A DNA stretch of 61,968 nucleotides from Pseudomonadota bacterium (lineage in GTDB: Bacteria > Desulfobacterota > Syntrophia > Syntrophales > UBA8958). The notes below the pieces were generated by a model. The model was not told where the DNA came from. It searched no databases and saw only the letters and a list, made by a program, of their open reading frames with translations. Made by a program: the position numbers and the translations under genes. The stretch is taken from positions 1 through 61,968 of the forward strand of contig JASGUC010000039.1 in NCBI GenBank assembly GCA_030057915.1, read 5' to 3'. Each line of letters starts with the position of its first letter. The stretch's first letter is position 1. Positions 1 to 61,968 of this stretch are shown piece by piece.

Positions 1-82
1 TGCGATGCCCACGCCACTGCCTAAATCGCTCCTCAATATCCTCAAAACTGGGGCGGACGCTTGTTCCAAAATCGTTCTCCAT
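1..82 (-). CDS. N-terminal fragment of a small protein cut by the window edge
   Basis: A minus-strand reading frame opens with ATG at 82 and stays open for 27 codons to the window edge. An excellent Shine-Dalgarno sequence (AAGGAGG) sits 7 nt upstream of the ATG. The visible part reads MENDFGTSVRPSFEDIEE and continues with a basic RFRQWR segment. The pattern of an acidic helix followed by F-x-x-W-R resembles the start of small accessory ORFs of some insertion sequences, but too little is visible to name it. The strong ribosome binding site is the main reason to regard it as a gene. Confidence 0.45.
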   Translation of the reverse strand, partial: MENDFGTSVRPSFEDIEERFRQWRGHR

Positions 83-181
83 CGGTCATCCTCCTTCGCG
101 ATTGATGACCAACCATACCCGCCACCAGAAAATTTTTCAAGCAGCCTTGCCGGAAGGACACGGGGGCCCTGCGGGGCGCCC

Positions 182-262
182 GGGGGGGGGAACGGATGGG
201 GAAAGTGAATTACTATGGTTCTAAAGAACCACAGTGGGTCCCCCGGGGGGGAACGGATGGGG
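182..262. repeat. Short direct repeat pair flanking a small palindrome
   Basis: A G-rich stretch followed by AACGGATGGGGA occurs at about 182-202 and again at about 244-262. Between them is a short palindrome, GGTTCT-AA-AGAACC, at about 219-232. The pair lies just downstream of the minus-strand Old Yellow Enzyme gene. It resembles a remnant of a REP-type intergenic repeat; there is no T-tract that would make it a clear terminator. Confidence 0.4.
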
Positions 263-265
263 ACG

Positions 266-1399
266 TTACGTCTCTTCCCTCCTGTTCCCGCCGCTTCGCG
301 CCGCTTCCCTCTCCGCGGTGACGCAGTAAATGCCCTTGCCCTCTAAGGCGGGGGCAAAACAGCGGTTGTCGGAGATGCAGGCGCTGGGACGGCGGTCCCC
401 GGCCTCCCAGCGCCGGATCAGGTCCGCCTCCCGGATGAGGGGGCGGCTCAGGGAGATATAGTCGGCGACGCCTTCGGCCAGCAGCGCGGCGGCGACTTCA
501 TAGGAGCGGTTGCCCCCCACCAGGAGCAGCGGTGCCGGGACGTTTTCCCGCAGCCACCGGGCCTCCTCCCGGAAATAGGCCTCCTTTTCCGGGGCATTGA
601 TTCTTGGCCTGCTGGGCGAAAGATGGCCGCTCGCCAGCGTCCCGCCGCTCAACTCCAGGGCGTCCACGCCCGCATCCACCATGAGTCGGGCCGCGGAGGC
701 CGCCTCCGGGACGGTGAGGCCGTTGTCGATGAAATCCTGGGCGTTGAGCTTGATCAACAGGGGATAATCCCTCCCCACGTTATCCCGGATGGCCCCGCAG
801 ATCTCCCGGTGAATCCGGCTGCGGTTGCGGATGTCCCCGCCGTAACCGTCCCGCCGCCGGTTGAAGGCCGGCGACAGGAACTGACTTAAAAGATAGCCGT
901 GGGCCATATGGACCTGGACGCCGTCGAAACCCGCCAGCCGGGCCCGCCCCGCCGCCGCGGCGAAAGCGTCGATGAGTTCCTGCAATCCCGATTTGTCCAG
1001 TTCCTTCTGAGGGGAGGGATCCTTGCTCTCCTGGGGGGAAACGACCAGCCGAGGGAGGCCGGTGAGGCCGGCGGCGGCAAATAATCCCGCATGGGCCAAC
1101 TGGACGACGATCTTTCCCCCGGCGGCGTGGACCGCAGCGGTTATCTCCCGCAACCCTTCCAGGCGCTCGTCGCGGTCGATGGCCAATTGCCAGGGCGTGG
1201 CCCGCCCTTCGGGGCTGACGAAGGCATGGCCCGTAACGATCAGTCCCACGCCCCCCCGGGCAAGAGCGGTCATGGTCTCCAGGTATTGCCTCCGGGGGGC
1301 GCCCTTTTCATCTGCCATGCCCTCCCAGGTGGCCGAACGGACGAAACGGTTTTTCAACTCCAGGGCGCCGATCGCGCCGCTCTCAAACGGATCCGCCAT
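266..1399 (-). CDS. Old Yellow Enzyme family NADH:flavin oxidoreductase
   Basis: The 377-residue protein is a full-length single-domain FMN-dependent TIM barrel of the Old Yellow Enzyme (OYE)/YqjM-like group. It starts with the typical phrase LKNRFVRSATWEG, carries the substrate-binding HMAHGYLLSQFLSP segment and the following FNRRRDGYGG, and ends with a phosphate-binding GG and an SLSRPLIREP-like stretch (here SLSRPLIREADL). The C-terminus has a short Cys-containing tail (DNRCF, IYCV) but no added FeS/FAD domain as in 2,4-dienoyl-CoA reductase. Such enzymes reduce activated C=C bonds or nitro groups using NAD(P)H; the substrate cannot be told. A cupin gene on the same strand lies 165 bp upstream and may share transcription. 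Confidence 0.9.
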   Translation of the reverse strand: MADPFESGAIGALELKNRFVRSATWEGMADEKGAPRRQYLETMTALARGGVGLIVTGHAFVSPEGRATPWQLAIDRDERLEGLREITAAVHAAGGKIVVQLAHAGLFAAAGLTGLPRLVVSPQESKDPSPQKELDKSGLQELIDAFAAAAGRARLAGFDGVQVHMAHGYLLSQFLSPAFNRRRDGYGGDIRNRSRIHREICGAIRDNVGRDYPLLIKLNAQDFIDNGLTVPEAASAARLMVDAGVDALELSGGTLASGHLSPSRPRINAPEKEAYFREEARWLRENVPAPLLLVGGNRSYEVAAALLAEGVADYISLSRPLIREADLIRRWEAGDRRPSACISDNRCFAPALEGKGIYCVTAEREAARSGGNRREET

Positions 1400-1564
1400 G
1401 ATTTCTCCTCATCTCCGGGGCCTTGTCCCACTGTTTTGCGGCCATGACAAGCCTCTCTTTCGAGTTCAGTTATTGGGGCGATTGTCAAACGCAGGCAATG
1501 TCTTTCACAAATGACGGCCTCGACTTCGCTTTCCCCACCGGTCCGACCGTGGAAATGGTCGCGG

Positions 1565-1915
1565 CTACAGTTCCGGTGCCGCCGGGGGGACCAGGCAGAG
1601 CATCACGAGCTTTTCCGGCCCCGGGTTTCTGACCTGGTGCTCCACCCCCGGCGGGACGAAGACGGCGCAGCCGGCCTGGACGGGCTTCCAGGTGCCGTCG
1701 GCGAGGACCTCCCCCTGGCCGGCATGGAAGAAAATCTCATGCTCCCAGGGATGGGTGTGACGGGGCGAATAACCACCAGGCTGAAACTCGAAGAGGCGCA
1801 TGCAGAAGTGATCGGCCCCGTCGGCCTTGCCGATGAGGACCCGGCCCGACAGGGCCTTCGCCGCCTCGCTATCGAAATGGGTCGCTTCTATCGCTTCGTA
1901 ATGTAATATCTTCAT
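1565..1915 (-). CDS. Small single-domain cupin protein
   Basis: A 116-residue cupin. The start at 1915 (MKILHYEAIEA) is chosen because a GAGGAGG ribosome binding site lies 5-6 nt upstream; the frame is open further upstream but without support. The first cupin motif is visible as HTHPWEHEIFF, with two His, a Glu and a following His as likely metal ligands, and the second as PPGVEHQVRNPG with the last His ligand. One-domain cupins of this size bind Fe, Mn or Zn and act as dioxygenases, isomerases or sensors; the reaction cannot be assigned. It precedes the Old Yellow Enzyme gene on the same strand. Confidence 0.85.
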   Translation of the reverse strand: MKILHYEAIEATHFDSEAAKALSGRVLIGKADGADHFCMRLFEFQPGGYSPRHTHPWEHEIFFHAGQGEVLADGTWKPVQAGCAVFVPPGVEHQVRNPGPEKLVMLCLVPPAAPEL

Positions 1916-2044
1916 GACGCCCTCCTCTTGAATGTCCCATAAATCCGCCGTCGTCGCCGGCGTCCCTTCGGTCGGGACGCCGCCGCCCGCCAAACCGCTT
2001 CCCCCGCTCCGTCTCGCGTTCGGGGGGGGGACTATCGGGACGCG

Positions 2045-2764
2045 CTACTCGATGTTGATCGCGCCCTTTGTCTTCTGCCGCCGCTTGCTTTCCTTGGCGT
2101 TATATTCCGCCATGCAGCGACTGTTATTTCCTTCCAGCAGGGAACAATCCAAATACTCGCTGATCTCGACGATACATGCCCTGATCGCCTTGCCGGTCGG
2201 TGTCTTGGCCTTATCGCCCATGGTCCCGGAGAAAAACCCGTAATTGAGGCCCAGGCGGAGTCCCGAGGAGTCGGATGTGCCCTCCACGGTCCTTACGTCG
2301 GCGATTTCACCGGACTCGGCATCGATCACCTTTAGATCCACCGCTATATATGCCTTCCCCTTGCTGCCGCCCACCGAGAGACCCATGAAGGATACCCCCT
2401 GGTCGCTGCCGGCGACGTCTTCTTCAAACGCCGATACCGTCGCCGCCACGAGGTATCTGGCCCCGGTGAGCTTGCCGATGCCCGGCGCCGTTTCCGGTCT
2501 GATCAGGCCGGAGGCCCCCAGCTTCTGTTCGCTGAGGACGGCGTCGAGTTCCTTTCTCTCCACCACGGTGAATCGTTTCGTCGCCGCCAGTTCGTTGATG
2601 AGCATATCCTGGAGGTTCTCCCCCGTGGTGCCGTGCCACCACGCGGCATGGGTGTTGTTGGTAAACCTGAGGACGCCGATCCTCGGCTTCTCGGCGGCCC
2701 AGGCATCCATGGCCGTCGTCAAGGTCAAGGCCAGCAATACTGTGAGCAGAACATTTTTCCTCAT
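2045..2764 (-). CDS. CsgG/HfaB-like periplasmic protein
   Basis: The start at 2764 is set by GAGGAGG six nt upstream. The 239-residue product begins with a signal peptide (MRKNVLLTVLLALTLTTA, predicted cleavage after AWA). The mature part has the CsgG-family core: IGVLRF near its start, a helix with LQDMLINELA, then FTVVERKELDAVLSEQ and LTGARYLVAATVSAFEE, followed by a beta-rich region with YIAVDLKVIDAESGEI. CsgG forms the curli secretion pore, but many family members are soluble or lipid-anchored periplasmic proteins of unknown role. No lipobox Cys is seen, so it is probably not a lipoprotein and a curli pore is unlikely. No curli genes lie nearby. Confidence 0.8.
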   Translation of the reverse strand: MRKNVLLTVLLALTLTTAMDAWAAEKPRIGVLRFTNNTHAAWWHGTTGENLQDMLINELAATKRFTVVERKELDAVLSEQKLGASGLIRPETAPGIGKLTGARYLVAATVSAFEEDVAGSDQGVSFMGLSVGGSKGKAYIAVDLKVIDAESGEIADVRTVEGTSDSSGLRLGLNYGFFSGTMGDKAKTPTGKAIRACIVEISEYLDCSLLEGNNSRCMAEYNAKESKRRQKTKGAINIE

Positions 2765-2912
2765 CGATTCCTCCTCGTCATGTGAGTTTGCCTGTGGCCG
2801 TCGAACGATCCTCCTCCCGGGCCATGGCGCGCCGCTTCCCGCGCCCCTTCCCAGTCGGGCCTTAAATATCATCTTTTTTGGATAAAGAAAAGAAGTTGCC
2901 GGCAGCGCCCAG

Positions 2913-3011
2913 GGTAGATTTGTTCTCAATGTAAGTAGTTGATCTTGAATGATTTGCTAAAACTGAGGCACGTCCTGTTTTCAGCCACTTAAGAGATAGA
3001 ACAAATCTACC
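2913..3011. repeat. 99-bp element with perfect 14-bp inverted ends
   Basis: GGTAGATTTGTTCT at 2913-2926 is repeated exactly inverted as AGAACAAATCTACC at 2998-3011. Both are flanked on the outside by related GGCAGCGCC blocks (about 2901 and 3016), and a further GGCAGCGCC-GGCGCGCCTGG block follows near 3075. The interior is relatively AT-rich. It lies upstream of the CsgG-like gene. It could be a small inverted-repeat mobile element, or a hairpin in the leader of that gene. No promoter could be recognised with confidence. Confidence 0.5.
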
Positions 3012-3153
3012 GTGCGGCAGCGCCAGGCGCGCCTGGAAGCGGGGTGTTATCCGGTAATGATCCCGCAGTCGCCGACGGCAGCGCCGGGCGCGCCTGGAAG
3101 CGGGAGACCGAAGTCCTCATTCCCCGTTTGACATTGCCCGGGATTTCTGATTA

Positions 3154-3513
3154 GAGACCACGGAAAAACGGCCCATCCTGTCCCGACGGGCTTGATCCGG
3201 CAGCCAGGAGATGCTTGAAAACGCTGGATACCCGCCAGGAGACCTTTGAAAATCCACGTTTTCCTTTCGCCCCGGAAAGATCCGGGGTCGGGAACGCCTT
3301 GAAAACACGATATTCCGGCTGCCTCGGGGATGACGAGGGGGACTCGGAAACGGAATTTTTCAAAGGTCTCGCCAGGGGATGGCGGGGATGTCGCCCCTTC
3401 TTTGTCATTCCCGAATGATTCCGCCGGGGATTGATGGCGTCTCCCATGGGTTCCCGCCAGGGGATGGCGGGGATGTCGAGAGGAGACTTTCGAAACAATT
3501 ATTCAAGGATCTC
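3154..3513. repeat. Degenerate outer copy of the GAGACC element family, interrupted by a second copy
   Basis: Sequence from 3154 (GAGACC...GGAAAAAC) matches, with changes, the copy at 54646. Its right part is found from 3371 to 3513, ending TTCAAGGATCTC as the 54646 copy ends TTCAAAGATCTC. The two parts are separated by a complete second copy at 3239-3370. The outer copy contains the palindrome CCCGCCA...TGGCGGG, and a 23-bp segment (3371-3393) is repeated at 3456-3478. It fills the gap between the CsgG-like gene and the glycosyltransferase gene. Confidence 0.6.
3239..3370. mobile_element. 132-bp MITE-like element (GAGACC family), copy with GCCAG target duplication
   Basis: The element begins GAGACCTTTGAAAA and ends with the exact inverse TTTTCAAAGGTCTC, giving a perfect 14-bp terminal inverted repeat. 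It is flanked by GCCAG on both sides (3234-3238 and 3371-3375), a 5-bp target-site duplication. It sits inside an older copy of the same family, so this is a nested insertion. It has no coding capacity, so any transposition must have used an enzyme supplied in trans. The interior contains GGGATGACGAGGGGGACTC near the right end. Confidence 0.75.
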
Positions 3514-3643
3514 GATCTGCGCGGGCATTCGCGGGAAATTGGCATATGAACAAGTGGGGAAGAGACTATTGGCGTCGGGCGGCGGTGCCTGAGAACGAAT
3601 CGTCCGGGGCGGTCGCCGCGATTGCCCGCCGGGGGGCGGGGCG

Positions 3644-4927
3644 TTGAATCCGGAGACGATCAGGGCCATCGATATCGGGGTGGGCCGGGCGGCCTGCCTG
3701 GCCCTCACGGCGGCGCGCCGGATTCGAGACGCCATGGCGCGCCGGGATAGGGCGCCGACGCCGGTACGGAAGATCCTCTTTCTCAAGCTCATCGAGCAGG
3801 GGGCCACGGTCCTGGCCTACAGCGCCCTGGAGCGAGCCGCGTCGATGGTGGGGCGGGAAAACATCTATTTCTGCGTCTTCGAGGAGAACCGGCCGATCCT
3901 CGACATCCTGGATATGGTCCCGCCGGAGAACATCTTTTCCATCCGCCACCGGACCTTCGGGGTCTTTCTCCGGGACGTCTGGAACATGCTGGTGAAGGCG
4001 CGGCGTCTGCGGATCGACGCCACGGTGGACATGGAGTTCTTCGCCCGGGCGTCGGCCATCCTGTCCTTCCTCACCGGGGCGTCACGCCGGGTGGGCCTCC
4101 ACCGCTTCACCAGCGAGGCCCCGTACCGGGGGGACCTCCTCACCCACCGGGTCCAGTACAACCCCTACCTGCATACGGCCAAATTCTATCATCTCCTCGT
4201 GGCGGCCCTGGAGTTGGACCCCGGCGATGTGCCGCTGGTCAAGCTGGACATCGGGACCCTCCGGGAGTCCGTGCCCGTCTTTGTCCCGACGGCGAAGGAA
4301 GAGAAACGGATCCAGACGCTGCTGGAGGATGAATTTCCCGGCGGGGAGACGGGTCCCCTGGTCCTGCTCAATCCCAACGCCGGCGACATGCTGCCCCTGC
4401 GGAAATGGCCGACGGAACGGTTCGTGGAGCTGGGGCGGATGATCCTGGAGCGGCATCCCCAGGCCCGGGTGGCGATTACCGGTGCCCCGTCGGAACGGCG
4501 GGAAGCCGAGGAGGTCGCGGCCCGGATCGGAGGCAGCCGGGCGGCATCCCTGGCGGGGAAAACGACGCTCCGGGAACTCCTCGCCCTGTATGTTCAGGCC
4601 GACGTCCTGGTGACCAACGACAGCGGTCCGGGCCATTTTGCCTCCCTGACGCCGATCCACGGGATCGTGATGTACGGCCCCGAGACCCCGGACCTGTTCG
4701 GCGCCATCGGCGGGAACGGCGAGACGGTCCGCGCCCCCCTGGCCTGCAGCCCCTGCGTCAACGTCTTCAACCACCGCTTTTCCCCCTGTCGGAACAACCT
4801 CTGCATGCAGTCCATCTCCGTGGGGGAGGTTTACGACCGGGTCGCGGCGGCGCTGGCAAAACGGACAAGACGGGTAAAACGGGCGGAACGGGCGGAACGG
4901 GAAGACCCCGAACCCGGGAGGAGCTGA
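3644..4927 (+). CDS. Glycosyltransferase family 9 (heptosyltransferase-like)
   Basis: A 427-residue protein with the two-Rossmann GT-B layout of ADP-heptose:LPS heptosyltransferases (GT9). The N-terminal half has KILFLKLIEQGATVLAY. The C-terminal half has VLLNPNAGD...LRKWP (acceptor/donor site), a VAITGAPSE strand, LAGKTTLRELLALY and the nucleotide-sugar signature TNDSGPGHFASL. A C-x2-C-x10-C-x4-C pattern (CSPCVNVFNHRFSPCRNNLC) follows. It probably adds a sugar to the LPS core or another cell-surface glycan at the inner membrane. The TTG at 3644 follows a G-rich stretch; ATG at 3734 is the next option, so the start is uncertain. The tail after residue 405 is low-complexity Arg/Glu. Confidence 0.85.
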   Translation: MNPETIRAIDIGVGRAACLALTAARRIRDAMARRDRAPTPVRKILFLKLIEQGATVLAYSALERAASMVGRENIYFCVFEENRPILDILDMVPPENIFSIRHRTFGVFLRDVWNMLVKARRLRIDATVDMEFFARASAILSFLTGASRRVGLHRFTSEAPYRGDLLTHRVQYNPYLHTAKFYHLLVAALELDPGDVPLVKLDIGTLRESVPVFVPTAKEEKRIQTLLEDEFPGGETGPLVLLNPNAGDMLPLRKWPTERFVELGRMILERHPQARVAITGAPSERREAEEVAARIGGSRAASLAGKTTLRELLALYVQADVLVTNDSGPGHFASLTPIHGIVMYGPETPDLFGAIGGNGETVRAPLACSPCVNVFNHRFSPCRNNLCMQSISVGEVYDRVAAALAKRTRRVKRAERAEREDPEPGRS

Positions 4928-4993
4928 GCTAAGAGAAGGAGGCGTCCCCGGCGAGCCGATTCCCGGGAGGAGGGCCGCCCGGGCCGCCCCCCG

Positions 4994-5290
4994 AGGGATG
5001 ACGGCACGGGGGCCTTCCATACGATGGGCAGGCACAGGGGCCTGCCCCTACACAATGGCGGCGCCTTCCTGTCGCCCTGGCAAACCGGCGCCCGGAACAT
5101 CTTGAAAATACCCTGGGCAGGCACAGGGGCCTTCCATACCCTGGGCAGGCACAGGGGCCTGCCCCTACACAATGGCGGCGCCTTCCTGTCGCCCCGGAAA
5201 ACCGGCGCCCGGAACATCTTGAAAATACCCTGGGCAGGCACAGGGGCCTTCCATACCCTGGGCAGGCACAGGGGCCTGCCCCTACACAAT
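4994..5290. repeat. Tandem array of a 117-bp unit built from a GGGCAGGC hairpin
   Basis: One complete unit spans 5111-5227. It is preceded by a slightly diverged unit (about 4994-5110) and followed by a partial one (5228-5290). Each unit contains the hairpin GGGCAGGC...GCCTGCCC followed by CCTACAC, and ends CATCTTGAAAATA. The unit also has a GGCGGCGCC/GGCGCC region. The hairpin module alone appears at 40690, and inverted near 49285. The array occupies the gap between the GT9 and arnT genes, and its long open frames on both strands are repeat artefacts. Confidence 0.85.
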
Positions 5291-5406
5291 ATTCCGGCTT
5301 TCGCCGGAGCGACGAAAGGGGGGTCGGGAACACCTTGAAAACACGGTATTCCCGCTGCCGGTGGGATGACGAGGGGGACTCGGAAACGGCATTTTTCAAA
5401 GGTCTC
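5291..5406. mobile_element. Right part of a GAGACC-family element abutting arnT
   Basis: The segment from ATATTCCGGC to TTTTTCAAAGGTCTC (ending at 5406) is the right half of the MITE-like family; compare 3300-3370 and 40720-40779. The left half is replaced by the tandem hairpin array. The element ends only 5 bp before the arnT ATG, and its terminal AAAGG is the only Shine-Dalgarno-like sequence in position for that gene. Confidence 0.65.
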
Positions 5407-5411
5407 AAACG

Positions 5412-7688
5412 ATGAACAACCTCACGGATTCCATATCCCCACCGTCGCCGACCGGGCCGGTCCCTCCGGCCGCCACCGTCGGAAAATGGCCCGCCGTGGT
5501 CCTCTCCCCCTTTTTCGTCCTTTTGCTGCTGCCCCTGCTTCTCTACGTCCTGTCCCTTCCCGTTCTGCCCCTCATGGAGCCCGACGAGACGCGCTACGCC
5601 CTTATCCCCCAATACATGAATCTTGCTGGTGATTATGTCACGCCCCATCTCAAGGGGGTGGTCTATCTGGAGAAGCCGCCCCTGGTCTATTGGACGACGG
5701 CGGTGTTTTTCCGGCTCTTTGGGGAAAACGCCTTTGCCGCCCGGTTGGCCGCGGGGCTCTCCGCCTGGGGGTGTCTGCTGCTGGTTTATGGTATGGGACG
5801 CTACTTCCATGATCGGAAAACGGGCCTTTACGGCGCCGCCGTCCTGTCCGTGAGCCTCCTGCCCTTTGCCCTGGGCCGGATCAACATCCTCGACATGCCC
5901 CTGACCTTCTTTGTCTGCCTGGCCATCTGGTGCGGCTTCCGTTTTTTTCACGCCCCCGACGGCCCGGGGCGGAACCGCTGGCGGCTCGGATTTTACGGCG
6001 CCTGCGCCCTGGCCTTCCTGACCAAGGGGGTGATCGGGGCGCTCTTCCCCCCGGCCATCCTCCTCCTCTATCTCCTCTGGATGCGGCGGGGGTGGGCCAT
6101 CTTCCGTCTCTTTTCCCCCGGCGGCCTCGTCCTGTTCGCCTTCCCCGTCGGGGCCTGGCTCTTTTTGGTCCAGCTCTCCAATCCCGAATTCCTTTGGTTT
6201 TTCTTCATCCACGAGCATTGGCTCCGCTATACGACACAGATCCATGAACGGGTCGAGCCGTTCTGGTATTATCTCCCCGTGGCGTTCTTCGGGTTCACCC
6301 CCTGGTGGGCCTTCCTCGCCCCCGCCGCCACGTCCCCGCGCCGGGTGAAAAAATCCTCCGGGAAACGGGAAGAGGCGGGGGCGGGGGAGGCCGCGGTCAA
6401 ACGAGGCTATGGAGGCGTTGCGGGCGCCGCGGGCGACATGGAAGAGGCGGCTTCCCCTGGAAGTGCGGGGGATGCAGGCAGGGCCGGCGTTGCGGATGCG
6501 CCGGGGGATCACGGTTGCCCAGGAGATGCCGGCTCGACAAGCGGCGCGGACGCCGCGGGGGATAGTTTTCCCCCGCCCGCCTTACGACGCCCCGCCGGCG
6601 CCCCGCCCCTTTTTTCCCGGGAGGAGATCCGTCTATCCGCCGTTTGGTCCGGCTTCATTATCCTCTTCTTTTCCCTTTCCTCGTCCAAGCTGGCTTCCTA
6701 TATCGCCCCGGCGATGCTCCCTCCGGCGGCGCTTTTGGGCCATCTCTTCCGGGTTTGCGAAGAGCGCTCGGGGTCGCGCCGGGAAGAACAAAAGACAAGC
6801 GGATTCGACTGCCTGGGCTCGGGGGCGTTGCCGCCATCCCGGCGTGGCGGGACGACGGCGGGGGAGGATGGCGGTCCGGCCTGGCCGCTTCTGCCGCCGC
6901 TTCTGCAGGCCCTGGCCCTGGCCGGGGTGACGGCTGTCCCCCTGTTCGTGGAGGAGTATCGGCGTCTGGGCCCGCCGGGGGGATGCTTGTTGTGGCTTTT
7001 CCTTCCCGTCCTCTTCGCCGCGGCCCTGGCAATCCTCCCGGAAATCCTCCGACGACGGGCAAAACCCGGGTGGTTCGCCGCGATCTATATCCTCTTCGCC
7101 CTTTACCTCGCCACCCTCCTCATGCCCCTGGCCCACTATCTCACGCCGGGGAAGTCGGCCCTGGACGTGGCGCGGGCAATCCAGGCCCATGTCCCGACGG
7201 CGGCGGTTGTGTATCAGTACCGCATGACCATGTACGGCATCGATTTCTATACGGGTCGGCAAACGCCCATTGTGGAGGATCCGGGGGAGTTGGGATTCGG
7301 GGCGGAGCAGCTCCCGCCGGGGGAGCGGGCGCGCCGCTTCCCCACCGATTCGGAGTTCGTCCGGGCCGTCAATGCCCGGCGGAGCGGGGCGGGCGGGGCG
7401 GCGGCCACGGCTGGCGAGGCCAGCACGCCCGCGGTGACTTCATCTGAAGTGAAGGCACCCCCGGAAGTGGCCGCAACGAAGGGAACGGCCCGGGGGGACG
7501 CCCACGACACATCACCGCCGGCCAACAGGGGCGCAACCGTCGTGGCGGACGCGGCGGGGGCGGGGGAGGCCTCCTTCGCCGTGACGGAGGGCCTGGGCAA
7601 TGTGGCCGCCATACGACGTTCCTTTCCTGCGGCCCGGATTGTCTGGGACAACGGGAAATTCTACCTCCTGTCGCTTCCTCATAATTAA
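5412..7688 (+). CDS. arnT: ArnT-like lipid A aminoarabinose transferase (GT83)
   Basis: A 758-residue polytopic inner-membrane GT-C transferase. The first periplasmic loop has the family signature MEPDETRYA (Asp58/Glu59), followed by LEKPPLVYW and LARINILDMPL-type segments (here LGRINILDMPLTFF); about 10-12 hydrophobic helices follow. ArnT moves 4-amino-4-deoxy-arabinose from undecaprenyl phosphate to lipid A, giving polymyxin resistance. Other arn genes lie 20 kb away, which supports the assignment, though transfer of another polyprenyl-linked sugar is possible. Two Gly/Ala-rich low-complexity insertions (about residues 310-400 and 655-720) make it much longer than the usual 550 residues. 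The 5' end abuts a repeat element that seems to provide the ribosome binding site. Confidence 0.85.
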   Translation: MNNLTDSISPPSPTGPVPPAATVGKWPAVVLSPFFVLLLLPLLLYVLSLPVLPLMEPDETRYALIPQYMNLAGDYVTPHLKGVVYLEKPPLVYWTTAVFFRLFGENAFAARLAAGLSAWGCLLLVYGMGRYFHDRKTGLYGAAVLSVSLLPFALGRINILDMPLTFFVCLAIWCGFRFFHAPDGPGRNRWRLGFYGACALAFLTKGVIGALFPPAILLLYLLWMRRGWAIFRLFSPGGLVLFAFPVGAWLFLVQLSNPEFLWFFFIHEHWLRYTTQIHERVEPFWYYLPVAFFGFTPWWAFLAPAATSPRRVKKSSGKREEAGAGEAAVKRGYGGVAGAAGDMEEAASPGSAGDAGRAGVADAPGDHGCPGDAGSTSGADAAGDSFPPPALRRPAGAPPLFSREEIRLSAVWSGFIILFFSLSSSKLASYIAPAMLPPAALLGHLFRVCEERSGSRREEQKTSGFDCLGSGALPPSRRGGTTAGEDGGPAWPLLPPLLQALALAGVTAVPLFVEEYRRLGPPGGCLLWLFLPVLFAAALAILPEILRRRAKPGWFAAIYILFALYLATLLMPLAHYLTPGKSALDVARAIQAHVPTAAVVYQYRMTMYGIDFYTGRQTPIVEDPGELGFGAEQLPPGERARRFPTDSEFVRAVNARRSGAGGAAATAGEASTPAVTSSEVKAPPEVAATKGTARGDAHDTSPPANRGATVVADAAGAGEASFAVTEGLGNVAAIRRSFPAARIVWDNGKFYLLSLPHN

Positions 7689-8359
7689 CCCAAATCTTCC
7701 ATCAGGAGGTTTCCGCCCTCTCTAGGCGGCGCCGCAGATGGCGGCCGCAAGGAATTCCGGATGCTGCCCCAAGGAAACCATCAGAAATTCTTCATCGCTT
7801 TCATTATGTCGCTCTCGCCATACGACCCGTTGGCCCATGACCCAGGGGCATCGCGCCATGAATCATGGACCCGTGAACCTTCCAATGGAAAATTTGGGTT
7901 TATACAGACCCGCCAGTCGGCGGGCTGGGGCGCTTTTTACGAATTCAGCAATCCTGGATCCCTGTTTTCGCGGGAATGACGATATGGAGGCTGGACAGAA
8001 GCTTTTCAGAGGTCTCTTATTGTGTCCCTTTCATTTTCGGCGTTCGTGCAATATACGATGCTTGCGTGAAGAACAACTTTGCCGTGCGGGCGGGCATTAC
8101 TACCCGGTTGTGCCATATATTGCATCGTACACCCCGCCATCAGCCCCGGAAAAGGGGAAATTTCGAGGTGCCTCCGGGGCGGTTCCAGGGCGGTTTCGAG
8201 GCGGTTTCGAGGCGGACAAAGGGTCGATTTTTTGGAGGCAAAACTTTTTGACCGTCGTTTATTGTTCAATGAATTCAAATGCTTTACCTATGCCGGCGCG
8301 CCGGCATACTCGGTTGACAACTGTCGCACCCCCGCGGATTTTCATGGCTGCTTTAGGCG
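7689..8359. other. Non-coding region with degenerate repeat remnants
   Basis: No convincing gene is visible here. A degenerate right end of the GAGACC family (TTTTCAGAGGTCTC) is at 8003-8016, preceded by CGCGGGAATGACG near 7970. A short hairpin-like stretch (CCCGCCAG TCGG CGGGCTGGGG) lies near 7910. GGCGGTTTCGA occurs as adjacent copies near 8190-8215. The region is probably decayed DNA downstream of the broken hypA. Confidence 0.5.
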
Positions 8360-8747
8360 TCGGCAGCCTTGGTTTAAAGTCCTCCCCGCGGCCAGGACGG
8401 ACAACATGCCGCCTCTCCCGGATGTTGTCAGGAAATGATTTACCACAATCCGGGCAGCGGAAAACGGCGGGCAATCTCGCGGTCTTGAGCGCCAGATTGG
8501 GGCCGCCTCAACCGGCTGTCATCTCGATCCGGCGGAAAACGACGGGCAATCTCTCGGTCTTGAGCGTGGCGCCCCCGGTGGGGGCGCCGCCGCTCGGTTG
8601 ATCGAGGTGGCGCTGGCGCCGCAAGTCACTGATATTGCTCGACTCCCCGATCCCCAGTCTGACGCTGACGACCTTGACCGCCTTTGCTTCCTCGGTGTGG
8701 CGGAGGACGATCGCGAGGATGTTCCCGGTAACGGGAAGTTCATGCGC
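8360..8747 (-). pseudogene. hypA: Degenerate hypA (hydrogenase nickel metallochaperone)
   Basis: The minus-strand frame reads HELPVTGNILAIVLRHTEEA then VVSVRLGIGE, matching the start of HypA with the nickel-ligand His and the Glu of its IGE motif. The initiating ATG is replaced by GCG directly before that His. The middle is deleted or scrambled. It resumes as ATLKTERLPVVFR, meets a TGA stop at about 8508, then repeats as ALKTARLPAVFRCPDCGKSF in the same frame, followed by GEDFKP from the zinc domain. A 35-bp direct repeat with two mismatches (8457-8491 and 8532-8566, offset 75 bp) shows an in-frame duplication carrying the stop. The second zinc Cys pair and the C-terminus are lost. No hydrogenase genes are nearby. 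Confidence 0.75.
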
Positions 8748-8785
8748 CGGGTTTGTTTCTCGGCGATTACTTGTAGTTCTTCCCA

Positions 8786-9559
8786 TTATCCCTTGAAGAT
8801 ATCGGTCAAGGGAAGGGTGAGCCCTACTTCGGGTTGATAGCGCAAGAAGGCAGGGACGGGATAGCGAATTCCCCGCTCATGGGTCCTGGAAAGTCCGGTC
8901 ACGAGATCTTGCAAGAGTGAGGCAGGCAAGGCATAGGCCATCTCATGGTCCTGGACCGTCGCCCATACCCGATCTCCATTGCCTGGAACGACCACTTTAG
9001 GCGCCTGGTCCAAGAAAGCGCCGATAACTCCCTCCGTGCAAGAAGCGGCCCGCCCGGAAAACGAGCAGGCAACCGGCTGGCCCGTTAGGTGGGTAGCGCC
9101 GTGCAAACAACGCATCAGTTGTGCCGGGTTTAGATACATCAATATGACATCCGGTTCGATTTTGGTCCGCTCCAGGGGCGAATAAACGACCGCTTCACAT
9201 CGTCCCGGCGGCAAAGTTCGGAAGGATTGGAGAATCGTGTCGGCGGCGTCACGATCGGCGGCATAGTTCATTTTCGTTAAAAATCCGGCCGCGGCATCCG
9301 CTTCGAACCGTTCCCAACCATAGGTATGACCGGAAATCGCACATCCTAAATCATCTTTAGTCATTGCAATCGTCCAGCCATATCTACGGGCGACTGCCTG
9401 GACCTGGCAGTGGGCCATCCGGACTTTGAGATCTTTCAACGGAGTCCTGACGCCAGGCGGGATGTCTTCTTTACGCGATAAGAATTTTACCGCTATGGGC
9501 ATCGTTTCAGTTTTAATGTAAAGACTCAGTTCCCTGCCGAGATCTTGCCATGTTTTCAT
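8786..9559 (-). CDS. DUF169 family protein
   Basis: A 257-residue DUF169 protein. It has the family features TETMPIAVKFL near the N-terminus, MAHCQVQAVARRYGWTIAMTK-like residues with a conserved Cys, CAISGHTYG (a second Cys), and VLMYLNPAQLMRCLHGA followed by SFSGRAASCTEGVIG. Several conserved Cys residues suggest metal or redox chemistry, but the function of the family is not established. It is the last gene of a minus-strand group headed by a MarR regulator and a hotdog thioesterase, so a link to acyl-CoA or aromatic metabolism under MarR control is an inference. Confidence 0.85.
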   Translation of the reverse strand: MKTWQDLGRELSLYIKTETMPIAVKFLSRKEDIPPGVRTPLKDLKVRMAHCQVQAVARRYGWTIAMTKDDLGCAISGHTYGWERFEADAAAGFLTKMNYAADRDAADTILQSFRTLPPGRCEAVVYSPLERTKIEPDVILMYLNPAQLMRCLHGATHLTGQPVACSFSGRAASCTEGVIGAFLDQAPKVVVPGNGDRVWATVQDHEMAYALPASLLQDLVTGLSRTHERGIRYPVPAFLRYQPEVGLTLPLTDIFKG

Positions 9560-9631
9560 TTGCTATGCCCCCCTGTACAACGATCGTCAAGTTCCCCATT
9601 AAAAATGCATCCGCCATTGCCGCCGGAGGCA

Positions 9632-10075
9632 TTACGATGCCGTCTTTATCATCATCATCGTTGCCTGCATGATGGCAACAAGACGCCCTTTCCCGTCTTG
9701 AAAGGCCCTTGCTTCACCGGAGCAGACGGTAATCGAGCGGCCAGCTCTGATTACCTTGCCGATCCCGACAATCTTCTCCCCCTTGGCAGGGGCCAGAAAG
9801 TTTACCTTATATTCAACGGTAAGCACTTCCGAATGAGCGGGCATAAGACTGTATGCCGCATACCCGCAGGCCGAATCGACGATAGTGGTTACAATGCCGC
9901 CATGAAAGTAACCGTGCTGTTGCGTCACGGCCTGGCCGAAGGGAAGATCGATGCGTACCTCGCCAGGTGTGACGGACGTCAGCGTTGCCCCTATCGCCTT
10001 CATAATTCCCTGTTGCTCGAAACTGGATCGAACGCGGGACTCATAATCCGCGAAAGCCGACGGTAAATGTGACAT
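9632..10075 (-). CDS. PaaI-type hotdog thioesterase
   Basis: A 147-residue single hotdog-fold protein of the PaaI/YdiI-like acyl-CoA thioesterase group. The central helix motif is visible as QQHGYFHGGIVTTIVDSACG, with HGG and a following Asp typical of catalytic members. A beta-strand phrase, TVEYKVNFLAP, follows. It probably hydrolyses an aryl- or acyl-CoA thioester in the cytoplasm. It lies 41 bp downstream of marR on the same strand and is likely cotranscribed. Confidence 0.88.
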   Translation of the reverse strand: MSHLPSAFADYESRVRSSFEQQGIMKAIGATLTSVTPGEVRIDLPFGQAVTQQHGYFHGGIVTTIVDSACGYAAYSLMPAHSEVLTVEYKVNFLAPAKGEKIVGIGKVIRAGRSITVCSGEARAFQDGKGRLVAIMQATMMMIKTAS

Positions 10076-10116
10076 CTGCTCACCTCTCTTGACATTGAAC
10101 TATTGAGCCGGTTTAT

Positions 10117-10548
10117 TCAACGCTTCCCGTATTTATCCAATATGCCGCTGAGAACCTTCTTGAAGGCATTTAACTCCTCCGGTGAATAGTCCTCCTTGAT
10201 CTCCTTGTTGATGCGCTTGATTACGGTAAGCGCGGCGGTTGCTTCCTGGCGACCCGCCGGTGTCAGAAGGATCGAGATCGCCCGGCGGTTTTCCGGGTCA
10301 ATCCGTCGTTTGACCAATCCAGCCTTCTCAAGCCGATCCACCAAGCGCGTCATCGCTGAGCTGTCCACGCCAATGACTTGTCCCAGCTCGGACATGTATT
10401 GCCCATCCTTCTTGTTAAGAAGGAACAGGATGCCCGCCTGGGCAAGGGTCACTGTTCCGCCCTTGTTGGCAAGCATTCTGTTTGTATAATCCTTCAGGGC
10501 CTGCTGCGTGATGGAAAGAAGATAGATCAATCTCTCATCGTTGCTCAT
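10117..10548 (-). CDS. MarR-family transcriptional regulator
   Basis: A 143-residue winged-helix repressor. The sequence shows VTLAQAGILFLLNKKDGQYMSELGQVIG, then the recognition helix DSSAMTRLVDRLEKAGLVKRR and the wing IDPENRRAISILLTPAGR, as in MarR/SlyA proteins. A palindromic operator overlaps its own promoter just upstream, so autorepression is very likely. It would control itself and the downstream thioesterase and DUF169 genes, with de-repression by an aromatic or CoA ligand. The ligand is unknown. Confidence 0.92.
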   Translation of the reverse strand: MSNDERLIYLLSITQQALKDYTNRMLANKGGTVTLAQAGILFLLNKKDGQYMSELGQVIGVDSSAMTRLVDRLEKAGLVKRRIDPENRRAISILLTPAGRQEATAALTVIKRINKEIKEDYSPEELNAFKKVLSGILDKYGKR

Positions 10549-10578
10549 GTTTTCTCCATAAAGGTCATGCTTGCGAAC

Positions 10579-10608
10579 AATATAGTTGATTAGTCAACTA
10601 TCTGTCAA
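10579..10608 (-). promoter_or_regulatory. Sigma70-type promoter with overlapping MarR operator
   Basis: On the minus strand TTGACA (10608-10603) is followed after 17 nt by CTATAT (10585-10580), or after 18 nt by TATATT, giving a near-consensus promoter for marR. Within it lies the perfect palindrome ATAGTTGA-TTAG-TCAACTAT (10582-10601), covering the spacer and the -10. This is the typical size and spacing of a MarR-family site, so bound repressor would block RNA polymerase. Confidence 0.85.
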
Positions 10609-10653
10609 GCTTTTTTTTAAGCGTTTTTTTGAATCGCGGGATTGCTCGCCCCT

Positions 10654-11715
10654 TCACACTCTTTGCCCCTTGTGAAAGAAATGGAGCGATCGCGGGTCGA
10701 AGTCCAGGTCCAGGGCCGCGCCCAGGGGGGAGGAAAAATCCGCCGCCTCCCGGGCGATAAGCCGCGCCGTTCCCAGGCGCAGGTAGAGGATTGTATCGGC
10801 GCCCGTATGTTCCAGGTGTTCCAGGACCCCCCGGAGGGGGCCCGTCCCGATCCGGACGGCCTCGGGCCTGATCCCCACGGTCACCATCTCCCCCGCGGCA
10901 GCGACGGTGTCTATCTCCCACCCCAGATCGATGGGGGGATCGGTCAGCCGGACGGTCCTGGCGGCGCCGGTCCCGGTCACGACGCCGGTAAAGAGGTTGA
11001 TGGGCGGCGCCCCCAGGAAGGAAGCGGCGAATAGGTTCGCCGGCCGTTCGTATAGCTCCCGGGGCGCGCCGATCTGCCGTACCACCCCGCGATCCATGAG
11101 GACGATCTTCTGCCCCAGGGTCATCGCCTCCACCTGATCGTGGGTAACGTAGAGGGTGGTGGCCCGGAGACGGCGGTGTAGCGCCGCCAGCTCTACCCGC
11201 ATGGCCGCCCGGAGCTTGGCGTCGAGATTGGAAAGGGGTTCGTCGAAGAGGAACAGCCGCGGGTTGCGGACTATGGCCCGGCCGATGGCTACTCGCTGCC
11301 GTTGCCCCCCGGAGATCTCCCGGGGCCGGCGGGGGAGCAGATCGGCGATCTCCAGAAGGGCGGCGGCTTCCCTGACCCGGCGGTCCACTTCCCCGGCAGG
11401 GGTTTTCCGGACCCGCAGGGGGAAGGCGATGTTCTCATAGACGTTGAGATGGGGATAGAGGGCATAGCTCTGAAAGACCATGGCCACGTCCCGATCCCGG
11501 GGGTTCAGCGCCCCGATGTCCCGGTCGCCGATCATGATCCTTCCCCCTTCCTGCTCCTCCAGCCCGGCGATGAGGCGCAGGATCGTGCTTTTCCCGCAAC
11601 CCGAGGGTCCCAACAGGATGCAGAATTCCCCCGGCGCCACCGTGAAGGAGACCTTGTCCACCACGGCGACGCCGTGGTAGCTCTTCGTGAGATTCTCTAT
11701 CGTGAGCCCGGCCAT
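10654..11715 (-). CDS. CUT1-type sugar ABC transporter ATPase (UgpC/MalK-like)
   Basis: A 353-residue cytoplasmic ATPase. It has Walker A GPSGCGKST, Q-loop region VFQSYALYPHL, signature ISGGQRQRVAIGRAI, Walker B LFLFDEPLSNLDAKLR and the switch His in VTHDQVEAM, followed by a C-terminal OB/TOBE domain as in MalK and UgpC. It energises the importer formed by the two permeases and lipoprotein encoded just upstream; its start is 3 bp after the stop of the second permease gene. Confidence 0.93.
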   Translation of the reverse strand: MAGLTIENLTKSYHGVAVVDKVSFTVAPGEFCILLGPSGCGKSTILRLIAGLEEQEGGRIMIGDRDIGALNPRDRDVAMVFQSYALYPHLNVYENIAFPLRVRKTPAGEVDRRVREAAALLEIADLLPRRPREISGGQRQRVAIGRAIVRNPRLFLFDEPLSNLDAKLRAAMRVELAALHRRLRATTLYVTHDQVEAMTLGQKIVLMDRGVVRQIGAPRELYERPANLFAASFLGAPPINLFTGVVTGTGAARTVRLTDPPIDLGWEIDTVAAAGEMVTVGIRPEAVRIGTGPLRGVLEHLEHTGADTILYLRLGTARLIAREAADFSSPLGAALDLDFDPRSLHFFHKGQRV

Positions 11716-11718
11716 GGC

Positions 11719-12543
11719 TTATCCCTTGACGGCCCCGGCGGAGAGGCCGCGGACGATCCGCCGCTGGAAGAGGAGGACGAGAAGGACGAGCGGGATGGTG
11801 GCGATGGTGGAGGCGGCGGCGATCTCCCCCCAGGGGATGGTGTATTGCCCCTGGAAAAGGGCGATCCCCACGGGGAGGGTCTGGTAGGGTTGCTGGGTCA
11901 TGATGAGGAGGGCGAAGAAGAACTCGTTCCAGGCATAGATGAAGACGAGGATTGCGGCGGTGAACACCCCCGGCGCCGCCAGGGGGACGATGACCCGGAA
12001 GAGGGTCTGCAGATGGCCGCAGCCGTCCACCCGGGCCGCGTCTTCCAGCTCCCGGGGCAGTTCCCTGAAAAAGCCCGTCATGATCCACACCCCCAGGGGC
12101 AGCGACAGGGTTATGTAGGGTAGGATCAGCCCCTGATAGGAGTTCAGCCAGCCTAGGGCGTCGAGGATCTGCCAGACCGGTCCGGCGATGGAAATCTGGG
12201 GGAACATGGCGACCAGGAGCAGGCTGCCCATGATGAGGGGTTTGCGCCGGAGGGGGAGACGGGCCAGGGCGTAGCCGGCGAAAAGGGAGATACCGATGGT
12301 CCCCGCGGTGGCCGCGCCGGCGACGATAACGCTGTTTTTCAGATAGTGGAGGAGGTGGTATTCCTCCAGAGCGGAGCGGTAAAAGGCCAGGGAGAAGGAC
12401 GGGATGAGGGTGGGGGGAATGGCGGTTGCCTCCATCTGGGTCTTCAGCGACGTGGCAACGAACCAGAGAAAGGGCAGGACGCTGAAGGCCGCGATAAGGA
12501 CGATGGCCAGAAAGAAGAGGAGGCGTCGGGGGCGTGACGTCAT
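11719..12543 (-). CDS. Sugar ABC transporter permease (MalG/UgpE-like)
   Basis: A 274-residue inner-membrane permease with six predicted helices. It has the EAA loop ELPRELEDAARVDGCGHLQTLFRVIVPLAAPG, the coupling helix that docks with the ATPase, and the family end with RRIVRGLSAGAVKG. The N-terminus RRLLFFLAIVLIAAFSVLPFLW and the following SLKT are typical of MalG. The gene overlaps the upstream permease gene by 4 bp, which suggests translational coupling. Confidence 0.93.
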   Translation of the reverse strand: MTSRPRRLLFFLAIVLIAAFSVLPFLWFVATSLKTQMEATAIPPTLIPSFSLAFYRSALEEYHLLHYLKNSVIVAGAATAGTIGISLFAGYALARLPLRRKPLIMGSLLLVAMFPQISIAGPVWQILDALGWLNSYQGLILPYITLSLPLGVWIMTGFFRELPRELEDAARVDGCGHLQTLFRVIVPLAAPGVFTAAILVFIYAWNEFFFALLIMTQQPYQTLPVGIALFQGQYTIPWGEIAAASTIATIPLVLLVLLFQRRIVRGLSAGAVKG

Positions 12544-13466
12544 GGTCTTTCCTCCATGAGTCCCCGGCCGAGAAACCGGACATAGATGAGGGAGAGGGTG
12601 AGGACGACGAGGAAAACGAGGACCGAGACCGTCGCCCCGTAGCCCAGGAGACCTTCGGCGAACATCTTCTTGTAGCCGTAGAATTGCAGGACGTTGGTGG
12701 CGTCCGCCGGGCCGCCCTGGGTCATGACGAAGACGAGGTCGAAGACGCGAAAGGCGTCCATGGTCCGGAAGAGGAGGGCGATGAGGAGGGCAGGCTTGAG
12801 CAGTGGCAGGGTGATCCGGGTGAACCGCTGCCAGGCCGTGGCCCCGTCCAGGCGGGCCGCCTCGTGGAGTTCGTCGGGGATCGTCTGCAGCCCCGCCAGG
12901 ATAATGAGGGCGGCGAAGGCGGAGGTCTTCCAGACATCGGCGACCACGACGGCGACCATGGCGAAGGTTGGATCGGCCAGCCAGGCCCGGTAAGAGGCCA
13001 GGTCGCTTCCGAAGAGGAGGTAGTTAAGAAGGCCGTAGTGGTCGTTGTTGATGAAGCGCCACATCTGGGAGGCCACCACCGTGGGGATGGCCCAGGGGAT
13101 CAGTACGGCGGCCCGGATCAGTCCCCGGCCCCGGAAACCGCGGTTGATCGCCAGGGCCATGGCGAGGCCCAGCAACATCTCGCAGGCCGTGGAGACGGCC
13201 ACGAAGAGGAAGGTATTGGTCAGGGCGTGGCGGGCCACGGCGTCACCCCACAACTGGAGGTAGTTTTCCAGATAGACGAAGGGTTGGGTCAGCCCGGGCA
13301 GGCCGAGGACGATCCGGTGCAGGCTGAGGTAGAGGGAATGGATGATGGGATAGAAGGCGAAGATGGCGATAAAGGCGAAACAGGGGAAGAGGAGCGCCGC
13401 CGCGAAGAGGCCCTCCCGGCGCCGCCGGGGTGAGGGGTAATGAATCCTTCGGGTGAGAATCGCCAT
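12540..13466 (-). CDS. Sugar ABC transporter permease (MalF/UgpA-like)
   Basis: A 308-residue permease with about six helices. The EAA loop is visible as ELHEAARLDGATAWQRFTRITLPLLKP. The N-terminus is basic (RRIHYPSPRRRR) before the first helix, and FVYLENYLQLW precedes the transport core. It pairs with the MalG-like permease encoded by the overlapping downstream gene. The substrate is unknown, most likely a mono- to oligosaccharide or sugar derivative. Confidence 0.93.
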   Translation of the reverse strand: MAILTRRIHYPSPRRRREGLFAAALLFPCFAFIAIFAFYPIIHSLYLSLHRIVLGLPGLTQPFVYLENYLQLWGDAVARHALTNTFLFVAVSTACEMLLGLAMALAINRGFRGRGLIRAAVLIPWAIPTVVASQMWRFINNDHYGLLNYLLFGSDLASYRAWLADPTFAMVAVVVADVWKTSAFAALIILAGLQTIPDELHEAARLDGATAWQRFTRITLPLLKPALLIALLFRTMDAFRVFDLVFVMTQGGPADATNVLQFYGYKKMFAEGLLGYGATVSVLVFLVVLTLSLIYVRFLGRGLMEERP

Positions 13467-13483
13467 GATGAAATGTCGTCCGC

Positions 13484-14800
13484 TCAGGGTGCGAGGGTCA
13501 AAAGTCGCGCCATTTCCGCCGCCGCGGCCAGTGACTCGCCCTCGGGATCGACGGCGACGCCAGAGACGGCCCGGCTGAAATACCGCTGCATGACGTTCGA
13601 CAGGGCCGGGTACAGGGGGCTCACGGGCCGGGGCGCCGCGGAGACGAACACCCTCTTCATTGCCCCGAACTGGGGGCAGGCGGCCAGTATCTCCCGGTCT
13701 TCGTAGAGATCCTTTCGCGTCGGGGCCAGGGAGGCCTTCAAGGCCAGGAGCTTCTGGATCCTCGGGCTGGAGAGAAACTCGATGAACGTCCAGGCGAGTT
13801 CCTTGTTTTCCGAATAGCGGCTGATTCCCAACTGCCAGCCCCCCAGGGCGGCGTGGCTTTCTCCGCCGGGGAAACGGGGCAGGGGAGCGATGCCGATCTT
13901 GCCGGCCACGCGGGAGCGGGCGGGATCGTTGGCGGTCTCCCAGGCGTAGGGCCAGTTGCGATGGAATACCGCCTTGCCCTGGACGAAGAGGGCCAGGGAC
14001 TCCGGTTCCTCGTAGGCCAGGACCCCCGCCGGGGCCGTCCTGCCGATGATCCGCTCCCGGACGAACTGGACGGCCTCCCGGGCCGGTCGTTCCGCCAGAC
14101 CCGACTTGCCGGTTTCGGGATGGATGAGGTGACCCCGGTTGGCCATGATGTATTCGAGCATATTGCAGACCAGTCCCTCATATTGCTTGAACTGTGCGGA
14201 AAGGCCGTACATGCCCGGTTCCGCGGCGGTGATGATCCCCGCCTGTCTTACCATCTCCGGCCATGTCTCCGGCGGCTTGAAACCGTGCCTCTCGAGAAGG
14301 TCTCGACGGTAATAGAGCATGCCCGTGTCGATATACAGGGGGACGCCGTAGATCTTGCCGCCGTAGGTGTTGGCCTGGATGACGTTGGCGAAATAACGGG
14401 AACGCTCGGACTCGGGGAATCGCTCGTCCAGGGGCAGGGCCCAACCGGCGGCGGCGAATTCCGCCGGCCATACCACGTCCATGAGGAAGACGTCCAGATC
14501 CTTGCTGCGATTCTTGAGCTTCTGCGTCAACAGATCATGGAAGGAGGTGGAGGAATGAGGGCCGATCTCGCGGTGGACCTTCACTTCCGGGTGTTCCACC
14601 TCGAACGTCCTGACGATCTCGTCCCATACCTCCGGATGATTCGGTTTCCAGGTGTAGAAACGCAGGATTTGGCGCTCTTCCTTCTTGGTTCCCTCTCCAC
14701 ATCCGGCGAAGACGAGACATAGGGCCAGGATAACAAGGAGAAACAGCGCCGCCCGTCCGGGCCGCATGCCCGCCGAAACCGGAGCAGTCATGTTATCCAT
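13484..14800 (-). CDS. ABC transporter solute-binding lipoprotein (CUT1 family 1)
   Basis: A 438-residue binding protein when started at ATG 14800, which overlaps the stop of the upstream amidase gene by 8 bp. The signal peptide ends in a lipobox (LVFAGC), so it is an outer-leaflet inner-membrane lipoprotein. The body has family-1 features: YGVPLYIDTGMLYYRRDLLERHG, then TWPEMVRQA, and GGWQLGISRYSENKELAWTFIEFL. Aromatic and acidic residues typical of sugar sites are present. It delivers the substrate to the two permeases encoded downstream. The relation to trehalose/maltose binding proteins is an inference from overall motif layout. Confidence 0.9.
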   Translation of the reverse strand: MDNMTAPVSAGMRPGRAALFLLVILALCLVFAGCGEGTKKEERQILRFYTWKPNHPEVWDEIVRTFEVEHPEVKVHREIGPHSSTSFHDLLTQKLKNRSKDLDVFLMDVVWPAEFAAAGWALPLDERFPESERSRYFANVIQANTYGGKIYGVPLYIDTGMLYYRRDLLERHGFKPPETWPEMVRQAGIITAAEPGMYGLSAQFKQYEGLVCNMLEYIMANRGHLIHPETGKSGLAERPAREAVQFVRERIIGRTAPAGVLAYEEPESLALFVQGKAVFHRNWPYAWETANDPARSRVAGKIGIAPLPRFPGGESHAALGGWQLGISRYSENKELAWTFIEFLSSPRIQKLLALKASLAPTRKDLYEDREILAACPQFGAMKRVFVSAAPRPVSPLYPALSNVMQRYFSRAVSGVAVDPEGESLAAAAEMARLLTLAP

Positions 14801-15674
14801 GGGCGTCCCCAGTCTGCCGTGACGATGCGACCGGCGCATAAGCCTTCTTTTCCGTTATGGTTTCCCATTTGCTCCTGCCGCCCCGTCGTTTCTGCTTTTC
14901 CGCCCCGATTTCCCGGTACAGGAGGGGCCGCCGGTGGTCGTAAATGTTTTCCTCTTCCCGCCAGCTCCGGATCTCTTCGAGATCGATCTCCACCTGCAAG
15001 ACCTCTTCCCCATTCCCGGCATGGACCAGGATGTCCCCCCGGGGATCGAAAACGGCGCTGGCCCCGGAGAAAAAGGGACCGGGCCTGTTGACATAAACGA
15101 CAAAAACCTGGTTGTTGAGGGCCAGGGCCACCAGGCGCCGCCGCATGTACTTTACGGGGAAACTCCTGGGTACGGCGGAGATGTTGACGATGACCTGGGC
15201 GCCGCGGAGGGCCAGGATCCGGCCGATTTCACAGAAGGCGGAATCGAAGCAGACGGTCATCCCCAGTCGGCCCGCGGGGGTTGACAGGACGGTGAAATCG
15301 CGGCCGGGAATGAACCGCTCCGTCCAATGGACATGGACCTTGGCGTAGCTCTGGACCGTGGTGTAGTCCATATAGGTGGCCAGATTGTAAAACGCATCCC
15401 CCTTGCGCCGGATCTCTCCGATAACGATCCGGGCGTCCAGTTCACGGACATAGGCGGCCATGTCTTCCGAAAGACGTCGTTCCCGTCCCTCGATCCGACG
15501 GAAAAGGAAGCCTTCCGGCCGCTCCCGGGAAGGGTGACCGTGAAGGATCAATTCGGGGAAGACGATGAGATCAGAAGCGCGGTATTGGGCGATGATGGCC
15601 TTTATCCGTTCGATATGGCTATGGAAGCCCTGGGCGTCACAGCTTATCTGGGCCAGGGTGATGAGCTTTTTCAT
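14793..15674 (-). CDS. Carbon-nitrogen hydrolase (nitrilase superfamily)
   Basis: A 293-residue protein with the Glu-Lys-Cys triad of the nitrilase/amidase superfamily: Glu in IVFPELILHG, Lys in YAKVHVHWTERF, and Cys in LGMTVCFDSAF. It would hydrolyse an amide C-N bond, or transfer the acyl group, in the cytoplasm. Its place between an asparagine-synthase-like gene (15 bp upstream) and a sugar importer suggests that it deamidates a compound that the synthetase amidates, or processes the imported substrate. The last 25 residues are a Lys/Arg-rich tail. Confidence 0.88.
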   Translation of the reverse strand: MKKLITLAQISCDAQGFHSHIERIKAIIAQYRASDLIVFPELILHGHPSRERPEGFLFRRIEGRERRLSEDMAAYVRELDARIVIGEIRRKGDAFYNLATYMDYTTVQSYAKVHVHWTERFIPGRDFTVLSTPAGRLGMTVCFDSAFCEIGRILALRGAQVIVNISAVPRSFPVKYMRRRLVALALNNQVFVVYVNRPGPFFSGASAVFDPRGDILVHAGNGEEVLQVEIDLEEIRSWREEENIYDHRRPLLYREIGAEKQKRRGGRSKWETITEKKAYAPVASSRQTGDAHG

Positions 15675-15689
15675 GTCATAACATCCGTT

Positions 15690-17312
15690 TCATTTGAGGA
15701 TGGTCGGTCTGTATGAATTCTGTATTTCCCGATGGAGGCGCTGGATATAGTTCCGGGCCACCGCTTCCCCATAAACCCCCCGTCCGTAACGGTATAGGCT
15801 GCCTTTGTCGATCTTGATGTTTTCCGTGACCAACTCCGTATCCAGGGCGACGTTCTGAGTCCGGGCGATGTTTTCGATGATCTGATGGATCCCCGAACCG
15901 GATTGGGCGGGGTCCTTGACGCGGAAAGCCAGGAAGGGAGGAACCCCCAGCTCCACGGCGGCCTGACGATGGACCCGCTTGCGAAGCTCGTCGGCGCAGC
16001 CCTGGATCTTCAGCCGCGGGGAGATGCGCATGGATGTCCTGATGACGTCCCGGTCGAGATAGGGGGCCCGCAACTCGATGGAGTGGGACATGGTCAGTTT
16101 GTCCTCCCGCTCCAGGGTGTCGTCGTAGAGGTAGTTAAGGTCCTCCCAAAGCTGCTCGTGGAGGCGCAGATAGCCCCATTCCTTCAAGACGTCGCTATAC
16201 CACGGATACCCGGCGAAAAGCTCATCCGCCGCCTGGCCGGTGTACATGACGCGAATTCCGTCCTCCGCGGCCAACTTTGCCGCCAGGTACATGGGGATGG
16301 CCACCTCCACTTGGAGGAGGCCTCCCTCCTCCACGTTCCGGATCACCTCGGAGAGGATGCCCTGGATCAGGTCTGCGTCGATGATGGCCGTCTTGAGTTC
16401 CAGCCCGAGTTCCTCCGCCACGGTCTGGGCCGCCAGGATATCTCCCGAATCGACGGTGCCGGTGCAGTAGCAGGTGATATTCTTGCCTTCCCGCTGGAGC
16501 AGCTTGGCGATCAGGACCGAGTCTATCCCTCCGGAAAAAATCACCCCGAGACGATCTTGTCGGAGGCCGGCCAGCCGCTTTTGCATGGCCTTTACCAGGA
16601 CGATTTTGTATCTTTCCACGGCGTCACGGAAATCCACGATGTCTATTTGGGGTATTTGGACCGCCACGCCGGGGTGGTTGGACCGCCCGGTTCTGTCGAT
16701 GCAGACGATTTCTCCGGGGCGAAGCCGCACGGGGTCTTCCGCTCCGTTCCAGAGGGCCTTTTTTTGCGAGGCGAAGTAGGTGATGGGACCACTTTCAAGA
16801 TAATAAAGAGGTTTCTTGCCGATGGGATCCCGGGCAAGGACGACGGATTCACCGTCCGTGACGGCGAAGGCGTACATGCCGTCCATGATTCCTATCACCC
16901 GCTTCACCGCTTCCAGGAGGTCGCCGCGATAAGACTCCTCGAGAAGATGGACGACTATCTCGCTGTCGCTCGCTGTCTCAAAGCGATGTTTGTATAGAAG
17001 CAGCGACTTGAGGGCCTTGTGGTTGTATATCTCCCCGCTCTTGATCAGGGTGAGTTTGCCGTCACAGGAGGTGTAGGGCTGAGGCAGATCCTCCGCGCCG
17101 ACGATCCCCAGATGGGAGTACCCCAGGGCGATCCGGCATTTACGCCTCAGCAGGGGCTTGAATTCGTCGAGCGTTTTGTGCCTTGCCACGACGCCGTCCA
17201 GATAGACGCCGTGCATGTCCGGACCCCGGTGCGCCATTTTTTTCAACATGTCGTAAATGTCCGTAGCGGCGGATGGTTCCCCATGGGAAAAATGGCCGCT
17301 GATGGTACACAT
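15690..17312 (-). CDS. Asparagine-synthase-like glutamine amidotransferase
   Basis: A 540-residue class II amidotransferase. After Met removal the N-terminal nucleophile would be Cys2 (MCTISGHF). The glutaminase domain continues with AHRGPDMHG, HLGIVG and an SGEIYNHKAL loop. The synthetase domain has the ATP pyrophosphatase loop VIFSGGIDSVLIAKLL and GQAADELFAGYPWY. The start is supported by GGAGGT. The glutamine-site phrase differs from classical AsnB, and the genomic partners are an amidase and a sugar importer, so it may amidate a specialised carboxylate rather than aspartate. It heads a six-gene minus operon. A 121-bp inverted-repeat element lies about 100 bp upstream. Confidence 0.88.
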   Translation of the reverse strand: MCTISGHFSHGEPSAATDIYDMLKKMAHRGPDMHGVYLDGVVARHKTLDEFKPLLRRKCRIALGYSHLGIVGAEDLPQPYTSCDGKLTLIKSGEIYNHKALKSLLLYKHRFETASDSEIVVHLLEESYRGDLLEAVKRVIGIMDGMYAFAVTDGESVVLARDPIGKKPLYYLESGPITYFASQKKALWNGAEDPVRLRPGEIVCIDRTGRSNHPGVAVQIPQIDIVDFRDAVERYKIVLVKAMQKRLAGLRQDRLGVIFSGGIDSVLIAKLLQREGKNITCYCTGTVDSGDILAAQTVAEELGLELKTAIIDADLIQGILSEVIRNVEEGGLLQVEVAIPMYLAAKLAAEDGIRVMYTGQAADELFAGYPWYSDVLKEWGYLRLHEQLWEDLNYLYDDTLEREDKLTMSHSIELRAPYLDRDVIRTSMRISPRLKIQGCADELRKRVHRQAAVELGVPPFLAFRVKDPAQSGSGIHQIIENIARTQNVALDTELVTENIKIDKGSLYRYGRGVYGEAVARNYIQRLHREIQNSYRPTILK

Positions 17313-17410
17313 GGATCTTACCTCCGGATGGACTTATTGCCCCGCCGCCCCGGCCGCGGGGACGAAAACGATCCCGACCTGACCTGCCGCCCCAGGCAAA
17401 CATAAGAGCT

Positions 17411-17531
17411 AATTGCAAAACTCATCAAATCCGCCGCTCCACTGTAAGACGGGCTCAAGAACAAATTGAATTTGCGGACTTACCTATCAGGGACGGAATG
17501 ACAAAAGACAGTTTCCGGCAGTTTTGCAATT
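17411..17531. mobile_element. 121-bp inverted-repeat element, copy 1 (AATTGCAAAACT ends)
   Basis: The element begins AATTGCAAAACT and ends AGTTTTGCAATT, a perfect 12-bp terminal inverted repeat. Its interior (CCGCCGCTCCACTG, GGCTCAAGAA, GGAATGACAAAAG, TTTCCGG) matches, in the opposite orientation, the element at 19344-19462. It lies upstream of the asparagine-synthase-like gene and separates it from the deoxyhypusine-synthase-like gene. No target duplication is evident and it has no coding capacity. Confidence 0.75.
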
Positions 17532-17575
17532 GGCTCATAAATATGCCGCCGCCCCCCGGAGAGGCCTTGCCTCCC

Positions 17576-18592
17576 TCATTCGCCCTCGGCGCCCAGGACA
17601 TAGGCGAAGATCAGGGGGGCGACGATGGTGGCGTCGCTTTCGATTATGAAGCTGGGGGTTTCGGGCGCCAGCTTCCCCCAGGTGATCTTTTCGTTCGGGA
17701 TGGCGCCGCTGTAGGAACCATAAGAGGTGGTGCTGTCGGATATCTGGCAGTAGTAGCTCCACAGGCGGCAGCTTTCATTCAGGTCTTGCTGGATCAACGG
17801 GACGACGCAGATGGAAAAATCCCCGGCGATGCCACCGCCGATCTGGAAAAAGCCGATCTCATGGTCGGCCGAATGTTCCCGGTACCAGGCCACCAGGTAT
17901 AACATCGTCTCCATTCCGGTTTTCACGATTTCCAGACGAGAGATGTCCCCCTGGAGATAATTGGCGGCAAAGACATTTCCCAGGGTGGAATCCTCCCAGC
18001 CGGCAACGAAAATGGGGATATCCTTCTCCGCCGCCGCGACGAGCCAGGAGTCCCGGGGATCGATCTGGTAGCTTTCCCGGAGGACGCCACTGCGAATGAT
18101 GGCATACATGTACTCATAGGGGAAATACCGCTTCCCCTCCTCTTCGGCCTGCTTCCAGAGCCGCTGGATGGATCCCTCCACCCGTCGCATGGCCGCTCCC
18201 TCGGGTATGCAGACGTCGGTGACCCGGCTTAGCTTCCTCTCGAGGAACCGCCGCTCGTCCTCCGGCGACAGCGACCGGTAGTTGGGCACGGGGACGTAGT
18301 CATCGTGGGCGACGAGATTGAAGAGGTCCTCCTCCAGATTCGCCCCGGTGCAGGAAATGGCGTGGATCTTGTCGCCTCGGATCATCTCGGCGAGGCTCAA
18401 CCCCAGCTCCGCCGTGCTCATGGCCCCGGCCATGGCGAGAAACATCTTGCCGCCCCGTTGCATGAGGGATACATAGGCCTCCGCCGCCCGCTTGAGTTCC
18501 GAGGCGTTGAAGTGGCGGAAGTGATGGTTGATGAATTCTTTTACCGGTCGATAATGATTTGTCTTTTCCATGTCACCCGTGCTTTGGTTCAT
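17576..18592 (-). CDS. Deoxyhypusine-synthase-like protein
   Basis: A protein of about 338 residues (MNQSTGDMEK start) of the NAD-dependent deoxyhypusine synthase family. It shows FLAMAGAMSTAELGLSLAEMI and HAISCTGANLEEDLFNL, QIGGGIAGDF, TSYGSYSGAIPNEKITWGKL with the family's catalytic Lys region, and DATIVAPLIFAYVL at the end. True deoxyhypusine synthase modifies eIF5A, which bacteria lack. Bacterial members probably act on free polyamines (for example homospermidine synthesis) or unknown amines. The start is uncertain: ATG at 18571 is also possible. It is on the same strand as the amidotransferase operon downstream but separated from it by a repeat element. Confidence 0.88.
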   Translation of the reverse strand: MNQSTGDMEKTNHYRPVKEFINHHFRHFNASELKRAAEAYVSLMQRGGKMFLAMAGAMSTAELGLSLAEMIRGDKIHAISCTGANLEEDLFNLVAHDDYVPVPNYRSLSPEDERRFLERKLSRVTDVCIPEGAAMRRVEGSIQRLWKQAEEEGKRYFPYEYMYAIIRSGVLRESYQIDPRDSWLVAAAEKDIPIFVAGWEDSTLGNVFAANYLQGDISRLEIVKTGMETMLYLVAWYREHSADHEIGFFQIGGGIAGDFSICVVPLIQQDLNESCRLWSYYCQISDSTTSYGSYSGAIPNEKITWGKLAPETPSFIIESDATIVAPLIFAYVLGAEGE

Positions 18593-18975
18593 TCCCGGGT
18601 CGGGTTTGCCGAAGGCGGATCGAATCCGGAACAATCTTCATGTGTTCCGCCTTCTCAACTGGTAGAGGAACGGTTGGCGCCGATGCTTATGGCCAGGCGT
18701 CTGCCTCTCCGGGCTCGGCGCATGGAGCGCCGATGATCGGGAAGCGGCCTGCCGCATCGGTGTCCGGTTGATTTATCAGACTGACAAGTAGGGTGGCTAT
18801 ATCCCATAAATATCTCCCCATGTCAATGAGAATCGCCCCCCATGCCCCTGTCGCCCCCTCCACTCCGCCCAAAAACGCCGGCGGCGGGGGATCGCGGTTG
18901 GCAATCCACGCCCCAGGGGGCGCCTGACCCTTCCATGATCCAGGCGCGGTCCGTTCGCGACGGAGACGACGCTTC

Positions 18976-19107
18976 GCGACCTTTGAAAAACGCCGTCTCG
19001 GGCGCCCTGCCGTCATGCCCGCAGGCGCCGGGAGACAGTATTCTCAAGGACTTCCGATCCCGAATCCCGCCGGGGCGGCACGAAAGCGTGGATTATCAAA
19101 AGGTCTC
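18976..19107. mobile_element. 132-bp MITE-like element (GAGACC family), copy with GCTTC target duplication
   Basis: Left end GCGACCTTTGAAAA, right end TCAAAAGGTCTC, length 132 bp as in the copy at 3239. GCTTC flanks it on both sides (18971-18975 and 19108-19112), a 5-bp target duplication. It is in the opposite orientation to the copies at 3239 and 42932. It lies in a gap of about 850 bp between the deoxyhypusine-synthase-like gene and the HD-GYP gene; the rest of 18593-19343 shows no recognisable gene. Confidence 0.72.
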
Positions 19108-19343
19108 GCTTCGCCAGGGCGGACGACCGCGGTCATCGAACGACGCATGCATTGACTTCTTTAGGGAAAGGCAGTATTGAACCACATGCATGGCGTCTCA
19201 CGGCCCGACTCCCTGCCTTTTCCGATCCTTCTCATTCGTTATCGTACCCCGACGCCCGGGAGGGGGATGAAGGGGGGATGAAGGCGCCGCGTGGAGCGGA
19301 CAGGAGGATCGTCAAAAGGAGAACAACGAGGGGAGAGGCGCCC

Positions 19344-19462
19344 ATTGCAAAACTACCGGAAATTGCTTTTGTCATGCCGCGCTTGATGCGGAGGCCGGTA
19401 AATACAATTCTTTCTTGAGTTCGTCGTCCAGTGGAGCGGCAGCGTTGATGAGTTTTGCAATT
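19344..19462. mobile_element. 119-bp inverted-repeat element, copy 2, overlapping the HD-GYP gene start
   Basis: This is the inverted relative of the element at 17411. It starts ATTGCAAAACT and ends AGTTTTGCAAT, and shares the internal blocks CAGTGGAGCGGC, CTTGAGT and ATGACAAAAG in reverse order. Its right end contains the ATG (19448) that is the likely start of the PAS-HD-GYP gene. The element may therefore have replaced the original 5' end of that gene. Confidence 0.72.
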
Positions 19463-21193
19463 GACGCGAAGGTTATGCGGGAAAGGGAAGAAAATAAATA
19501 CCGCCTCCTCTTCGAGCATGCCGGCGAGGCCATCTTTATCGTTCAGGACGGCAAGGTGGTGTTCGTCAATCCCACGACGATCACGATCACCGGGTATGCC
19601 GCCGAGGAAATCGCGTCCCGGCCATTCAGCGATTTTATCCATGGCGACGACCGCGACCTGGTGGTGGGGCGCCACGCCCGACGCCTCAGGGGCGAACTTC
19701 CTCCCCCCCGCTACTCCTTCCGCATCCTTCATAAGGACGGCGGTTTCCGGTGGGTGGAGCTGAACGCCGCCCTTATCGACTGGGAAGGCAGGCCCGCCAC
19801 CCTGAATTTCATGACCGACGTCACGGACCGCAGACGGGCGGAGCAGGCCCTTCGGGAGAGCGAAAACCGTTACAGCGAGCTTTTTGAGCGCATGAGCAGC
19901 GGCGTGGCGATCTACGAGGCCGTGGACGAGGGAAGGGATTTCGTCTTCCGGGGTTTCAACGCGGCGGCGGAGCGGATGGAAAGGATCAAAAGGGAAGAGG
20001 TGCTGGGGAAGCGGGTGACGGAGGTCTTTCCCGGGGTCCGTGATTTCGGGCTCCTTGCGGTCTTCAGGCGGGTCTGCAAATCCGGTCGGCCCGAGAGTCG
20101 CAACATCTCGTTTTACCAGGACAGCCGGATCGCGGGATGGCGGGAGAACCATGTCTATAAGCTGCCTTCGGGGGAGATCGTGGCGATCTACAACGATGTC
20201 ACCGAGCGCAAGCAGGCGGAGGAGAGCCTCCGGCGGATGGAGGAAAACTACCGGAGCATTTTCGAGAATGCCCGGGAAGGGATTTATCGAACCACCCCCG
20301 AGGGGAAATTTCTCATGGCCAATCGGGCCATGGCGCGAATCATGGGGTACGAGACCCCGGAGGAGCTGATCGAGGGGATAACCGATATTTACCGTCAGTT
20401 CTATATCCATCCCGAGGATCGCGCCCGAACCATGGAGCTTTTGGAGCTTCAGGGTTTTTCGCGGGAAGACGAGCTGCGGCTGAAGAGAAAGGACGGCAGC
20501 GTGATCTGGGTCTATCGGACCCTGCGGGGCGTTTATGACGAACGAAAGAAGCTCCAGTACATCGATGGTTTGGTCCTGGACATCACCGACCGGAAGCACG
20601 GCGCGGACCAGCTTCGGAAGGCCCTGTGGGGAACCGTTATGGCCATCGTCTCCGTGGTGGAATCGAAAGATCCCTACACCGCGGGCCATCAACGCCGCGT
20701 GGCGGATATTTCCCGCGCTATCGCCACGGAAATGGGCCTCTCCCCGGAGCGGATCGAGGGCATCCACATGGCCGGCATGATCCATGACATCGGCAAGATT
20801 TCCATCCCCGCCGAAATCCTCAGTATGCCCAGAAGATTGACCGACCTGGAATTCAGCCTGATCAAAACCCATGCCCAATCCGGATACAACATACTCAAAG
20901 GCATAGAATTTCCCTGGCCCGTGGCCCGGATCGTCCTGGAACATCACGAACGGATCGATGGCTCCGGTTATCCAAACGGTCTGTCAGGAGACCAGATTCT
21001 TCTGGAGGCGCGGATCGTTGCGGTGGCGGACGTGGTGGAGGCCATGGCGACGCACCGGCCATATCGGCAGGCCTCGGGGCTCGACCAGGCCTTGGAGGAG
21101 ATAACCCGGAACAGGGGGCGGCTCTACGATTCGGAGGCAGTGGATGCCTGCTTGCGTCTATTCCGAAGCAAGGGCTTCACGATTGAAGCATAG
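19448..21193 (+). CDS. PAS-PAS-PAS-HD-GYP signalling protein
   Basis: About 581 residues with no membrane segment. Three PAS domains come first: one begins with NKYRLLFEHAGEAIFIV, a second with NRYSELFERMSSGVAIYE, and a third with ENYRSIFENAREGIYRT. A C-terminal HD-GYP domain follows, with HQRRVADIS, the metal-binding MIHDIGKISIP and HHERIDGSGYPNGL. HD-GYP proteins hydrolyse cyclic di-GMP, so this probably links a cytosolic ligand or redox signal to motility or biofilm state. The start is uncertain. ATG 19448 lies inside a repeat element with GGAG upstream, while ATG 19475 has no well-placed ribosome site. There is no transmembrane or receiver domain, which suggests possible 5' remodelling. 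Confidence 0.85.
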   Translation: MSFAIDAKVMREREENKYRLLFEHAGEAIFIVQDGKVVFVNPTTITITGYAAEEIASRPFSDFIHGDDRDLVVGRHARRLRGELPPPRYSFRILHKDGGFRWVELNAALIDWEGRPATLNFMTDVTDRRRAEQALRESENRYSELFERMSSGVAIYEAVDEGRDFVFRGFNAAAERMERIKREEVLGKRVTEVFPGVRDFGLLAVFRRVCKSGRPESRNISFYQDSRIAGWRENHVYKLPSGEIVAIYNDVTERKQAEESLRRMEENYRSIFENAREGIYRTTPEGKFLMANRAMARIMGYETPEELIEGITDIYRQFYIHPEDRARTMELLELQGFSREDELRLKRKDGSVIWVYRTLRGVYDERKKLQYIDGLVLDITDRKHGADQLRKALWGTVMAIVSVVESKDPYTAGHQRRVADISRAIATEMGLSPERIEGIHMAGMIHDIGKISIPAEILSMPRRLTDLEFSLIKTHAQSGYNILKGIEFPWPVARIVLEHHERIDGSGYPNGLSGDQILLEARIVAVADVVEAMATHRPYRQASGLDQALEEITRNRGRLYDSEAVDACLRLFRSKGFTIEA

Positions 21194-21412
21194 TCGAGGC
21201 GCGGGCCGTCGCCGGGGCGGATGGACCCGCCGTCCGCCGAGGCAAATCGTCAGGGGCCTCCCCGGCGAACCGACGACGGCGTCCGGCGAAGCGGGTATCC
21301 GGCGGGGCGCTTCATGCGGCGCCGCTCTGTGGTGGGGCGCCGGGCGGACGACGCCCCCTGGGGACATCTTTGCGAAGCCGTCATCGTTGGCGCTGGCGGA
21401 GTGGTGAAACGA

Positions 21413-24148
21413 ATGAAGCGCATCCTGCGTCCGATGCTGCCGATCCTCTGTGCGGGCCTGCTGTGGGCCGGAAGCGCGGGGGCGCCCGTGCGGGCCGCCG
21501 GCATCGAGGCGTGCGTGGACGGCGGGCGCTACAGCCTCGAGGCGACTGATGCCGATCTGAAGGACGTGCTGCGGGTCCTGGCCGACAAGACGGGCGTCCG
21601 CATCGACGCCGCGCCGGGGGTGGAGGGGCGCCTGACCGTGAAGCTCGTCGATCTCCCCCTCGAGGAACTGCTCAAACGACTCTGCGCCAACCGAACCATC
21701 GTTTACCGGTATGAGCCGCAAACGGGTAGGTATGCGATCCTCCAGGCCAAGGCCTACGCGACCTCAGCGGAGACGCCGGGGGGAAAGCCCGAAGGGACGT
21801 CCGCCCCCGCATCCCGGCGCGGGGAGGGCCCCGACGCCGCCGGACCGGAGGGGCCGCGGGTGGGCGGCGGGGACGAGGACGGGGATCCCCTGGATTCCCA
21901 GGGCCGTCTTCGATACAAGCCACGCGAATTGCTGGTCCATTTCAAGGAAGGAACGACGGACGCCCAGCGGGATGCCCTGCACCGTTCCGTGGGCGGCGTG
22001 CCGGTCAAGCGCCTGGCCAGGCAGCGGATCGACCGGGTCCGTCTTCCCGAAGGCATGAGCGTCTCGCAGGGACGGGAGCGTTATGCGGCCTCCGAATTCG
22101 TGGCCCATGCCGAGCGTCATGCCCTGCGCTACCCCCTGCTCACGCCGAACGACCCCCAATATGGCGGCCAGTGGGCGCCGCCGCGGCTTGGACTGCCGCA
22201 GTCCTGGGATGTCTCCACGGGGCGTCCGCGCGTCATCGTTGCCGTCATCGACACGGGGGTCGATTACAACCATCCCGATCTGACGGATAATATCTGGACT
22301 AACCCGGGCGAGATACCGGCAAACGGCAGGGACGACGACGGCAACGGCTATGTTGACGACGTGCGCGGCTGGGACTTCTCTGGCGCGACGGGGGACCAGC
22401 CCGACAACGACCCGGCGGATGTGGACGGCCACGGCACGCATGTGGCGGGGATCATCGCCGCGCGGGGCAACAACGCGACTGGCGTCGCCGGCGTCGCATG
22501 GTTTGTCAGGATCATGGCCCTCAAGGTTCAGGCGGACAACGGGACGGAAATGGCGGTGGCGGACATCATCGAGGCGATCGACTATGCCATCGCCAAAGGC
22601 GCGAGGATCGTCAACTGCAGCTTCGGGGGCGAGACGGAATCGAGCGCGGAATATCAGGCCTTTGCCAGGCTGCGCACGGCGGGCATCCTCGCCGTCTGCG
22701 CCGCGGGAAACAACGGCAGGGACATCGATCCGGGCGCGGGCAAACGGACCTATCCCGCCGGCTACAACTTGGACAACATCATCGCCGTGGCGGCGAGCGA
22801 TCTGAACGACAAGCTTGCCGCCTTCTCCAACTTCGGCCGGGTCAGCGTCCATCTTATGGCCCCGGGCGTGGACGTCCTGAGCACATGCCGCAACGGCCAG
22901 TACTGTTCCAAACAGGGGACGTCCATGGCCGCCCCCCATGTGACCGGCGTTGCGGCCCTCATGTTGAGCAAGGCGCCGTCGCTTGCCTATGGCCGCCTCC
23001 GGGCCGCCATCCTGGATAACGTCGAGCCCGTCGCCGCCGCGGCGACGAAACTCGTCACGGGCGGCCGTCTCGCCGCCGCCGCCGCCCTGGCCGGCGTCCG
23101 CTCTCCGGGCGATATCGACAACGACGGGCGCATCGACCTCGTCGATGCCGTGCTGGCGCTGCGGATCCTCTCGGGACTACCCGTCGCCGTCAGCCCCGGC
23201 CCGCTTGACCGGCAGGCCGACGTCGATGGCGACGGCAAAATCGGTCTGCCCGAGGCCCTCTGGGCGTTGCAGTGGGCGGCGCAACCGCGGAGCGACAACC
23301 GGCCTCCCGTCCTGGCCGCCATCGGCGACAAAACCGTGGACGAAAGCTCGACGCTCACGTTCACGGTCCAGGCCGCGGACCCGGATAGGGACCCCCTGAC
23401 CTTTACGGCAACGGGATTGCCCCCCGGCGCCCAGTTCGACGCCAGGACCCGGACCTTCCTGTGGACGCCCGGCTACTCCCAGAGCGGCGTCTATGCCGTC
23501 ACGTTTCAGGTGACCGACGGTTACGGAGGAGAGGACCGGCAGACGATAACGATCACGGTGAAAGACCGGTCCCCGGTCTTCGTGACGGCCGATTACTTCC
23601 CCCTGGCCCCCGGCGACTGGTGGGACTTCGACGACGGCACGGGGATTTTGAAACGAAACGCCATTGCGGGGATCAAAACGATCGGCGCCGTCGAGACTAT
23701 GGTCATGATCTACGCCGACGGCCAGAAGGACTATTTCCATATCGACGAGGCGGGACTGAAGATGTACGGCCAATATGTCCTGACTGGCTACTACGCGGGA
23801 GACGTCATCTTCGCCGCGCCCATCGTCTTTCTCCCCAACAACGCCTATCCAGGCATGACGCACGTCTCCAGGACAGATTACGACCTGTCGATCTCAGGAC
23901 AGCGGTTTCATGTGGAGCTGACCTCGACGACGAATGTGACGGGCCTCGTGGACCTCCGCGTGGGCGCGACCACGCTGATCGACTGCATCGAGGTCACGAA
24001 CCAGACCACGCAATTCATCAGGGAAACGGGTCAGACGCTGACCGGAGAGGTCAGGCGCTACTGGTTTGCCAAAGGCGTCGGCTGCGTCAAGAGCGATTTG
24101 GGGACGATCGTCGCCGCCAAGATCGGCGGCGCGCTCAGAACGTTTTGA
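21413..24148 (+). CDS. Secreted subtilisin-like protease with N-terminal STN domain and dockerin-like repeats
   Basis: About 911 residues, started at ATG 21413 because a classical signal peptide follows (RPMLPILCAGLLWAGSAGAP). Residues about 30-110 form an STN (secretin/TonB N-terminal) domain: YSLEATDADLKDVLRVLADK, then GRLTVKLVDLPLEELL. A disordered linker leads to a propeptide-like region (RYKPRELLVHFKEG). The S8 catalytic triad is complete: Asp280 in VIDTGVDYNHPD, His340 in GHGTHVAG and Ser504 in GTSMAAPHV. Two Ca-binding dockerin-like motifs follow (DIDNDGRIDLVDAV, DVDGDGKIGLPEAL), then a putative-Ig/cadherin-like domain (DPDRDPLTFTATGLPPGA). The C-terminal beta-rich domain of about 180 residues is unrecognised. 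An omptin-like gene lies just downstream. Confidence 0.88.
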   Translation: MKRILRPMLPILCAGLLWAGSAGAPVRAAGIEACVDGGRYSLEATDADLKDVLRVLADKTGVRIDAAPGVEGRLTVKLVDLPLEELLKRLCANRTIVYRYEPQTGRYAILQAKAYATSAETPGGKPEGTSAPASRRGEGPDAAGPEGPRVGGGDEDGDPLDSQGRLRYKPRELLVHFKEGTTDAQRDALHRSVGGVPVKRLARQRIDRVRLPEGMSVSQGRERYAASEFVAHAERHALRYPLLTPNDPQYGGQWAPPRLGLPQSWDVSTGRPRVIVAVIDTGVDYNHPDLTDNIWTNPGEIPANGRDDDGNGYVDDVRGWDFSGATGDQPDNDPADVDGHGTHVAGIIAARGNNATGVAGVAWFVRIMALKVQADNGTEMAVADIIEAIDYAIAKGARIVNCSFGGETESSAEYQAFARLRTAGILAVCAAGNNGRDIDPGAGKRTYPAGYNLDNIIAVAASDLNDKLAAFSNFGRVSVHLMAPGVDVLSTCRNGQYCSKQGTSMAAPHVTGVAALMLSKAPSLAYGRLRAAILDNVEPVAAAATKLVTGGRLAAAAALAGVRSPGDIDNDGRIDLVDAVLALRILSGLPVAVSPGPLDRQADVDGDGKIGLPEALWALQWAAQPRSDNRPPVLAAIGDKTVDESSTLTFTVQAADPDRDPLTFTATGLPPGAQFDARTRTFLWTPGYSQSGVYAVTFQVTDGYGGEDRQTITITVKDRSPVFVTADYFPLAPGDWWDFDDGTGILKRNAIAGIKTIGAVETMVMIYADGQKDYFHIDEAGLKMYGQYVLTGYYAGDVIFAAPIVFLPNNAYPGMTHVSRTDYDLSISGQRFHVELTSTTNVTGLVDLRVGATTLIDCIEVTNQTTQFIRETGQTLTGEVRRYWFAKGVGCVKSDLGTIVAAKIGGALRTF

Positions 24149-24293
24149 GGCGTCGAGGGGGTTTTTCGATGAAGGCCGCCCGCGACGCCCTCCAAGCGGG
24201 CGCGGGCATTTCATCAAGACCGGCCTCGGAATAAGGGCGACATCGGGCAACTCGGAAGGCCTGGCGAGGGAGACGCTTCTCTCTGGACATCTC

Positions 24294-25334
24294 GTGACGA
24301 CAACGGCGGGACGACAACGGAACGATAAGGCGGGAAGCAACCGCCGCCGGGGGGGCGGGATTGCCCTGGCGCTCTTCCTGATAACGCTGAGCGCGATGGC
24401 GGGTCCCGTCCCGGCCAGGGCGGAGACGCCGGCGAAGGAGCGGTCCCTCGTCAAGACATTCTCCGTTGCCGGACGGCTCCGCAACACCTTCCGGAGCCAT
24501 ACCTCCTATGAGTTCGGCAACCCCCTTGTCCCCGGTCACGCCCCGCTGAGCCGACTGGAGTTTCCCCTGAACGCCTGGTGGGCCGGCGTCGGGATCGGGG
24601 TTGGCGCCTCGAGGCTGGCTCTGGGCGTCGAAGTCCTGAGGAACGTCAGCGGAGAAGCCAGCGGCTACATGAAGGACTCCGACTGGGGGGACGAGGATAA
24701 CCGCCATTCCCTGACCATATACTCCGAGTCCAACTGCCGCCTCGAACCCAGTTTCCTGGCAACCGGTGAGGTCGCTCTCAAGATCGGCGACTGGCTGGGG
24801 CTTCCTTCCGCCCTGGACCTGCGGCCGGTGGCGGGAATCCGCTGGCAGCGCTTCGTCATGGTCGCCCACGACGGGACCCAGTGGCATCCCGAGGGAGGGG
24901 GTTCGCCGCCCGCGGAGGAACTCGCCGGCGACTCCCTCCGCTTCGAGCAGGTTTACTGGCACTACTTCCTGGGGGCGCGGACCTCCTGGGACATGGGCCG
25001 CCGGGGCTTCCTCCCCCCGGTCGTCCTGTATCTCCAGGGCGATTGGGCAATGGTGGAGGGGATCAATGAGGACTGGCACATACTGCATCCAGGTAGGCGG
25101 ATCACCAGGGAAAGGACCCGTGGTGACGCCTGGCATATCCTGGGCGGAATGAAAATCGGCCTTGCCAAAAACCTCCAGGCCAAGATCGAGACCGATTACC
25201 TGCGCCTCAAGACGGATGGCAGCCATCATTTGACCAACCCCCTCCTCAATATCGACTACAGTTTCGAATACGGCGTGAAGGTATGGTCGGAACAGATGGG
25301 TGTAACGTTGAGCGTGGAATGGGAATGCTATTGA
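24294..25334 (+). CDS. Omptin-family outer-membrane protease
   Basis: About 346 residues when started at GTG 24294, just before a signal peptide (ALALFLITLSAMAG, cleavage near ARA). It looks like a 10-strand barrel of omptin size. The catalytic groups of OmpT are matched: DSDW (Asp128, Asp130) aligns with Asp83/Asp85 of OmpT, and EDWH followed by HPGRRIT (Asp260, His262) aligns with Asp210/His212 in NDEHYDPGKRIT. The spacing between the pairs (132) is close to OmpT (127). Omptins cleave between basic residues, need LPS, and degrade cationic antimicrobial peptides. It lies 140 bp upstream of arnB. The GTG start has only a weak ribosome site. Confidence 0.75.
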   Translation: MTTTAGRQRNDKAGSNRRRGGGIALALFLITLSAMAGPVPARAETPAKERSLVKTFSVAGRLRNTFRSHTSYEFGNPLVPGHAPLSRLEFPLNAWWAGVGIGVGASRLALGVEVLRNVSGEASGYMKDSDWGDEDNRHSLTIYSESNCRLEPSFLATGEVALKIGDWLGLPSALDLRPVAGIRWQRFVMVAHDGTQWHPEGGGSPPAEELAGDSLRFEQVYWHYFLGARTSWDMGRRGFLPPVVLYLQGDWAMVEGINEDWHILHPGRRITRERTRGDAWHILGGMKIGLAKNLQAKIETDYLRLKTDGSHHLTNPLLNIDYSFEYGVKVWSEQMGVTLSVEWECY

Positions 25335-25474
25335 CCGCCGGCGTCCCGGCGTCGGCCGGGCGTCGTTCGATGGTTCGGCCTCGACGGGGGAAGGGGCGAA
25401 GATAATCGTTGACGCCGCCTTCGATCCGGTTTAGAACCCCGAAAAAAATCCCCTCCGGGAGGACCGCGGCAGCC

Positions 25475-26623
25475 ATGAAGATACGTCCGGATTTTTTACC
25501 CCTGAGCAGACCCGCTCTGGGCGATGAGGAGATCGAAGCGGTGGCCCGGTGCCTTCGCTCGGGCTGGATCACCACCGGGCCCGTGTGTCGGGACTTTGAA
25601 CAGGCCTTCCAGGAGCTGACGGGGGCGGCCCGGGCCGTTTCCTTTACCTCCGGGACGGCGGCGATGCAACTCCTCCTTGCCGCTCTGGAGATCGGGCCGG
25701 GGGACGAGGTGATCACCCCGTCAATGACCTTCGCCTCGACGGTGAACATGATCGCCCTCCGCGGCGCCCGCCCGGTGTTCATCGATGTCGATTATCCCAC
25801 CCTGAACATGAATCCGGACCTCCTGGAGGGCCTGATCACCCCCCGGACCAAGGCCGTCATTCCCGTCCATTTCGCCGGCGCCCCGGCGGACATGACGCGG
25901 ATCACGGCGATCGCCCGGCGTCGTCGGCTCGTGGTCATCGAGGATGCGGCCCACGCCGTGGGCGCTTACTGCCGGGGCGTCCATGCCGGCGGCGACGGCT
26001 GGCCCGCCGTCTTTTCCTTCCACCCCATCAAGAACATTACCACCGGCGAGGGGGGGATGATCACGCTCGCCGACGAAGATATGGAGCGGCGTCTGCGTCT
26101 CCTGAGGTTCCACGGGATCGAACGGGACGCCTGGAAGCGCTACGGCAAGGGAGGCAATCCGGATTACGACATTCAGGCGCCGGGCTACAAGAGCAACCTT
26201 CCCGACGTCCTGGCGGCCATCGGCGTGGCGCAGATGGCGAAATGGCCGGCGTTGAACCGACGTCGGGCGGAACTGGCGGGGCGGTATCTGGCGGGGCTCG
26301 CGGGCATCGACGGCCTGGAGTTGCCGGGAAGCCCCGCCTTTCCCCATGTCCATGCCTGGCATCTCTTCGTGGTGAAGGTGGCGGCCCTGAGCCGGGAACG
26401 TTTCCTGGCCCGTCTGTCGGATTACAACATCGGTTACGGCCTCCATTTCCCCGCGACCCACCGCCTCCGGTACGTCCGGGAGCGTTACGGTGACGGCGCG
26501 GCGGCGCTGCCGGAGACGGAGCGGGCCGCCAACCTGATCGTCTCCTTGCCCCTTTTTCCGGGCATGAGGGACGACGACGCGGACTATGTCTGCGACGCGG
26601 TGCGGGAGATCCTCCGGGGCTGA
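25475..26623 (+). CDS. arnB: UDP-4-amino-4-deoxy-L-arabinose aminotransferase (ArnB)
   Basis: A 382-residue PLP-dependent DegT/DnrJ/EryC1 aminotransferase. The start at 25475 has GGGAGGA upstream. It begins FLPLSRPALGDEEIEAVARCL, has TSGTAAMQLLLAAL for phosphate binding, VVIEDAAHAVGAYC with the PLP Asp, and the PLP Lys in FSFHPIKNITTGEGG. The C-terminal GYGLHFPATHRL is typical of ArnB. It converts UDP-4-keto-pentose to UDP-Ara4N using glutamate. Its place directly upstream of arnC and the split arnA supports this over other sugar aminotransferases. Confidence 0.9.
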   Translation: MKIRPDFLPLSRPALGDEEIEAVARCLRSGWITTGPVCRDFEQAFQELTGAARAVSFTSGTAAMQLLLAALEIGPGDEVITPSMTFASTVNMIALRGARPVFIDVDYPTLNMNPDLLEGLITPRTKAVIPVHFAGAPADMTRITAIARRRRLVVIEDAAHAVGAYCRGVHAGGDGWPAVFSFHPIKNITTGEGGMITLADEDMERRLRLLRFHGIERDAWKRYGKGGNPDYDIQAPGYKSNLPDVLAAIGVAQMAKWPALNRRRAELAGRYLAGLAGIDGLELPGSPAFPHVHAWHLFVVKVAALSRERFLARLSDYNIGYGLHFPATHRLRYVRERYGDGAAALPETERAANLIVSLPLFPGMRDDDADYVCDAVREILRG

Positions 26624-26652
26624 AGGACCGGGCGTCGGGACGGGGCTAAGGG

Positions 26653-26881
26653 GAGACCTTTGAAAAATGTCATTTCGAGGAGCGCGAGCGACGAGAAATC
26701 CTAATCATGGCAGTTTGTTAAAGATTTCTCCCATCGGTCGAAATGACAAAAATGTCGGTTATTCAAAGCCCTCAAAGGGCTTGCCTAATCGGGGGAAATG
26801 TGTCTCTATGGCGGGCATTGCGCGGCGTCTCCGCCGGGATGACATGGCGAGAGCGTTGCGAAGCCATTTTTCGAGGGTTTC
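26653..26881. repeat. GAGACC-family element carrying a nested GTCATTTCGA palindrome
   Basis: GAGACCTTTGAAAAA at 26653 marks the left end, and a degenerate right end (TTTTTCGAGGGTTTC) lies at 26867-26881. Between them, 26668-26748 is a second palindromic repeat, TGTCATTTCGA...TCGAAATGACA, of the kind widely scattered in bacterial genomes. The composite fills most of the arnB-arnC gap (26624-26954). It would place hairpins in the transcript between the two genes. Confidence 0.6.
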
Positions 26882-26954
26882 ATGACGACGCCGGGGGGAC
26901 CGGAGGAATAGGACGCCGAGACGAACTCCATAACCGTGACGACTGGAAGATACG

Positions 26955-27917
26955 GTGACAAAAGCTGAATCCGTCATATCGGCGGTCATTCCCGTCTTCA
27001 ACGAGGAAGACAACCTGAAGGCCCTCATCGGACGCCTGCAGCCGGTGATGAGGTCCCTGGGGCGGCCCTATGAGATCGTCATGATCGACGACGGCAGCCG
27101 GGATGGGTCGTTGGCGATCCTCAAGGACCTCGCCCGGGAGAACCCGGAATTGCGGGTGGTGGAGCTGACCCGGAACTACGGCCAGCACGCCGCCATAATG
27201 GCGGGCTTCTCCATCGTCCGGGGGGATATCGTCATTACCCTCGACGCGGATCTCCAGAACCCGCCGGAAGAGATCCCCCGCCTGGTGGCGGAGATGGAAA
27301 ACGGCGGCTACGACGTCGTGGGGACGATCCGGCGTCGGCGTCGGGATTCGGCCTTCCGTCTCGGGGCCTCGCGGCTCATCAACATCGTGGCGCGGCGCAT
27401 CACCGGCGTCCACATGACGGACTGGGGATGCATGCTCCGGGCGTACCGCCGCCCCGTGGTGGAGCGGATGCGGGATTGTCACGAACATGCCACCTTCATC
27501 CCCGCTCTGGCCACGGCCTTCGCCAAGCGATTGACGGAGATCGAGGTGGCCCACGAGGAACGCCACGGCGGCAAGTCCAACTACCCCCTGCGCAAGCTCA
27601 TCAACCTCCAGTTCGACCTGGTGGCCTCCTTTTCCGACTTTCCCATGAAGATGCTCATGTACGGCGGCATCCTCATGTCCATCCTGGGGGTCTGCTTCGG
27701 CGCCTTTCTCGCCGTGGCGCGGCTGGCCTATGGGGCCCACTGGGCGGCCCAGGGCGTCTTTACCCTCTTTGCCGTCCTCTTCGTCTTCGTGGGCTTGCAA
27801 TTCTTCGCCCTCGGCGTCATCGGCGAGTACATCGGCCGGATCTACCGGGAGGTGAGGAGGCGTCCGGAGTACGTAATCGAAAACATCCACGGCGGCCGGG
27901 ACCGGAGCGGGTCGTGA
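26955..27917 (+). CDS. arnC: Undecaprenyl-phosphate 4-deoxy-4-formamido-L-arabinose transferase (ArnC)
   Basis: A 320-residue GT2 transferase starting at GTG 26955. The Rossmann-like domain has SAVIPVFNEEDNL, IVMIDDGSRDGSL, and the DxD metal motif in TLDADLQNPPEEIP. Two C-terminal helices (MLMYGGILMSILGVCFGAFL and LFVFVGLQFFALGVIGEYIG) anchor it in the inner membrane, as in ArnC/GtrB proteins. It transfers formyl-Ara4N from UDP to undecaprenyl phosphate. The stop codon overlaps the GTG start of the next gene (GTGA), implying coupled translation. Confidence 0.92.
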   Translation: MTKAESVISAVIPVFNEEDNLKALIGRLQPVMRSLGRPYEIVMIDDGSRDGSLAILKDLARENPELRVVELTRNYGQHAAIMAGFSIVRGDIVITLDADLQNPPEEIPRLVAEMENGGYDVVGTIRRRRRDSAFRLGASRLINIVARRITGVHMTDWGCMLRAYRRPVVERMRDCHEHATFIPALATAFAKRLTEIEVAHEERHGGKSNYPLRKLINLQFDLVASFSDFPMKMLMYGGILMSILGVCFGAFLAVARLAYGAHWAAQGVFTLFAVLFVFVGLQFFALGVIGEYIGRIYREVRRRPEYVIENIHGGRDRSGS

Positions 27918-29002
27918 GGGCCGTCGTCTTCGCCTATTCCAACATGGGCGTGACGGGCCTGGAGGCCCTGGAGCGCCACGGCTTCGACATCCGGACGGTA
28001 TTCACCCATCAGGACGATCCGGTGGAAAAGCGGTGGTTTGCCTCGGTGGCGGCCTGGGCGGAGGGGAGGGGCATCCCGGTCTGGCGCCCCGAGGAAGTCA
28101 ACGCCCCGGAATGGACGGCCCGGATCGTCGCCCTGGCCCCGGAGGTCATATTCTCCTTCTATTACCGGAAGATCTTGCGTCGCGAGATCCTCGCCGCGGC
28201 CCCCGCCGGGGCCTTCAATCTCCACGGTTCCCTCCTTCCCGCCTACCGGGGAAGGGTCCCCGTGAACTGGGTCCTGGTGAACGGGGAGGAACGGACCGGC
28301 GTCACCCTGCACTGGATGACCGCCCGGGCGGACGCCGGGGACATCGTGGGGCAGCGGTCCGTGGCGATAGATTTTTCCGATACGGCCTTAACCCTTTATG
28401 AAAAACTGTGCCGGGAGGCCGCGCTCCTCCTCGACGAGGCGCTGCCCCTGATCCGGTCGGGGCGGACCCCCCGGATTCCCCAGGACGACGCCCGGGCCAC
28501 CTATTTCGGCGGCCGGAAGCCGGCGGACGGGCGCATCGACTGGAGACGGCCCGCCCGACAGATCTACGACCTCATTCGGGCCGTGACGGATCCCTACCCC
28601 GGGGCCTTCACCTTCCTCCCCGACGGGACGAAGATGCTGGTGTGGTGGGGTCTGCCCGAGCCGGCGACGACGCCGCCGCCGGGAGGGGGACCGCAAGCGC
28701 CGGAAGGAACGCCGGGCCCCCCGGAAGGGACGGGGGCCGACCCGCCCGGAGCGGGAGGCGACGGGGAGAGGGGGCTTTTCATCCCGTCCGTCGGCGACGC
28801 CGGATGTAAGAAACGGGGCGAGGCCGGGGAAGCCGACGGTCCGCCGGGGCGGGTCCTCCTGGACGACCGCCGGGAGGCCTCCGTGGCGGCGGGGGTGGGA
28901 CGTCTCCGCCTTCTGCACGTCGAAATCGACGGAATGGGCATGAGGGGCGGTCAGATAGGGCGGTATTTCCGGGATCTGGGCGGGGCAATCGTCCTTAGAT
29001 AA
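27914..29002 (+). CDS. arnA: UDP-Ara4N formyltransferase (ArnA N-terminal domain homologue)
   Basis: A 362-residue stand-alone formyltransferase, started at GTG 27914, which overlaps the arnC stop by 4 bp. The formyl-tetrahydrofolate fold has RAVVFAYSNMGVTGLEAL, the catalytic NLHGSLLPAYRGRVPVNW (Asn and His) and the Asp region MTARADAGDIVG. In enterobacteria this domain is fused to the decarboxylase as ArnA; here the two are separate adjacent genes. A Pro/Gly-rich low-complexity insertion (about residues 250-315) interrupts the C-terminal domain, after which VLLDDRREASVAAGVGRLRL resumes the fold. It formylates UDP-Ara4N before transfer by ArnC. Confidence 0.88.
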   Translation: MRAVVFAYSNMGVTGLEALERHGFDIRTVFTHQDDPVEKRWFASVAAWAEGRGIPVWRPEEVNAPEWTARIVALAPEVIFSFYYRKILRREILAAAPAGAFNLHGSLLPAYRGRVPVNWVLVNGEERTGVTLHWMTARADAGDIVGQRSVAIDFSDTALTLYEKLCREAALLLDEALPLIRSGRTPRIPQDDARATYFGGRKPADGRIDWRRPARQIYDLIRAVTDPYPGAFTFLPDGTKMLVWWGLPEPATTPPPGGGPQAPEGTPGPPEGTGADPPGAGGDGERGLFIPSVGDAGCKKRGEAGEADGPPGRVLLDDRREASVAAGVGRLRLLHVEIDGMGMRGGQIGRYFRDLGGAIVLR

Positions 29003-29040
29003 GCCGCCGGAGCATAAGCGACCATGGGAGTCATGAACGT

Positions 29041-30087
29041 ATGAAGATATTGATTTTAGGGGTAAATGGTTTTATCGGCCACCATCTGACCAACCGCATC
29101 CTGGAGACGACGGACTGGCGGGTTTACGGCATGGATCTGAGCGACGACCGCCTGGGCCGCGCCCTCTGCAACCCCCGTTTCCAGTTCCTTGAGGGCGATA
29201 TCGCCATCAACAAGGAGTGGATCGAATACCATGTCAAGAAGTGCGACGTCGTTATCCCCCTGGTGGCCATCGCCACGCCGAAGCTGTATGTGGAGGACCC
29301 CATCGGGGTTTACAATCTCGATTTCGAGATGAATCTCAACGTCGTCAAACAGTGCGTCAAATACCGCAAGCGGGTGGTCTTCCCCTCCACGTCGGAGGTT
29401 TACGGGGCCTGCCCCGATCCCGAGTTCAGCGAGGACGACAGCTTCCTGGTCGTCGGGCCCATCCGGAAGGAGCGCTGGATATACTCCTGCTGCAAGCAAC
29501 TCCTCGACCGGGTGATTTACGCCTACGGAACCCGGGGGTGTCTGGAGTTCACCCTCTTTCGGCCCTTCAACTGGATCGGCCCCCGCCTCGATTCCCTCTA
29601 TGCGGCCAAGGAGGGAAGCTCCCGGGTGGTCACCCAGTTCATCGCCGAACTCCTCCTGCGCCGCCCCATCACCCTGGTGGACGGGGGGCGTCAGAAGCGG
29701 TGCTTCACCTATGTGGACGACGGGATCACCGCCCTGATGAAGATCCTGGAGAACCCGGAGGATCGCTGTAAAAACGAGATCATCAACATCGGCAATCCGG
29801 ACAACGAATGCTCCGTGGCGGAACTGGCCCACCTGATGAAGAGGATCTTCATGGACCATCCCGACCACCGGCGGGACGGGGAATATTCGGAAATCGTCGA
29901 AGTGGCGGCGGCTGAATACTACGGGAAGGGCTATCAGGACATCTACACCCGGAAGCCGAGCATCGCCAAGGCCCGGGAGCTTCTGGACTGGGAACCGGCC
30001 ATCGACCTCGAAACCTCCCTGACCAGGACCATCTATTCCTTCCTGGAAGAAAATGAAACGCATCCTGGGACTGAAGATCGATGTTGA
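29041..30087 (+). CDS. arnA: UDP-glucuronate decarboxylase (ArnA C-terminal domain homologue)
   Basis: A 348-residue short-chain dehydrogenase-like enzyme. It begins with the NAD-binding GVNGFIGHHL, has PSTSEVYGACPD and the YSCCKQLLDRVIYAYG segment with catalytic Tyr and Lys, and the ArnA-specific LFRPFNWIGPRLDSL and GGRQKRCFTYVDDGI. ArnA oxidatively decarboxylates UDP-glucuronate to UDP-4-keto-pentose, the ArnB substrate. Its last 35 bp overlap the start of arnD. The separate formyltransferase gene just upstream completes the two ArnA activities. Confidence 0.92.
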   Translation: MKILILGVNGFIGHHLTNRILETTDWRVYGMDLSDDRLGRALCNPRFQFLEGDIAINKEWIEYHVKKCDVVIPLVAIATPKLYVEDPIGVYNLDFEMNLNVVKQCVKYRKRVVFPSTSEVYGACPDPEFSEDDSFLVVGPIRKERWIYSCCKQLLDRVIYAYGTRGCLEFTLFRPFNWIGPRLDSLYAAKEGSSRVVTQFIAELLLRRPITLVDGGRQKRCFTYVDDGITALMKILENPEDRCKNEIINIGNPDNECSVAELAHLMKRIFMDHPDHRRDGEYSEIVEVAAAEYYGKGYQDIYTRKPSIAKARELLDWEPAIDLETSLTRTIYSFLEENETHPGTEDRC

Positions 30088-30913
30088 CACCCACGAGGGG
30101 ATGAAGAAGGGGGTGCCGCGCCTCCTGGAGGATTTGGGGAGACTCGGGGTCCGGGGGACCTTCTATCTGAGCATGGGCCCCGATGCCTCGGGGCTGGCGG
30201 TCCTGCAGCTCCTGAGGAATCCCCGTTTCCTGAAAAAGATGCTGAAGAGCAACGCCCCGGCCCTCTACGGTTTCAAGACGGCCCTCTATGGTACGCTCCT
30301 GCCCTCGCCCCTCATCGCCCTGTCCTTTCCCGATCTGGTCCGCCGGATCGTGGCGGAGGGCCACGAGGCGGAGTTTCACGCCTGGGATCACCGGCGCTGG
30401 CAGGACGGCCTTCCCCGCCGTTCCGAAGGATGGATAACGGCTTGGTTCGACAAGGGGCTGGCCGCCTTTCGCCAGACGACGGGACGGGAGGCCGCCTCCT
30501 TCGGCGCCCCCGCCTGGCTTCTCGACGACCGGGCCCTACGGATTGCCGGCGGGCGCGGCTTTGCTTACCTAAGCTGCACCCGGGCGCGGACGCCCTTCGT
30601 CCACGCGGCGATCGGCATCCCCGAACTCCCTTCCGACCTGCCCTGTTTCGAGGAACTGGGCGTCCGGGCGGCGGGGGAGGAGATCGTTTCCCGCCTGAGG
30701 GGCGGTGGCGTCCATGTCCTCCCCGTCCACGCCGAGGCGGAGGGGGGCGTCTGGAATCGGCCTTTTCTCGATCTCATGGAGACGATTCGGGGGATGGATT
30801 ACGAGGTGCGGACCCTGGGGGAGATCGCCGCGGCCTTGACGCCCCGGGAACTGCCCAGGAGAAAATACGAGCTGGCCCTCCTCCCCGGGCGGGCCGCCCC
30901 CTGCGCGGTGTGA
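30053..30913 (+). CDS. arnD: Polysaccharide deacetylase ArnD (formamido-arabinose-phosphoundecaprenol deformylase)
   Basis: A 286-residue NodB-type deacetylase. It starts LGLKIDVDTHEGMKKGVPRLLEDL, with the catalytic Asp pair in the KIDVDT strand, then GTFYLSMGPDASG and the metal His motif HEAEFHAWDHRRWQD. ArnD removes the formyl group from Ara4N on undecaprenyl phosphate at the periplasmic face, before ArnT acts. The gene overlaps the upstream decarboxylase gene by 35 bp. No ArnE/ArnF flippase subunits follow it in the window. Confidence 0.9.
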   Translation: MKRILGLKIDVDTHEGMKKGVPRLLEDLGRLGVRGTFYLSMGPDASGLAVLQLLRNPRFLKKMLKSNAPALYGFKTALYGTLLPSPLIALSFPDLVRRIVAEGHEAEFHAWDHRRWQDGLPRRSEGWITAWFDKGLAAFRQTTGREAASFGAPAWLLDDRALRIAGGRGFAYLSCTRARTPFVHAAIGIPELPSDLPCFEELGVRAAGEEIVSRLRGGGVHVLPVHAEAEGGVWNRPFLDLMETIRGMDYEVRTLGEIAAALTPRELPRRKYELALLPGRAAPCAV

Positions 30914-31224
30914 TGCCGATCTGTCCGGGGGATCGCATCCCGCGGCGAGGCAAGGCCCTTGGCTAGTCCCGTCCTTTCCGTATCCCCCGTAATTAGGGCC
31001 GATGGCCTACCAAGAGAAGGGGCATGGGGCGGTTTCCCAAGGCTCTCGAAGCATACGACGCCCCCCGGGGAGAGGCGCCGGCGGCCCGAAAACGGGATCG
31101 GGACATGAAAAAGCCGCGCAGGCCCAAATAACCGCGCCCGATGGCCGCCTCCCGCCTTGGAGCCCGCGGATGGGGGCGGGGCCCCGTCTCCGCCGCCGCC
31201 CCTGGAAGCGCGACCGCCTCCGCG
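30914..31224. other. Gap after arnD with no recognised feature
   Basis: This is a convergent gap between arnD (plus) and the small Lys-rich gene and ygiQ (minus). It is GC-rich without a clear hairpin-plus-T-tract terminator and without a credible reading frame. Confidence 0.4.
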
Positions 31225-31323
31225 TCAGCCGGCCTTTTTCTGCCGCTTGGCTTCCTTTTTCTCCTTCAGCGTCTTGGCGGGTTTCTTCTTGGTTTCCTTC
31301 TTGGCCCCTTTGTCCTTGCCCAT
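31225..31323 (-). CDS. Tiny lysine-rich protein (32 residues)
   Basis: The minus-strand frame starts at ATG 31323, preceded by GGAGGG, and reads MGKDKGAKKETKKKPAKTLK then EKKEAKRQKKAG and stops. It is extremely basic, with about half Lys/Arg, and likely helical; it may bind nucleic acid or ribosomes, but the function is unknown. Its first 58 bp overlap the 3' end of ygiQ in another frame. The ribosome site and the coherent composition support it as a real gene in the ygiQ transcript. Confidence 0.65.
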   Translation of the reverse strand: MGKDKGAKKETKKKPAKTLKEKKEAKRQKKAG

Positions 31324-33065
31324 GGTTTTCCCTCCGTTGCGGCTGTTCGGTTGTTTTCCCCTGCATACCGGAAGGGGATGTTTTTCTCAACCAGAATCTG
31401 TTTCTGCCGCTCCCGGCCGGAGACCGTCTTTTCCACAAAGAGGCGACGGCCGCTGAAGGGGTTTCGTTCCGTGTAATACATGAGCGTGGAAATGGTAGCC
31501 GGGGCGGGGGTGAAGATCTGGACCTGCCAGGCGGTGGCGGGAAGCTCCTGACGGAGGAAAAGACGGAGCCCTTCGATGTCGTCCTGGGAGCATCCGGGAT
31601 GGGCGGCGATGAAGTAGCAGGAGAGGAATTGCCGCTTCCCCGTCTGGGCGGTGAAGCGGCGGAAGTGGTCGCGGAAGGAGAGCAGGCTCTCGATGTCCGG
31701 CTTTCCCATTAAACGGAGGATCGGCGCCGCGGCATGTTCCGGGGCGACCTTGAGCCGTCCGGAGACGTGACGGTGGACCACGTCGCGAAGATAGGGCAGG
31801 CCCTGCTTCCCATCGGCCAGGAGGAGATCGCAGCGGATGCCCGAGGCGACGACGGCCTGTTTCACCCCGGGCAGCGCGGCGAGTTTTTGGAGGAGGGCGC
31901 GCTGGGGGCCGTGGTCGGGACGGAGGCGCGGGCAGATCTCGGGGTAGAGGCAGCGGCGGTCCGGGCAGGCCCCACGGACGAGCTTCCTTTCGCATTCGAA
32001 GCCGTACATGTTGGCCGTGGGCCCCCCAACATCGTGGAGATAACCCTTGAAATCGGGCCGGGAGGCGATGCGGGCCCCTTCCCGGATTATCGACGCCTCG
32101 CTCCGGGAACTGACGGTGCGCCCCTCATGAACGGCGATGGCGCAGAAGTTACATTCCCCGTAGCAGCCCCGATGGGTGGGAATGGAGAAGCGGATCGTCT
32201 CCAGGGCCCGAACGACGCCGGCCCGGCGGTGGCAGGGGTGGGCGTCCCGAGCGAAGTCCAGGTCATGGACCTCATCCATCTCCCTCTGCGTCAGGGGCGC
32301 CGCCGGGGGGTTGTGAATAAGCCAGCGGTCGCCGTGCCGTTGGGTGAGACCGCGGGCGGTAAGGGCGTCCTGGTTTCGGTAAAAGGCGAGGAACATCCTG
32401 GTGAAGGCCTCCGGGTTCGCCGTCGCTTCCTCCCAGGAGGGGATCTCAAGGAAACCGTCCTTCTTCTCCCCGGCCGCATAGCAGAGACCCCGCAGGTCCG
32501 TTGGGCGCCGGCCGGCCTGGAGGAGGGCGGCCAGCTCCCGGACCGTATTCTCTCCCATGCCATAGACGAGGTAATCCGCCTTGGCGTCGAACAGGATGGA
32601 ACGGCGCACCCGGTCGGACCAAAAGTCGTAATGGGCGATCCGCCGGAGGCTGGCCTCGAGGCCCCCCAGGACGATGGGGCAGGTCTTCGGGAAGTGCCGC
32701 CGGATCAGGTTGGCGTAGGCGATCACCGCCCGGTCGGGGCGGCGGTTGTTGATCCCTCCGGCGGTGAAATCATCGGTGCGCCGTCTCCTTCCCGAAGCGG
32801 TGCGGTTGGCCACCAGGGAATCGATGCAGCCGCCGGTGACGCCCCAGAAGAGTCTCGGCGCCCCCAGACGGCCGATATCCTCGCCCCCGGCGAGGTCCGG
32901 CTGGGGGATGACGCCCACGCGCCAGCCGGCGGCGAGGAGGACCTTGCCGATCACGGCCACGCCCACATAGGGGCTGTCCAGATAGCTGTCCCCGGTGACG
33001 AGGATGACGTCGAGGGCGGTCCAGCCCCGAGCGCGGACCTCTTCGGGGGTGACGGGCAAAAACAC
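31266..33065 (-). CDS. ygiQ: YgiQ family radical SAM protein
   Basis: A 599-residue protein of the YgiQ family. The N-terminal part resembles a cobalamin-binding-like Rossmann region (DVILVTGDSYLDSPYVGVAV) followed by GGCIDSLVANRTASGRRR and VLGGLEASLRRIAHYDFWSD. The radical SAM core has the CxxxCxxC cluster site in HRGCYGECNFCAIAVHEGR. LKVAPEHAAAPILRLMGKPD and a typical LSCYFIAAHPG segment follow. The substrate is unknown. The C-terminal tail is Arg/Lys-rich and overlaps a small gene. Confidence 0.92.
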   Translation of the reverse strand: MFLPVTPEEVRARGWTALDVILVTGDSYLDSPYVGVAVIGKVLLAAGWRVGVIPQPDLAGGEDIGRLGAPRLFWGVTGGCIDSLVANRTASGRRRRTDDFTAGGINNRRPDRAVIAYANLIRRHFPKTCPIVLGGLEASLRRIAHYDFWSDRVRRSILFDAKADYLVYGMGENTVRELAALLQAGRRPTDLRGLCYAAGEKKDGFLEIPSWEEATANPEAFTRMFLAFYRNQDALTARGLTQRHGDRWLIHNPPAAPLTQREMDEVHDLDFARDAHPCHRRAGVVRALETIRFSIPTHRGCYGECNFCAIAVHEGRTVSSRSEASIIREGARIASRPDFKGYLHDVGGPTANMYGFECERKLVRGACPDRRCLYPEICPRLRPDHGPQRALLQKLAALPGVKQAVVASGIRCDLLLADGKQGLPYLRDVVHRHVSGRLKVAPEHAAAPILRLMGKPDIESLLSFRDHFRRFTAQTGKRQFLSCYFIAAHPGCSQDDIEGLRLFLRQELPATAWQVQIFTPAPATISTLMYYTERNPFSGRRLFVEKTVSGRERQKQILVEKNIPFRYAGENNRTAATEGKPWARTKGPRRKPRRNPPRR

Positions 33066-33108
33066 GGGGGTCCCTTTCCTTTCCAGGCGTTCGCAAGCGC
33101 GGGGCGAT

Positions 33109-34137
33109 TCAGTCGGCGCGCCCCGTCAACTGGCCGCAGGCGGCGAGGATGTCGCTGCCCCGGCTGGCGCGGATGATGCTCGTGTAGTGATGCCGCAGCA
33201 GCGTCTGCTGAAAGGCCGCCACGGCCTCCGGAGCGGGGGCGCGAAATTCCGCGCCGGGGAATTCGTTGAAGACGATCAGGTTCAGCTTGCAGCGGAGATT
33301 CTTCAGGAGGCGGGCCACCTTTTCCGCATCCGCCGGACTGTCGTTGACGCCGGCCATGAGGATGTATTCGAAGGTGAGCATCCGTCGTCCCGGCATGGGA
33401 TAGTCCCGGCAGGCCGCAAGCAGCGTTGCCAGGGGGTAGCGTTTGTTGATGGGCATGAGGTAGTCCCGCCGCTCGTCGTCCGGGGCGTTGAGGGAAATCG
33501 CCAGGTTCACGCAGACGTCCTGGCCGAGGCGGACGATCCACGGCGCCAGGCCGCAGGTGGAGATCGTCACCCGGCGGTTCGACAATCCCAGGCCCGCGTC
33601 GTCGGTCAGGATCCGCACCGCCGTGACGGTGTGGTCGTAGTTGGCCAGGGGTTCCCCCATCCCCATGAGGACCACGTTTTTGACCTTGGGCCCTTCGGGG
33701 GTCCGAAACCTCAGGGCGGTGAACTGACCGGTGATCTCTCCGGGGGTGAGCTGACGCCGGAAACCCAGGGCGCCGGTGAAGCAGAAGCGGCACCCCATGG
33801 CGCAGCCTACCTGGGTGGAGAGGCAGGCCGTCCAGTGATTCCGACCGGGGATGAGGACGCTTTCGATGTGGAGACCGTCCCGGAGGCGGAGGAGAACCTT
33901 CTTCGTGCCGTCCGCCGCCGTCAGGATCTTCGCGATCTCCGGGCCGTCGAGGGAGGCGGTCTCCTCCAGATGGTGCCGGAGCTGCCGGGAAAGGGTGGTC
34001 ATCTCCTGGAAGGAAGAGGCGTCGAAGTGGTAGAGCCACTTCATGAGCTGGCGGGCCCGGTATTTTTCCTTTCCCAGATGGGTGATGTAGGCCTCGATTC
34101 CCTCCGGCGACAGATCCCTGACGTTGACCTTGTCCAT
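33109..34137 (-). CDS. rlmN: Dual-specificity 23S rRNA/tRNA adenine-C2 methyltransferase RlmN
   Basis: A 342-residue radical SAM methyltransferase. It starts [18 protein letters not shown]. The helical accessory domain has YRARQLMKWLYH. The cluster site is CAMGCRFCFTGALG; further signatures are VLMGMGEPLANYD and LAISLNAPDDERRDYLMPINK. The catalytic second Cys would be in the C-terminal part (LAACGQLTG). It methylates A2503 of 23S rRNA and A37 of some tRNAs. Its ATG overlaps the icd stop by one base, so the two are probably translationally coupled. Confidence 0.95.
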   Translation of the reverse strand: MDKVNVRDLSPEGIEAYITHLGKEKYRARQLMKWLYHFDASSFQEMTTLSRQLRHHLEETASLDGPEIAKILTAADGTKKVLLRLRDGLHIESVLIPGRNHWTACLSTQVGCAMGCRFCFTGALGFRRQLTPGEITGQFTALRFRTPEGPKVKNVVLMGMGEPLANYDHTVTAVRILTDDAGLGLSNRRVTISTCGLAPWIVRLGQDVCVNLAISLNAPDDERRDYLMPINKRYPLATLLAACRDYPMPGRRMLTFEYILMAGVNDSPADAEKVARLLKNLRCKLNLIVFNEFPGAEFRAPAPEAVAAFQQTLLRHHYTSIIRASRGSDILAACGQLTGRAD

Positions 34138-35363
34138 CAACGGCGTTTCTCTTCCAGACGTGCGGCGACCGCCTCGATAAAGGCCCGGGTTGCGACCTTT
34201 CGGTTGTGGGGAGCGGGGGTCGCCACCGCGAGGAGGTCTCCGGTCATGATTCCCGCCTCCACCGTTTCCAGGGCCGCCGCCTCGACCTGATCGGCGAAGG
34301 CCGCCACCTCCGGGGTTCCGTCCAACTCGCCCCGCTTCCGCAGGCCCCCGGTCCAGGCGAAGATCAGGGCCATGGAGTTCGTGGAGGTCTCCTTGCCGGC
34401 GAGGTGCTGATAGTAGTGCCTCTGCACCGTTCCGTGGGCGGCCTCGTATTCGAAATACCCCCGGGGCGAGACCAGGACGGAGGTCATCATGGCGAGGCTG
34501 CCGTTGGCGGCGGCGATCATGTCCGACATGACGTCGCCGTCGTAGTTCTTCAACGCCCAGAGGATGCCCCCTTCGGAACGGACGATGCGGGCCGCGGCGT
34601 CGTCGATGAGGGTGAAAAAGTATTCGATTCCCGCCGCCGCGAACCTTTCCCGCCAGTGGGTGGAGAATTCCGCGTCGAAGATCGCCCGGAACCGGGCGTC
34701 GTAGGTCTTGGAGATGGTGTCCTTGGCGCTGAACCAGAGATCCACCTTCCGGTCCAGGGCGTAGGTGAAGCAGGCCTTGGCGAAGCCGGCGATGGAGGCG
34801 TCGGTGTTGTGAATCCCCTGGATGATGCCGGGACCGGCGAAGTCGTGGATGGTGTTTCTCAGGACCGGGCCGCCGTCCTCGGGGGTGAAGACGATCTCCG
34901 CCCGCCCCGCCCCGGGGATGGGGAGTTCGGCGTTGCTGTAAACGTCGCCGTAGGCGTGTCTGCCGATGATGATGGGCCGCTTCCAGGAGGTGACGAAGGG
35001 ACGGATGTTTTTCGCGAAGATGGGGGCCCGGAAGACCGTCCCGTCGAGAAGGGCGCGGATGGTTCCGTTGGGGCTCTTCCACTGTTCCTTCAGGCTGTAT
35101 TCCCGGACTCGCTCCTCTGTGGGGGTGATGGTGGCGCACTTGACCCCCACGCCGTATCTCATGATCGCCCGGGCGGCATCGACCGTCACCTGATCGTTGG
35201 TGTCGTCGCGGCGCTTTACATGGAGATCGTGGTAGTCGAGTTCGATGTCCAGATAGGGCAGGATGAGAAGCTCCTTGACGATTTGCCACATGATCCGGGT
35301 CATCTCGTCGCCGTCCAATTCCACCAGCGGGGTCTTGACGGCTATTTTCTGGTTTTTTTTCAT
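34137..35363 (-). CDS. icd: NADP-dependent isocitrate dehydrogenase, eukaryotic-type
   Basis: A 408-residue type II (IDP/IDH1-like) enzyme. It shows [57 protein letters not shown] and [20 protein letters not shown]. These match mitochondrial/cytosolic NADP-IDH rather than the E. coli type. It converts isocitrate to 2-oxoglutarate, supplying NADPH and glutamate precursors. The aconitase gene lies just upstream. The start follows AGGAG, and a short AAAACCAGAAAATA repeat spans the leader and first codons. Confidence 0.95.
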
Positions 35364-35434
35364 GGGTTATGGCTCCTGGTATTTTCTGGTTTTGGTTGTC
35401 CTCCCGGCGACGGGCGGGGAGGCGGCAGGGACGG

Positions 35435-37366
35435 TTACCTGGCGCGCAGGGCGCCGCCGGCCAGGACGAGGGCCAACTGCCGGTCTGTCAGCTCGTAAGC
35501 GGCGGCGAGGCAATCTCCCCGGGTTAGGTTGTCGATCCGGATCGGCCCCCGTTTCTCCAGGATCGTCCTGACGGCGGCGATCCGGAGGCGGTCCCCGGCC
35601 TGGAGGCGCTCGTAATCGCCCTCGTTTTCGAAAATCAAGGGAAGAATGCCGAAGTTGACGAGATTGGCCGCGTGGATCCGCTCGAAGGATTTTGCCAGCA
35701 CCACCCGGACGCCAAGATACATGGGGCAAAGAGCGGCGTGTTCCCGGGATGAGCCCTGGCCGTAGGAGTGGCCCGCGACGATGATGTTCTGCCGGCCCTC
35801 GTCGCGGATTCGTATCGCCCGCGCGGGGAAGTCCTGGTCCAGGATCTCGAAGACATACCGGGCGTAGCGGGGGATGTTGGAGCGGTACTTCATGCGGGCG
35901 CCGGCGGGAATGATGTGATCCGTGGTGATCTTGTCGCCCACCTTGATGGTCGCCTCGCCGTCGATATCGGCTGGCAGGGTGGTGTTTTCGGGAGGGGCGC
36001 CGATGTTGGGCCCCCGGATGATCTCCACCCCGGCGCGCTCCCCCGGGGGAAGAGGACGGACGATCATGTTGTCGTCCAGATGAAATTTCCGCGGCTGGGG
36101 GATGAAGGGGAGGGCCATTCCCAGTTGCCGGGGGTCCGTGAGCCGCCCCCTGAGGGCCGAGGCCGCGGCGGTTTCCGGGCTTACCAGATAGACGTCGGCC
36201 TCCTTGGTTCCGGAGCGGCCGTAGAAATTGCGGTTGGACGTACGGAGCGAAACGGCGCCGGAAGGGGGGCTCTGACTGTTGCCGATACAGAAGCCGCAGG
36301 CGTTCTCCATGAGCCTGGCGCCGGCGGCGATGATGTGGGCGAGATACCCGTCCCGGGTGATATTCTCCAGGACCTGGCGGGAGCCGGGGGCGACAATGAG
36401 GCTGACCTCGGGATGAACGGTTTTGCCCTTCAGGATCTCCGCCACGGTGGCCAGGTCCTTGTAGGACGAATTGGTGCAGCTCCCGATGCAGACCTGCTGG
36501 ATGGCCAGGGGACCGATTTCCCGGATCGGACGGATGCGGTCCGGGCTGTGCGGACAGGCGGCCAGCGGCTCCAGGCGGGAGAGGTCGATGATCGTCTCCC
36601 CCTCATAGACGGCGTCGGGGTCGGCGTGGAGGGGCGTCCAGTCCTTGGCGCGCCCCTGGGCCGCCAGGAAGCGGCGCGTCATGTCGTCGCTGGGAAAGAT
36701 CGAGGTGGTGACGCCGCATTCCGCTCCCATGTTGGCGATGGTGGCCCGCTCCGGGACCGTCAGGGAGGCCAGTCCGCTGCCGCCGTATTCGAATATCCGG
36801 CCCACGTTGCCTTTGGTCGTGAAGATGCCGAGGATATGGAGAATGATGTCCTTGGCCGTCACCCAGGAAGGAAGTCGGCCCTGGAGTTCGATCCGGCATA
36901 CCTTGGGGTTGGGAAGATAAAAGGGTCTGCCCGCCATGGCCAGGGCAACGTCCAGACCGCCGGCGCCTATGGCGAGCATGGCCAGGGCCCCCGCCGTGGG
37001 GGTATGGCTGTCGGAACCGATCAGGGTCCGGCCCGGGACGCCGAAGCGTTCCAGGTGGACCTGGTGGCAGATGCCGTTGCCCGGCCGGGAGAGGTGGATG
37101 CCGAACCGCCGGGCGACGCTCTGCAGATAGCGATGATCGTCGGCATTCTCGTAGCCGATCTGGATCGTGTTGTGATCGATGTAACTGACCGATAACTCGG
37201 TGCGTATCTCCGGGATGCCCATGGCTTCGAACTGCAGATAGGCCATGGTCCCCGTGGCATCCTGGGTTAGGGTCTGATCGATGCGGATGCCGATCTCCCC
37301 GCCGGGGCCCGTGGGGGGGATCTCCAGATGTGTTCCGATAATCTTTTCGACGATATTCTTGCCCAT
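35435..37366 (-). CDS. acn: Aconitate hydratase
   Basis: A 643-residue aconitase with Cys ligands for the [4Fe-4S] cluster in CIGSCTNSSYKDL and CGFCIGNSQSP. It also has GSDSHTPTAGALAMLAIGAGG near the N-terminus, and the swivel domain at the end with AGHSYGQGSSREHAA. The length fits the shorter mitochondrial/archaeal-like aconitases rather than AcnA of about 890 residues. It isomerises citrate to isocitrate for the IDH encoded downstream, so the two supply 2-oxoglutarate. A terminator separates it from the OmpA-family gene upstream. Confidence 0.94.
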   Translation of the reverse strand: MGKNIVEKIIGTHLEIPPTGPGGEIGIRIDQTLTQDATGTMAYLQFEAMGIPEIRTELSVSYIDHNTIQIGYENADDHRYLQSVARRFGIHLSRPGNGICHQVHLERFGVPGRTLIGSDSHTPTAGALAMLAIGAGGLDVALAMAGRPFYLPNPKVCRIELQGRLPSWVTAKDIILHILGIFTTKGNVGRIFEYGGSGLASLTVPERATIANMGAECGVTTSIFPSDDMTRRFLAAQGRAKDWTPLHADPDAVYEGETIIDLSRLEPLAACPHSPDRIRPIREIGPLAIQQVCIGSCTNSSYKDLATVAEILKGKTVHPEVSLIVAPGSRQVLENITRDGYLAHIIAAGARLMENACGFCIGNSQSPPSGAVSLRTSNRNFYGRSGTKEADVYLVSPETAAASALRGRLTDPRQLGMALPFIPQPRKFHLDDNMIVRPLPPGERAGVEIIRGPNIGAPPENTTLPADIDGEATIKVGDKITTDHIIPAGARMKYRSNIPRYARYVFEILDQDFPARAIRIRDEGRQNIIVAGHSYGQGSSREHAALCPMYLGVRVVLAKSFERIHAANLVNFGILPLIFENEGDYERLQAGDRLRIAAVRTILEKRGPIRIDNLTRGDCLAAAYELTDRQLALVLAGGALRAR

Positions 37367-37401
37367 GATCGTAAATATCAGTCCTTCCCGGGGCCGCTAA
37401 C

Positions 37402-37432
37402 GAAAAGGGCACGGCGTGGAACGGCCGTGCCC
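37402..37432 (-). terminator. Rho-independent terminator after the OmpA-family gene
   Basis: GGGCACGGC (37407-37415) pairs perfectly with GCCGTGCCC (37424-37432), and on the minus strand the stem is followed by TTTT (37406-37403). It would end transcription from the OmpA-family gene before acn, so acn-icd-rlmN should have its own promoter. Confidence 0.75.
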
Positions 37433-37463
37433 GCATCTGTCTTGGGTCGTCGGATTCTCTTCG

Positions 37464-38216
37464 TCAATCCCTGGCGGACAGGACGATGGCGATTCTCCGG
37501 TTCTTCTGTCTCCCTTCCGGGTCGTTGTTGTCCGCCACGGGCTTGTATTCCCCGCACGCCACCGCCTTCAACAGCACCGGGTCGATGCCCTGCTGCTGAA
37601 GGTACCTGGTGACGTTGATGGCCCGGGCGGCGGAGAGTTCCCAATTCGTGGGATAGACCTGCGCCAGGGCGCCGCGGATCTGGACATTGTCGGTATGACC
37701 TTCCACGATAATCGCTTTGTCCTTGAGATTCTTGAGGATATCCACCACCCGTTTCAACACCTCCAAGCCCTCCTTCTTGACCTTGGCCTCTCCGGAGGCA
37801 AAGAGGATCTTGTCCACCACGTCCAGGGTCAATTTTCCCTTGAGTTCCGTGATGGTGACCTGACCCTTGGCGATTTCTCCCTTCATCTCTCGGAGCAGAT
37901 CCCGGTAGGTGTCGCTCTCCTTCTGGATGATCTCTTCTTTCTTCCGCAGGGAGGCCACCGACTCCTTGAGCCTGGCGTTTTCCGCCTGCAGGTCCGCCAG
38001 TTTCAGCCGGGCCGCGTTTTCCTCCGTTTTCAGGACCTTCTCCAGCTCCGCACGCCGGGCCAGAAGGTTCTCCCTGTCCTTGTCGCAGGCCTTCAATTCC
38101 TTTGTCCGGGCCTCCGCCTCCGCCTCCTTTTTCAGATAATCGCTCTTCGCCACGCAACCGCCGGCGCACAGCGCCGCCAGCAGGGCAATCAGGGCCAGAT
38201 AAAGAATTCTGTTCAT
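37464..38216 (-). CDS. OmpA-family peptidoglycan-binding lipoprotein
   Basis: A 250-residue lipoprotein. The signal peptide ends LLAALCAGGC, so the mature N-terminus is an acylated Cys. Residues about 25-115 form a long charged coiled coil (KKEAEAEARTKELKACDKD). The C-terminal OmpA/MotB domain has ILFASGEAKVKKEG, VEGHTDNVQIRG, NWELSAARAINVTRYL, and ends with GRQKNRRIAIVL. It would tether the outer membrane to peptidoglycan. The coiled coil as spacer resembles other anchoring lipoproteins. The neighbouring minus gene is a LysM-NlpC/P60 cell-wall hydrolase. Confidence 0.92.
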   Translation of the reverse strand: MNRILYLALIALLAALCAGGCVAKSDYLKKEAEAEARTKELKACDKDRENLLARRAELEKVLKTEENAARLKLADLQAENARLKESVASLRKKEEIIQKESDTYRDLLREMKGEIAKGQVTITELKGKLTLDVVDKILFASGEAKVKKEGLEVLKRVVDILKNLKDKAIIVEGHTDNVQIRGALAQVYPTNWELSAARAINVTRYLQQQGIDPVLLKAVACGEYKPVADNNDPEGRQKNRRIAIVLSARD

Positions 38217-38242
38217 CCTTTTCCTCTCTTCAAATAAACGGA

Positions 38243-39235
38243 TCAGATATCGTTGTCTTCTTCCAGGGACTTCAGGCGCACCGCCTTGATGAACCGCTTG
38301 TTGTAATAAGGTTTGTCCAGGCTGTCGATCCGGACATGACGGTCCTTTCTTCCCGACGAGGCGTGAACGAACTGGTTGTTGCCGATATAGATGCCCACGT
38401 GTCCAAAGGCCCTTCTGGTGTTGAAGAATACCAGGTCTCCCTCGGCGAGTTCGCCCTTGGCGACCTTCATCCCCACGTGCGCCTGTTCCCTCGCCGTCCG
38501 CGGCAGCTCGACATCGAAAAATTCATACATCTTCTTCACGAATCCGGAACAGTCCAGGCCCTTCACGCTGGAGCCGCCCAGACGATAGGGGGCGCCGAGG
38601 AAACCCTTGGCGACCTTGACCAGGAGACCGCGCTCCTCCGGGTCTCTCCACTTCCCCAAGGTGCTCTCCGAGTAGTGGATTTCGCCTTCCAATTCCGCCA
38701 TTTCTTCCGCCGGGGCGACCTCGTCGCTGAGCGGATCGTCGTCCGCATCCGGTTCTGCTGCCGGGTCGTTCCGGGTCGGTTCCGCCTTCCCGGCCCTCGG
38801 TCCGGGACCGGCGACGGCCTGCCTGGTCAGCGCCAGCTTCTGGCCATTTTGCAACCTGTCGTTCTTGAGACGATTCAGATTCTTGAGTTCCGCGACGGTA
38901 AGGCCCGTTTTCTTGGCGATGCCCGTCAGGGTGTCTCCCTTTTTCACTACATGGAAACGATCTGTCTTTTGCGGTTTGGATTTGGATTGCTTGGCGAGTT
39001 TCTGGGGGTTCCCGGCGGGGATGACGATCGTTTTCCCCGCCCTGATGCGGTTGCCATCGAGACGGTTGGCGTCTCTGATGCTCTGGCTCGTTACTCCGAA
39101 CTTCTTGGCGATCCGGGAAAGGCTGTCGCCTTTCTTCACCCGGTATTGCTGATCGGCAAACCCCTCGGTTCCGAAAAGCAACGAAAAGAACAGGACGCTC
39201 AGTCCCATCCACAGGAAAATCCGCCGTTCCATCAT
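38243..39235 (-). CDS. Secreted LysM and NlpC/P60 peptidoglycan hydrolase
   Basis: A 330-residue secreted protein. GAGGAGG precedes tandem ATGs at 39235 and 39232. A signal peptide (LGLSVLFFSLLFG-like, here WMGLSVLFFSLLFGTEG) leads to two LysM repeats (QYRVKKGDSLSRIAKKFGV; FHVVKKGDTLTGIAKKTGL), an acidic linker, and an NlpC/P60 domain. Its Cys nucleophile is in GLDCSGFVKKMY, with the His in FGHVGIYIG and a further polar residue in FVHASSG. It probably cuts gamma-D-Glu-diaminopimelate bonds in peptidoglycan. Confidence 0.93.
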   Translation of the reverse strand: MMERRIFLWMGLSVLFFSLLFGTEGFADQQYRVKKGDSLSRIAKKFGVTSQSIRDANRLDGNRIRAGKTIVIPAGNPQKLAKQSKSKPQKTDRFHVVKKGDTLTGIAKKTGLTVAELKNLNRLKNDRLQNGQKLALTRQAVAGPGPRAGKAEPTRNDPAAEPDADDDPLSDEVAPAEEMAELEGEIHYSESTLGKWRDPEERGLLVKVAKGFLGAPYRLGGSSVKGLDCSGFVKKMYEFFDVELPRTAREQAHVGMKVAKGELAEGDLVFFNTRRAFGHVGIYIGNNQFVHASSGRKDRHVRIDSLDKPYYNKRFIKAVRLKSLEEDNDI

Positions 39236-39332
39236 GAGTACCTCCTCATTGTTATGCGGGGGCCGCCCCATTTATTAACGGTGCACAGATTTTGACGAGG
39301 GATGACAAACTGTACACAAAAATCGATTTGCA

Positions 39333-39388
39333 CATTTACAAAAAAAAAACGATCAAGTCAAAAAAAAAATCACGTCCGGCAAAAAAAA
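39333..39388 (-). promoter_or_regulatory. Phased A-tracts with a probable promoter for the LysM-NlpC gene
   Basis: Runs of 10, 10 and 8 A lie at 39340-39349, 39360-39369 and 39381-39388, with centres exactly 20 bp apart, close to two helical turns, so the DNA should be intrinsically curved. On the minus strand TTGACT (39361-39356) and TAAATG (39338-39333) are separated by 17 nt. The T-tract between them and the one upstream would act as a curved spacer and an UP-like element. The promoter call is an inference; the A-tracts are plain in the sequence. Confidence 0.55.
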
Positions 39389-39628
39389 TCTGCGGCCGCG
39401 CCCGGCCGGGACGGCGGCGCGGGGGAATTCCCGAAGGTCTGCCTGCTCCATCCCCTCCGCTGCGATCCGTTCGCTTCCGGACGTGGCGGGGGAGACGATC
39501 GCGGTCCGGCGGCGCCGGGCCGCCCATGCCCGTGGCCGGATTCGAGGGTGGCGGCGGCTTTGGCGGGACGGGATGGCGATGGCCCTCAAATCTCTTGAAA
39601 ACTCCAGAGTTATGTTTTACGAGGAGAC

Positions 39629-40531
39629 ATGATGAAGAGACTGGTAATCCTGGCCATGACATTCGTCAGTGCCGCGTTGTTTCTGAATATCGGCTACTAC
39701 TTCCTGTTTCCGGATGTTGCCGCCTTGGCGAAAAGGAACCCCGCAAAAACCGCATTCATGGAGTATCGGGAGCGTGAATGGCAGCGGGAGGGAAAGAAGA
39801 AAAGCATCCGGCAGCGTTGGGTATCCCTGGGTCGGATATCGCCGTATGCGATCAAGGCGGTGATCATTGCCGAAGACGACAAATTCTGGGGGCACGAGGG
39901 CTTTGATTTCGAGGCGATGCAAAAGGCCCTGAAAAAGGACATCCGGAAGGGAAGCTTCAAGGTCGGCGGCAGCACCATCAGCCAGCAGCTCGCGAAGAAC
40001 CTGTATCTTTCCCCGTCCAAGAATCCCGTCCGGAAGCTCAAGGAGGCGATCCTGACCTGGCGGATCGAGAAGCGCCTGTCCAAGAAGCGCATCATTGAAT
40101 TGTATCTGAATATCGCCGAGTGGGGGGATGGGATATTTGGCATCGAGATGGCCGCCCGGACCCACTTTGGGAAATCTGCCGCGGACCTGGACGCTCAGGA
40201 AGCCGCCCGCCTCGCCGCCGTGCTTCCCAACCCGAGGAAGTTCAACCCCACGGGGGCCTCCCGTTATGTGGCGTCGCGGTCCGAGCGGATCTACGGGATC
40301 ATGGTCCGCAGGGGGATCGTCATCCCGGAATACGAGGACGTCATGAAAGAACAGTCGGAGATGGAGTCGTTGCCGGAGGGGCGGGCGCCCGAGGCCGGGA
40401 TGGAGTCGGGCCAGCGGGGGAAGGCCCCCGAGACCGAGAAAGAATCGGGCCAGCAGGGGCGGGAGGAGAAGAAAGAGGGCGCCGCCGGGGCCGGCGGAGG
40501 GCGCCCGGCGCCTCCACAGTCACATTCTTGA
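39629..40531 (+). CDS. mtgA: Monofunctional peptidoglycan glycosyltransferase MtgA
   Basis: A 300-residue membrane protein with one N-terminal helix (LVILAMTFVSAALFLNIGYY). The GT51 domain follows, with AEDDKFWGHEGFD (catalytic Glu), GGSTISQQLAKNLYLS and RIIELYLNIAEWGDGIFGIE. It polymerises lipid II into glycan strands. The core ends near residue 230, and the last 60-70 residues are a Glu/Gly/Ser-rich low-complexity tail with repeated ESGQ units, which is unusual for MtgA. GAGGAG precedes the start. Confidence 0.93.
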   Translation: MMKRLVILAMTFVSAALFLNIGYYFLFPDVAALAKRNPAKTAFMEYREREWQREGKKKSIRQRWVSLGRISPYAIKAVIIAEDDKFWGHEGFDFEAMQKALKKDIRKGSFKVGGSTISQQLAKNLYLSPSKNPVRKLKEAILTWRIEKRLSKKRIIELYLNIAEWGDGIFGIEMAARTHFGKSAADLDAQEAARLAAVLPNPRKFNPTGASRYVASRSERIYGIMVRRGIVIPEYEDVMKEQSEMESLPEGRAPEAGMESGQRGKAPETEKESGQQGREEKKEGAAGAGGGRPAPPQSHS

Positions 40532-40615
40532 CTATCCTCGGGCTACCCTGTCAACTTATTGGAGGAGAGGTCGGCTTTCAACCTTCCTGCCGCGATGAAT
40601 ATCCCTCTCCATATG

Positions 40616-40779
40616 GAGACCTTTGAAAATCCATGTTTTCCTGTCACCACGGCAAATTCCGGGGGTCGGGAACACCTTGAAAATACCCTGGGCAGGCACA
40701 GGGGCCTGCCCCTACACGGTATTCCGGCTGCCACTGGGATGACGAGGGGGATTCGGAAACGGCATTTTTCAAGGGTCTC
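40616..40779. mobile_element. 164-bp GAGACC-family element carrying an inserted hairpin
   Basis: The element begins GAGACCTTTGAAAA and ends TTTTTCAAGGGTCTC. Compared with the copy at 3239 it is 32 bp longer. Nearly all of the extra sequence is one GGGCAGGC...GCCTGCCCCTA hairpin placed directly after CTTGAAAA. No target duplication is visible. It lies between mtgA and the chemotaxis-receptor gene; the rest of the gap to 41091 shows no recognised gene. Confidence 0.72.
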
Positions 40780-41091
40780 TAATAAGTGATATTCTCAAGA
40801 AGGAAATCGGCTGCTCAGGGATAGCGCCTCCCGGCCCCGGTCTTCGTTGTATGTGGGCGGGAACCTAAGCCTTGCAACATTTGCCGATGGGCGCGGTCTC
40901 GTGAAATGGTGCAATTTTTGCTTTCAGTGCCGTTTTGAGGACAGCCTTTCCTCACGGAAGGGCCAAACCTCCGGTCAAGAAGGAATTTTTTTATCAGCGT
41001 CATGCCAGGAGGCCTGGCGGGACGAAAGGTGAAGATATCCAAATAAACGCCGCATTTTCTTCTAAACTGCAACAGCATGGGAGGCAACGAT

Positions 41092-42879
41092 ATGAGAAAA
41101 AGGGGGTTATCGCTTTCAGGGAAGATTGTCGGACTGGTGGCGTTGACGGTTGTGGCCCTTGGCATTTCAACATTTGCGCTGGTGTATTATTTTATATTGT
41201 CCGAATACGACAAACAGGCGGAAAAGGAAATCGGCATGACCGCCGGGGTGGTTCAGGGGATAGTGAACGAGGCCCTGGCCAAGACCAAGCGCCAGGCGGC
41301 GGCATTTGCCGCCGATCCCCGGCTTGTCGAGGCGGTGGTCAAAAAGGATGGGTCCGCCCTTCAGGTCATAGGCAAGACGATCATGTCGGGCACCGGCGTG
41401 GATTTCGTAACCGTGGCCGACCGGGAAGGGAATGTCCTCGGCCGTGGTCATTTGGACCGCGTGGGGGACAGCATTCTCGGCCAGGCGAATGTGAAAAAGG
41501 CCCTGGCCGGGGAAACGACGGCGGGCATCGAGGCAGGAACGGAGATTAAATTCAGCCTCCGGGCCGGTGCCCCCGTCATGGCTGACGGCCAGGTGATCGG
41601 CATGGTTTCGACCGGCATAAACCTGACGACAACCAATGCCTTTGTTGACGGGATCAAGAAGACAATCGGCATCGAATGCACCATCTTCAAGGGAGACGAG
41701 CGGGTTTCAACCACCCTGGAACGAGATGGCAAGCGCCTCGTCGGGACGAGGATGGACAATCCAAAGGTCATCGAAACGGTTTTACGGAAAGGACAGCAGT
41801 TCCTCGACCGGAACAAGATTGCCGGCAGGAACTACAACACGGCCTACTGGCCGATACCGGACGATAACGGCAAGGCGGTCGGCATGGTCTTCATCGGGAA
41901 GGATCGCTCGGCCATGGAAGAGATGATCAAGGCCACGATCCTGGCGATCCTTGCCGCCGGCCTCATGATCGGCGCCTTCATGGCCCTTATGGGCTACTTC
42001 CTGACCCGCGCCATAGTCAGGCCGATCCTTGAAAATGTCGGGTATTTGAATAAAGGGGCGGGAGAAGTGTCCGCTTCCTCCGATCGGGTTTCAGAGGCCA
42101 GCCAGCGCCTTGCCGCGGGGGCGTCGGAGCAGGCCTCCACCCTGGAGGAGACCGCATCCTCCCTGGAGGAGATGTCTTCCATGACGCGGCAAAACGCCGA
42201 CAATGCCGGCCAGGCCATGACCCTCATGGCCGAGGTGGATGTGATCGTGGAGAAGGTGAATCGGCATGTCAGTCAGACGGCGGCGGCGGTGGAGGAGGCT
42301 ACGCGGACGAGCGAGGAGACGGGGAAGATCATCAAAACCATCGATGAGATCGCCTTTCAGACAAACCTCTTGGCTCTCAACGCGGCCGTCGAGGCGGCCC
42401 GGGCCGGGGAAGCGGGGGCGGGTTTCGCCGTCGTGGCCGAGGAGGTACGAAATCTTGCCATGCGTGCGGCGGAAGCGGCCCGCAACACCTCCACTCTCAT
42501 CGAAAATACGGTGGCGGCGGTCCGGAGAAGCAGCGAGTTGACCCAGCAGACGGCGGAGGCCTTCCAGGAAAATATGGAAGTGGCGCGGAAAGTCGGCGGC
42601 CTGGTCGGAGAGATCGCCGCCGCATCCCGGGAACAGGCCCAGGGGATCGAACAGATCAACAGGGCGGTGGCGGAGATGGATAAGGTCGTCCAGGAGACGG
42701 CGGCGCGGGCCGAGGAATCAGCGGGCGTGGCGGAAGAAATGAGGGGCCAATCGGAGCGGATGGGGCGCCATATTCTGGAGCTGGCGCAATGCGTGAAGGG
42801 AGACGCAGATAATGCCCCAGGGGAAAAAGGGATCATGACCGCGGAATGGAAAAGGGCGGAACAGTCAGGCGCTGAGTGA
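41092..42879 (+). CDS. Methyl-accepting chemotaxis protein with periplasmic Cache domain
   Basis: A 595-residue receptor, started at ATG 41092 with GGGAGG 8 nt upstream. The first helix ([20 protein letters not shown]) leads to a periplasmic Cache-type sensor (about residues 40-285) with [17 protein letters not shown] and [13 protein letters not shown] near its end. The second helix ([20 protein letters not shown]) precedes a HAMP-like linker and the signalling domain, with the tip [20 protein letters not shown]. The product ends without a CheR-tethering pentapeptide. The ligand is unknown. Confidence 0.92.
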
Positions 42880-42931
42880 GGATGGCGTCACAGCCGCATC
42901 GCCGCTTTGGGCCATGCCTTATCCCCGCAAC

Positions 42932-43061
42932 GAGAGCTTTGAAAAGCCACGCTTTACCGTGGCCCCGACCAAAACCGGCTTCCAGGGCATCTTGGAAACA
43001 TGGCCTTTGTCTTCCGCCGAGATGACGGCAGGGGTCCGCAACGGCGTTTTTCAAAGGTCTC
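42932..43061. mobile_element. 130-bp MITE-like element (GAGACC family), copy with GCAAC target duplication
   Basis: The ends are GAGAGCTTTGAAAA and TTTTTCAAAGGTCTC. GCAAC flanks it on both sides (42927-42931 and 43062-43066), a 5-bp target duplication. The interior differs partly from the 3239 copy (CCCCGACCAAAACCGGCTTCC) and matches the fragment at 49222. It lies just downstream of the chemotaxis-receptor gene; the region to 43438 has only a short GGGCC-A-tract-GGCCC hairpin near 43135 and no convincing gene. Confidence 0.75.
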
Positions 43062-43438
43062 GCAACGACATGGAGATTGCCGGCGCGGTTTATATGGTTT
43101 CTCAGCCAATGGACTCGCCATGCCGGCTACGAGGGCCGAAAAAAAGGCCCCTGGGCCGCTTGTGTATTCCGAAGACCCATGCTTGGCGCCGCCGGGGCCG
43201 GCGGCAAGGAAGAGGTCGATAAGGATTGACACGCTAATTGTCTAATGTTACAAACGCCGGCGATGGGAACGTCGATAAGGGAGAGAAGGCTCTCGGACAT
43301 CCCGAGAGCGATGAAGGCCGCGCTCCGAATGGCGCCCCTCAAGGCGCGACGTGCCCCCACGACGGAGGGGGGGCCGCGGAAGCGGCGTGCCCAGGGAGAG
43401 GAAATCGCCCGAAAGATGAAGGAGCATAAGGAGGACCC

Positions 43439-44170
43439 ATGAAGAACCTCAAAGGATCGATCATCTTCATATCGGTATTGTTCTTGTCGTTAACCGGGGT
43501 TTTCGCGGCCCACGGAGAAACGTATATCCCCCAGAAGGCGATCGGCGCCGGCGCGAACTGGGGCAACGGCAAGGTCTATTTCTTCAAGGGCGATCAGTAC
43601 ATGCGTCATTCCGCCCGTCCCGACCTCGACGAGGACCTCATGGGCTGCCGCGCCGACCCCGGCTATCCGAAAGCCATCGATGAGACCACCTGGCCGGGAA
43701 TGATCTGGAAGGATATCGACGCGGTGGTCAACATGGGCAACGGCAAGGCCTGCTTTTTCAAGGGCGGTCAGTTCATCCGTTACGACATCAAGGCCGACCG
43801 GGCCGATCCGGGCTTTCCCCAGGCCATCGACGGACGGACCTGGCCGGGGCTCCCTTGGACCGACGGCATCGATGCCGCGGCGAACTGGGGCAACGGCAAG
43901 ATCTTTTTCTTCAAGGGCGGTCAGTACGTGCGCTATGACGTGGAAAACAATCGCGCCGATTCAGGATACCCAAAAGCCATCGATAACCGGACTTGGCCGG
44001 GAATGATCTGGACCAGCGGCATCGACGACGTTGTCGTCTGGGGCAACGGCAAGGCCTATTTTTTCAAGGAATATGAATATATACGGTATGACATAAAGGA
44101 AGACCGGGCCGATCCCGGTTATCCGAAGCCGGTAAGCCGCCAGACCTGGCCGGGTTTGGCGAACTGGTGA
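43439..44170 (+). CDS. Secreted hemopexin-repeat protein
   Basis: A 243-residue protein with a signal peptide (IIFISVLFLSLTGVFA). The mature part is almost entirely four hemopexin-like repeats of about 50 residues. Each has an AAxxWGNGKxYFFKG-type blade (GANWGNGKVYFFKGDQYMRH, NMGNGKACFFKGGQFIRYD, NWGNGKIFFFKGGQYVRYD, VWGNGKAYFFKEYEYIRYD) followed by RADPGYPKAI and TWPGM. This should close a four-bladed propeller. Hemopexin domains are mostly animal and plant; known ones bind haem, metalloprotease partners or spermine. The bacterial role is unknown. It is preceded by AAGGAGG. Rubredoxin and rubrerythrin genes follow. Confidence 0.88.
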   Translation: MKNLKGSIIFISVLFLSLTGVFAAHGETYIPQKAIGAGANWGNGKVYFFKGDQYMRHSARPDLDEDLMGCRADPGYPKAIDETTWPGMIWKDIDAVVNMGNGKACFFKGGQFIRYDIKADRADPGFPQAIDGRTWPGLPWTDGIDAAANWGNGKIFFFKGGQYVRYDVENNRADSGYPKAIDNRTWPGMIWTSGIDDVVVWGNGKAYFFKEYEYIRYDIKEDRADPGYPKPVSRQTWPGLANW

Positions 44171-44293
44171 CGCCGGCGCGATCGGCGGGAAGACGAACGC
44201 TCCGGCAAGAAGGAGGCGCAACCGGGGCGGCTCTGGAGGCGTCCACGCCCCAGCGCCGCCACAGCGAAAGAAAAATATGGGAGAGAAGGGCAC

Positions 44294-44452
44294 ATGAAGA
44301 AATACGTATGCGACATCTGCGGCTATGTTTATGACCCGGCGGTGGGAGACGAGGAAGGGGGCATCGCCCCGGGGACGGCGTTCGAGGACCTGCCTGAGGA
44401 CTGGGTCTGCCCGATTTGCGGATCCGGCAAGGATGGTTTTTCTCCGGAGTAG
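44294..44452 (+). CDS. Rubredoxin
   Basis: A 52-residue rubredoxin reading [20 protein letters not shown] and ending [16 protein letters not shown]. The two CxxCG motifs hold one iron. The central acidic loop [15 protein letters not shown] is typical. It donates electrons to rubrerythrin or another oxygen-scavenging enzyme; the rubrerythrin gene follows 60 bp downstream. GAGAAGG lies upstream of the start. Confidence 0.95.
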
Positions 44453-44511
44453 CAAGGGTGGCGGAGACGATGTTTGACGGTTGTTAACCTTGGACACGAG
44501 GGGTGGTCACG

Positions 44512-45006
44512 ATGGATGAACTGAAAGATGCTCTCTACAAGGCCTATGTCGGGGAAGCGAAAGCGGCCCTGCGTTTGAAGGTGTTTGCGGACAAGGCGGA
44601 AAAGGAAGGTTACCCGCAGATCGCCAAGCTGTTTCGTGTTATCTCCTTTTCCGAGGAGATTCACGGCGCCCGGGCCCTCCGGCTGCTCAAGGAGGTGAAA
44701 TCGACGGAAGAGAATCTTGCGGCCAGTTTCGAGTCGGAACAGAAGGTGGCCGGCGTCGCCTATGACGAGTTCATCCGACTGGCGGAAAGGCTGGGCAACA
44801 AGGCGGCGGTGCTGCATTTCAGTCAGAGCCGGGACGTGGAGGAGGTCCATGCCAAGCTCTACAAGGAGGCGATGACCCATTTTCTGGAGGCCCGGGAGAC
44901 GACCTATTATGTCTGCAAGGTCTGCGGGTATGTATCCGACGGCATCCTCCCGGATGAATGCCCGTTCTGCGGCGCCAAAAAGGAGATGTTCGATCGTTTC
45001 GACTAA
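44512..45006 (+). CDS. Rubrerythrin
   Basis: About 164 residues from ATG 44512 (GTG 44503 is an alternative). The N-terminal ferritin-like diiron domain has the ligand helices with GEAKAALRLKVFADKAEKEG, EEIHGARALRLL, and FSQSRDVEEVHAKLYKEA. The C-terminal rubredoxin-like domain has YVCKVCGYVSDG and CPFCGAKKEMF. It is a peroxidase that protects anaerobes from hydrogen peroxide. The rubredoxin encoded just upstream is its probable electron donor. Confidence 0.94.
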   Translation: MDELKDALYKAYVGEAKAALRLKVFADKAEKEGYPQIAKLFRVISFSEEIHGARALRLLKEVKSTEENLAASFESEQKVAGVAYDEFIRLAERLGNKAAVLHFSQSRDVEEVHAKLYKEAMTHFLEARETTYYVCKVCGYVSDGILPDECPFCGAKKEMFDRFD

Positions 45007-45217
45007 AGGGGAGGGTGTCCGTTTCGTCGCGGGACGGCGCCCCTGACCCCGGCCAATCCGTGCCTCCGGCAAGCGATCGATTTCACGCGGCGGCAAAACA
45101 TGGGTGATCCGCATTTTCCCGCCAATTTCAAGCAGAATGAATACGCCCCATACACCCCGATCGCCGTCGCGTCGGCGGCGGGAGCGGCGTCTTCGTCCCG
45201 TGAGGCAATCTTTTTAA

Positions 45218-45568
45218 ATGAGGCATCTCATCATACGGTGGTCGATATTGACCGTTGCCATCCTGGCCGCCGCCTATTTCGTCGAGGGCTTCCACGTGCG
45301 CGGTTTCTCCAGCGCCCTTTTCGCGGCGGCGTTTCTCGGGATCCTCAATGCCCTTTTCCGACCGATACTCCTCCTCCTTACCCTGCCTGTGAACATCCTT
45401 ACCCTGGGGCTGTTCACCTTTGTCATCAACGCCCTGCTCCTGAAGATGACCGCCGGCGTCATCCCCGGCTTCGATCTCCAGGGATTCCAGCCCGCCTTGT
45501 TCGGGGCGTTGATCATCAGCATCGTCAACGGGCTTCTCCACCTGCTGATCTCCGATTCGGTTAAATGA
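45218..45568 (+). CDS. Small four-helix membrane protein (phage holin superfamily IV type)
   Basis: A 116-residue protein with four hydrophobic helices. It shows [20 protein letters not shown], then [34 protein letters not shown] and [15 protein letters not shown]. This is the widespread family annotated as phage holin family IV or DUF360; in chromosomes it is a membrane protein of unknown role. Its stop overlaps the mutS start (ATGA), so mutS may be translated from the same message. Confidence 0.85.
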
Positions 45569-48234
45569 GGGGCGGGGATTCCGAACGGGCGCCAGCGCCG
45601 CCGGCGAAGGACCTGACGCCTGCGATGAAGCAGTATCGGGAGCTGAAGGATCGTTATCCCGACTGCATCCTTTTCTTCCGGATGGGCGATTTCTATGAGA
45701 TGTTCTTCGAAGACGCCGTCGTCGCCGCCAGGATCCTGGAGATTGCCCTCACCTCCCGCAACAAGACCAAGGAGGGGAGCGTGCCCTTCTGCGGGGTTCC
45801 CTGGCACGCCGCCTCCGGCTATATCGCCCGGCTGCTCGAAAAGGGGCGCAAGGTAGCCGTTTGCGAGCAGCTCGAAGATCCGAAACAGGCCAAGGGGATC
45901 GTAAAGAGGGATGTAGTCCGGGTGATCACCCCGGGACTCCGGTTCGATCCCGACCATCTCGAGGCCCGGGAAAACAATTTTCTCGCGGGCCTCTGTCGGC
46001 GGGAAGGGGTCTTCGGGCTGGCCTGCATGGATGTTTCCACCGGCGAATTTCGGGTGATGGAGATCCGGGACCGGGGGATCCTCCAGGCGGAATTGACGGG
46101 ACTGAGCCTGCGGGAACTCATCGTCCCCGAGGATTTCGAGGAACGACAGGCCCTCTCGACCCTGGAGCAAAGTGCCGCCCCGGCGGTGATCGATGCCTTC
46201 CCGGGGGACTACTTCGACCCCGAAGCCGCCCGTGACATCCTGGCGCGCCATTTCCCCGCGGCGGAGCTGGCCGCCCTGGAAATGGAAAAGCGGCCTGCCA
46301 TCGCCGGCGCCGCCGGCGCGCTCCTGCGCTACGGCGAGGAAACTCAGCGGGCGCCTCTGACCCATGTGAACCGCATTCGGGAGATGACCTGGTCGCAGGC
46401 CCTCTTCCTCGACGAAACGGCCAAGAACACCCTGGAGCTGTTCCAGACCATCCAGGAGCGGAAGAAGCAGGGAACCCTGTTTTCCGTGCTCGACCAGACC
46501 GTCACCTCCCTGGGGGCCAGACGCCTGCGCTGGTGGCTCAACCACCCCCTCCGCGATCCTGGGCAGATCAGGCGTCGGCTTGCCGCGGTGACCGAAATCA
46601 AGGAAAACCACGCGCTACGGGAAGAACTGCGCCAACTGCTGAGAGGCGTTTATGACCTGGAGCGGCTGGCCGGACGCATCGCCATGGATGCGGCCCATGC
46701 CCGGGATCTCGTTGCCCTGAAGAGGTCCCTCCAGGCCATCCCGGGGATCAAGGCGCTGATGGCCCCGTTGACTTCGCCGCTGGCGGTATCACTGCGGGAG
46801 CGGCTGGATCCCCTGCCGGCGGTGGCGGACCTCATCGAAGCGGCCATCGTCGATGAGCCTCCCCTGACGATCCGCGAGGGGGGGATGATCAAGGACGGCT
46901 TCGACGCCGAACTGGACGAGATGCTGTCCCTCTCCCGTCACGGAAAGCGGAACATTGCCGCCCTGGAAGACCGGGAGCGGCGGAAGACGGGGATCCCCGC
47001 CCTCAAGGTGGGCTTCAATCAGGTATTCGGTTATTACATCGAGGTCACCAAGGCCAACTCCCACCTGGTTCCCCCCGACTACATCCGCAAACAGACCCTG
47101 GTCAACGCCGAGCGGTATATCAACGAGGAACTGAAGGAATATGAACGGTCGGTCCTCGACGCGGAGGAGAACAGCCGCCGCCGGGAATATGAGCTGTTCC
47201 TGAGGGTCCGGGGGGACGTCGCCCGGTCCGTCCGGACGATTCAGGAGACGGCGGCCTCCCTGGCGGCCCTGGATGCCCTGGCCTCCCTGGCCGCCGTGGC
47301 GGAGAGCCACGGCTATTGCCGCCCCGTCGTCGATGACGACGACGTCATCGAAATCGCCGACGGCCGCCATCCCGTGGTGGAGCGCATGGCCCTTGGCGCG
47401 GGATTCGTGCCCAACGATGCCTGCCTGGACCTGGGGGGGAATCGTTTCCTGATCCTGACCGGACCCAATATGGCGGGGAAATCGACCTATATCCGCCAGG
47501 TGGCCCTCATCGTCATCATGGCGCAGATGGGGAGCTTCGTCCCGGCCCGGCAGGCCCGGATCGGGGTTGTGGATCGGATCTTCACCCGGATCGGGGCCGC
47601 CGACAGCCTGGCCCGGGGGCAGAGCACCTTCATGGTGGAGATGCGGGAAATGGCGAACATCCTGAACCATGCCACCCGGCGGAGCCTTGTCATCCTGGAC
47701 GAGGTGGGGCGGGGCACCAGCACCTTCGACGGTCTGAGCATCGCCTGGGCCATGGCGGAATATCTCCATGACGAGCGGCATATCGGCGCCCGGACCCTCT
47801 TTGCCACCCATTACCATCAATTGACGGAACTGGCGCGGACCCATGAGGGGGTCAAGAATTATAACGTCGCCGTGCGGGAGTGGGGGGAACGGATCATCTT
47901 TCTCCACAAGATCGTGGAGGGGGGGACCAGCCGCAGCTACGGCATTCAGGTGGCCAGACTGGCCGGCGTCCCGGAGGAGGTCGTCCGGCGCTCCGGAGAG
48001 ATCCTGAAAAACCTGGAACGGGAAGAACTGGATTCCGCGGGGTCGCCCCGAATCGCCCGCGGCAGGAGGGGAAGCGACAAAGGCAGGGGGCGCCGACAGT
48101 TGAGCCTTTTCCCCGATGAGCGGGAGGAGATCCTGGCCGACCTTCAGGGGTTGGACACGACCCGGCTGACGCCCCTGGCGGCCCTGAATTTGATTCAGGA
48201 ATGGAAGGACCGGCTGAGAGGGGGTTCCGGTTGA
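45565..48234 (+). CDS. mutS: DNA mismatch repair protein MutS
   Basis: An 889-residue protein with the full MutS layout. The mismatch-binding domain has [15 protein letters not shown] with the Phe-x-Glu that stacks on the mispair. It continues through connector, lever and clamp domains. The ATPase domain has Walker [16 protein letters not shown], Walker [21 protein letters not shown] and [11 protein letters not shown]. The C-terminal part has [17 protein letters not shown]. It finds replication errors and recruits MutL, which is not seen here. The gene overlaps its two neighbours by 4 bp each. Confidence 0.97.
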
Positions 48235-49175
48235 AGGGTCGGGAGCGAAGGAGGAGGAGGAACGGATGGGAGGCTGTTCTCCCGGGCGCCCTGCTGTTGG
48301 CCATGACCCTGCTTATGCCTTTCCCCGCCGCCGGGGAGTGGGGCCCCCTCGAGCGGAAATTGGGCGCGGATGGCTTCGACGGGACGGAGGTGGCGGCGCT
48401 TTTCCAACGGGCGGATCTCCGGTTCGATCCGACGCCCATGAGGACAAAGATTATCGAACTCCTGGGCCGGGCCCACCGGGGGGATACCGGGCGGAGGAAG
48501 GTGGATCGGAAGACGGTTTATGGGCGGTATCTCCGTCCGGAAACCCTGCGGTCGGCCCATGCCTACCTGGAGCGGCACCAGGAGCTGCTGGGGCGGATCG
48601 GTCGAAAATACTGCGTGCCCAGGGAGATCGTGGTCGCCATCGTCCTCGTGGAGACCAATCTGGGGGCGAATACGGGCGGAAGGAGGGCCTTCGATGTCCT
48701 GGCCAGCATGGCCCTGGCTGACGATCTCGAAAAGGTCAGACCCTTCCTGCCGCCGGGGGTGGTTCATGAGGGCAACGAGGAGGAGGCCCGGCGGCGGTGC
48801 CGGGAAAAGGCGGCCTGGGCGTATCGGGAGTTGAAAGATCTGTTGAAGTACTCCCGGAGCGCCGGCGTGGATCCCCTGACCATTCCGGGCTCGATTTACG
48901 GGGCCATCGGCCTGTGCCAGTTCATGCCCTCCAATATCTTTCTCTATGGCGTTGACGGCGACGGCGACGGCGGCATAGATATCTTCACCGTCCCGGATGC
49001 CCTGCACAGTATCGGCAACTATCTCCACCGCCACGGCTGGACCTGCCGCATGGACGGATCGCGACGGCGGCGCGTCGTCATGGCCTACAACCGCAGCCAG
49101 GTTTACGCCAATACGGTCCTTGCGGTGGCGGATCGCCTGCGGGCCATGGATCACGGCAAGAAGAGAAGGCGCTGA
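48231..49175 (+). CDS. MltB-like lytic murein transglycosylase (GH103)
   Basis: About 314 residues from TTG 48231, overlapping the mutS stop (TTGA), with GAGAGGGGG 7 nt upstream; the ATG at 48201 has a poorer ribosome site. A basic N-terminus and one helix ([19 protein letters not shown]) act as a signal or anchor. The catalytic domain has [20 protein letters not shown] with the catalytic Glu, [28 protein letters not shown] and [12 protein letters not shown], as in MltB. It cleaves glycan strands to 1,6-anhydro products. Confidence 0.9.
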
Positions 49176-49221
49176 GCCCCCTGCCCCGGGGGCGGGCGTG
49201 AAGGGAAGAGGAAGACAAATG

Positions 49222-49327
49222 CCGTGTTGCCAAGATGTTCTGGAAGCCGGTTTTGGTCGGGGCCCCGGTAAAGCGCCGCCATTGTGTAGGGGCAGGCCCC
49301 CGTGCCTGCCCAGGGTGTTTTCAAAGG
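49222..49327. repeat. Truncated GAGACC-family fragment with an inserted hairpin, reverse orientation
   Basis: Read on the minus strand, the segment begins CCTTTGAAAAC. A GGGCAGGC...GCCTGCCC hairpin follows and then CGGGGCCCCGACCAAAACC, the interior of the copy at 42932. The hairpin again sits right after TTTGAAAA. One terminus is lost. It ends 8 bp before the 3' end of the GAF-PilB-like gene. Confidence 0.65.
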
Positions 49328-49334
49328 GAAGAGG

Positions 49335-51644
49335 CTACTTGATGCAGACCCGGCGGACCTGCTTGAAATCCGTTACGCCCCGCAGGGCTTTCTGGATGCC
49401 GTCCTGGAGGAGGGTGGTCATCCCCTCCTTCATCGACATATCCCGGAGGACCTCGACGGGCTCGTGTTTCTGAATCATACGCTTGATGTTGTCGGAGGCG
49501 ATCAGGAGTTCGTGGATCCCCATCCGGCCCTTGTATCCCGATTTGTCGCAGATGTCGCAACCCTTGGGACGGTAGAGGGTGAGGTCGTCCGTATATTTCA
49601 CGTTAAGCTTCTCGAAGTCCTCCTCGCCGTAGCTCTCGACGATCTCCTCGAATTCCTTGGGTGAGGGATGGTACGCCTCCTTGCAGTTCTTGCAGAGGGT
49701 CCGGACGAGGCGCTGGGCGAGAATGCCCAGTAGGGCGTCGGCGAAATTCAGGGGGTCGATGCCCATGTCGAGGAGCCGGATGATGGTCTCCGGGGCGCTG
49801 TTGGTGTGCAGGGTGCTGAAGACGAGATGCCCGGTCAGGGACGCCTCGACGCCCGTCTTGGCGGTCTCGAAATCCCGCATCTCCCCCACCATGATGATGT
49901 CCGGATCGGCCCGGAGGAAGGCCCGCATGGCGGCGGCGAAATCGAAACCGATCTTGGGTTGGACCTGCACCTGCCGGAGGCCGTACTGGGTGATTTCCAC
50001 GGGGTCCTCGGCGGTCCAGATCTTCCGGTCCGGGGTGTTGATGTGGTGCAGGGCCGCATGCAGGGTGGTTGTCTTTCCTGAACCCGTGGGCCCCACCACG
50101 AGGATCATGCCGTAGGGTTTTTCGCAGATGTCGATGAGCCCCTTGTAGTTCCGGGGGAGCATCCCCATGGCTTCCAGGGGCAGGGTTTCACCTTTGGCCA
50201 GGATGCGCATCACCACGTCCTCGACGCCGCCCTGAGTGGGGATCGTGGCCACCCGCAATTCGATCTCGTCTCCGCCGGGGCGTTTGAACTTGATCTTGCC
50301 GTCCTGGGGGATCCGCTTGATGGTGATGTCCAGATTGGACATGATCTTGATTCTCGAAACGAGGGCGGCCCGGTAGCTGTAGGGGACGGTCTGGTAGAGC
50401 CCGCAGTCCCCATCGACCCGGAAGCGCACCTCCACGTTCCTCTTGCCGACGTTGGGCTCGATGTGAATGTCCGAGGTGCGACGGTTGTACGCGTCGTTGA
50501 TTATCTTGTTGACGAGCTGCATGATGGCGCTGTCGGATTCGGTGACCACTTCGTCTTCCTCCTCCAGCTCGGCGTCGTCGGCATCGGCGTCCAGCTTGCC
50601 CAGGATGTCGGATATGGAGGTCTCGTCCTCGGGGGATTGATAGAAGTAGTTGATGAACTTGATGATATCGTCCCCCAAGGCCACGTCGTAACGAATGGCC
50701 TTGGTCTTCATGAGGTTTTCGATCATGTCCCGCTTCAGGATGTTGTTTGGATCGTCCACGATGATATTGATGCTGCCGTCCTCCAGCCTGCCGATGGGGA
50801 CCCACAGCTCCCGTCGTAGGTAGTCCTTCTTCAGGTTCTTGATGAGGTCTCCCGGGATGGGGAGCTTGTCGTTGAACTGGACAAACCTGCAGCGGAAGAA
50901 ATCGGCGAGGGATTTGCCCATGTCTTCCTTGGAGATCTTGAATTTCTTCATCAGGAAGTTTTCCATCGTCTCCTTCTGTTCCCGCGACTCCTCCCACGAA
51001 CCTTCCAGGTCTTCTTCCTTGAGCAGATCCCGGCTGATAAGATAATCGAAACGGGTCTTGCGGCGCCGGGCGAACCGTTCCTGGTTGAAGAAGGCTACGC
51101 CCAATACATTCGCGATCTCGTTGATGAACCCCTTTTCATCCTCGGAGAACCGTCCGACGAGGCCCAAGGGCTTCTTGTTGAGGAGCTGGATCACCCCCAT
51201 GAGCCTGTCGTTGTGGAATATGGGCGCGGCAAGGATCTGACGGGTGCGGAAGCCCGATTTCTTGTCCCAGCTCGAGTCGAAGGAGAGTTCCTTGTCGATG
51301 GCCTGGAGTTCCTTTTCGTCGTAAGCGTCGGCGATATTGACGACATTGCCGGTATTGGCCACGTAGCCGGCGATGCTCCGGTTGTTGATGGGCACTCGGA
51401 TCTCGTTCAGTTTAGAACCGGAAAGGAACATGGAGTATATCTCGTGCCGTAGGCGGTCAATTACGTAGATGGTGGCCGAGTGAACGTCGAAAAGATTGAG
51501 GATGCCATCCTTGAGATCCACGAGAATCTGCTTGATATTCTGGGCGGAGTGGATCCTGTTGGTGATATCCTGAAGCTTTTTCCGACGCTGGAGTTGTTCT
51601 TCCAGGGCGTTTATCTGCTTGGAGACGGGGTCCGTCATTTCCAT
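49335..51644 (-). CDS. GAF-domain GspE/PilB-type secretion ATPase
   Basis: A 769-residue protein. Residues about 25-195 form a GAF domain (ATIYVIDRLRHEIYSMFLSG, AAPIFHNDRLMGVIQLLNKK). A GspE N-terminal-like region follows (FFRCRFVQFNDKLPIPGDLI), then the ATPase: SDIHIEPNVGKRNVEVRFRV, Walker A GPTGSGKTTTLHAALHH, Asp box AEDPVEITQY, Walker B DPDIIMVGEMRD and His box LHTNSAPETI. A C4 zinc site has CKNC and CDIC. Such ATPases power type IV pilus or type II secretion assembly. The GAF fusion suggests regulation by a small ligand. No other pilus genes are near; it sits at the end of the glyQS group. Confidence 0.9.
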   Translation of the reverse strand: MEMTDPVSKQINALEEQLQRRKKLQDITNRIHSAQNIKQILVDLKDGILNLFDVHSATIYVIDRLRHEIYSMFLSGSKLNEIRVPINNRSIAGYVANTGNVVNIADAYDEKELQAIDKELSFDSSWDKKSGFRTRQILAAPIFHNDRLMGVIQLLNKKPLGLVGRFSEDEKGFINEIANVLGVAFFNQERFARRRKTRFDYLISRDLLKEEDLEGSWEESREQKETMENFLMKKFKISKEDMGKSLADFFRCRFVQFNDKLPIPGDLIKNLKKDYLRRELWVPIGRLEDGSINIIVDDPNNILKRDMIENLMKTKAIRYDVALGDDIIKFINYFYQSPEDETSISDILGKLDADADDAELEEEDEVVTESDSAIMQLVNKIINDAYNRRTSDIHIEPNVGKRNVEVRFRVDGDCGLYQTVPYSYRAALVSRIKIMSNLDITIKRIPQDGKIKFKRPGGDEIELRVATIPTQGGVEDVVMRILAKGETLPLEAMGMLPRNYKGLIDICEKPYGMILVVGPTGSGKTTTLHAALHHINTPDRKIWTAEDPVEITQYGLRQVQVQPKIGFDFAAAMRAFLRADPDIIMVGEMRDFETAKTGVEASLTGHLVFSTLHTNSAPETIIRLLDMGIDPLNFADALLGILAQRLVRTLCKNCKEAYHPSPKEFEEIVESYGEEDFEKLNVKYTDDLTLYRPKGCDICDKSGYKGRMGIHELLIASDNIKRMIQKHEPVEVLRDMSMKEGMTTLLQDGIQKALRGVTDFKQVRRVCIK

Positions 51645-51650
51645 CCGGCC

Positions 51651-53723
51651 TCAAAAATCCGTGACCAGCTTGGAGAAATCGGCGACCCTCCGAAACAGCG
51701 CCGCGATCTCCTCCAACAGGGACAAACGGTTGAATCGTATCTCGTCTTCCTTGGCCATGACCATGACGGCGTCGAAGAAGGCATCCACCGGGGCCCGAAG
51801 TCGGGCCATTTCCGTCAGCGCCGCTTCGTAGCGACGTTCGTCGAGAAGAGCCGCGGCCCGCTCCCGCGCTTCCTGGAAGACCCGGTATAGCTCCCTCTCC
51901 GCGTCCTCCCGGAAGAGGGTCGGCCGCGTCTCGCCGTGTCGAAAATCCTTGAGGATGTTGGCCACGCGCTTACAGGCCGTAACCAAGGGCTGGAAGTCGG
52001 CGTGATTCCTGAAGGCTTCCAAGGCCTCTATCTTTCTGGAGGCCTCCACGAGATCGGAGGCGTCGATGGCCAGCGCCGCATCCACGACGTCATAGGCATG
52101 ACCCTGGGCGATGAGCTGATTCTCGAAGCGTGTCCGGAAAAAGTCCAGGACGTCCCGAGCGACATCCTCCTCGGGCCGTTTCAGTTTGTCACGGAGGATG
52201 TCGATGCTCGCCGCCGTCAGTTCCGCCAGGCGCAGCGGATAACCCTTGGCGAGGATGATGTTGATGATCCCCAGGGCCTGGCGTCGCAGGGCGTATGGAT
52301 CGGCGGTTCCCGAGGGGATGAGGTTCACGCCGAAGAAGCCGACGATGGTGTCCATCTTGTCGGCGATGCCGACGATGGCGCCGATGTCCGACTCCGGCAG
52401 CTCCCCCCCCGCGGCGAGGGGCAGGTAATGCTCGTGGATCGCCTTGGCGATCAGGGGGTCTTCGCCGGCCAGGAGGGCGTATTCCCGCCCCATTACCCCC
52501 TGAAGTTCCGAAAACTCCCCCACCATTTGAGTGTCCAGATCCGCCTTGGCCAGGACGGCGGCGCGGTCCACCGCGGCGGCCAGGGCGGGATCGATCCGGC
52601 CGACGATAAGGGCGGCGAGTTTGCGGAACCGGAGGACCTTTTCATGGGATGTGCCCAGAAGGGAATGATAGACGACCTTGCGGAGATCCTCGAAACGGCG
52701 GTCCAGGGATATCTTTTGGTCTTCCTCGAAGAAGAAACGGGCGTCGGAGAGCCGGGCCCGGATCACCTTCTCGTTGCCCCTGGTCACCACGGCGGGATCC
52801 CGGACCGGGGTGTTGTTGATGGCGACAAAGTGGGGCAGCAGTCGGCCCGCGTCGTTGACCACGGGAAAGTACTTCTGGTGGGACATCATGGTGGTGGTCA
52901 AGACCTCCCTGGGGAGTTCCAGGTACTCGGGGTCGAAGGCGCCGCAGACCGCCGTCGGATATTCTACGAGGAAGGCGACGGTTTCCAGGAGATCGTCGGC
53001 GATCAGGGGCCGGCCGTTCACCGTGGCGGCGGACCGCCGCGCCTCATCCTGGATGATTCGCTTCCGCTCCTCCGGATCGACGATCACCCAGGCCTTCCGG
53101 GCCTTGTCCAGATAGTCCCGAAAGTCGGAAACGGCAAAGGGGGCGGGACTCATGAAACGGTGTCCCCGGGAGGCATTGCCGGCCTCGATGGTTTCGATGC
53201 GCACGGGGATGACCTCGCCGCCGTAGAGGGCCAGGAGCCAATGAATCGGCCGGGCGAAACGGATTTCCAGATCGGACCAGCGCATGGCCTTTTTGAAGGG
53301 GATGGCCAGGATGAATCGGGCGAGCAGGGCGGGCAGCATGGCCGCGACATCGCCTCCGGCGATCCTTTTCCGGGCGCGGAGGTATTCGCCCTTATCCGTG
53401 GCGATGATTTCGATTTCCCTCAGGTCCATGCCCTGTCCCCGGGCGAAGCCCTCCGCCGCCCGGGTGGGGTTGCCGTCCTTGTCGAAGGCGGCCTTGCGGG
53501 TCGGCCCGATCTTTTCGATCACCTGATCTTCCTGGGTTTCCGCCACATCCTCGACATGGAGCACGAGGCGCCGCGGCGTAGCCATGGTGGTCACCGGTCC
53601 GTACTTCACCCTTTCCCCGTCGAGGGCCTTGCGGATCAACTCTTCCATGTCGGCCATGGCCCGGGGCAAAAAGGCGGCCGGAATCTCTTCCGTGCCGATT
53701 TCGAGCAGCAATTCCTTTCCCAT
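51651..53723 (-). CDS. glyS: Glycyl-tRNA synthetase beta subunit
   Basis: A 690-residue subunit. The start at 53723 (MGKELLLEIGTEEIPAAFLP) is set by the family N-terminus; the open frame runs further upstream into glyQ. It shows ATPRRLVLHVEDVAE, IPFKKAMRWSD, and VLTTTMMSHQKYFPV in the core, and an HD-like region followed by the C-terminal anticodon-binding domain. It forms the alpha2beta2 enzyme with GlyQ, encoded 29 bp upstream. The usual long C-terminal helical region is present, so it is complete. Confidence 0.96.
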   Translation of the reverse strand: MGKELLLEIGTEEIPAAFLPRAMADMEELIRKALDGERVKYGPVTTMATPRRLVLHVEDVAETQEDQVIEKIGPTRKAAFDKDGNPTRAAEGFARGQGMDLREIEIIATDKGEYLRARKRIAGGDVAAMLPALLARFILAIPFKKAMRWSDLEIRFARPIHWLLALYGGEVIPVRIETIEAGNASRGHRFMSPAPFAVSDFRDYLDKARKAWVIVDPEERKRIIQDEARRSAATVNGRPLIADDLLETVAFLVEYPTAVCGAFDPEYLELPREVLTTTMMSHQKYFPVVNDAGRLLPHFVAINNTPVRDPAVVTRGNEKVIRARLSDARFFFEEDQKISLDRRFEDLRKVVYHSLLGTSHEKVLRFRKLAALIVGRIDPALAAAVDRAAVLAKADLDTQMVGEFSELQGVMGREYALLAGEDPLIAKAIHEHYLPLAAGGELPESDIGAIVGIADKMDTIVGFFGVNLIPSGTADPYALRRQALGIINIILAKGYPLRLAELTAASIDILRDKLKRPEEDVARDVLDFFRTRFENQLIAQGHAYDVVDAALAIDASDLVEASRKIEALEAFRNHADFQPLVTACKRVANILKDFRHGETRPTLFREDAERELYRVFQEARERAAALLDERRYEAALTEMARLRAPVDAFFDAVMVMAKEDEIRFNRLSLLEEIAALFRRVADFSKLVTDF

Positions 53724-53752
53724 TCCCAGATACTCCTGTAAGCTTTCCCGGA

Positions 53753-54619
53753 TTATCCGCCGAGGGGATAACCCATCTCTTCCCTTTGTTTGATGAACAG
53801 CTCGGCGCTGAGACGGGCCAGGTTCCGGACCCGCCCGATATAACTGGTACGTTCGGCAACGCTGATGGCCCCCCGGGCGTTGAGCATGTTGAAGGTGTGC
53901 GAACACTTGAGGCAGCAGTCGTAGGTGGGCAGGACGAGGTCCATCGCCGCCGTCCGGATCCCCTCCGCTTCATACATGTCGAAAAGCTTCCGCAGCATGG
54001 CCACGTCGGCCTTTTCAAAGTTGTACACGGACCATTCCACCTCGCCCCGATGGTGGACGTCCCCGTAGGTGACCCGGTCGTTCCATTTCAGGTCGTAGAC
54101 GTTATCTATCCCCTGGATGTACATGGCGATCCTCTCGATGCCATAGGTGATTTCCGCGCAGACCGGGCGCAGATCCACGCCGCCCACCTGCTGAAAATAG
54201 GTGAACTGGGTGATCTCCATGCCGTCGAGCCACACCTCCCAACCCAGACCCCAGGCCCCTACCGTGGGCGACTCCCAGTCGTCCTCGACGAAACGGATGT
54301 CGTGCTCTCGGGGGTCGATGCCGAAGCTCTGGAGCGATTCCAGGTAAAGCTCCTGGATGTTCAGTGGCGAGGGTTTCATGATTACCTGGTACTGGTAATA
54401 GTGTTGCAGACGGTTGGGGTTGTCGCCGTAACGGCCGTCGGTGGGCCGCCGCGACGGTTCCACATAGGCCACATTCCAGGGCTCCGGCCCCAGGGAGCGC
54501 AAAAAAGTGGCCGGGTTGAAGGTCCCCGCGCCCACCTCGAGGTCGTAAGGCTGCTGGATTACACAGCCCTGGTCGGCCCAGTATCTCTCCAAAGAAAATA
54601 TCAGCTCCTGAAAGGTCAC
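53753..54619 (-). CDS. glyQ: Glycyl-tRNA synthetase alpha subunit
   Basis: A 288-residue catalytic subunit with [59 protein letters not shown], and [19 protein letters not shown]. These are diagnostic of bacterial GlyQ. It activates glycine and charges tRNA-Gly with GlyS. Upstream, a repeat element of the GAGACC family fills the gap to recO. Confidence 0.97.
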
Positions 54620-54645
54620 GATAACCTCCTCGCTCCTTGTGAATT

Positions 54646-54778
54646 GAGACCCCTGAAAAACCGCCTATCATGTCATTCCGGGCTTGAGATGGCATCCAGA
54701 AGATACTTGAAAACACGGAATTCCCGCTTCCGTGGCCATGACGAAAGGAGGTTTTCGAAGCAATTGTTCAAAGATCTC
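54646..54778. mobile_element. 133-bp GAGACC-family element upstream of glyQ
   Basis: Left end GAGACCCCTGAAAAA, right end TTGTTCAAAGATCTC; length 133 bp, as in the other copies. The interior (TCATTCCGGGCTTGA, CTTGAAAACACGG, CATGACGAAAGG) is closest to the outer copy at 3154. There is no perfect target duplication. It lies between recO and glyQ, both minus, and would be transcribed in the leader of glyQ. Confidence 0.68.
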
Positions 54779-54821
54779 GATTAATACGAGCTTGCATCGA
54801 TAACACGGCTAATGGCCGGAG

Positions 54822-55616
54822 TCAACAGGTATCGACGTTTATGGCGTCCAACTGTCGGAGCTGCCTTAAGACCTGCCACGATTTTAGCTCCCGGCCCAGG
54901 ATATGTCGGATGAACGAAACCAGCAGACGCCGGGACTCGTCGTCGGCCCGGGGGGAGAGGAGCAGGCGGGACAGATTTCGGGCCGGCAGGGCCTTGCCGT
55001 GGAGGAGGCTGCGGATCGTTCCCAGGGACAGCGCCGGCGCGGCCTCGGGAACGGAGACGCAGCGGCTGCATTGTAAACCGCCCCGGCTGTTGCTGAAATG
55101 GAAGGTCCGGCCCGCATCCAGAGGGACATGGCACCGGGAGCAGCGATCCAGAATGGGCTCGTAACCGGCCAGGCCGAGCAGGCGGATCTCGAAGAAGGAA
55201 AGAAGGCCGGTCCGGAAGGGGCCGTTTTCCATCAGGGACAGAAAATCCACGAGCAGTTGGAAGACCGCCTCGTTTCTTTTGCCCTCCACGGTGAAGGCGC
55301 CGGTGAGTTCCACCAGGTAGGAGGCCGCCACGCTCTTTTCCAGGTCGCTGCGGATCATGGGAAAATGGTCTATGATTTCACATTGGTCCACCATGGCGAG
55401 GGAGTCTCCGCCCCCCCGGCGGGAGAAGAGGACCTGGGTGAAGGAAAAGGGCTCCAGGGAATTGGCGAACCGCCGCCGGGACCGGCGCGCCCCCTTGGCG
55501 ATTCCCTTCAGTTTCCCGAATTCTCGGGTGTAGAAGGTGGCGATCCGGTCCGACTCCCCGTAATCGAGGGTGTGCAGGACGATCGCCCGGGCCCTGTGGC
55601 TGTTACGGGTGTTCAT
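54822..55616 (-). CDS. recO: DNA repair protein RecO
   Basis: A 264-residue protein. The N-terminal OB-fold has RARAIVLHTLDYGESDRIAT and YTREFGKLKGIAKGARRSR. The helical domain has FFEIRLLGLAGYEPIL and a zinc site with CSRCHVPL and CSRC. RecO loads RecA at gaps through the RecFOR pathway. The gene overlaps the end of pyrC by 14 bp, so it belongs to the pyr message. Confidence 0.93.
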   Translation of the reverse strand: MNTRNSHRARAIVLHTLDYGESDRIATFYTREFGKLKGIAKGARRSRRRFANSLEPFSFTQVLFSRRGGGDSLAMVDQCEIIDHFPMIRSDLEKSVAASYLVELTGAFTVEGKRNEAVFQLLVDFLSLMENGPFRTGLLSFFEIRLLGLAGYEPILDRCSRCHVPLDAGRTFHFSNSRGGLQCSRCVSVPEAAPALSLGTIRSLLHGKALPARNLSRLLLSPRADDESRRLLVSFIRHILGRELKSWQVLRQLRQLDAINVDTC

Positions 55617-56928
55617 GGCCCTGGGGAAGGTCGGAGTTGGTCGCCACGCCGCCCTTCATGGTCAGGACGGCCTTTCCGGTCAGCTCCCAGCCCAGGAAGG
55701 GGGTGTTCCCGCTCCGGGAGCGGAGACCTTCGGGGCTTACCGTCCAGCGGCGTTCCAGGTCGATTACGGTCAGATCGGCAGGCGCGCCGGGCGCCAGGCT
55801 GCCGCCGGGGACGCCGAGGATCGCTGCCGGTCGGACGCTCATCCTGGTCACGAGTTCCGGCAGGGTGAGGAGTCCCTCGGCGACGAGCCGGAGGCTCAAG
55901 GCCAGGGAGGTCTCCAGGCCGATCATGCCGCTGGCGGCGTACTCGAACTCCACCTCCTTGTCCGTCACGGCGTGGGGGGCGTGGTCGCTGGCAATGGCGT
56001 CGATGGTCCCGTCCCGGAGTCCTTCCCGGACGGCCTCGACGTCCCGTCGCTCCCGGAGCGGCGGATTCACCTTGGCGTTGACGTTGTAGCCCCGCAGGCA
56101 ATCCGCGGTCAGGGTGAAATAATGGGGCGCCGTTTCGGCGGTCACCCTGACGCCCCGGGCCTTGGCATCCCTGATCAGGCGGACGGCGCCGACGGAGGAA
56201 ACATGACAGATGTGCAGCGTCGTCCCGGTGTATTCCGCCAGCAGGAGGTCCCGGGCGACCATGACCTCCTCGGCGATCCCGGGGATGCCGGGCAGACCGA
56301 GTTCCGTGGCGGTCAGCCCCTCGTGCATGACCCCGCCGGCGGACAGGGAGAGATCCTCGCAGTGGGACGCCACGGTCATTCCGAGGGAGTGGGCGTATTC
56401 CAGCGCCCGACGCATGACGGCGCCGTCCATGACGGGCCTGCCGTCATCGGAAAAGGCGACGGCCCCCGCCTCCTTGAGGTCCCAAAACTCCGTCAGGGTT
56501 TTTCCCTGGGAACCCCGCGTAATGGCGGCGATGGGATAGACATGGACGAGATCCGCCTCGTCGGCCTTGCGGAGGATGAATTCCGTTACGGAGCGGTTGT
56601 CGTTGACGGGATCGGTGTTCGGCATACAGGCCACGGCGGTGAAGCCCCCGGCGGCGGCCGCCGCGCTCCCCGTGGCGATGGTTTCCTTGTATTCATGGCC
56701 CGGCTCCCGGAAATGGACATGCATATCCACGAGACCGGGGACGATGACCAGCCCCTCCAACTCCACGACCCGGCGGTCCTTCCCCCGCTTCTTGCCCAGA
56801 TTGCGCCCGATCCCGGAGATGCGGCCATCCTCGACGAGGATATCCATCCGGTCGTCCAGGCCCCGACCGGGATCGATCACCCTTGCCCCGCGGAGCAGCC
56901 AGTTTTTCCCCGCCACCGACGATTTCAT
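55603..56928 (-). CDS. pyrC: Dihydroorotase
   Basis: A 441-residue type I dihydroorotase. The start at 56928 has GCGAGGG upstream; the longer frame contains a (CCCTGT)n repeat and is unlikely to be translated. It has the binuclear metal motif GLVDMHVHFREPGHEYKE, ACMPNTDPVND, SHCEDLSLS, ICHVSSVGAVRLI, ETAPHYFTLT and the catalytic Asp in AIASDHAPHAVTDKEV. It closes carbamoyl-aspartate to dihydroorotate. pyrB lies 350 bp upstream and recO overlaps downstream. Confidence 0.95.
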   Translation of the reverse strand: MKSSVAGKNWLLRGARVIDPGRGLDDRMDILVEDGRISGIGRNLGKKRGKDRRVVELEGLVIVPGLVDMHVHFREPGHEYKETIATGSAAAAAGGFTAVACMPNTDPVNDNRSVTEFILRKADEADLVHVYPIAAITRGSQGKTLTEFWDLKEAGAVAFSDDGRPVMDGAVMRRALEYAHSLGMTVASHCEDLSLSAGGVMHEGLTATELGLPGIPGIAEEVMVARDLLLAEYTGTTLHICHVSSVGAVRLIRDAKARGVRVTAETAPHYFTLTADCLRGYNVNAKVNPPLRERRDVEAVREGLRDGTIDAIASDHAPHAVTDKEVEFEYAASGMIGLETSLALSLRLVAEGLLTLPELVTRMSVRPAAILGVPGGSLAPGAPADLTVIDLERRWTVSPEGLRSRSGNTPFLGWELTGKAVLTMKGGVATNSDLPQGHEHP

Positions 56929-56962
56929 CCCTCGCTTCTCACCTACCCTCGATATTTCCTGC

Positions 56963-56998
56963 CCCTGTCCCTGTCCCTGTCCCTGTTTCTGTCCCTGT
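56963..56998. repeat. (CCCTGT)n simple repeat upstream of pyrC
   Basis: Six 6-bp units, one imperfect, followed directly by TCG triplet repeats (to about 57008). It lies in the gap between pyrB and pyrC, in the leader of pyrC. The rest of the gap (57012-57281) shows no recognised feature. Confidence 0.85.
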
Positions 56999-57281
56999 CG
57001 TCGTCGTCGCGGCGGCGGTTCGCCGTCGCGATAGTCTCCCCTCCGTTCCGTCATGCCTACTCAAAGCTGCTTATACAGACTCAAAGCTGACTTCCTGCTT
57101 CACTGAAGGCCGGTTTCACGGCGGGCTTGCTGCGCCCATCGCCAGAGCCTTGCCTCTCCACAGGCGGACACCGGGGAACTCACGGCCATATTTTTCAGGT
57201 TTATCGCTGCTTCACCTATGCTTACCATTCTCTCCGTATTGAATAGAATAGCACAGAATTAGTCAGATTACAAGCAAACCG

Positions 57282-58208
57282 TTAAAACCCCCTGCCTCCC
57301 GTGAGGAGATACAGCAGGGCCATCCGCACCGCCACGCCGTTGGTCACCTGGTCGAGGATGACGGAGAACGGGCCGTCGGCGATCTCTGGGGCGATTTCCA
57401 CCCCCCGGTTGATAGGTCCCGGATGCATCACCAGGACGTCCTCCTTGGCCAGGCCGATGTTCCGGCCGTTCAAGCAGAAGCGCCGGGCGTATTCCCGGAG
57501 CGATGGAAAGAAGTTCTGCTGCTGTCGCTCGATCTGGATCCGGAGCATCATGACGACGTCCGCCCCGGTCAGGGCCTTCTCGAGCGAAGAATGCACCTCG
57601 ACCCCCATAAGCGCCATGTCCCTGGGCAGCATCGTGGCCGGACCGGCGACGACTACCTGGGCCCCCATGGTCTTCAAGCCGTGGATATTGGACCGGGCCA
57701 CGCGGCTGTGGGCGATGTCGCCGACGATGGCGATCCGGAGGTTTTCGAGGCGCCCCTTTTTGGACCGGATCGTCATCATGTCCAGGAGGGCCTGGGTGGG
57801 ATGCTCATGGGCGCCGTCGCCGGCGTTGATGACCGGCGGCTTGACCAGCGCCGCCAGCATATGGGGGGCGCCGGCGGCGCTGTGGCGGATGACGATCACA
57901 TCGGGATTCATGGCCTCGAGGTTTCTTGCCGTATCGATCAGGGTCTCCCCCTTGACGACGCTGCTGGTCGTGGAGGAGATATTGATCGTATCGGCGCTGA
58001 GCCGTTTGCCCGCGATCTCGAAAGAGGTTCTCGTCCGGGTGCTCGCCTCGTAGAAGAGGTTGACGACGGTCTTGCCGCGAAGGGTGGGAACCTTTTTGAT
58101 CTCCCGGGTGGAGATCTCGATGAAGGAATCGGCGGTGTCGAGGATCAGGAGGATCTCCTCCCGGGAAAGATCCCTGATGCCCAGCATGTCCTTTCTTTCC
58201 CACCTCAT
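57282..58208 (-). CDS. pyrB: Aspartate carbamoyltransferase catalytic subunit
   Basis: A 308-residue enzyme with the carbamoyl-phosphate site [13 protein letters not shown], the [16 protein letters not shown] loop, [27 protein letters not shown] and [11 protein letters not shown]. It makes carbamoyl-aspartate, the first committed step of pyrimidine synthesis. No regulatory PyrI is seen. It starts 3 bp after the pyrR stop, so both are on one message and subject to the leader control. Confidence 0.97.
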
Positions 58209-58211
58209 CCG

Positions 58212-58877
<666 letters not shown>

Positions 58878-58908
58878 TTAAAAGGCCCTATATTTACAGG
58901 TGAAGCCA

Positions 58909-58937
58909 TCTATAGAAGAACGATCCCTGTTTGTCAA
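58909..58937 (-). promoter_or_regulatory. Sigma70-type promoter of the pyrR-pyrB operon
   Basis: On the minus strand TTGACA (58937-58932) is separated by 17 nt from TATAGA (58914-58909). Transcription would begin near 58901 and give a leader of about 90 nt before the attenuator hairpin. Confidence 0.8.
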
Positions 58938-58993
58938 GTCCAAAGCAGGATAAACCCGGATTTTCCCACGGAGGTTTCATCCCTGAAATGACA

Positions 58994-59008
58994 TTTTTCA
59001 AAGGTCTC
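58994..59008. repeat. Solo right end of the GAGACC element family
   Basis: TTTTTCAAAGGTCTC, identical to the right end of the copies at 3239 and 42932. No left end is seen; the adjacent upstream DNA is the pyr promoter region. It lies about 80 bp upstream of the PRC-CBS protein gene. Confidence 0.6.
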
Positions 59009-59089
59009 CAATGGAAAATCTGGGTCAAAAATGCCTTTCCGATCCGAGAGGGACTGTGTTATATACTGCCCCGCCTGGAGGTGGGAGTC

Positions 59090-60358
59090 ATGGCGGTCAA
59101 TGCTGAGCCTCAGGTTTTTTTGTTTTTGAGCGAAATCCTGGGGCAGCCGTTAATCGGGCCGGAAGGCCGTCCGGTGGGGAAAATCGTCGATCTGGTCGCG
59201 ACCGTGACCGAGCCCTATCCCGTCGTCACCGAGGCCCTGATCGACCGGGATGAGAAACGGGGAGAGATGCTTTTGTGTCCCTTTCCCGAAGTCGAGGAGC
59301 TGCGGCTTCCCTTTCATGCCGGCCGGCCGGCCGCCGACGATTTCCGGACCCTGGCGTTGCGGGAAAACGAACTGCTCCTCAAAGACTCCCTGATGGACAA
59401 GCAGATCGTTGACACCCACGGCGCCAAGGTGCTTCGGGTCAACGATCTCCAGTTTCTCATGGCCCGGCGACGCCTCCATCTGGTCCATGTGGATGTGGGC
59501 TTCCGGGGTCTCATGCGACGTTCCGGACTGGAAAAACTGATGGATATCCTTCTCCACGCCTTTTTCGATTACAGCCTGCCCAACCAGTACATCTCGTGGA
59601 AATACGTGCAGCCCATTTCCACGCCCGATCTCCTCCGCCTGAAGATCACCCAGGATCGCCTGGCCCGGCTTCACCCGGCCGACCTTGCGGACATCATCGA
59701 AGACCTGGATGCGCGCCAGCGTAGCGCCGTATTCCAGTCCCTCGACGTGGAAACAGCGGCGGAGATCCTGGAAGAAACGGATCCGAAGATCCAGGTCAGT
59801 CTCATAAGGGATATGAATGTCGCCGTGGCGTCGGATATCATCGAGGAGATGTCGCTGAGCGAAGCAGCGGACCTCCTGGGCGATCTCCCCAGGGACAAGG
59901 CCGAGGGGATCCTCAAGGAGATGGAGCAGGATATCGCCGAAGACGTCAAGGAACTCCTGGCCCATCCGGAGGAGGAGGCAGGGGGGTTGATGACCTCGGC
60001 GGTCCTCCAGTTTCCGCCGGAGACGACGGTGGAGATGGCGCTAACGACGATCCGCGGCGAAGCGGAGGATATGGACTTCATCTACTATGTATATGTGGTG
60101 AACGAGGAGGAGCGGCTCCTGGGGATGGTCAGCCTCCGGGAACTCTTGGCGGCCCCCATGGAGGCCCGCCTGGCGGACCTCATGGATGACCGGGTGATTT
60201 CGGTGCATCTTGAGGAAGACAAGGACGAGATCGCCGAGCTGTTTGCCAAATACGGCCTCATGGCGATCCCGGTGGTCGATGGCGAAGGAAGGATCAAGGG
60301 CGTGATTCCCTTCAAGAATCTCCTTGAGGTCGTGGCGCCGCATCTGGGAAAGAAATAA
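59090..60358 (+). CDS. Soluble PRC-barrel, MgtE N-domain and CBS-pair protein
   Basis: A 422-residue protein, started at ATG 59090 with GGAGGTGGGAG just upstream. Two PRC-barrel-like domains come first (LSEILGQPLIGPEGRPVGKI; DSLMDKQIVDTHGAKVLRV), then the MgtE intracellular N domain (LHPADLADIIEDLDARQRSA, LLGDLPRDKAEGILKEM), then two CBS motifs (EEAGGLMTSAVLQFP; DDRVISVHLEEDKDEIAEL and IPVVDGEGRIKGVI). The MgtE transport helices are missing. In MgtE these cytosolic domains sense Mg2+ and gate the channel; here they could regulate the transporter encoded immediately downstream (25 bp gap). Confidence 0.85.
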   Translation: MAVNAEPQVFLFLSEILGQPLIGPEGRPVGKIVDLVATVTEPYPVVTEALIDRDEKRGEMLLCPFPEVEELRLPFHAGRPAADDFRTLALRENELLLKDSLMDKQIVDTHGAKVLRVNDLQFLMARRRLHLVHVDVGFRGLMRRSGLEKLMDILLHAFFDYSLPNQYISWKYVQPISTPDLLRLKITQDRLARLHPADLADIIEDLDARQRSAVFQSLDVETAAEILEETDPKIQVSLIRDMNVAVASDIIEEMSLSEAADLLGDLPRDKAEGILKEMEQDIAEDVKELLAHPEEEAGGLMTSAVLQFPPETTVEMALTTIRGEAEDMDFIYYVYVVNEEERLLGMVSLRELLAAPMEARLADLMDDRVISVHLEEDKDEIAELFAKYGLMAIPVVDGEGRIKGVIPFKNLLEVVAPHLGKK

Positions 60359-60383
60359 TCATGGACGAAGGCGAGGGTCAAAG

Positions 60384-61670
60384 GTGCCGGAACGGAGCGA
60401 GAAAGGGAAAAGAGTCAATATCTTTCGCCGTCTGTTCCAGAAGAGATTCTGGCGCTCCCTGGGGCTGCTGTTTGCCCTTATCGGACCGGGAATCATTACC
60501 TCCAACGTCGATAACGATGCCGGCGGCATAACCACCTATTCCCTGGCCGGCGCCCAGTACGGCCTCTCCCTCCTGTGGACCCTCATCCCCATCTTCGTGG
60601 CCCTGATCGTCATCCAGGAGATGTGCGCCCGGATGGGGGTGGTTTCGGGCAAGGGTCTGTCCGATCTCATCAGGGAACGGTTCGGCGCCAAGATTACCGT
60701 TTACCTCATGATGGTCCTCTTCCTGGCCAATCTGGGCAACACCATCTCCGAATTCGCGGGCATCGCCGCCAGCCTGGAGATCTTCGGTGTCAGCAAGCAC
60801 CTTTCCGTTCCCCTTGGGGCCTTCCTCGTCTGGTGGCTTGTCGTCAAGGGAAACTACAAATCGGTGGAAAAGGTCTTCCTCGTGGCCTGCCTGTTCTATG
60901 TTTCCTATATCATCTCGGGATTCATGGGGAAACCGAACTGGAGCGAGATCGGGGTCGCCCTGGTCACCCCGACCCTCCGTGCGGACCCCGCCTTTCTCAC
61001 CATGGCCGTGGGCGTGGTCGGCACGACCATTGCCCCGTGGATGCAGTTCTATCTCCAGTCCTCCGTGGTGGACAAGGGCCTGAAGGTGGCGGACTATGCC
61101 TATACCCGGGTGGACATCATCGCCGGTTCCCTGATGGTCAATATCGTGGCCTTTTTCATCATCATGCTCTGCGCCGTCACGCTCTTTCAACAGGGGGTCC
61201 AGATCGAGACCGCCAAGGACGCGGCCCAGGCCCTGGCCCCCATGGCCGGGGCCTACTGCGCCCATCTCTTCGCCTTCGGCCTCCTGAACGCCTCCCTCTT
61301 TGCCGCCTCGATCCTGCCGCTGTCCACGGCCTACACGATCTGTGAGGCCTTCGGGTGGGAGTCCAGCCTCAATCTCAAGTTTACCGAGGCCCCGCAGTTC
61401 TATGGCCTCTATTCCCTCATGATCGTCCTGGGCGCCGCCATCATTCTCCTCCCCAACATGCCCCTGATCGGGATCATGTACTATTCTCAGGTCATAAACG
61501 GTCTGCTGCTGCCCTTTGTCCTGATCTTCATGCTGATCCTCGTCAATGACCGCCGGATCATGGGCGAGCATGTGAACGGCCGGACCATGAATATCATCGC
61601 CTGGTTCACCGTGGGCGTCCTGATCCTCCTCTCCCTGGCCATCGTCATCACTTCCCTTCTGCCGGCCTGA
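60384..61670 (+). CDS. NRAMP-like divalent cation transporter, probably Mg2+-type
   Basis: About 428 residues from GTG 60384 with GCGAGGG 7 nt upstream. It has around 11 transmembrane helices in the LeuT/NRAMP fold. The helix-1 metal loop reads ITSNVDNDAGGITTYS instead of the canonical DPGN, and helix 6 reads VGTTIAPWMQFYLQSS, lacking the metal-binding Met of MPH. Those changes are like the Nramp-related magnesium transporters rather than Mn/Fe transporters. The linked MgtE-domain gene also points to Mg2+. The ion is an inference. Confidence 0.82.
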   Translation: MPERSEKGKRVNIFRRLFQKRFWRSLGLLFALIGPGIITSNVDNDAGGITTYSLAGAQYGLSLLWTLIPIFVALIVIQEMCARMGVVSGKGLSDLIRERFGAKITVYLMMVLFLANLGNTISEFAGIAASLEIFGVSKHLSVPLGAFLVWWLVVKGNYKSVEKVFLVACLFYVSYIISGFMGKPNWSEIGVALVTPTLRADPAFLTMAVGVVGTTIAPWMQFYLQSSVVDKGLKVADYAYTRVDIIAGSLMVNIVAFFIIMLCAVTLFQQGVQIETAKDAAQALAPMAGAYCAHLFAFGLLNASLFAASILPLSTAYTICEAFGWESSLNLKFTEAPQFYGLYSLMIVLGAAIILLPNMPLIGIMYYSQVINGLLLPFVLIFMLILVNDRRIMGEHVNGRTMNIIAWFTVGVLILLSLAIVITSLLPA

Positions 61671-61968
61671 GCCGTCGTGGAGGGGGGGCAAAGGTCTTCT
61701 TAATCTCCATCACTTTTTGTGGCAAACCGTCCCTCGCCTATCGTGGCAGCTCTCAATGGTGGTTTCATGTCTCCATCAAACATCAGTTCCCAATAGGGCA
61801 GGCAGCGCAGGCGTGTTTCGTCCACCGATGTTTCATCGTTAACCCAAGTTCATGATTTTTCCCCTCAAAAAGTGGTAATTTGGCAGTTTTTGAAAATATG
61901 AAGTTAGTTATATCAATAGGTTACGCTATCTCAGAGGCCAAAAAGCCGTTTGTAGTACCAAAATATTT
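61671..61968. other. Window end, AT-rich, no recognised gene
   Basis: After the transporter stop the sequence becomes noticeably AT-rich (from about 61840). A minus-strand frame of about 50 codons (61849-61700, containing RCLPYWELMFDGD) has no start codon or ribosome site and matches nothing I know. The change in base composition suggests the edge of acquired DNA or an insertion sequence beyond the window. Confidence 0.4.

Follow-up and report, generated by a model that had tools for sequence, protein, structure and literature searches.

NrmT transporters were described by Shin et al. in 2014, who stated that most members adjoin a gene for a homologue of the MgtE cytosolic domain, with speculation that this partner serves in feedback regulation or has chaperone activity (PMC4072509). 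In the same work the partner was dispensable for Mg2+ transport by C. acetobutylicum Ca_c0685/Ca_c3329. The A. capsulatum NrmT, which also has an MgtE-like neighbour, gave full rescue of Mn2+ uptake and partial rescue of Mg2+ uptake; co-expression of its partner made no change and the protein looked like a Mn transporter (PMC4072509). Our literature search found no paper settling what the MgtE-like neighbour of nrmT does. MgtE itself is closed by Mg2+ bound at sites Mg2-Mg7, with ligands D91 and D247 at Mg4, D226 and D250 at Mg5, D95 at Mg6 and E59 at Mg7, and the bridge to its plug helix is made by Mg4 and Mg5 (PMC5882242). On the transporter side, Ramanadane et al. defined the NRMTs (Nramp-related magnesium transporters) by DxxG-TxxA/T instead of DxxN-A/CxxM and by loss of the helix-6b histidines, with Trp and Asn in EleNRMT of Eggerthella lenta; EleNRMT transports Mg2+, and also Mn2+ in liposomes, and its T224A mutant retains Mn2+ transport while Mg2+ transport becomes undetectable (PMC8806188).

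The window analysed here, a stretch of 61,968 nucleotides from a Syntrophaceae-like bacterium, holds a further member of this known NrmT operon type, for which both the pair and the hypothesis were published in 2014. Like the operons of C. acetobutylicum (Ca_c0685) and A. capsulatum (Acp2976-2977) described in PMC4072509, it has an NRAMP-outgroup transporter beside a gene that encodes the N-terminal cytoplasmic domain of MgtE; it differs from them in having no M-box and in the replacement of the Mg4 ligands in its clade. What the present analysis brings are modest additions: PRC domains that are near-universal and conserved in the partner, linkage that persists through rearrangement, and clade-wise loss of Mg4.

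The transporter gene (60384..61670, + strand, 428 aa) probably starts at the GTG at 60384 and ends with the stop at 61670, the mechanical open reading frame beginning at a TTG at 60324. Its product matches PF01566 in Pfam (5.3e-103), and against solved structures EleNRMT is the best match over a nearly full-length alignment (7qia, E 4e-125; also 7qic, 7qji and 7qjj), followed by the canonical DraNramp (1.7e-28). Helix 1 reads NVDNDAGG and helix 6 GTTIAPWMQ, confirming the initial annotation's reading of an NRAMP-type protein without DPGN and MPH, with DNDAGG in helix 1 and no metal-site Met in helix 6. The helix-1 metal motif N-D-A-G-G (residues 44-48; 60513..60527, +) supplies D45 and G48, the metal-binding Asp being the second D of DNDAGG (EleNRMT D55); the helix-6 motif G-T-T-I-A-P-W-M-Q (residues 213-221; 61020..61046, +) supplies T214, A217 and W219. 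Both halves of the NRMT signature are thus present, as D45-A-G-G48 and T214-T-I-A217. T214 is the equivalent of EleNRMT T224, and E123, W219 and Q369 occupy the positions of E133, W229 and Q379, with Trp marking the helix-6b histidine loss. Every published EleNRMT site residue that we checked is retained (D45, G48, E123, T214, A217, W219, Q369). The window protein differs in having Gln, not Met, at the EleNRMT 231 position. E-values and a quick tree, whose deep forks are weak, group it with EleNRMT and not with canonical NRAMPs, and by these measures the transporter is a member of the NRMT branch.

Invariance of the site motifs among 73 loci is inflated, one search peptide having been IAPWMQFY, and a phylum-wide draw is less biased. 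Several relatives depart from the pattern. The NRMTs of L089 and L121 have Ala at the EleNRMT T224 position (ATVAPWMQ) and are candidates for a Mn2+ switch. Asn instead of Glu stands at the E133 position in 14 of 74 aligned rows, as well as in L097 and L098, whose group stands rather near to that of the window (66-68% identity). Two NRAMP-like proteins, L130 (G119) and L129 (G005), have helix 1 as DDPAC or DDPSG, are neither canonical nor NRMT, and have no sensor neighbour within the stretch examined.

The upstream partner gene (59090..60358, + strand, 422 aa), with a GGAGG ribosome site immediately 5' of it, encodes a detached MgtE-type sensor. It consists of two PRC-type barrels, an MgtE_N domain (residues 194-295, 1.5e-25 in Pfam; 59669..59974, +) and a pair of CBS domains (3e-18 over two stretches, about residues 296-415; 59975..60334, +), and ends right after the CBS pair, with neither plug helix nor channel. 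No transmembrane segment was found in it, the maximum 19-residue Kyte-Doolittle mean being 1.03. Foldseek returned the T. thermophilus MgtE cytosolic domain as the top match of the AlphaFold model (2yvy, E 4.8e-22; mean pLDDT 88, pTM 0.56 for the sensor alone). Pfam, the model and the family thus bear out the earlier description of a soluble protein that keeps the MgtE N and CBS domains plus PRC barrels and has no channel. The likeness to T. thermophilus MgtE (2yvy, 2zy9) extends over MgtE_N and the CBS pair at 33% identity across 231 columns; the differences are the missing plug helix and channel, the PRC barrels added N-terminally and changed ligands at two Mg2+ sites.

Comparison of the Mg2+ sites showed that the view of the protein as a Mg2+ sensor holds in part. 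The Mg7 and Mg6 residues are retained as E225 (Tt E59) and D261 (Tt D95), the latter in 67 of 68 homologues, but S257 and N410 replace the Mg4 ligands D91 and D247, G389 and E413 replace the Mg5 ligands D226 and D250, and the plug helix is missing. With Mg4 changed to Ser/Asn and Mg5 degraded in this clade, it is doubtful that the MgtE switch was simply carried over. Nucleotide binding by the sensor is likewise doubtful, since Leu390 stands at the position of the ATP-stacking Phe227 of MgtE. Among homologues the Mg4 pair varies jointly (D/D in 36, S/N in 19, S/S in 7 and D/A in 6), counts that come largely from one lineage and so do not represent many independent events. The D/D pair is kept in every M-box member of the sensor alignment.

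The AlphaFold model places two small beta barrels at about residues 9-96 and 105-175 of the sensor, and secondary structure, Pfam and column conservation together outline a PRC region (residues about 9-175; 59114..59614, +) with a near-invariant block, D103-R144 and W170. The Pfam PRC match is sub-threshold in the window sensor (E 0.0067), and 65 of 68 family members are matched; our reading of the model is that the second barrel is probably PRC-type too. Residues 98-185 hold the sensor's largest share of near-invariant columns, 17 of 88 being at least 90% conserved, and N118, D119, D135, R143, R144 and W170 are kept even in the partner of the deep, distant locus L127. We infer that the PRC part is a docking module and the MgtE_N-CBS part a sensing module. 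A pseudo-fusion of the L005 pair, modelled by reading through the stop codon, gave a pTM of 0.71, as against 0.56 for the window partner alone; these are different proteins with different alignments and the score does not locate a contact, so the value is weakly and indirectly compatible with a defined contact or docking. No natural sensor-transporter fusion was recognised among the matches in the window's phylum. One long frame of the NRMT group (G203, 669 residues) was considered as a fusion and rejected, as it has no sensor part and its sensor gene is separate and convergent.

Analysis of 80 related loci demonstrated that the partner adjoins the transporter in nearly all of those with enough flanking sequence. 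In the phylum-wide draw, it lies within a few kb of 31 of 36 NDA[AG]G transporters and near none of four with other motifs. Three arrangements occur, with the partner before or after the transporter on its strand or else on the opposite one, indicating that the association outlives rearrangement, and its recurrence in dozens of genomes argues that the pair is not due to chance. The five unpaired exceptions among the 36 include L115, which is a short stretch, as well as L121 and the related L122-L124, which seem truly to be without a partner. L122, L123 and L124 (and L090) form a subgroup of NRMTs with the helix-6 motif TSITPWQQ and no adjacent MgtE-like partner. Conserved linkage of this kind strongly supports a presumed dedicated relation between transporter and partner.

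A search for the M-box (RF00380) found none in the window, and neither did one at permissive thresholds over 58700-59200. M-box riboswitches do precede homologous pairs at eleven loci (L038, L052, L060, L065, L066, L072, L075, L102, L106, L107 and L109), and at the distant L127, where the transporter comes first, an M-box is located some 670 bases ahead of the transporter gene. On the quick tree, with weakly supported deep forks, the larger clade to which the window belongs takes in the M-box members and leaves out EleNRMT, making inherited Mg2+ transport the simplest reading. Together, NRMT membership, the checked Mg-site residues and the M-box on homologous pairs make a predicted role in Mg2+ uptake well supported. 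Of the initial annotation's proposal that the two proteins are a Mg2+ uptake pair, with the sensor as a separate subunit, the uptake role and the dedicated relation are thus supported.

Elsewhere in the genome, a full-length MgtE is encoded on another contig (C41) and there is a ZnuA-type binding protein; we found no match to CorA and no second NRAMP. Another conserved leader RNA was considered and set aside, as the upstream alignment of close relatives, judged by eye, contains only a promoter-like block, AAAAA-CTTT followed by GTTATA, close ahead of the ribosome site. On the opposite strand, a PyrR binding site is matched in Rfam below threshold (58778-58889, -; 41.9 bits, gathering threshold 54) ahead of a pyrR-like gene (58212-58862, -) at the head of a pyrB/pyrC-like cluster, the reading frames being assigned by eye. 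The PyrR site passes the threshold in the relatives L006 and L096.

The observed family membership, site residues, conserved linkage and domain make-up lead us to think it probable that this NrmT/NRMT operon encodes a Mg2+ transporter with a dedicated cytosolic regulator that throttles uptake. Mg2+, which we infer to be the physiological substrate here, would, as with EleNRMT, enter in largely hydrated form at an NRAMP site that is widened, and the transporter could probably move Mn2+ as well. The MgtE_N-CBS part would read a cytoplasmic signal, most likely Mg2+, the PRC module would probably dock the partner to the transporter, and the partner would throttle uptake once the cell is full. Counting against this explanation are the lack of an M-box in the window, the S/N and G/E residues at Mg4 and Mg5 and the absent plug helix, together with the partner results of Shin et al., the lack of a natural fusion and the unpaired L121-L124.

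Some of the same points would fit a Mg2+ importer whose partner is no subunit but a chaperone-like or metal-buffering co-expressed protein that makes no direct contact, which we regard as unlikely. Shin et al. offer the chaperone alternative and report co-expression without effect (PMC4072509), and the MgtE sites are incomplete in the partner. However, linkage survives changes in order and strand, even the partner of the deep L127 locus keeps the PRC block and the L005 pseudo-fusion reached its pTM of 0.71, observations that bear on contact between the proteins without showing it directly.

It is rather improbable that the transporter mainly imports Mn2+, as is reported for the A. capsulatum NrmT, with a partner responding to Mn2+ or another ligand. 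The rescue of a Mn mutant by that NrmT with its MgtE-like neighbour (PMC4072509), the position of the window transporter as the only NRAMP found in its genome, the missing M-box and the altered Mg4/Mg5 ligands would all suit such a role, but the Mg2+-type site retains G48, T214 and A217, M-boxes accompany related and distant pairs on both sides of the window on the tree, and the ZnuA-type binding protein could belong to another transition-metal route. A Mn/Fe role had been called unlikely in the initial annotation, which is too strong, given that EleNRMT moves Mn2+ (PMC8806188) and that the A. capsulatum protein rescued a Mn mutant (PMC4072509). That a canonical Mn/Fe NRAMP lies by chance beside a decayed MgtE gene is hardly credible: Pfam and NCBIfam do label the protein Nramp, but canonical MntH identity is ruled out by the absence of DPGN and of a site Met and by EleNRMT as the nearest solved relative, the 422-aa partner is intact, its family is conserved and carries PRC domains of its own, and a separate full-length MgtE is encoded on C41.

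A more specific form of the regulator reading, which we put forward tentatively and consider doubtful as it stands, is that the NRMT has a genuine regulatory subunit in the PRC-MgtE_N-CBS protein and is gated by it, a channel gating domain re-tethered by PRC, and that the Syntrophaceae-type clade lost Mg4 as a unit, giving another set point or ligand. PRC-type barrels in the partner find no mention in the accessible text of Shin et al. (PMC4072509). Concrete residues for mutation come from the conserved block of the PRC region and from the Mg4 site lost in this clade. If the partner is a regulatory subunit, the sensor domain of an ion channel would have been taken over for the control of a transporter with another fold.
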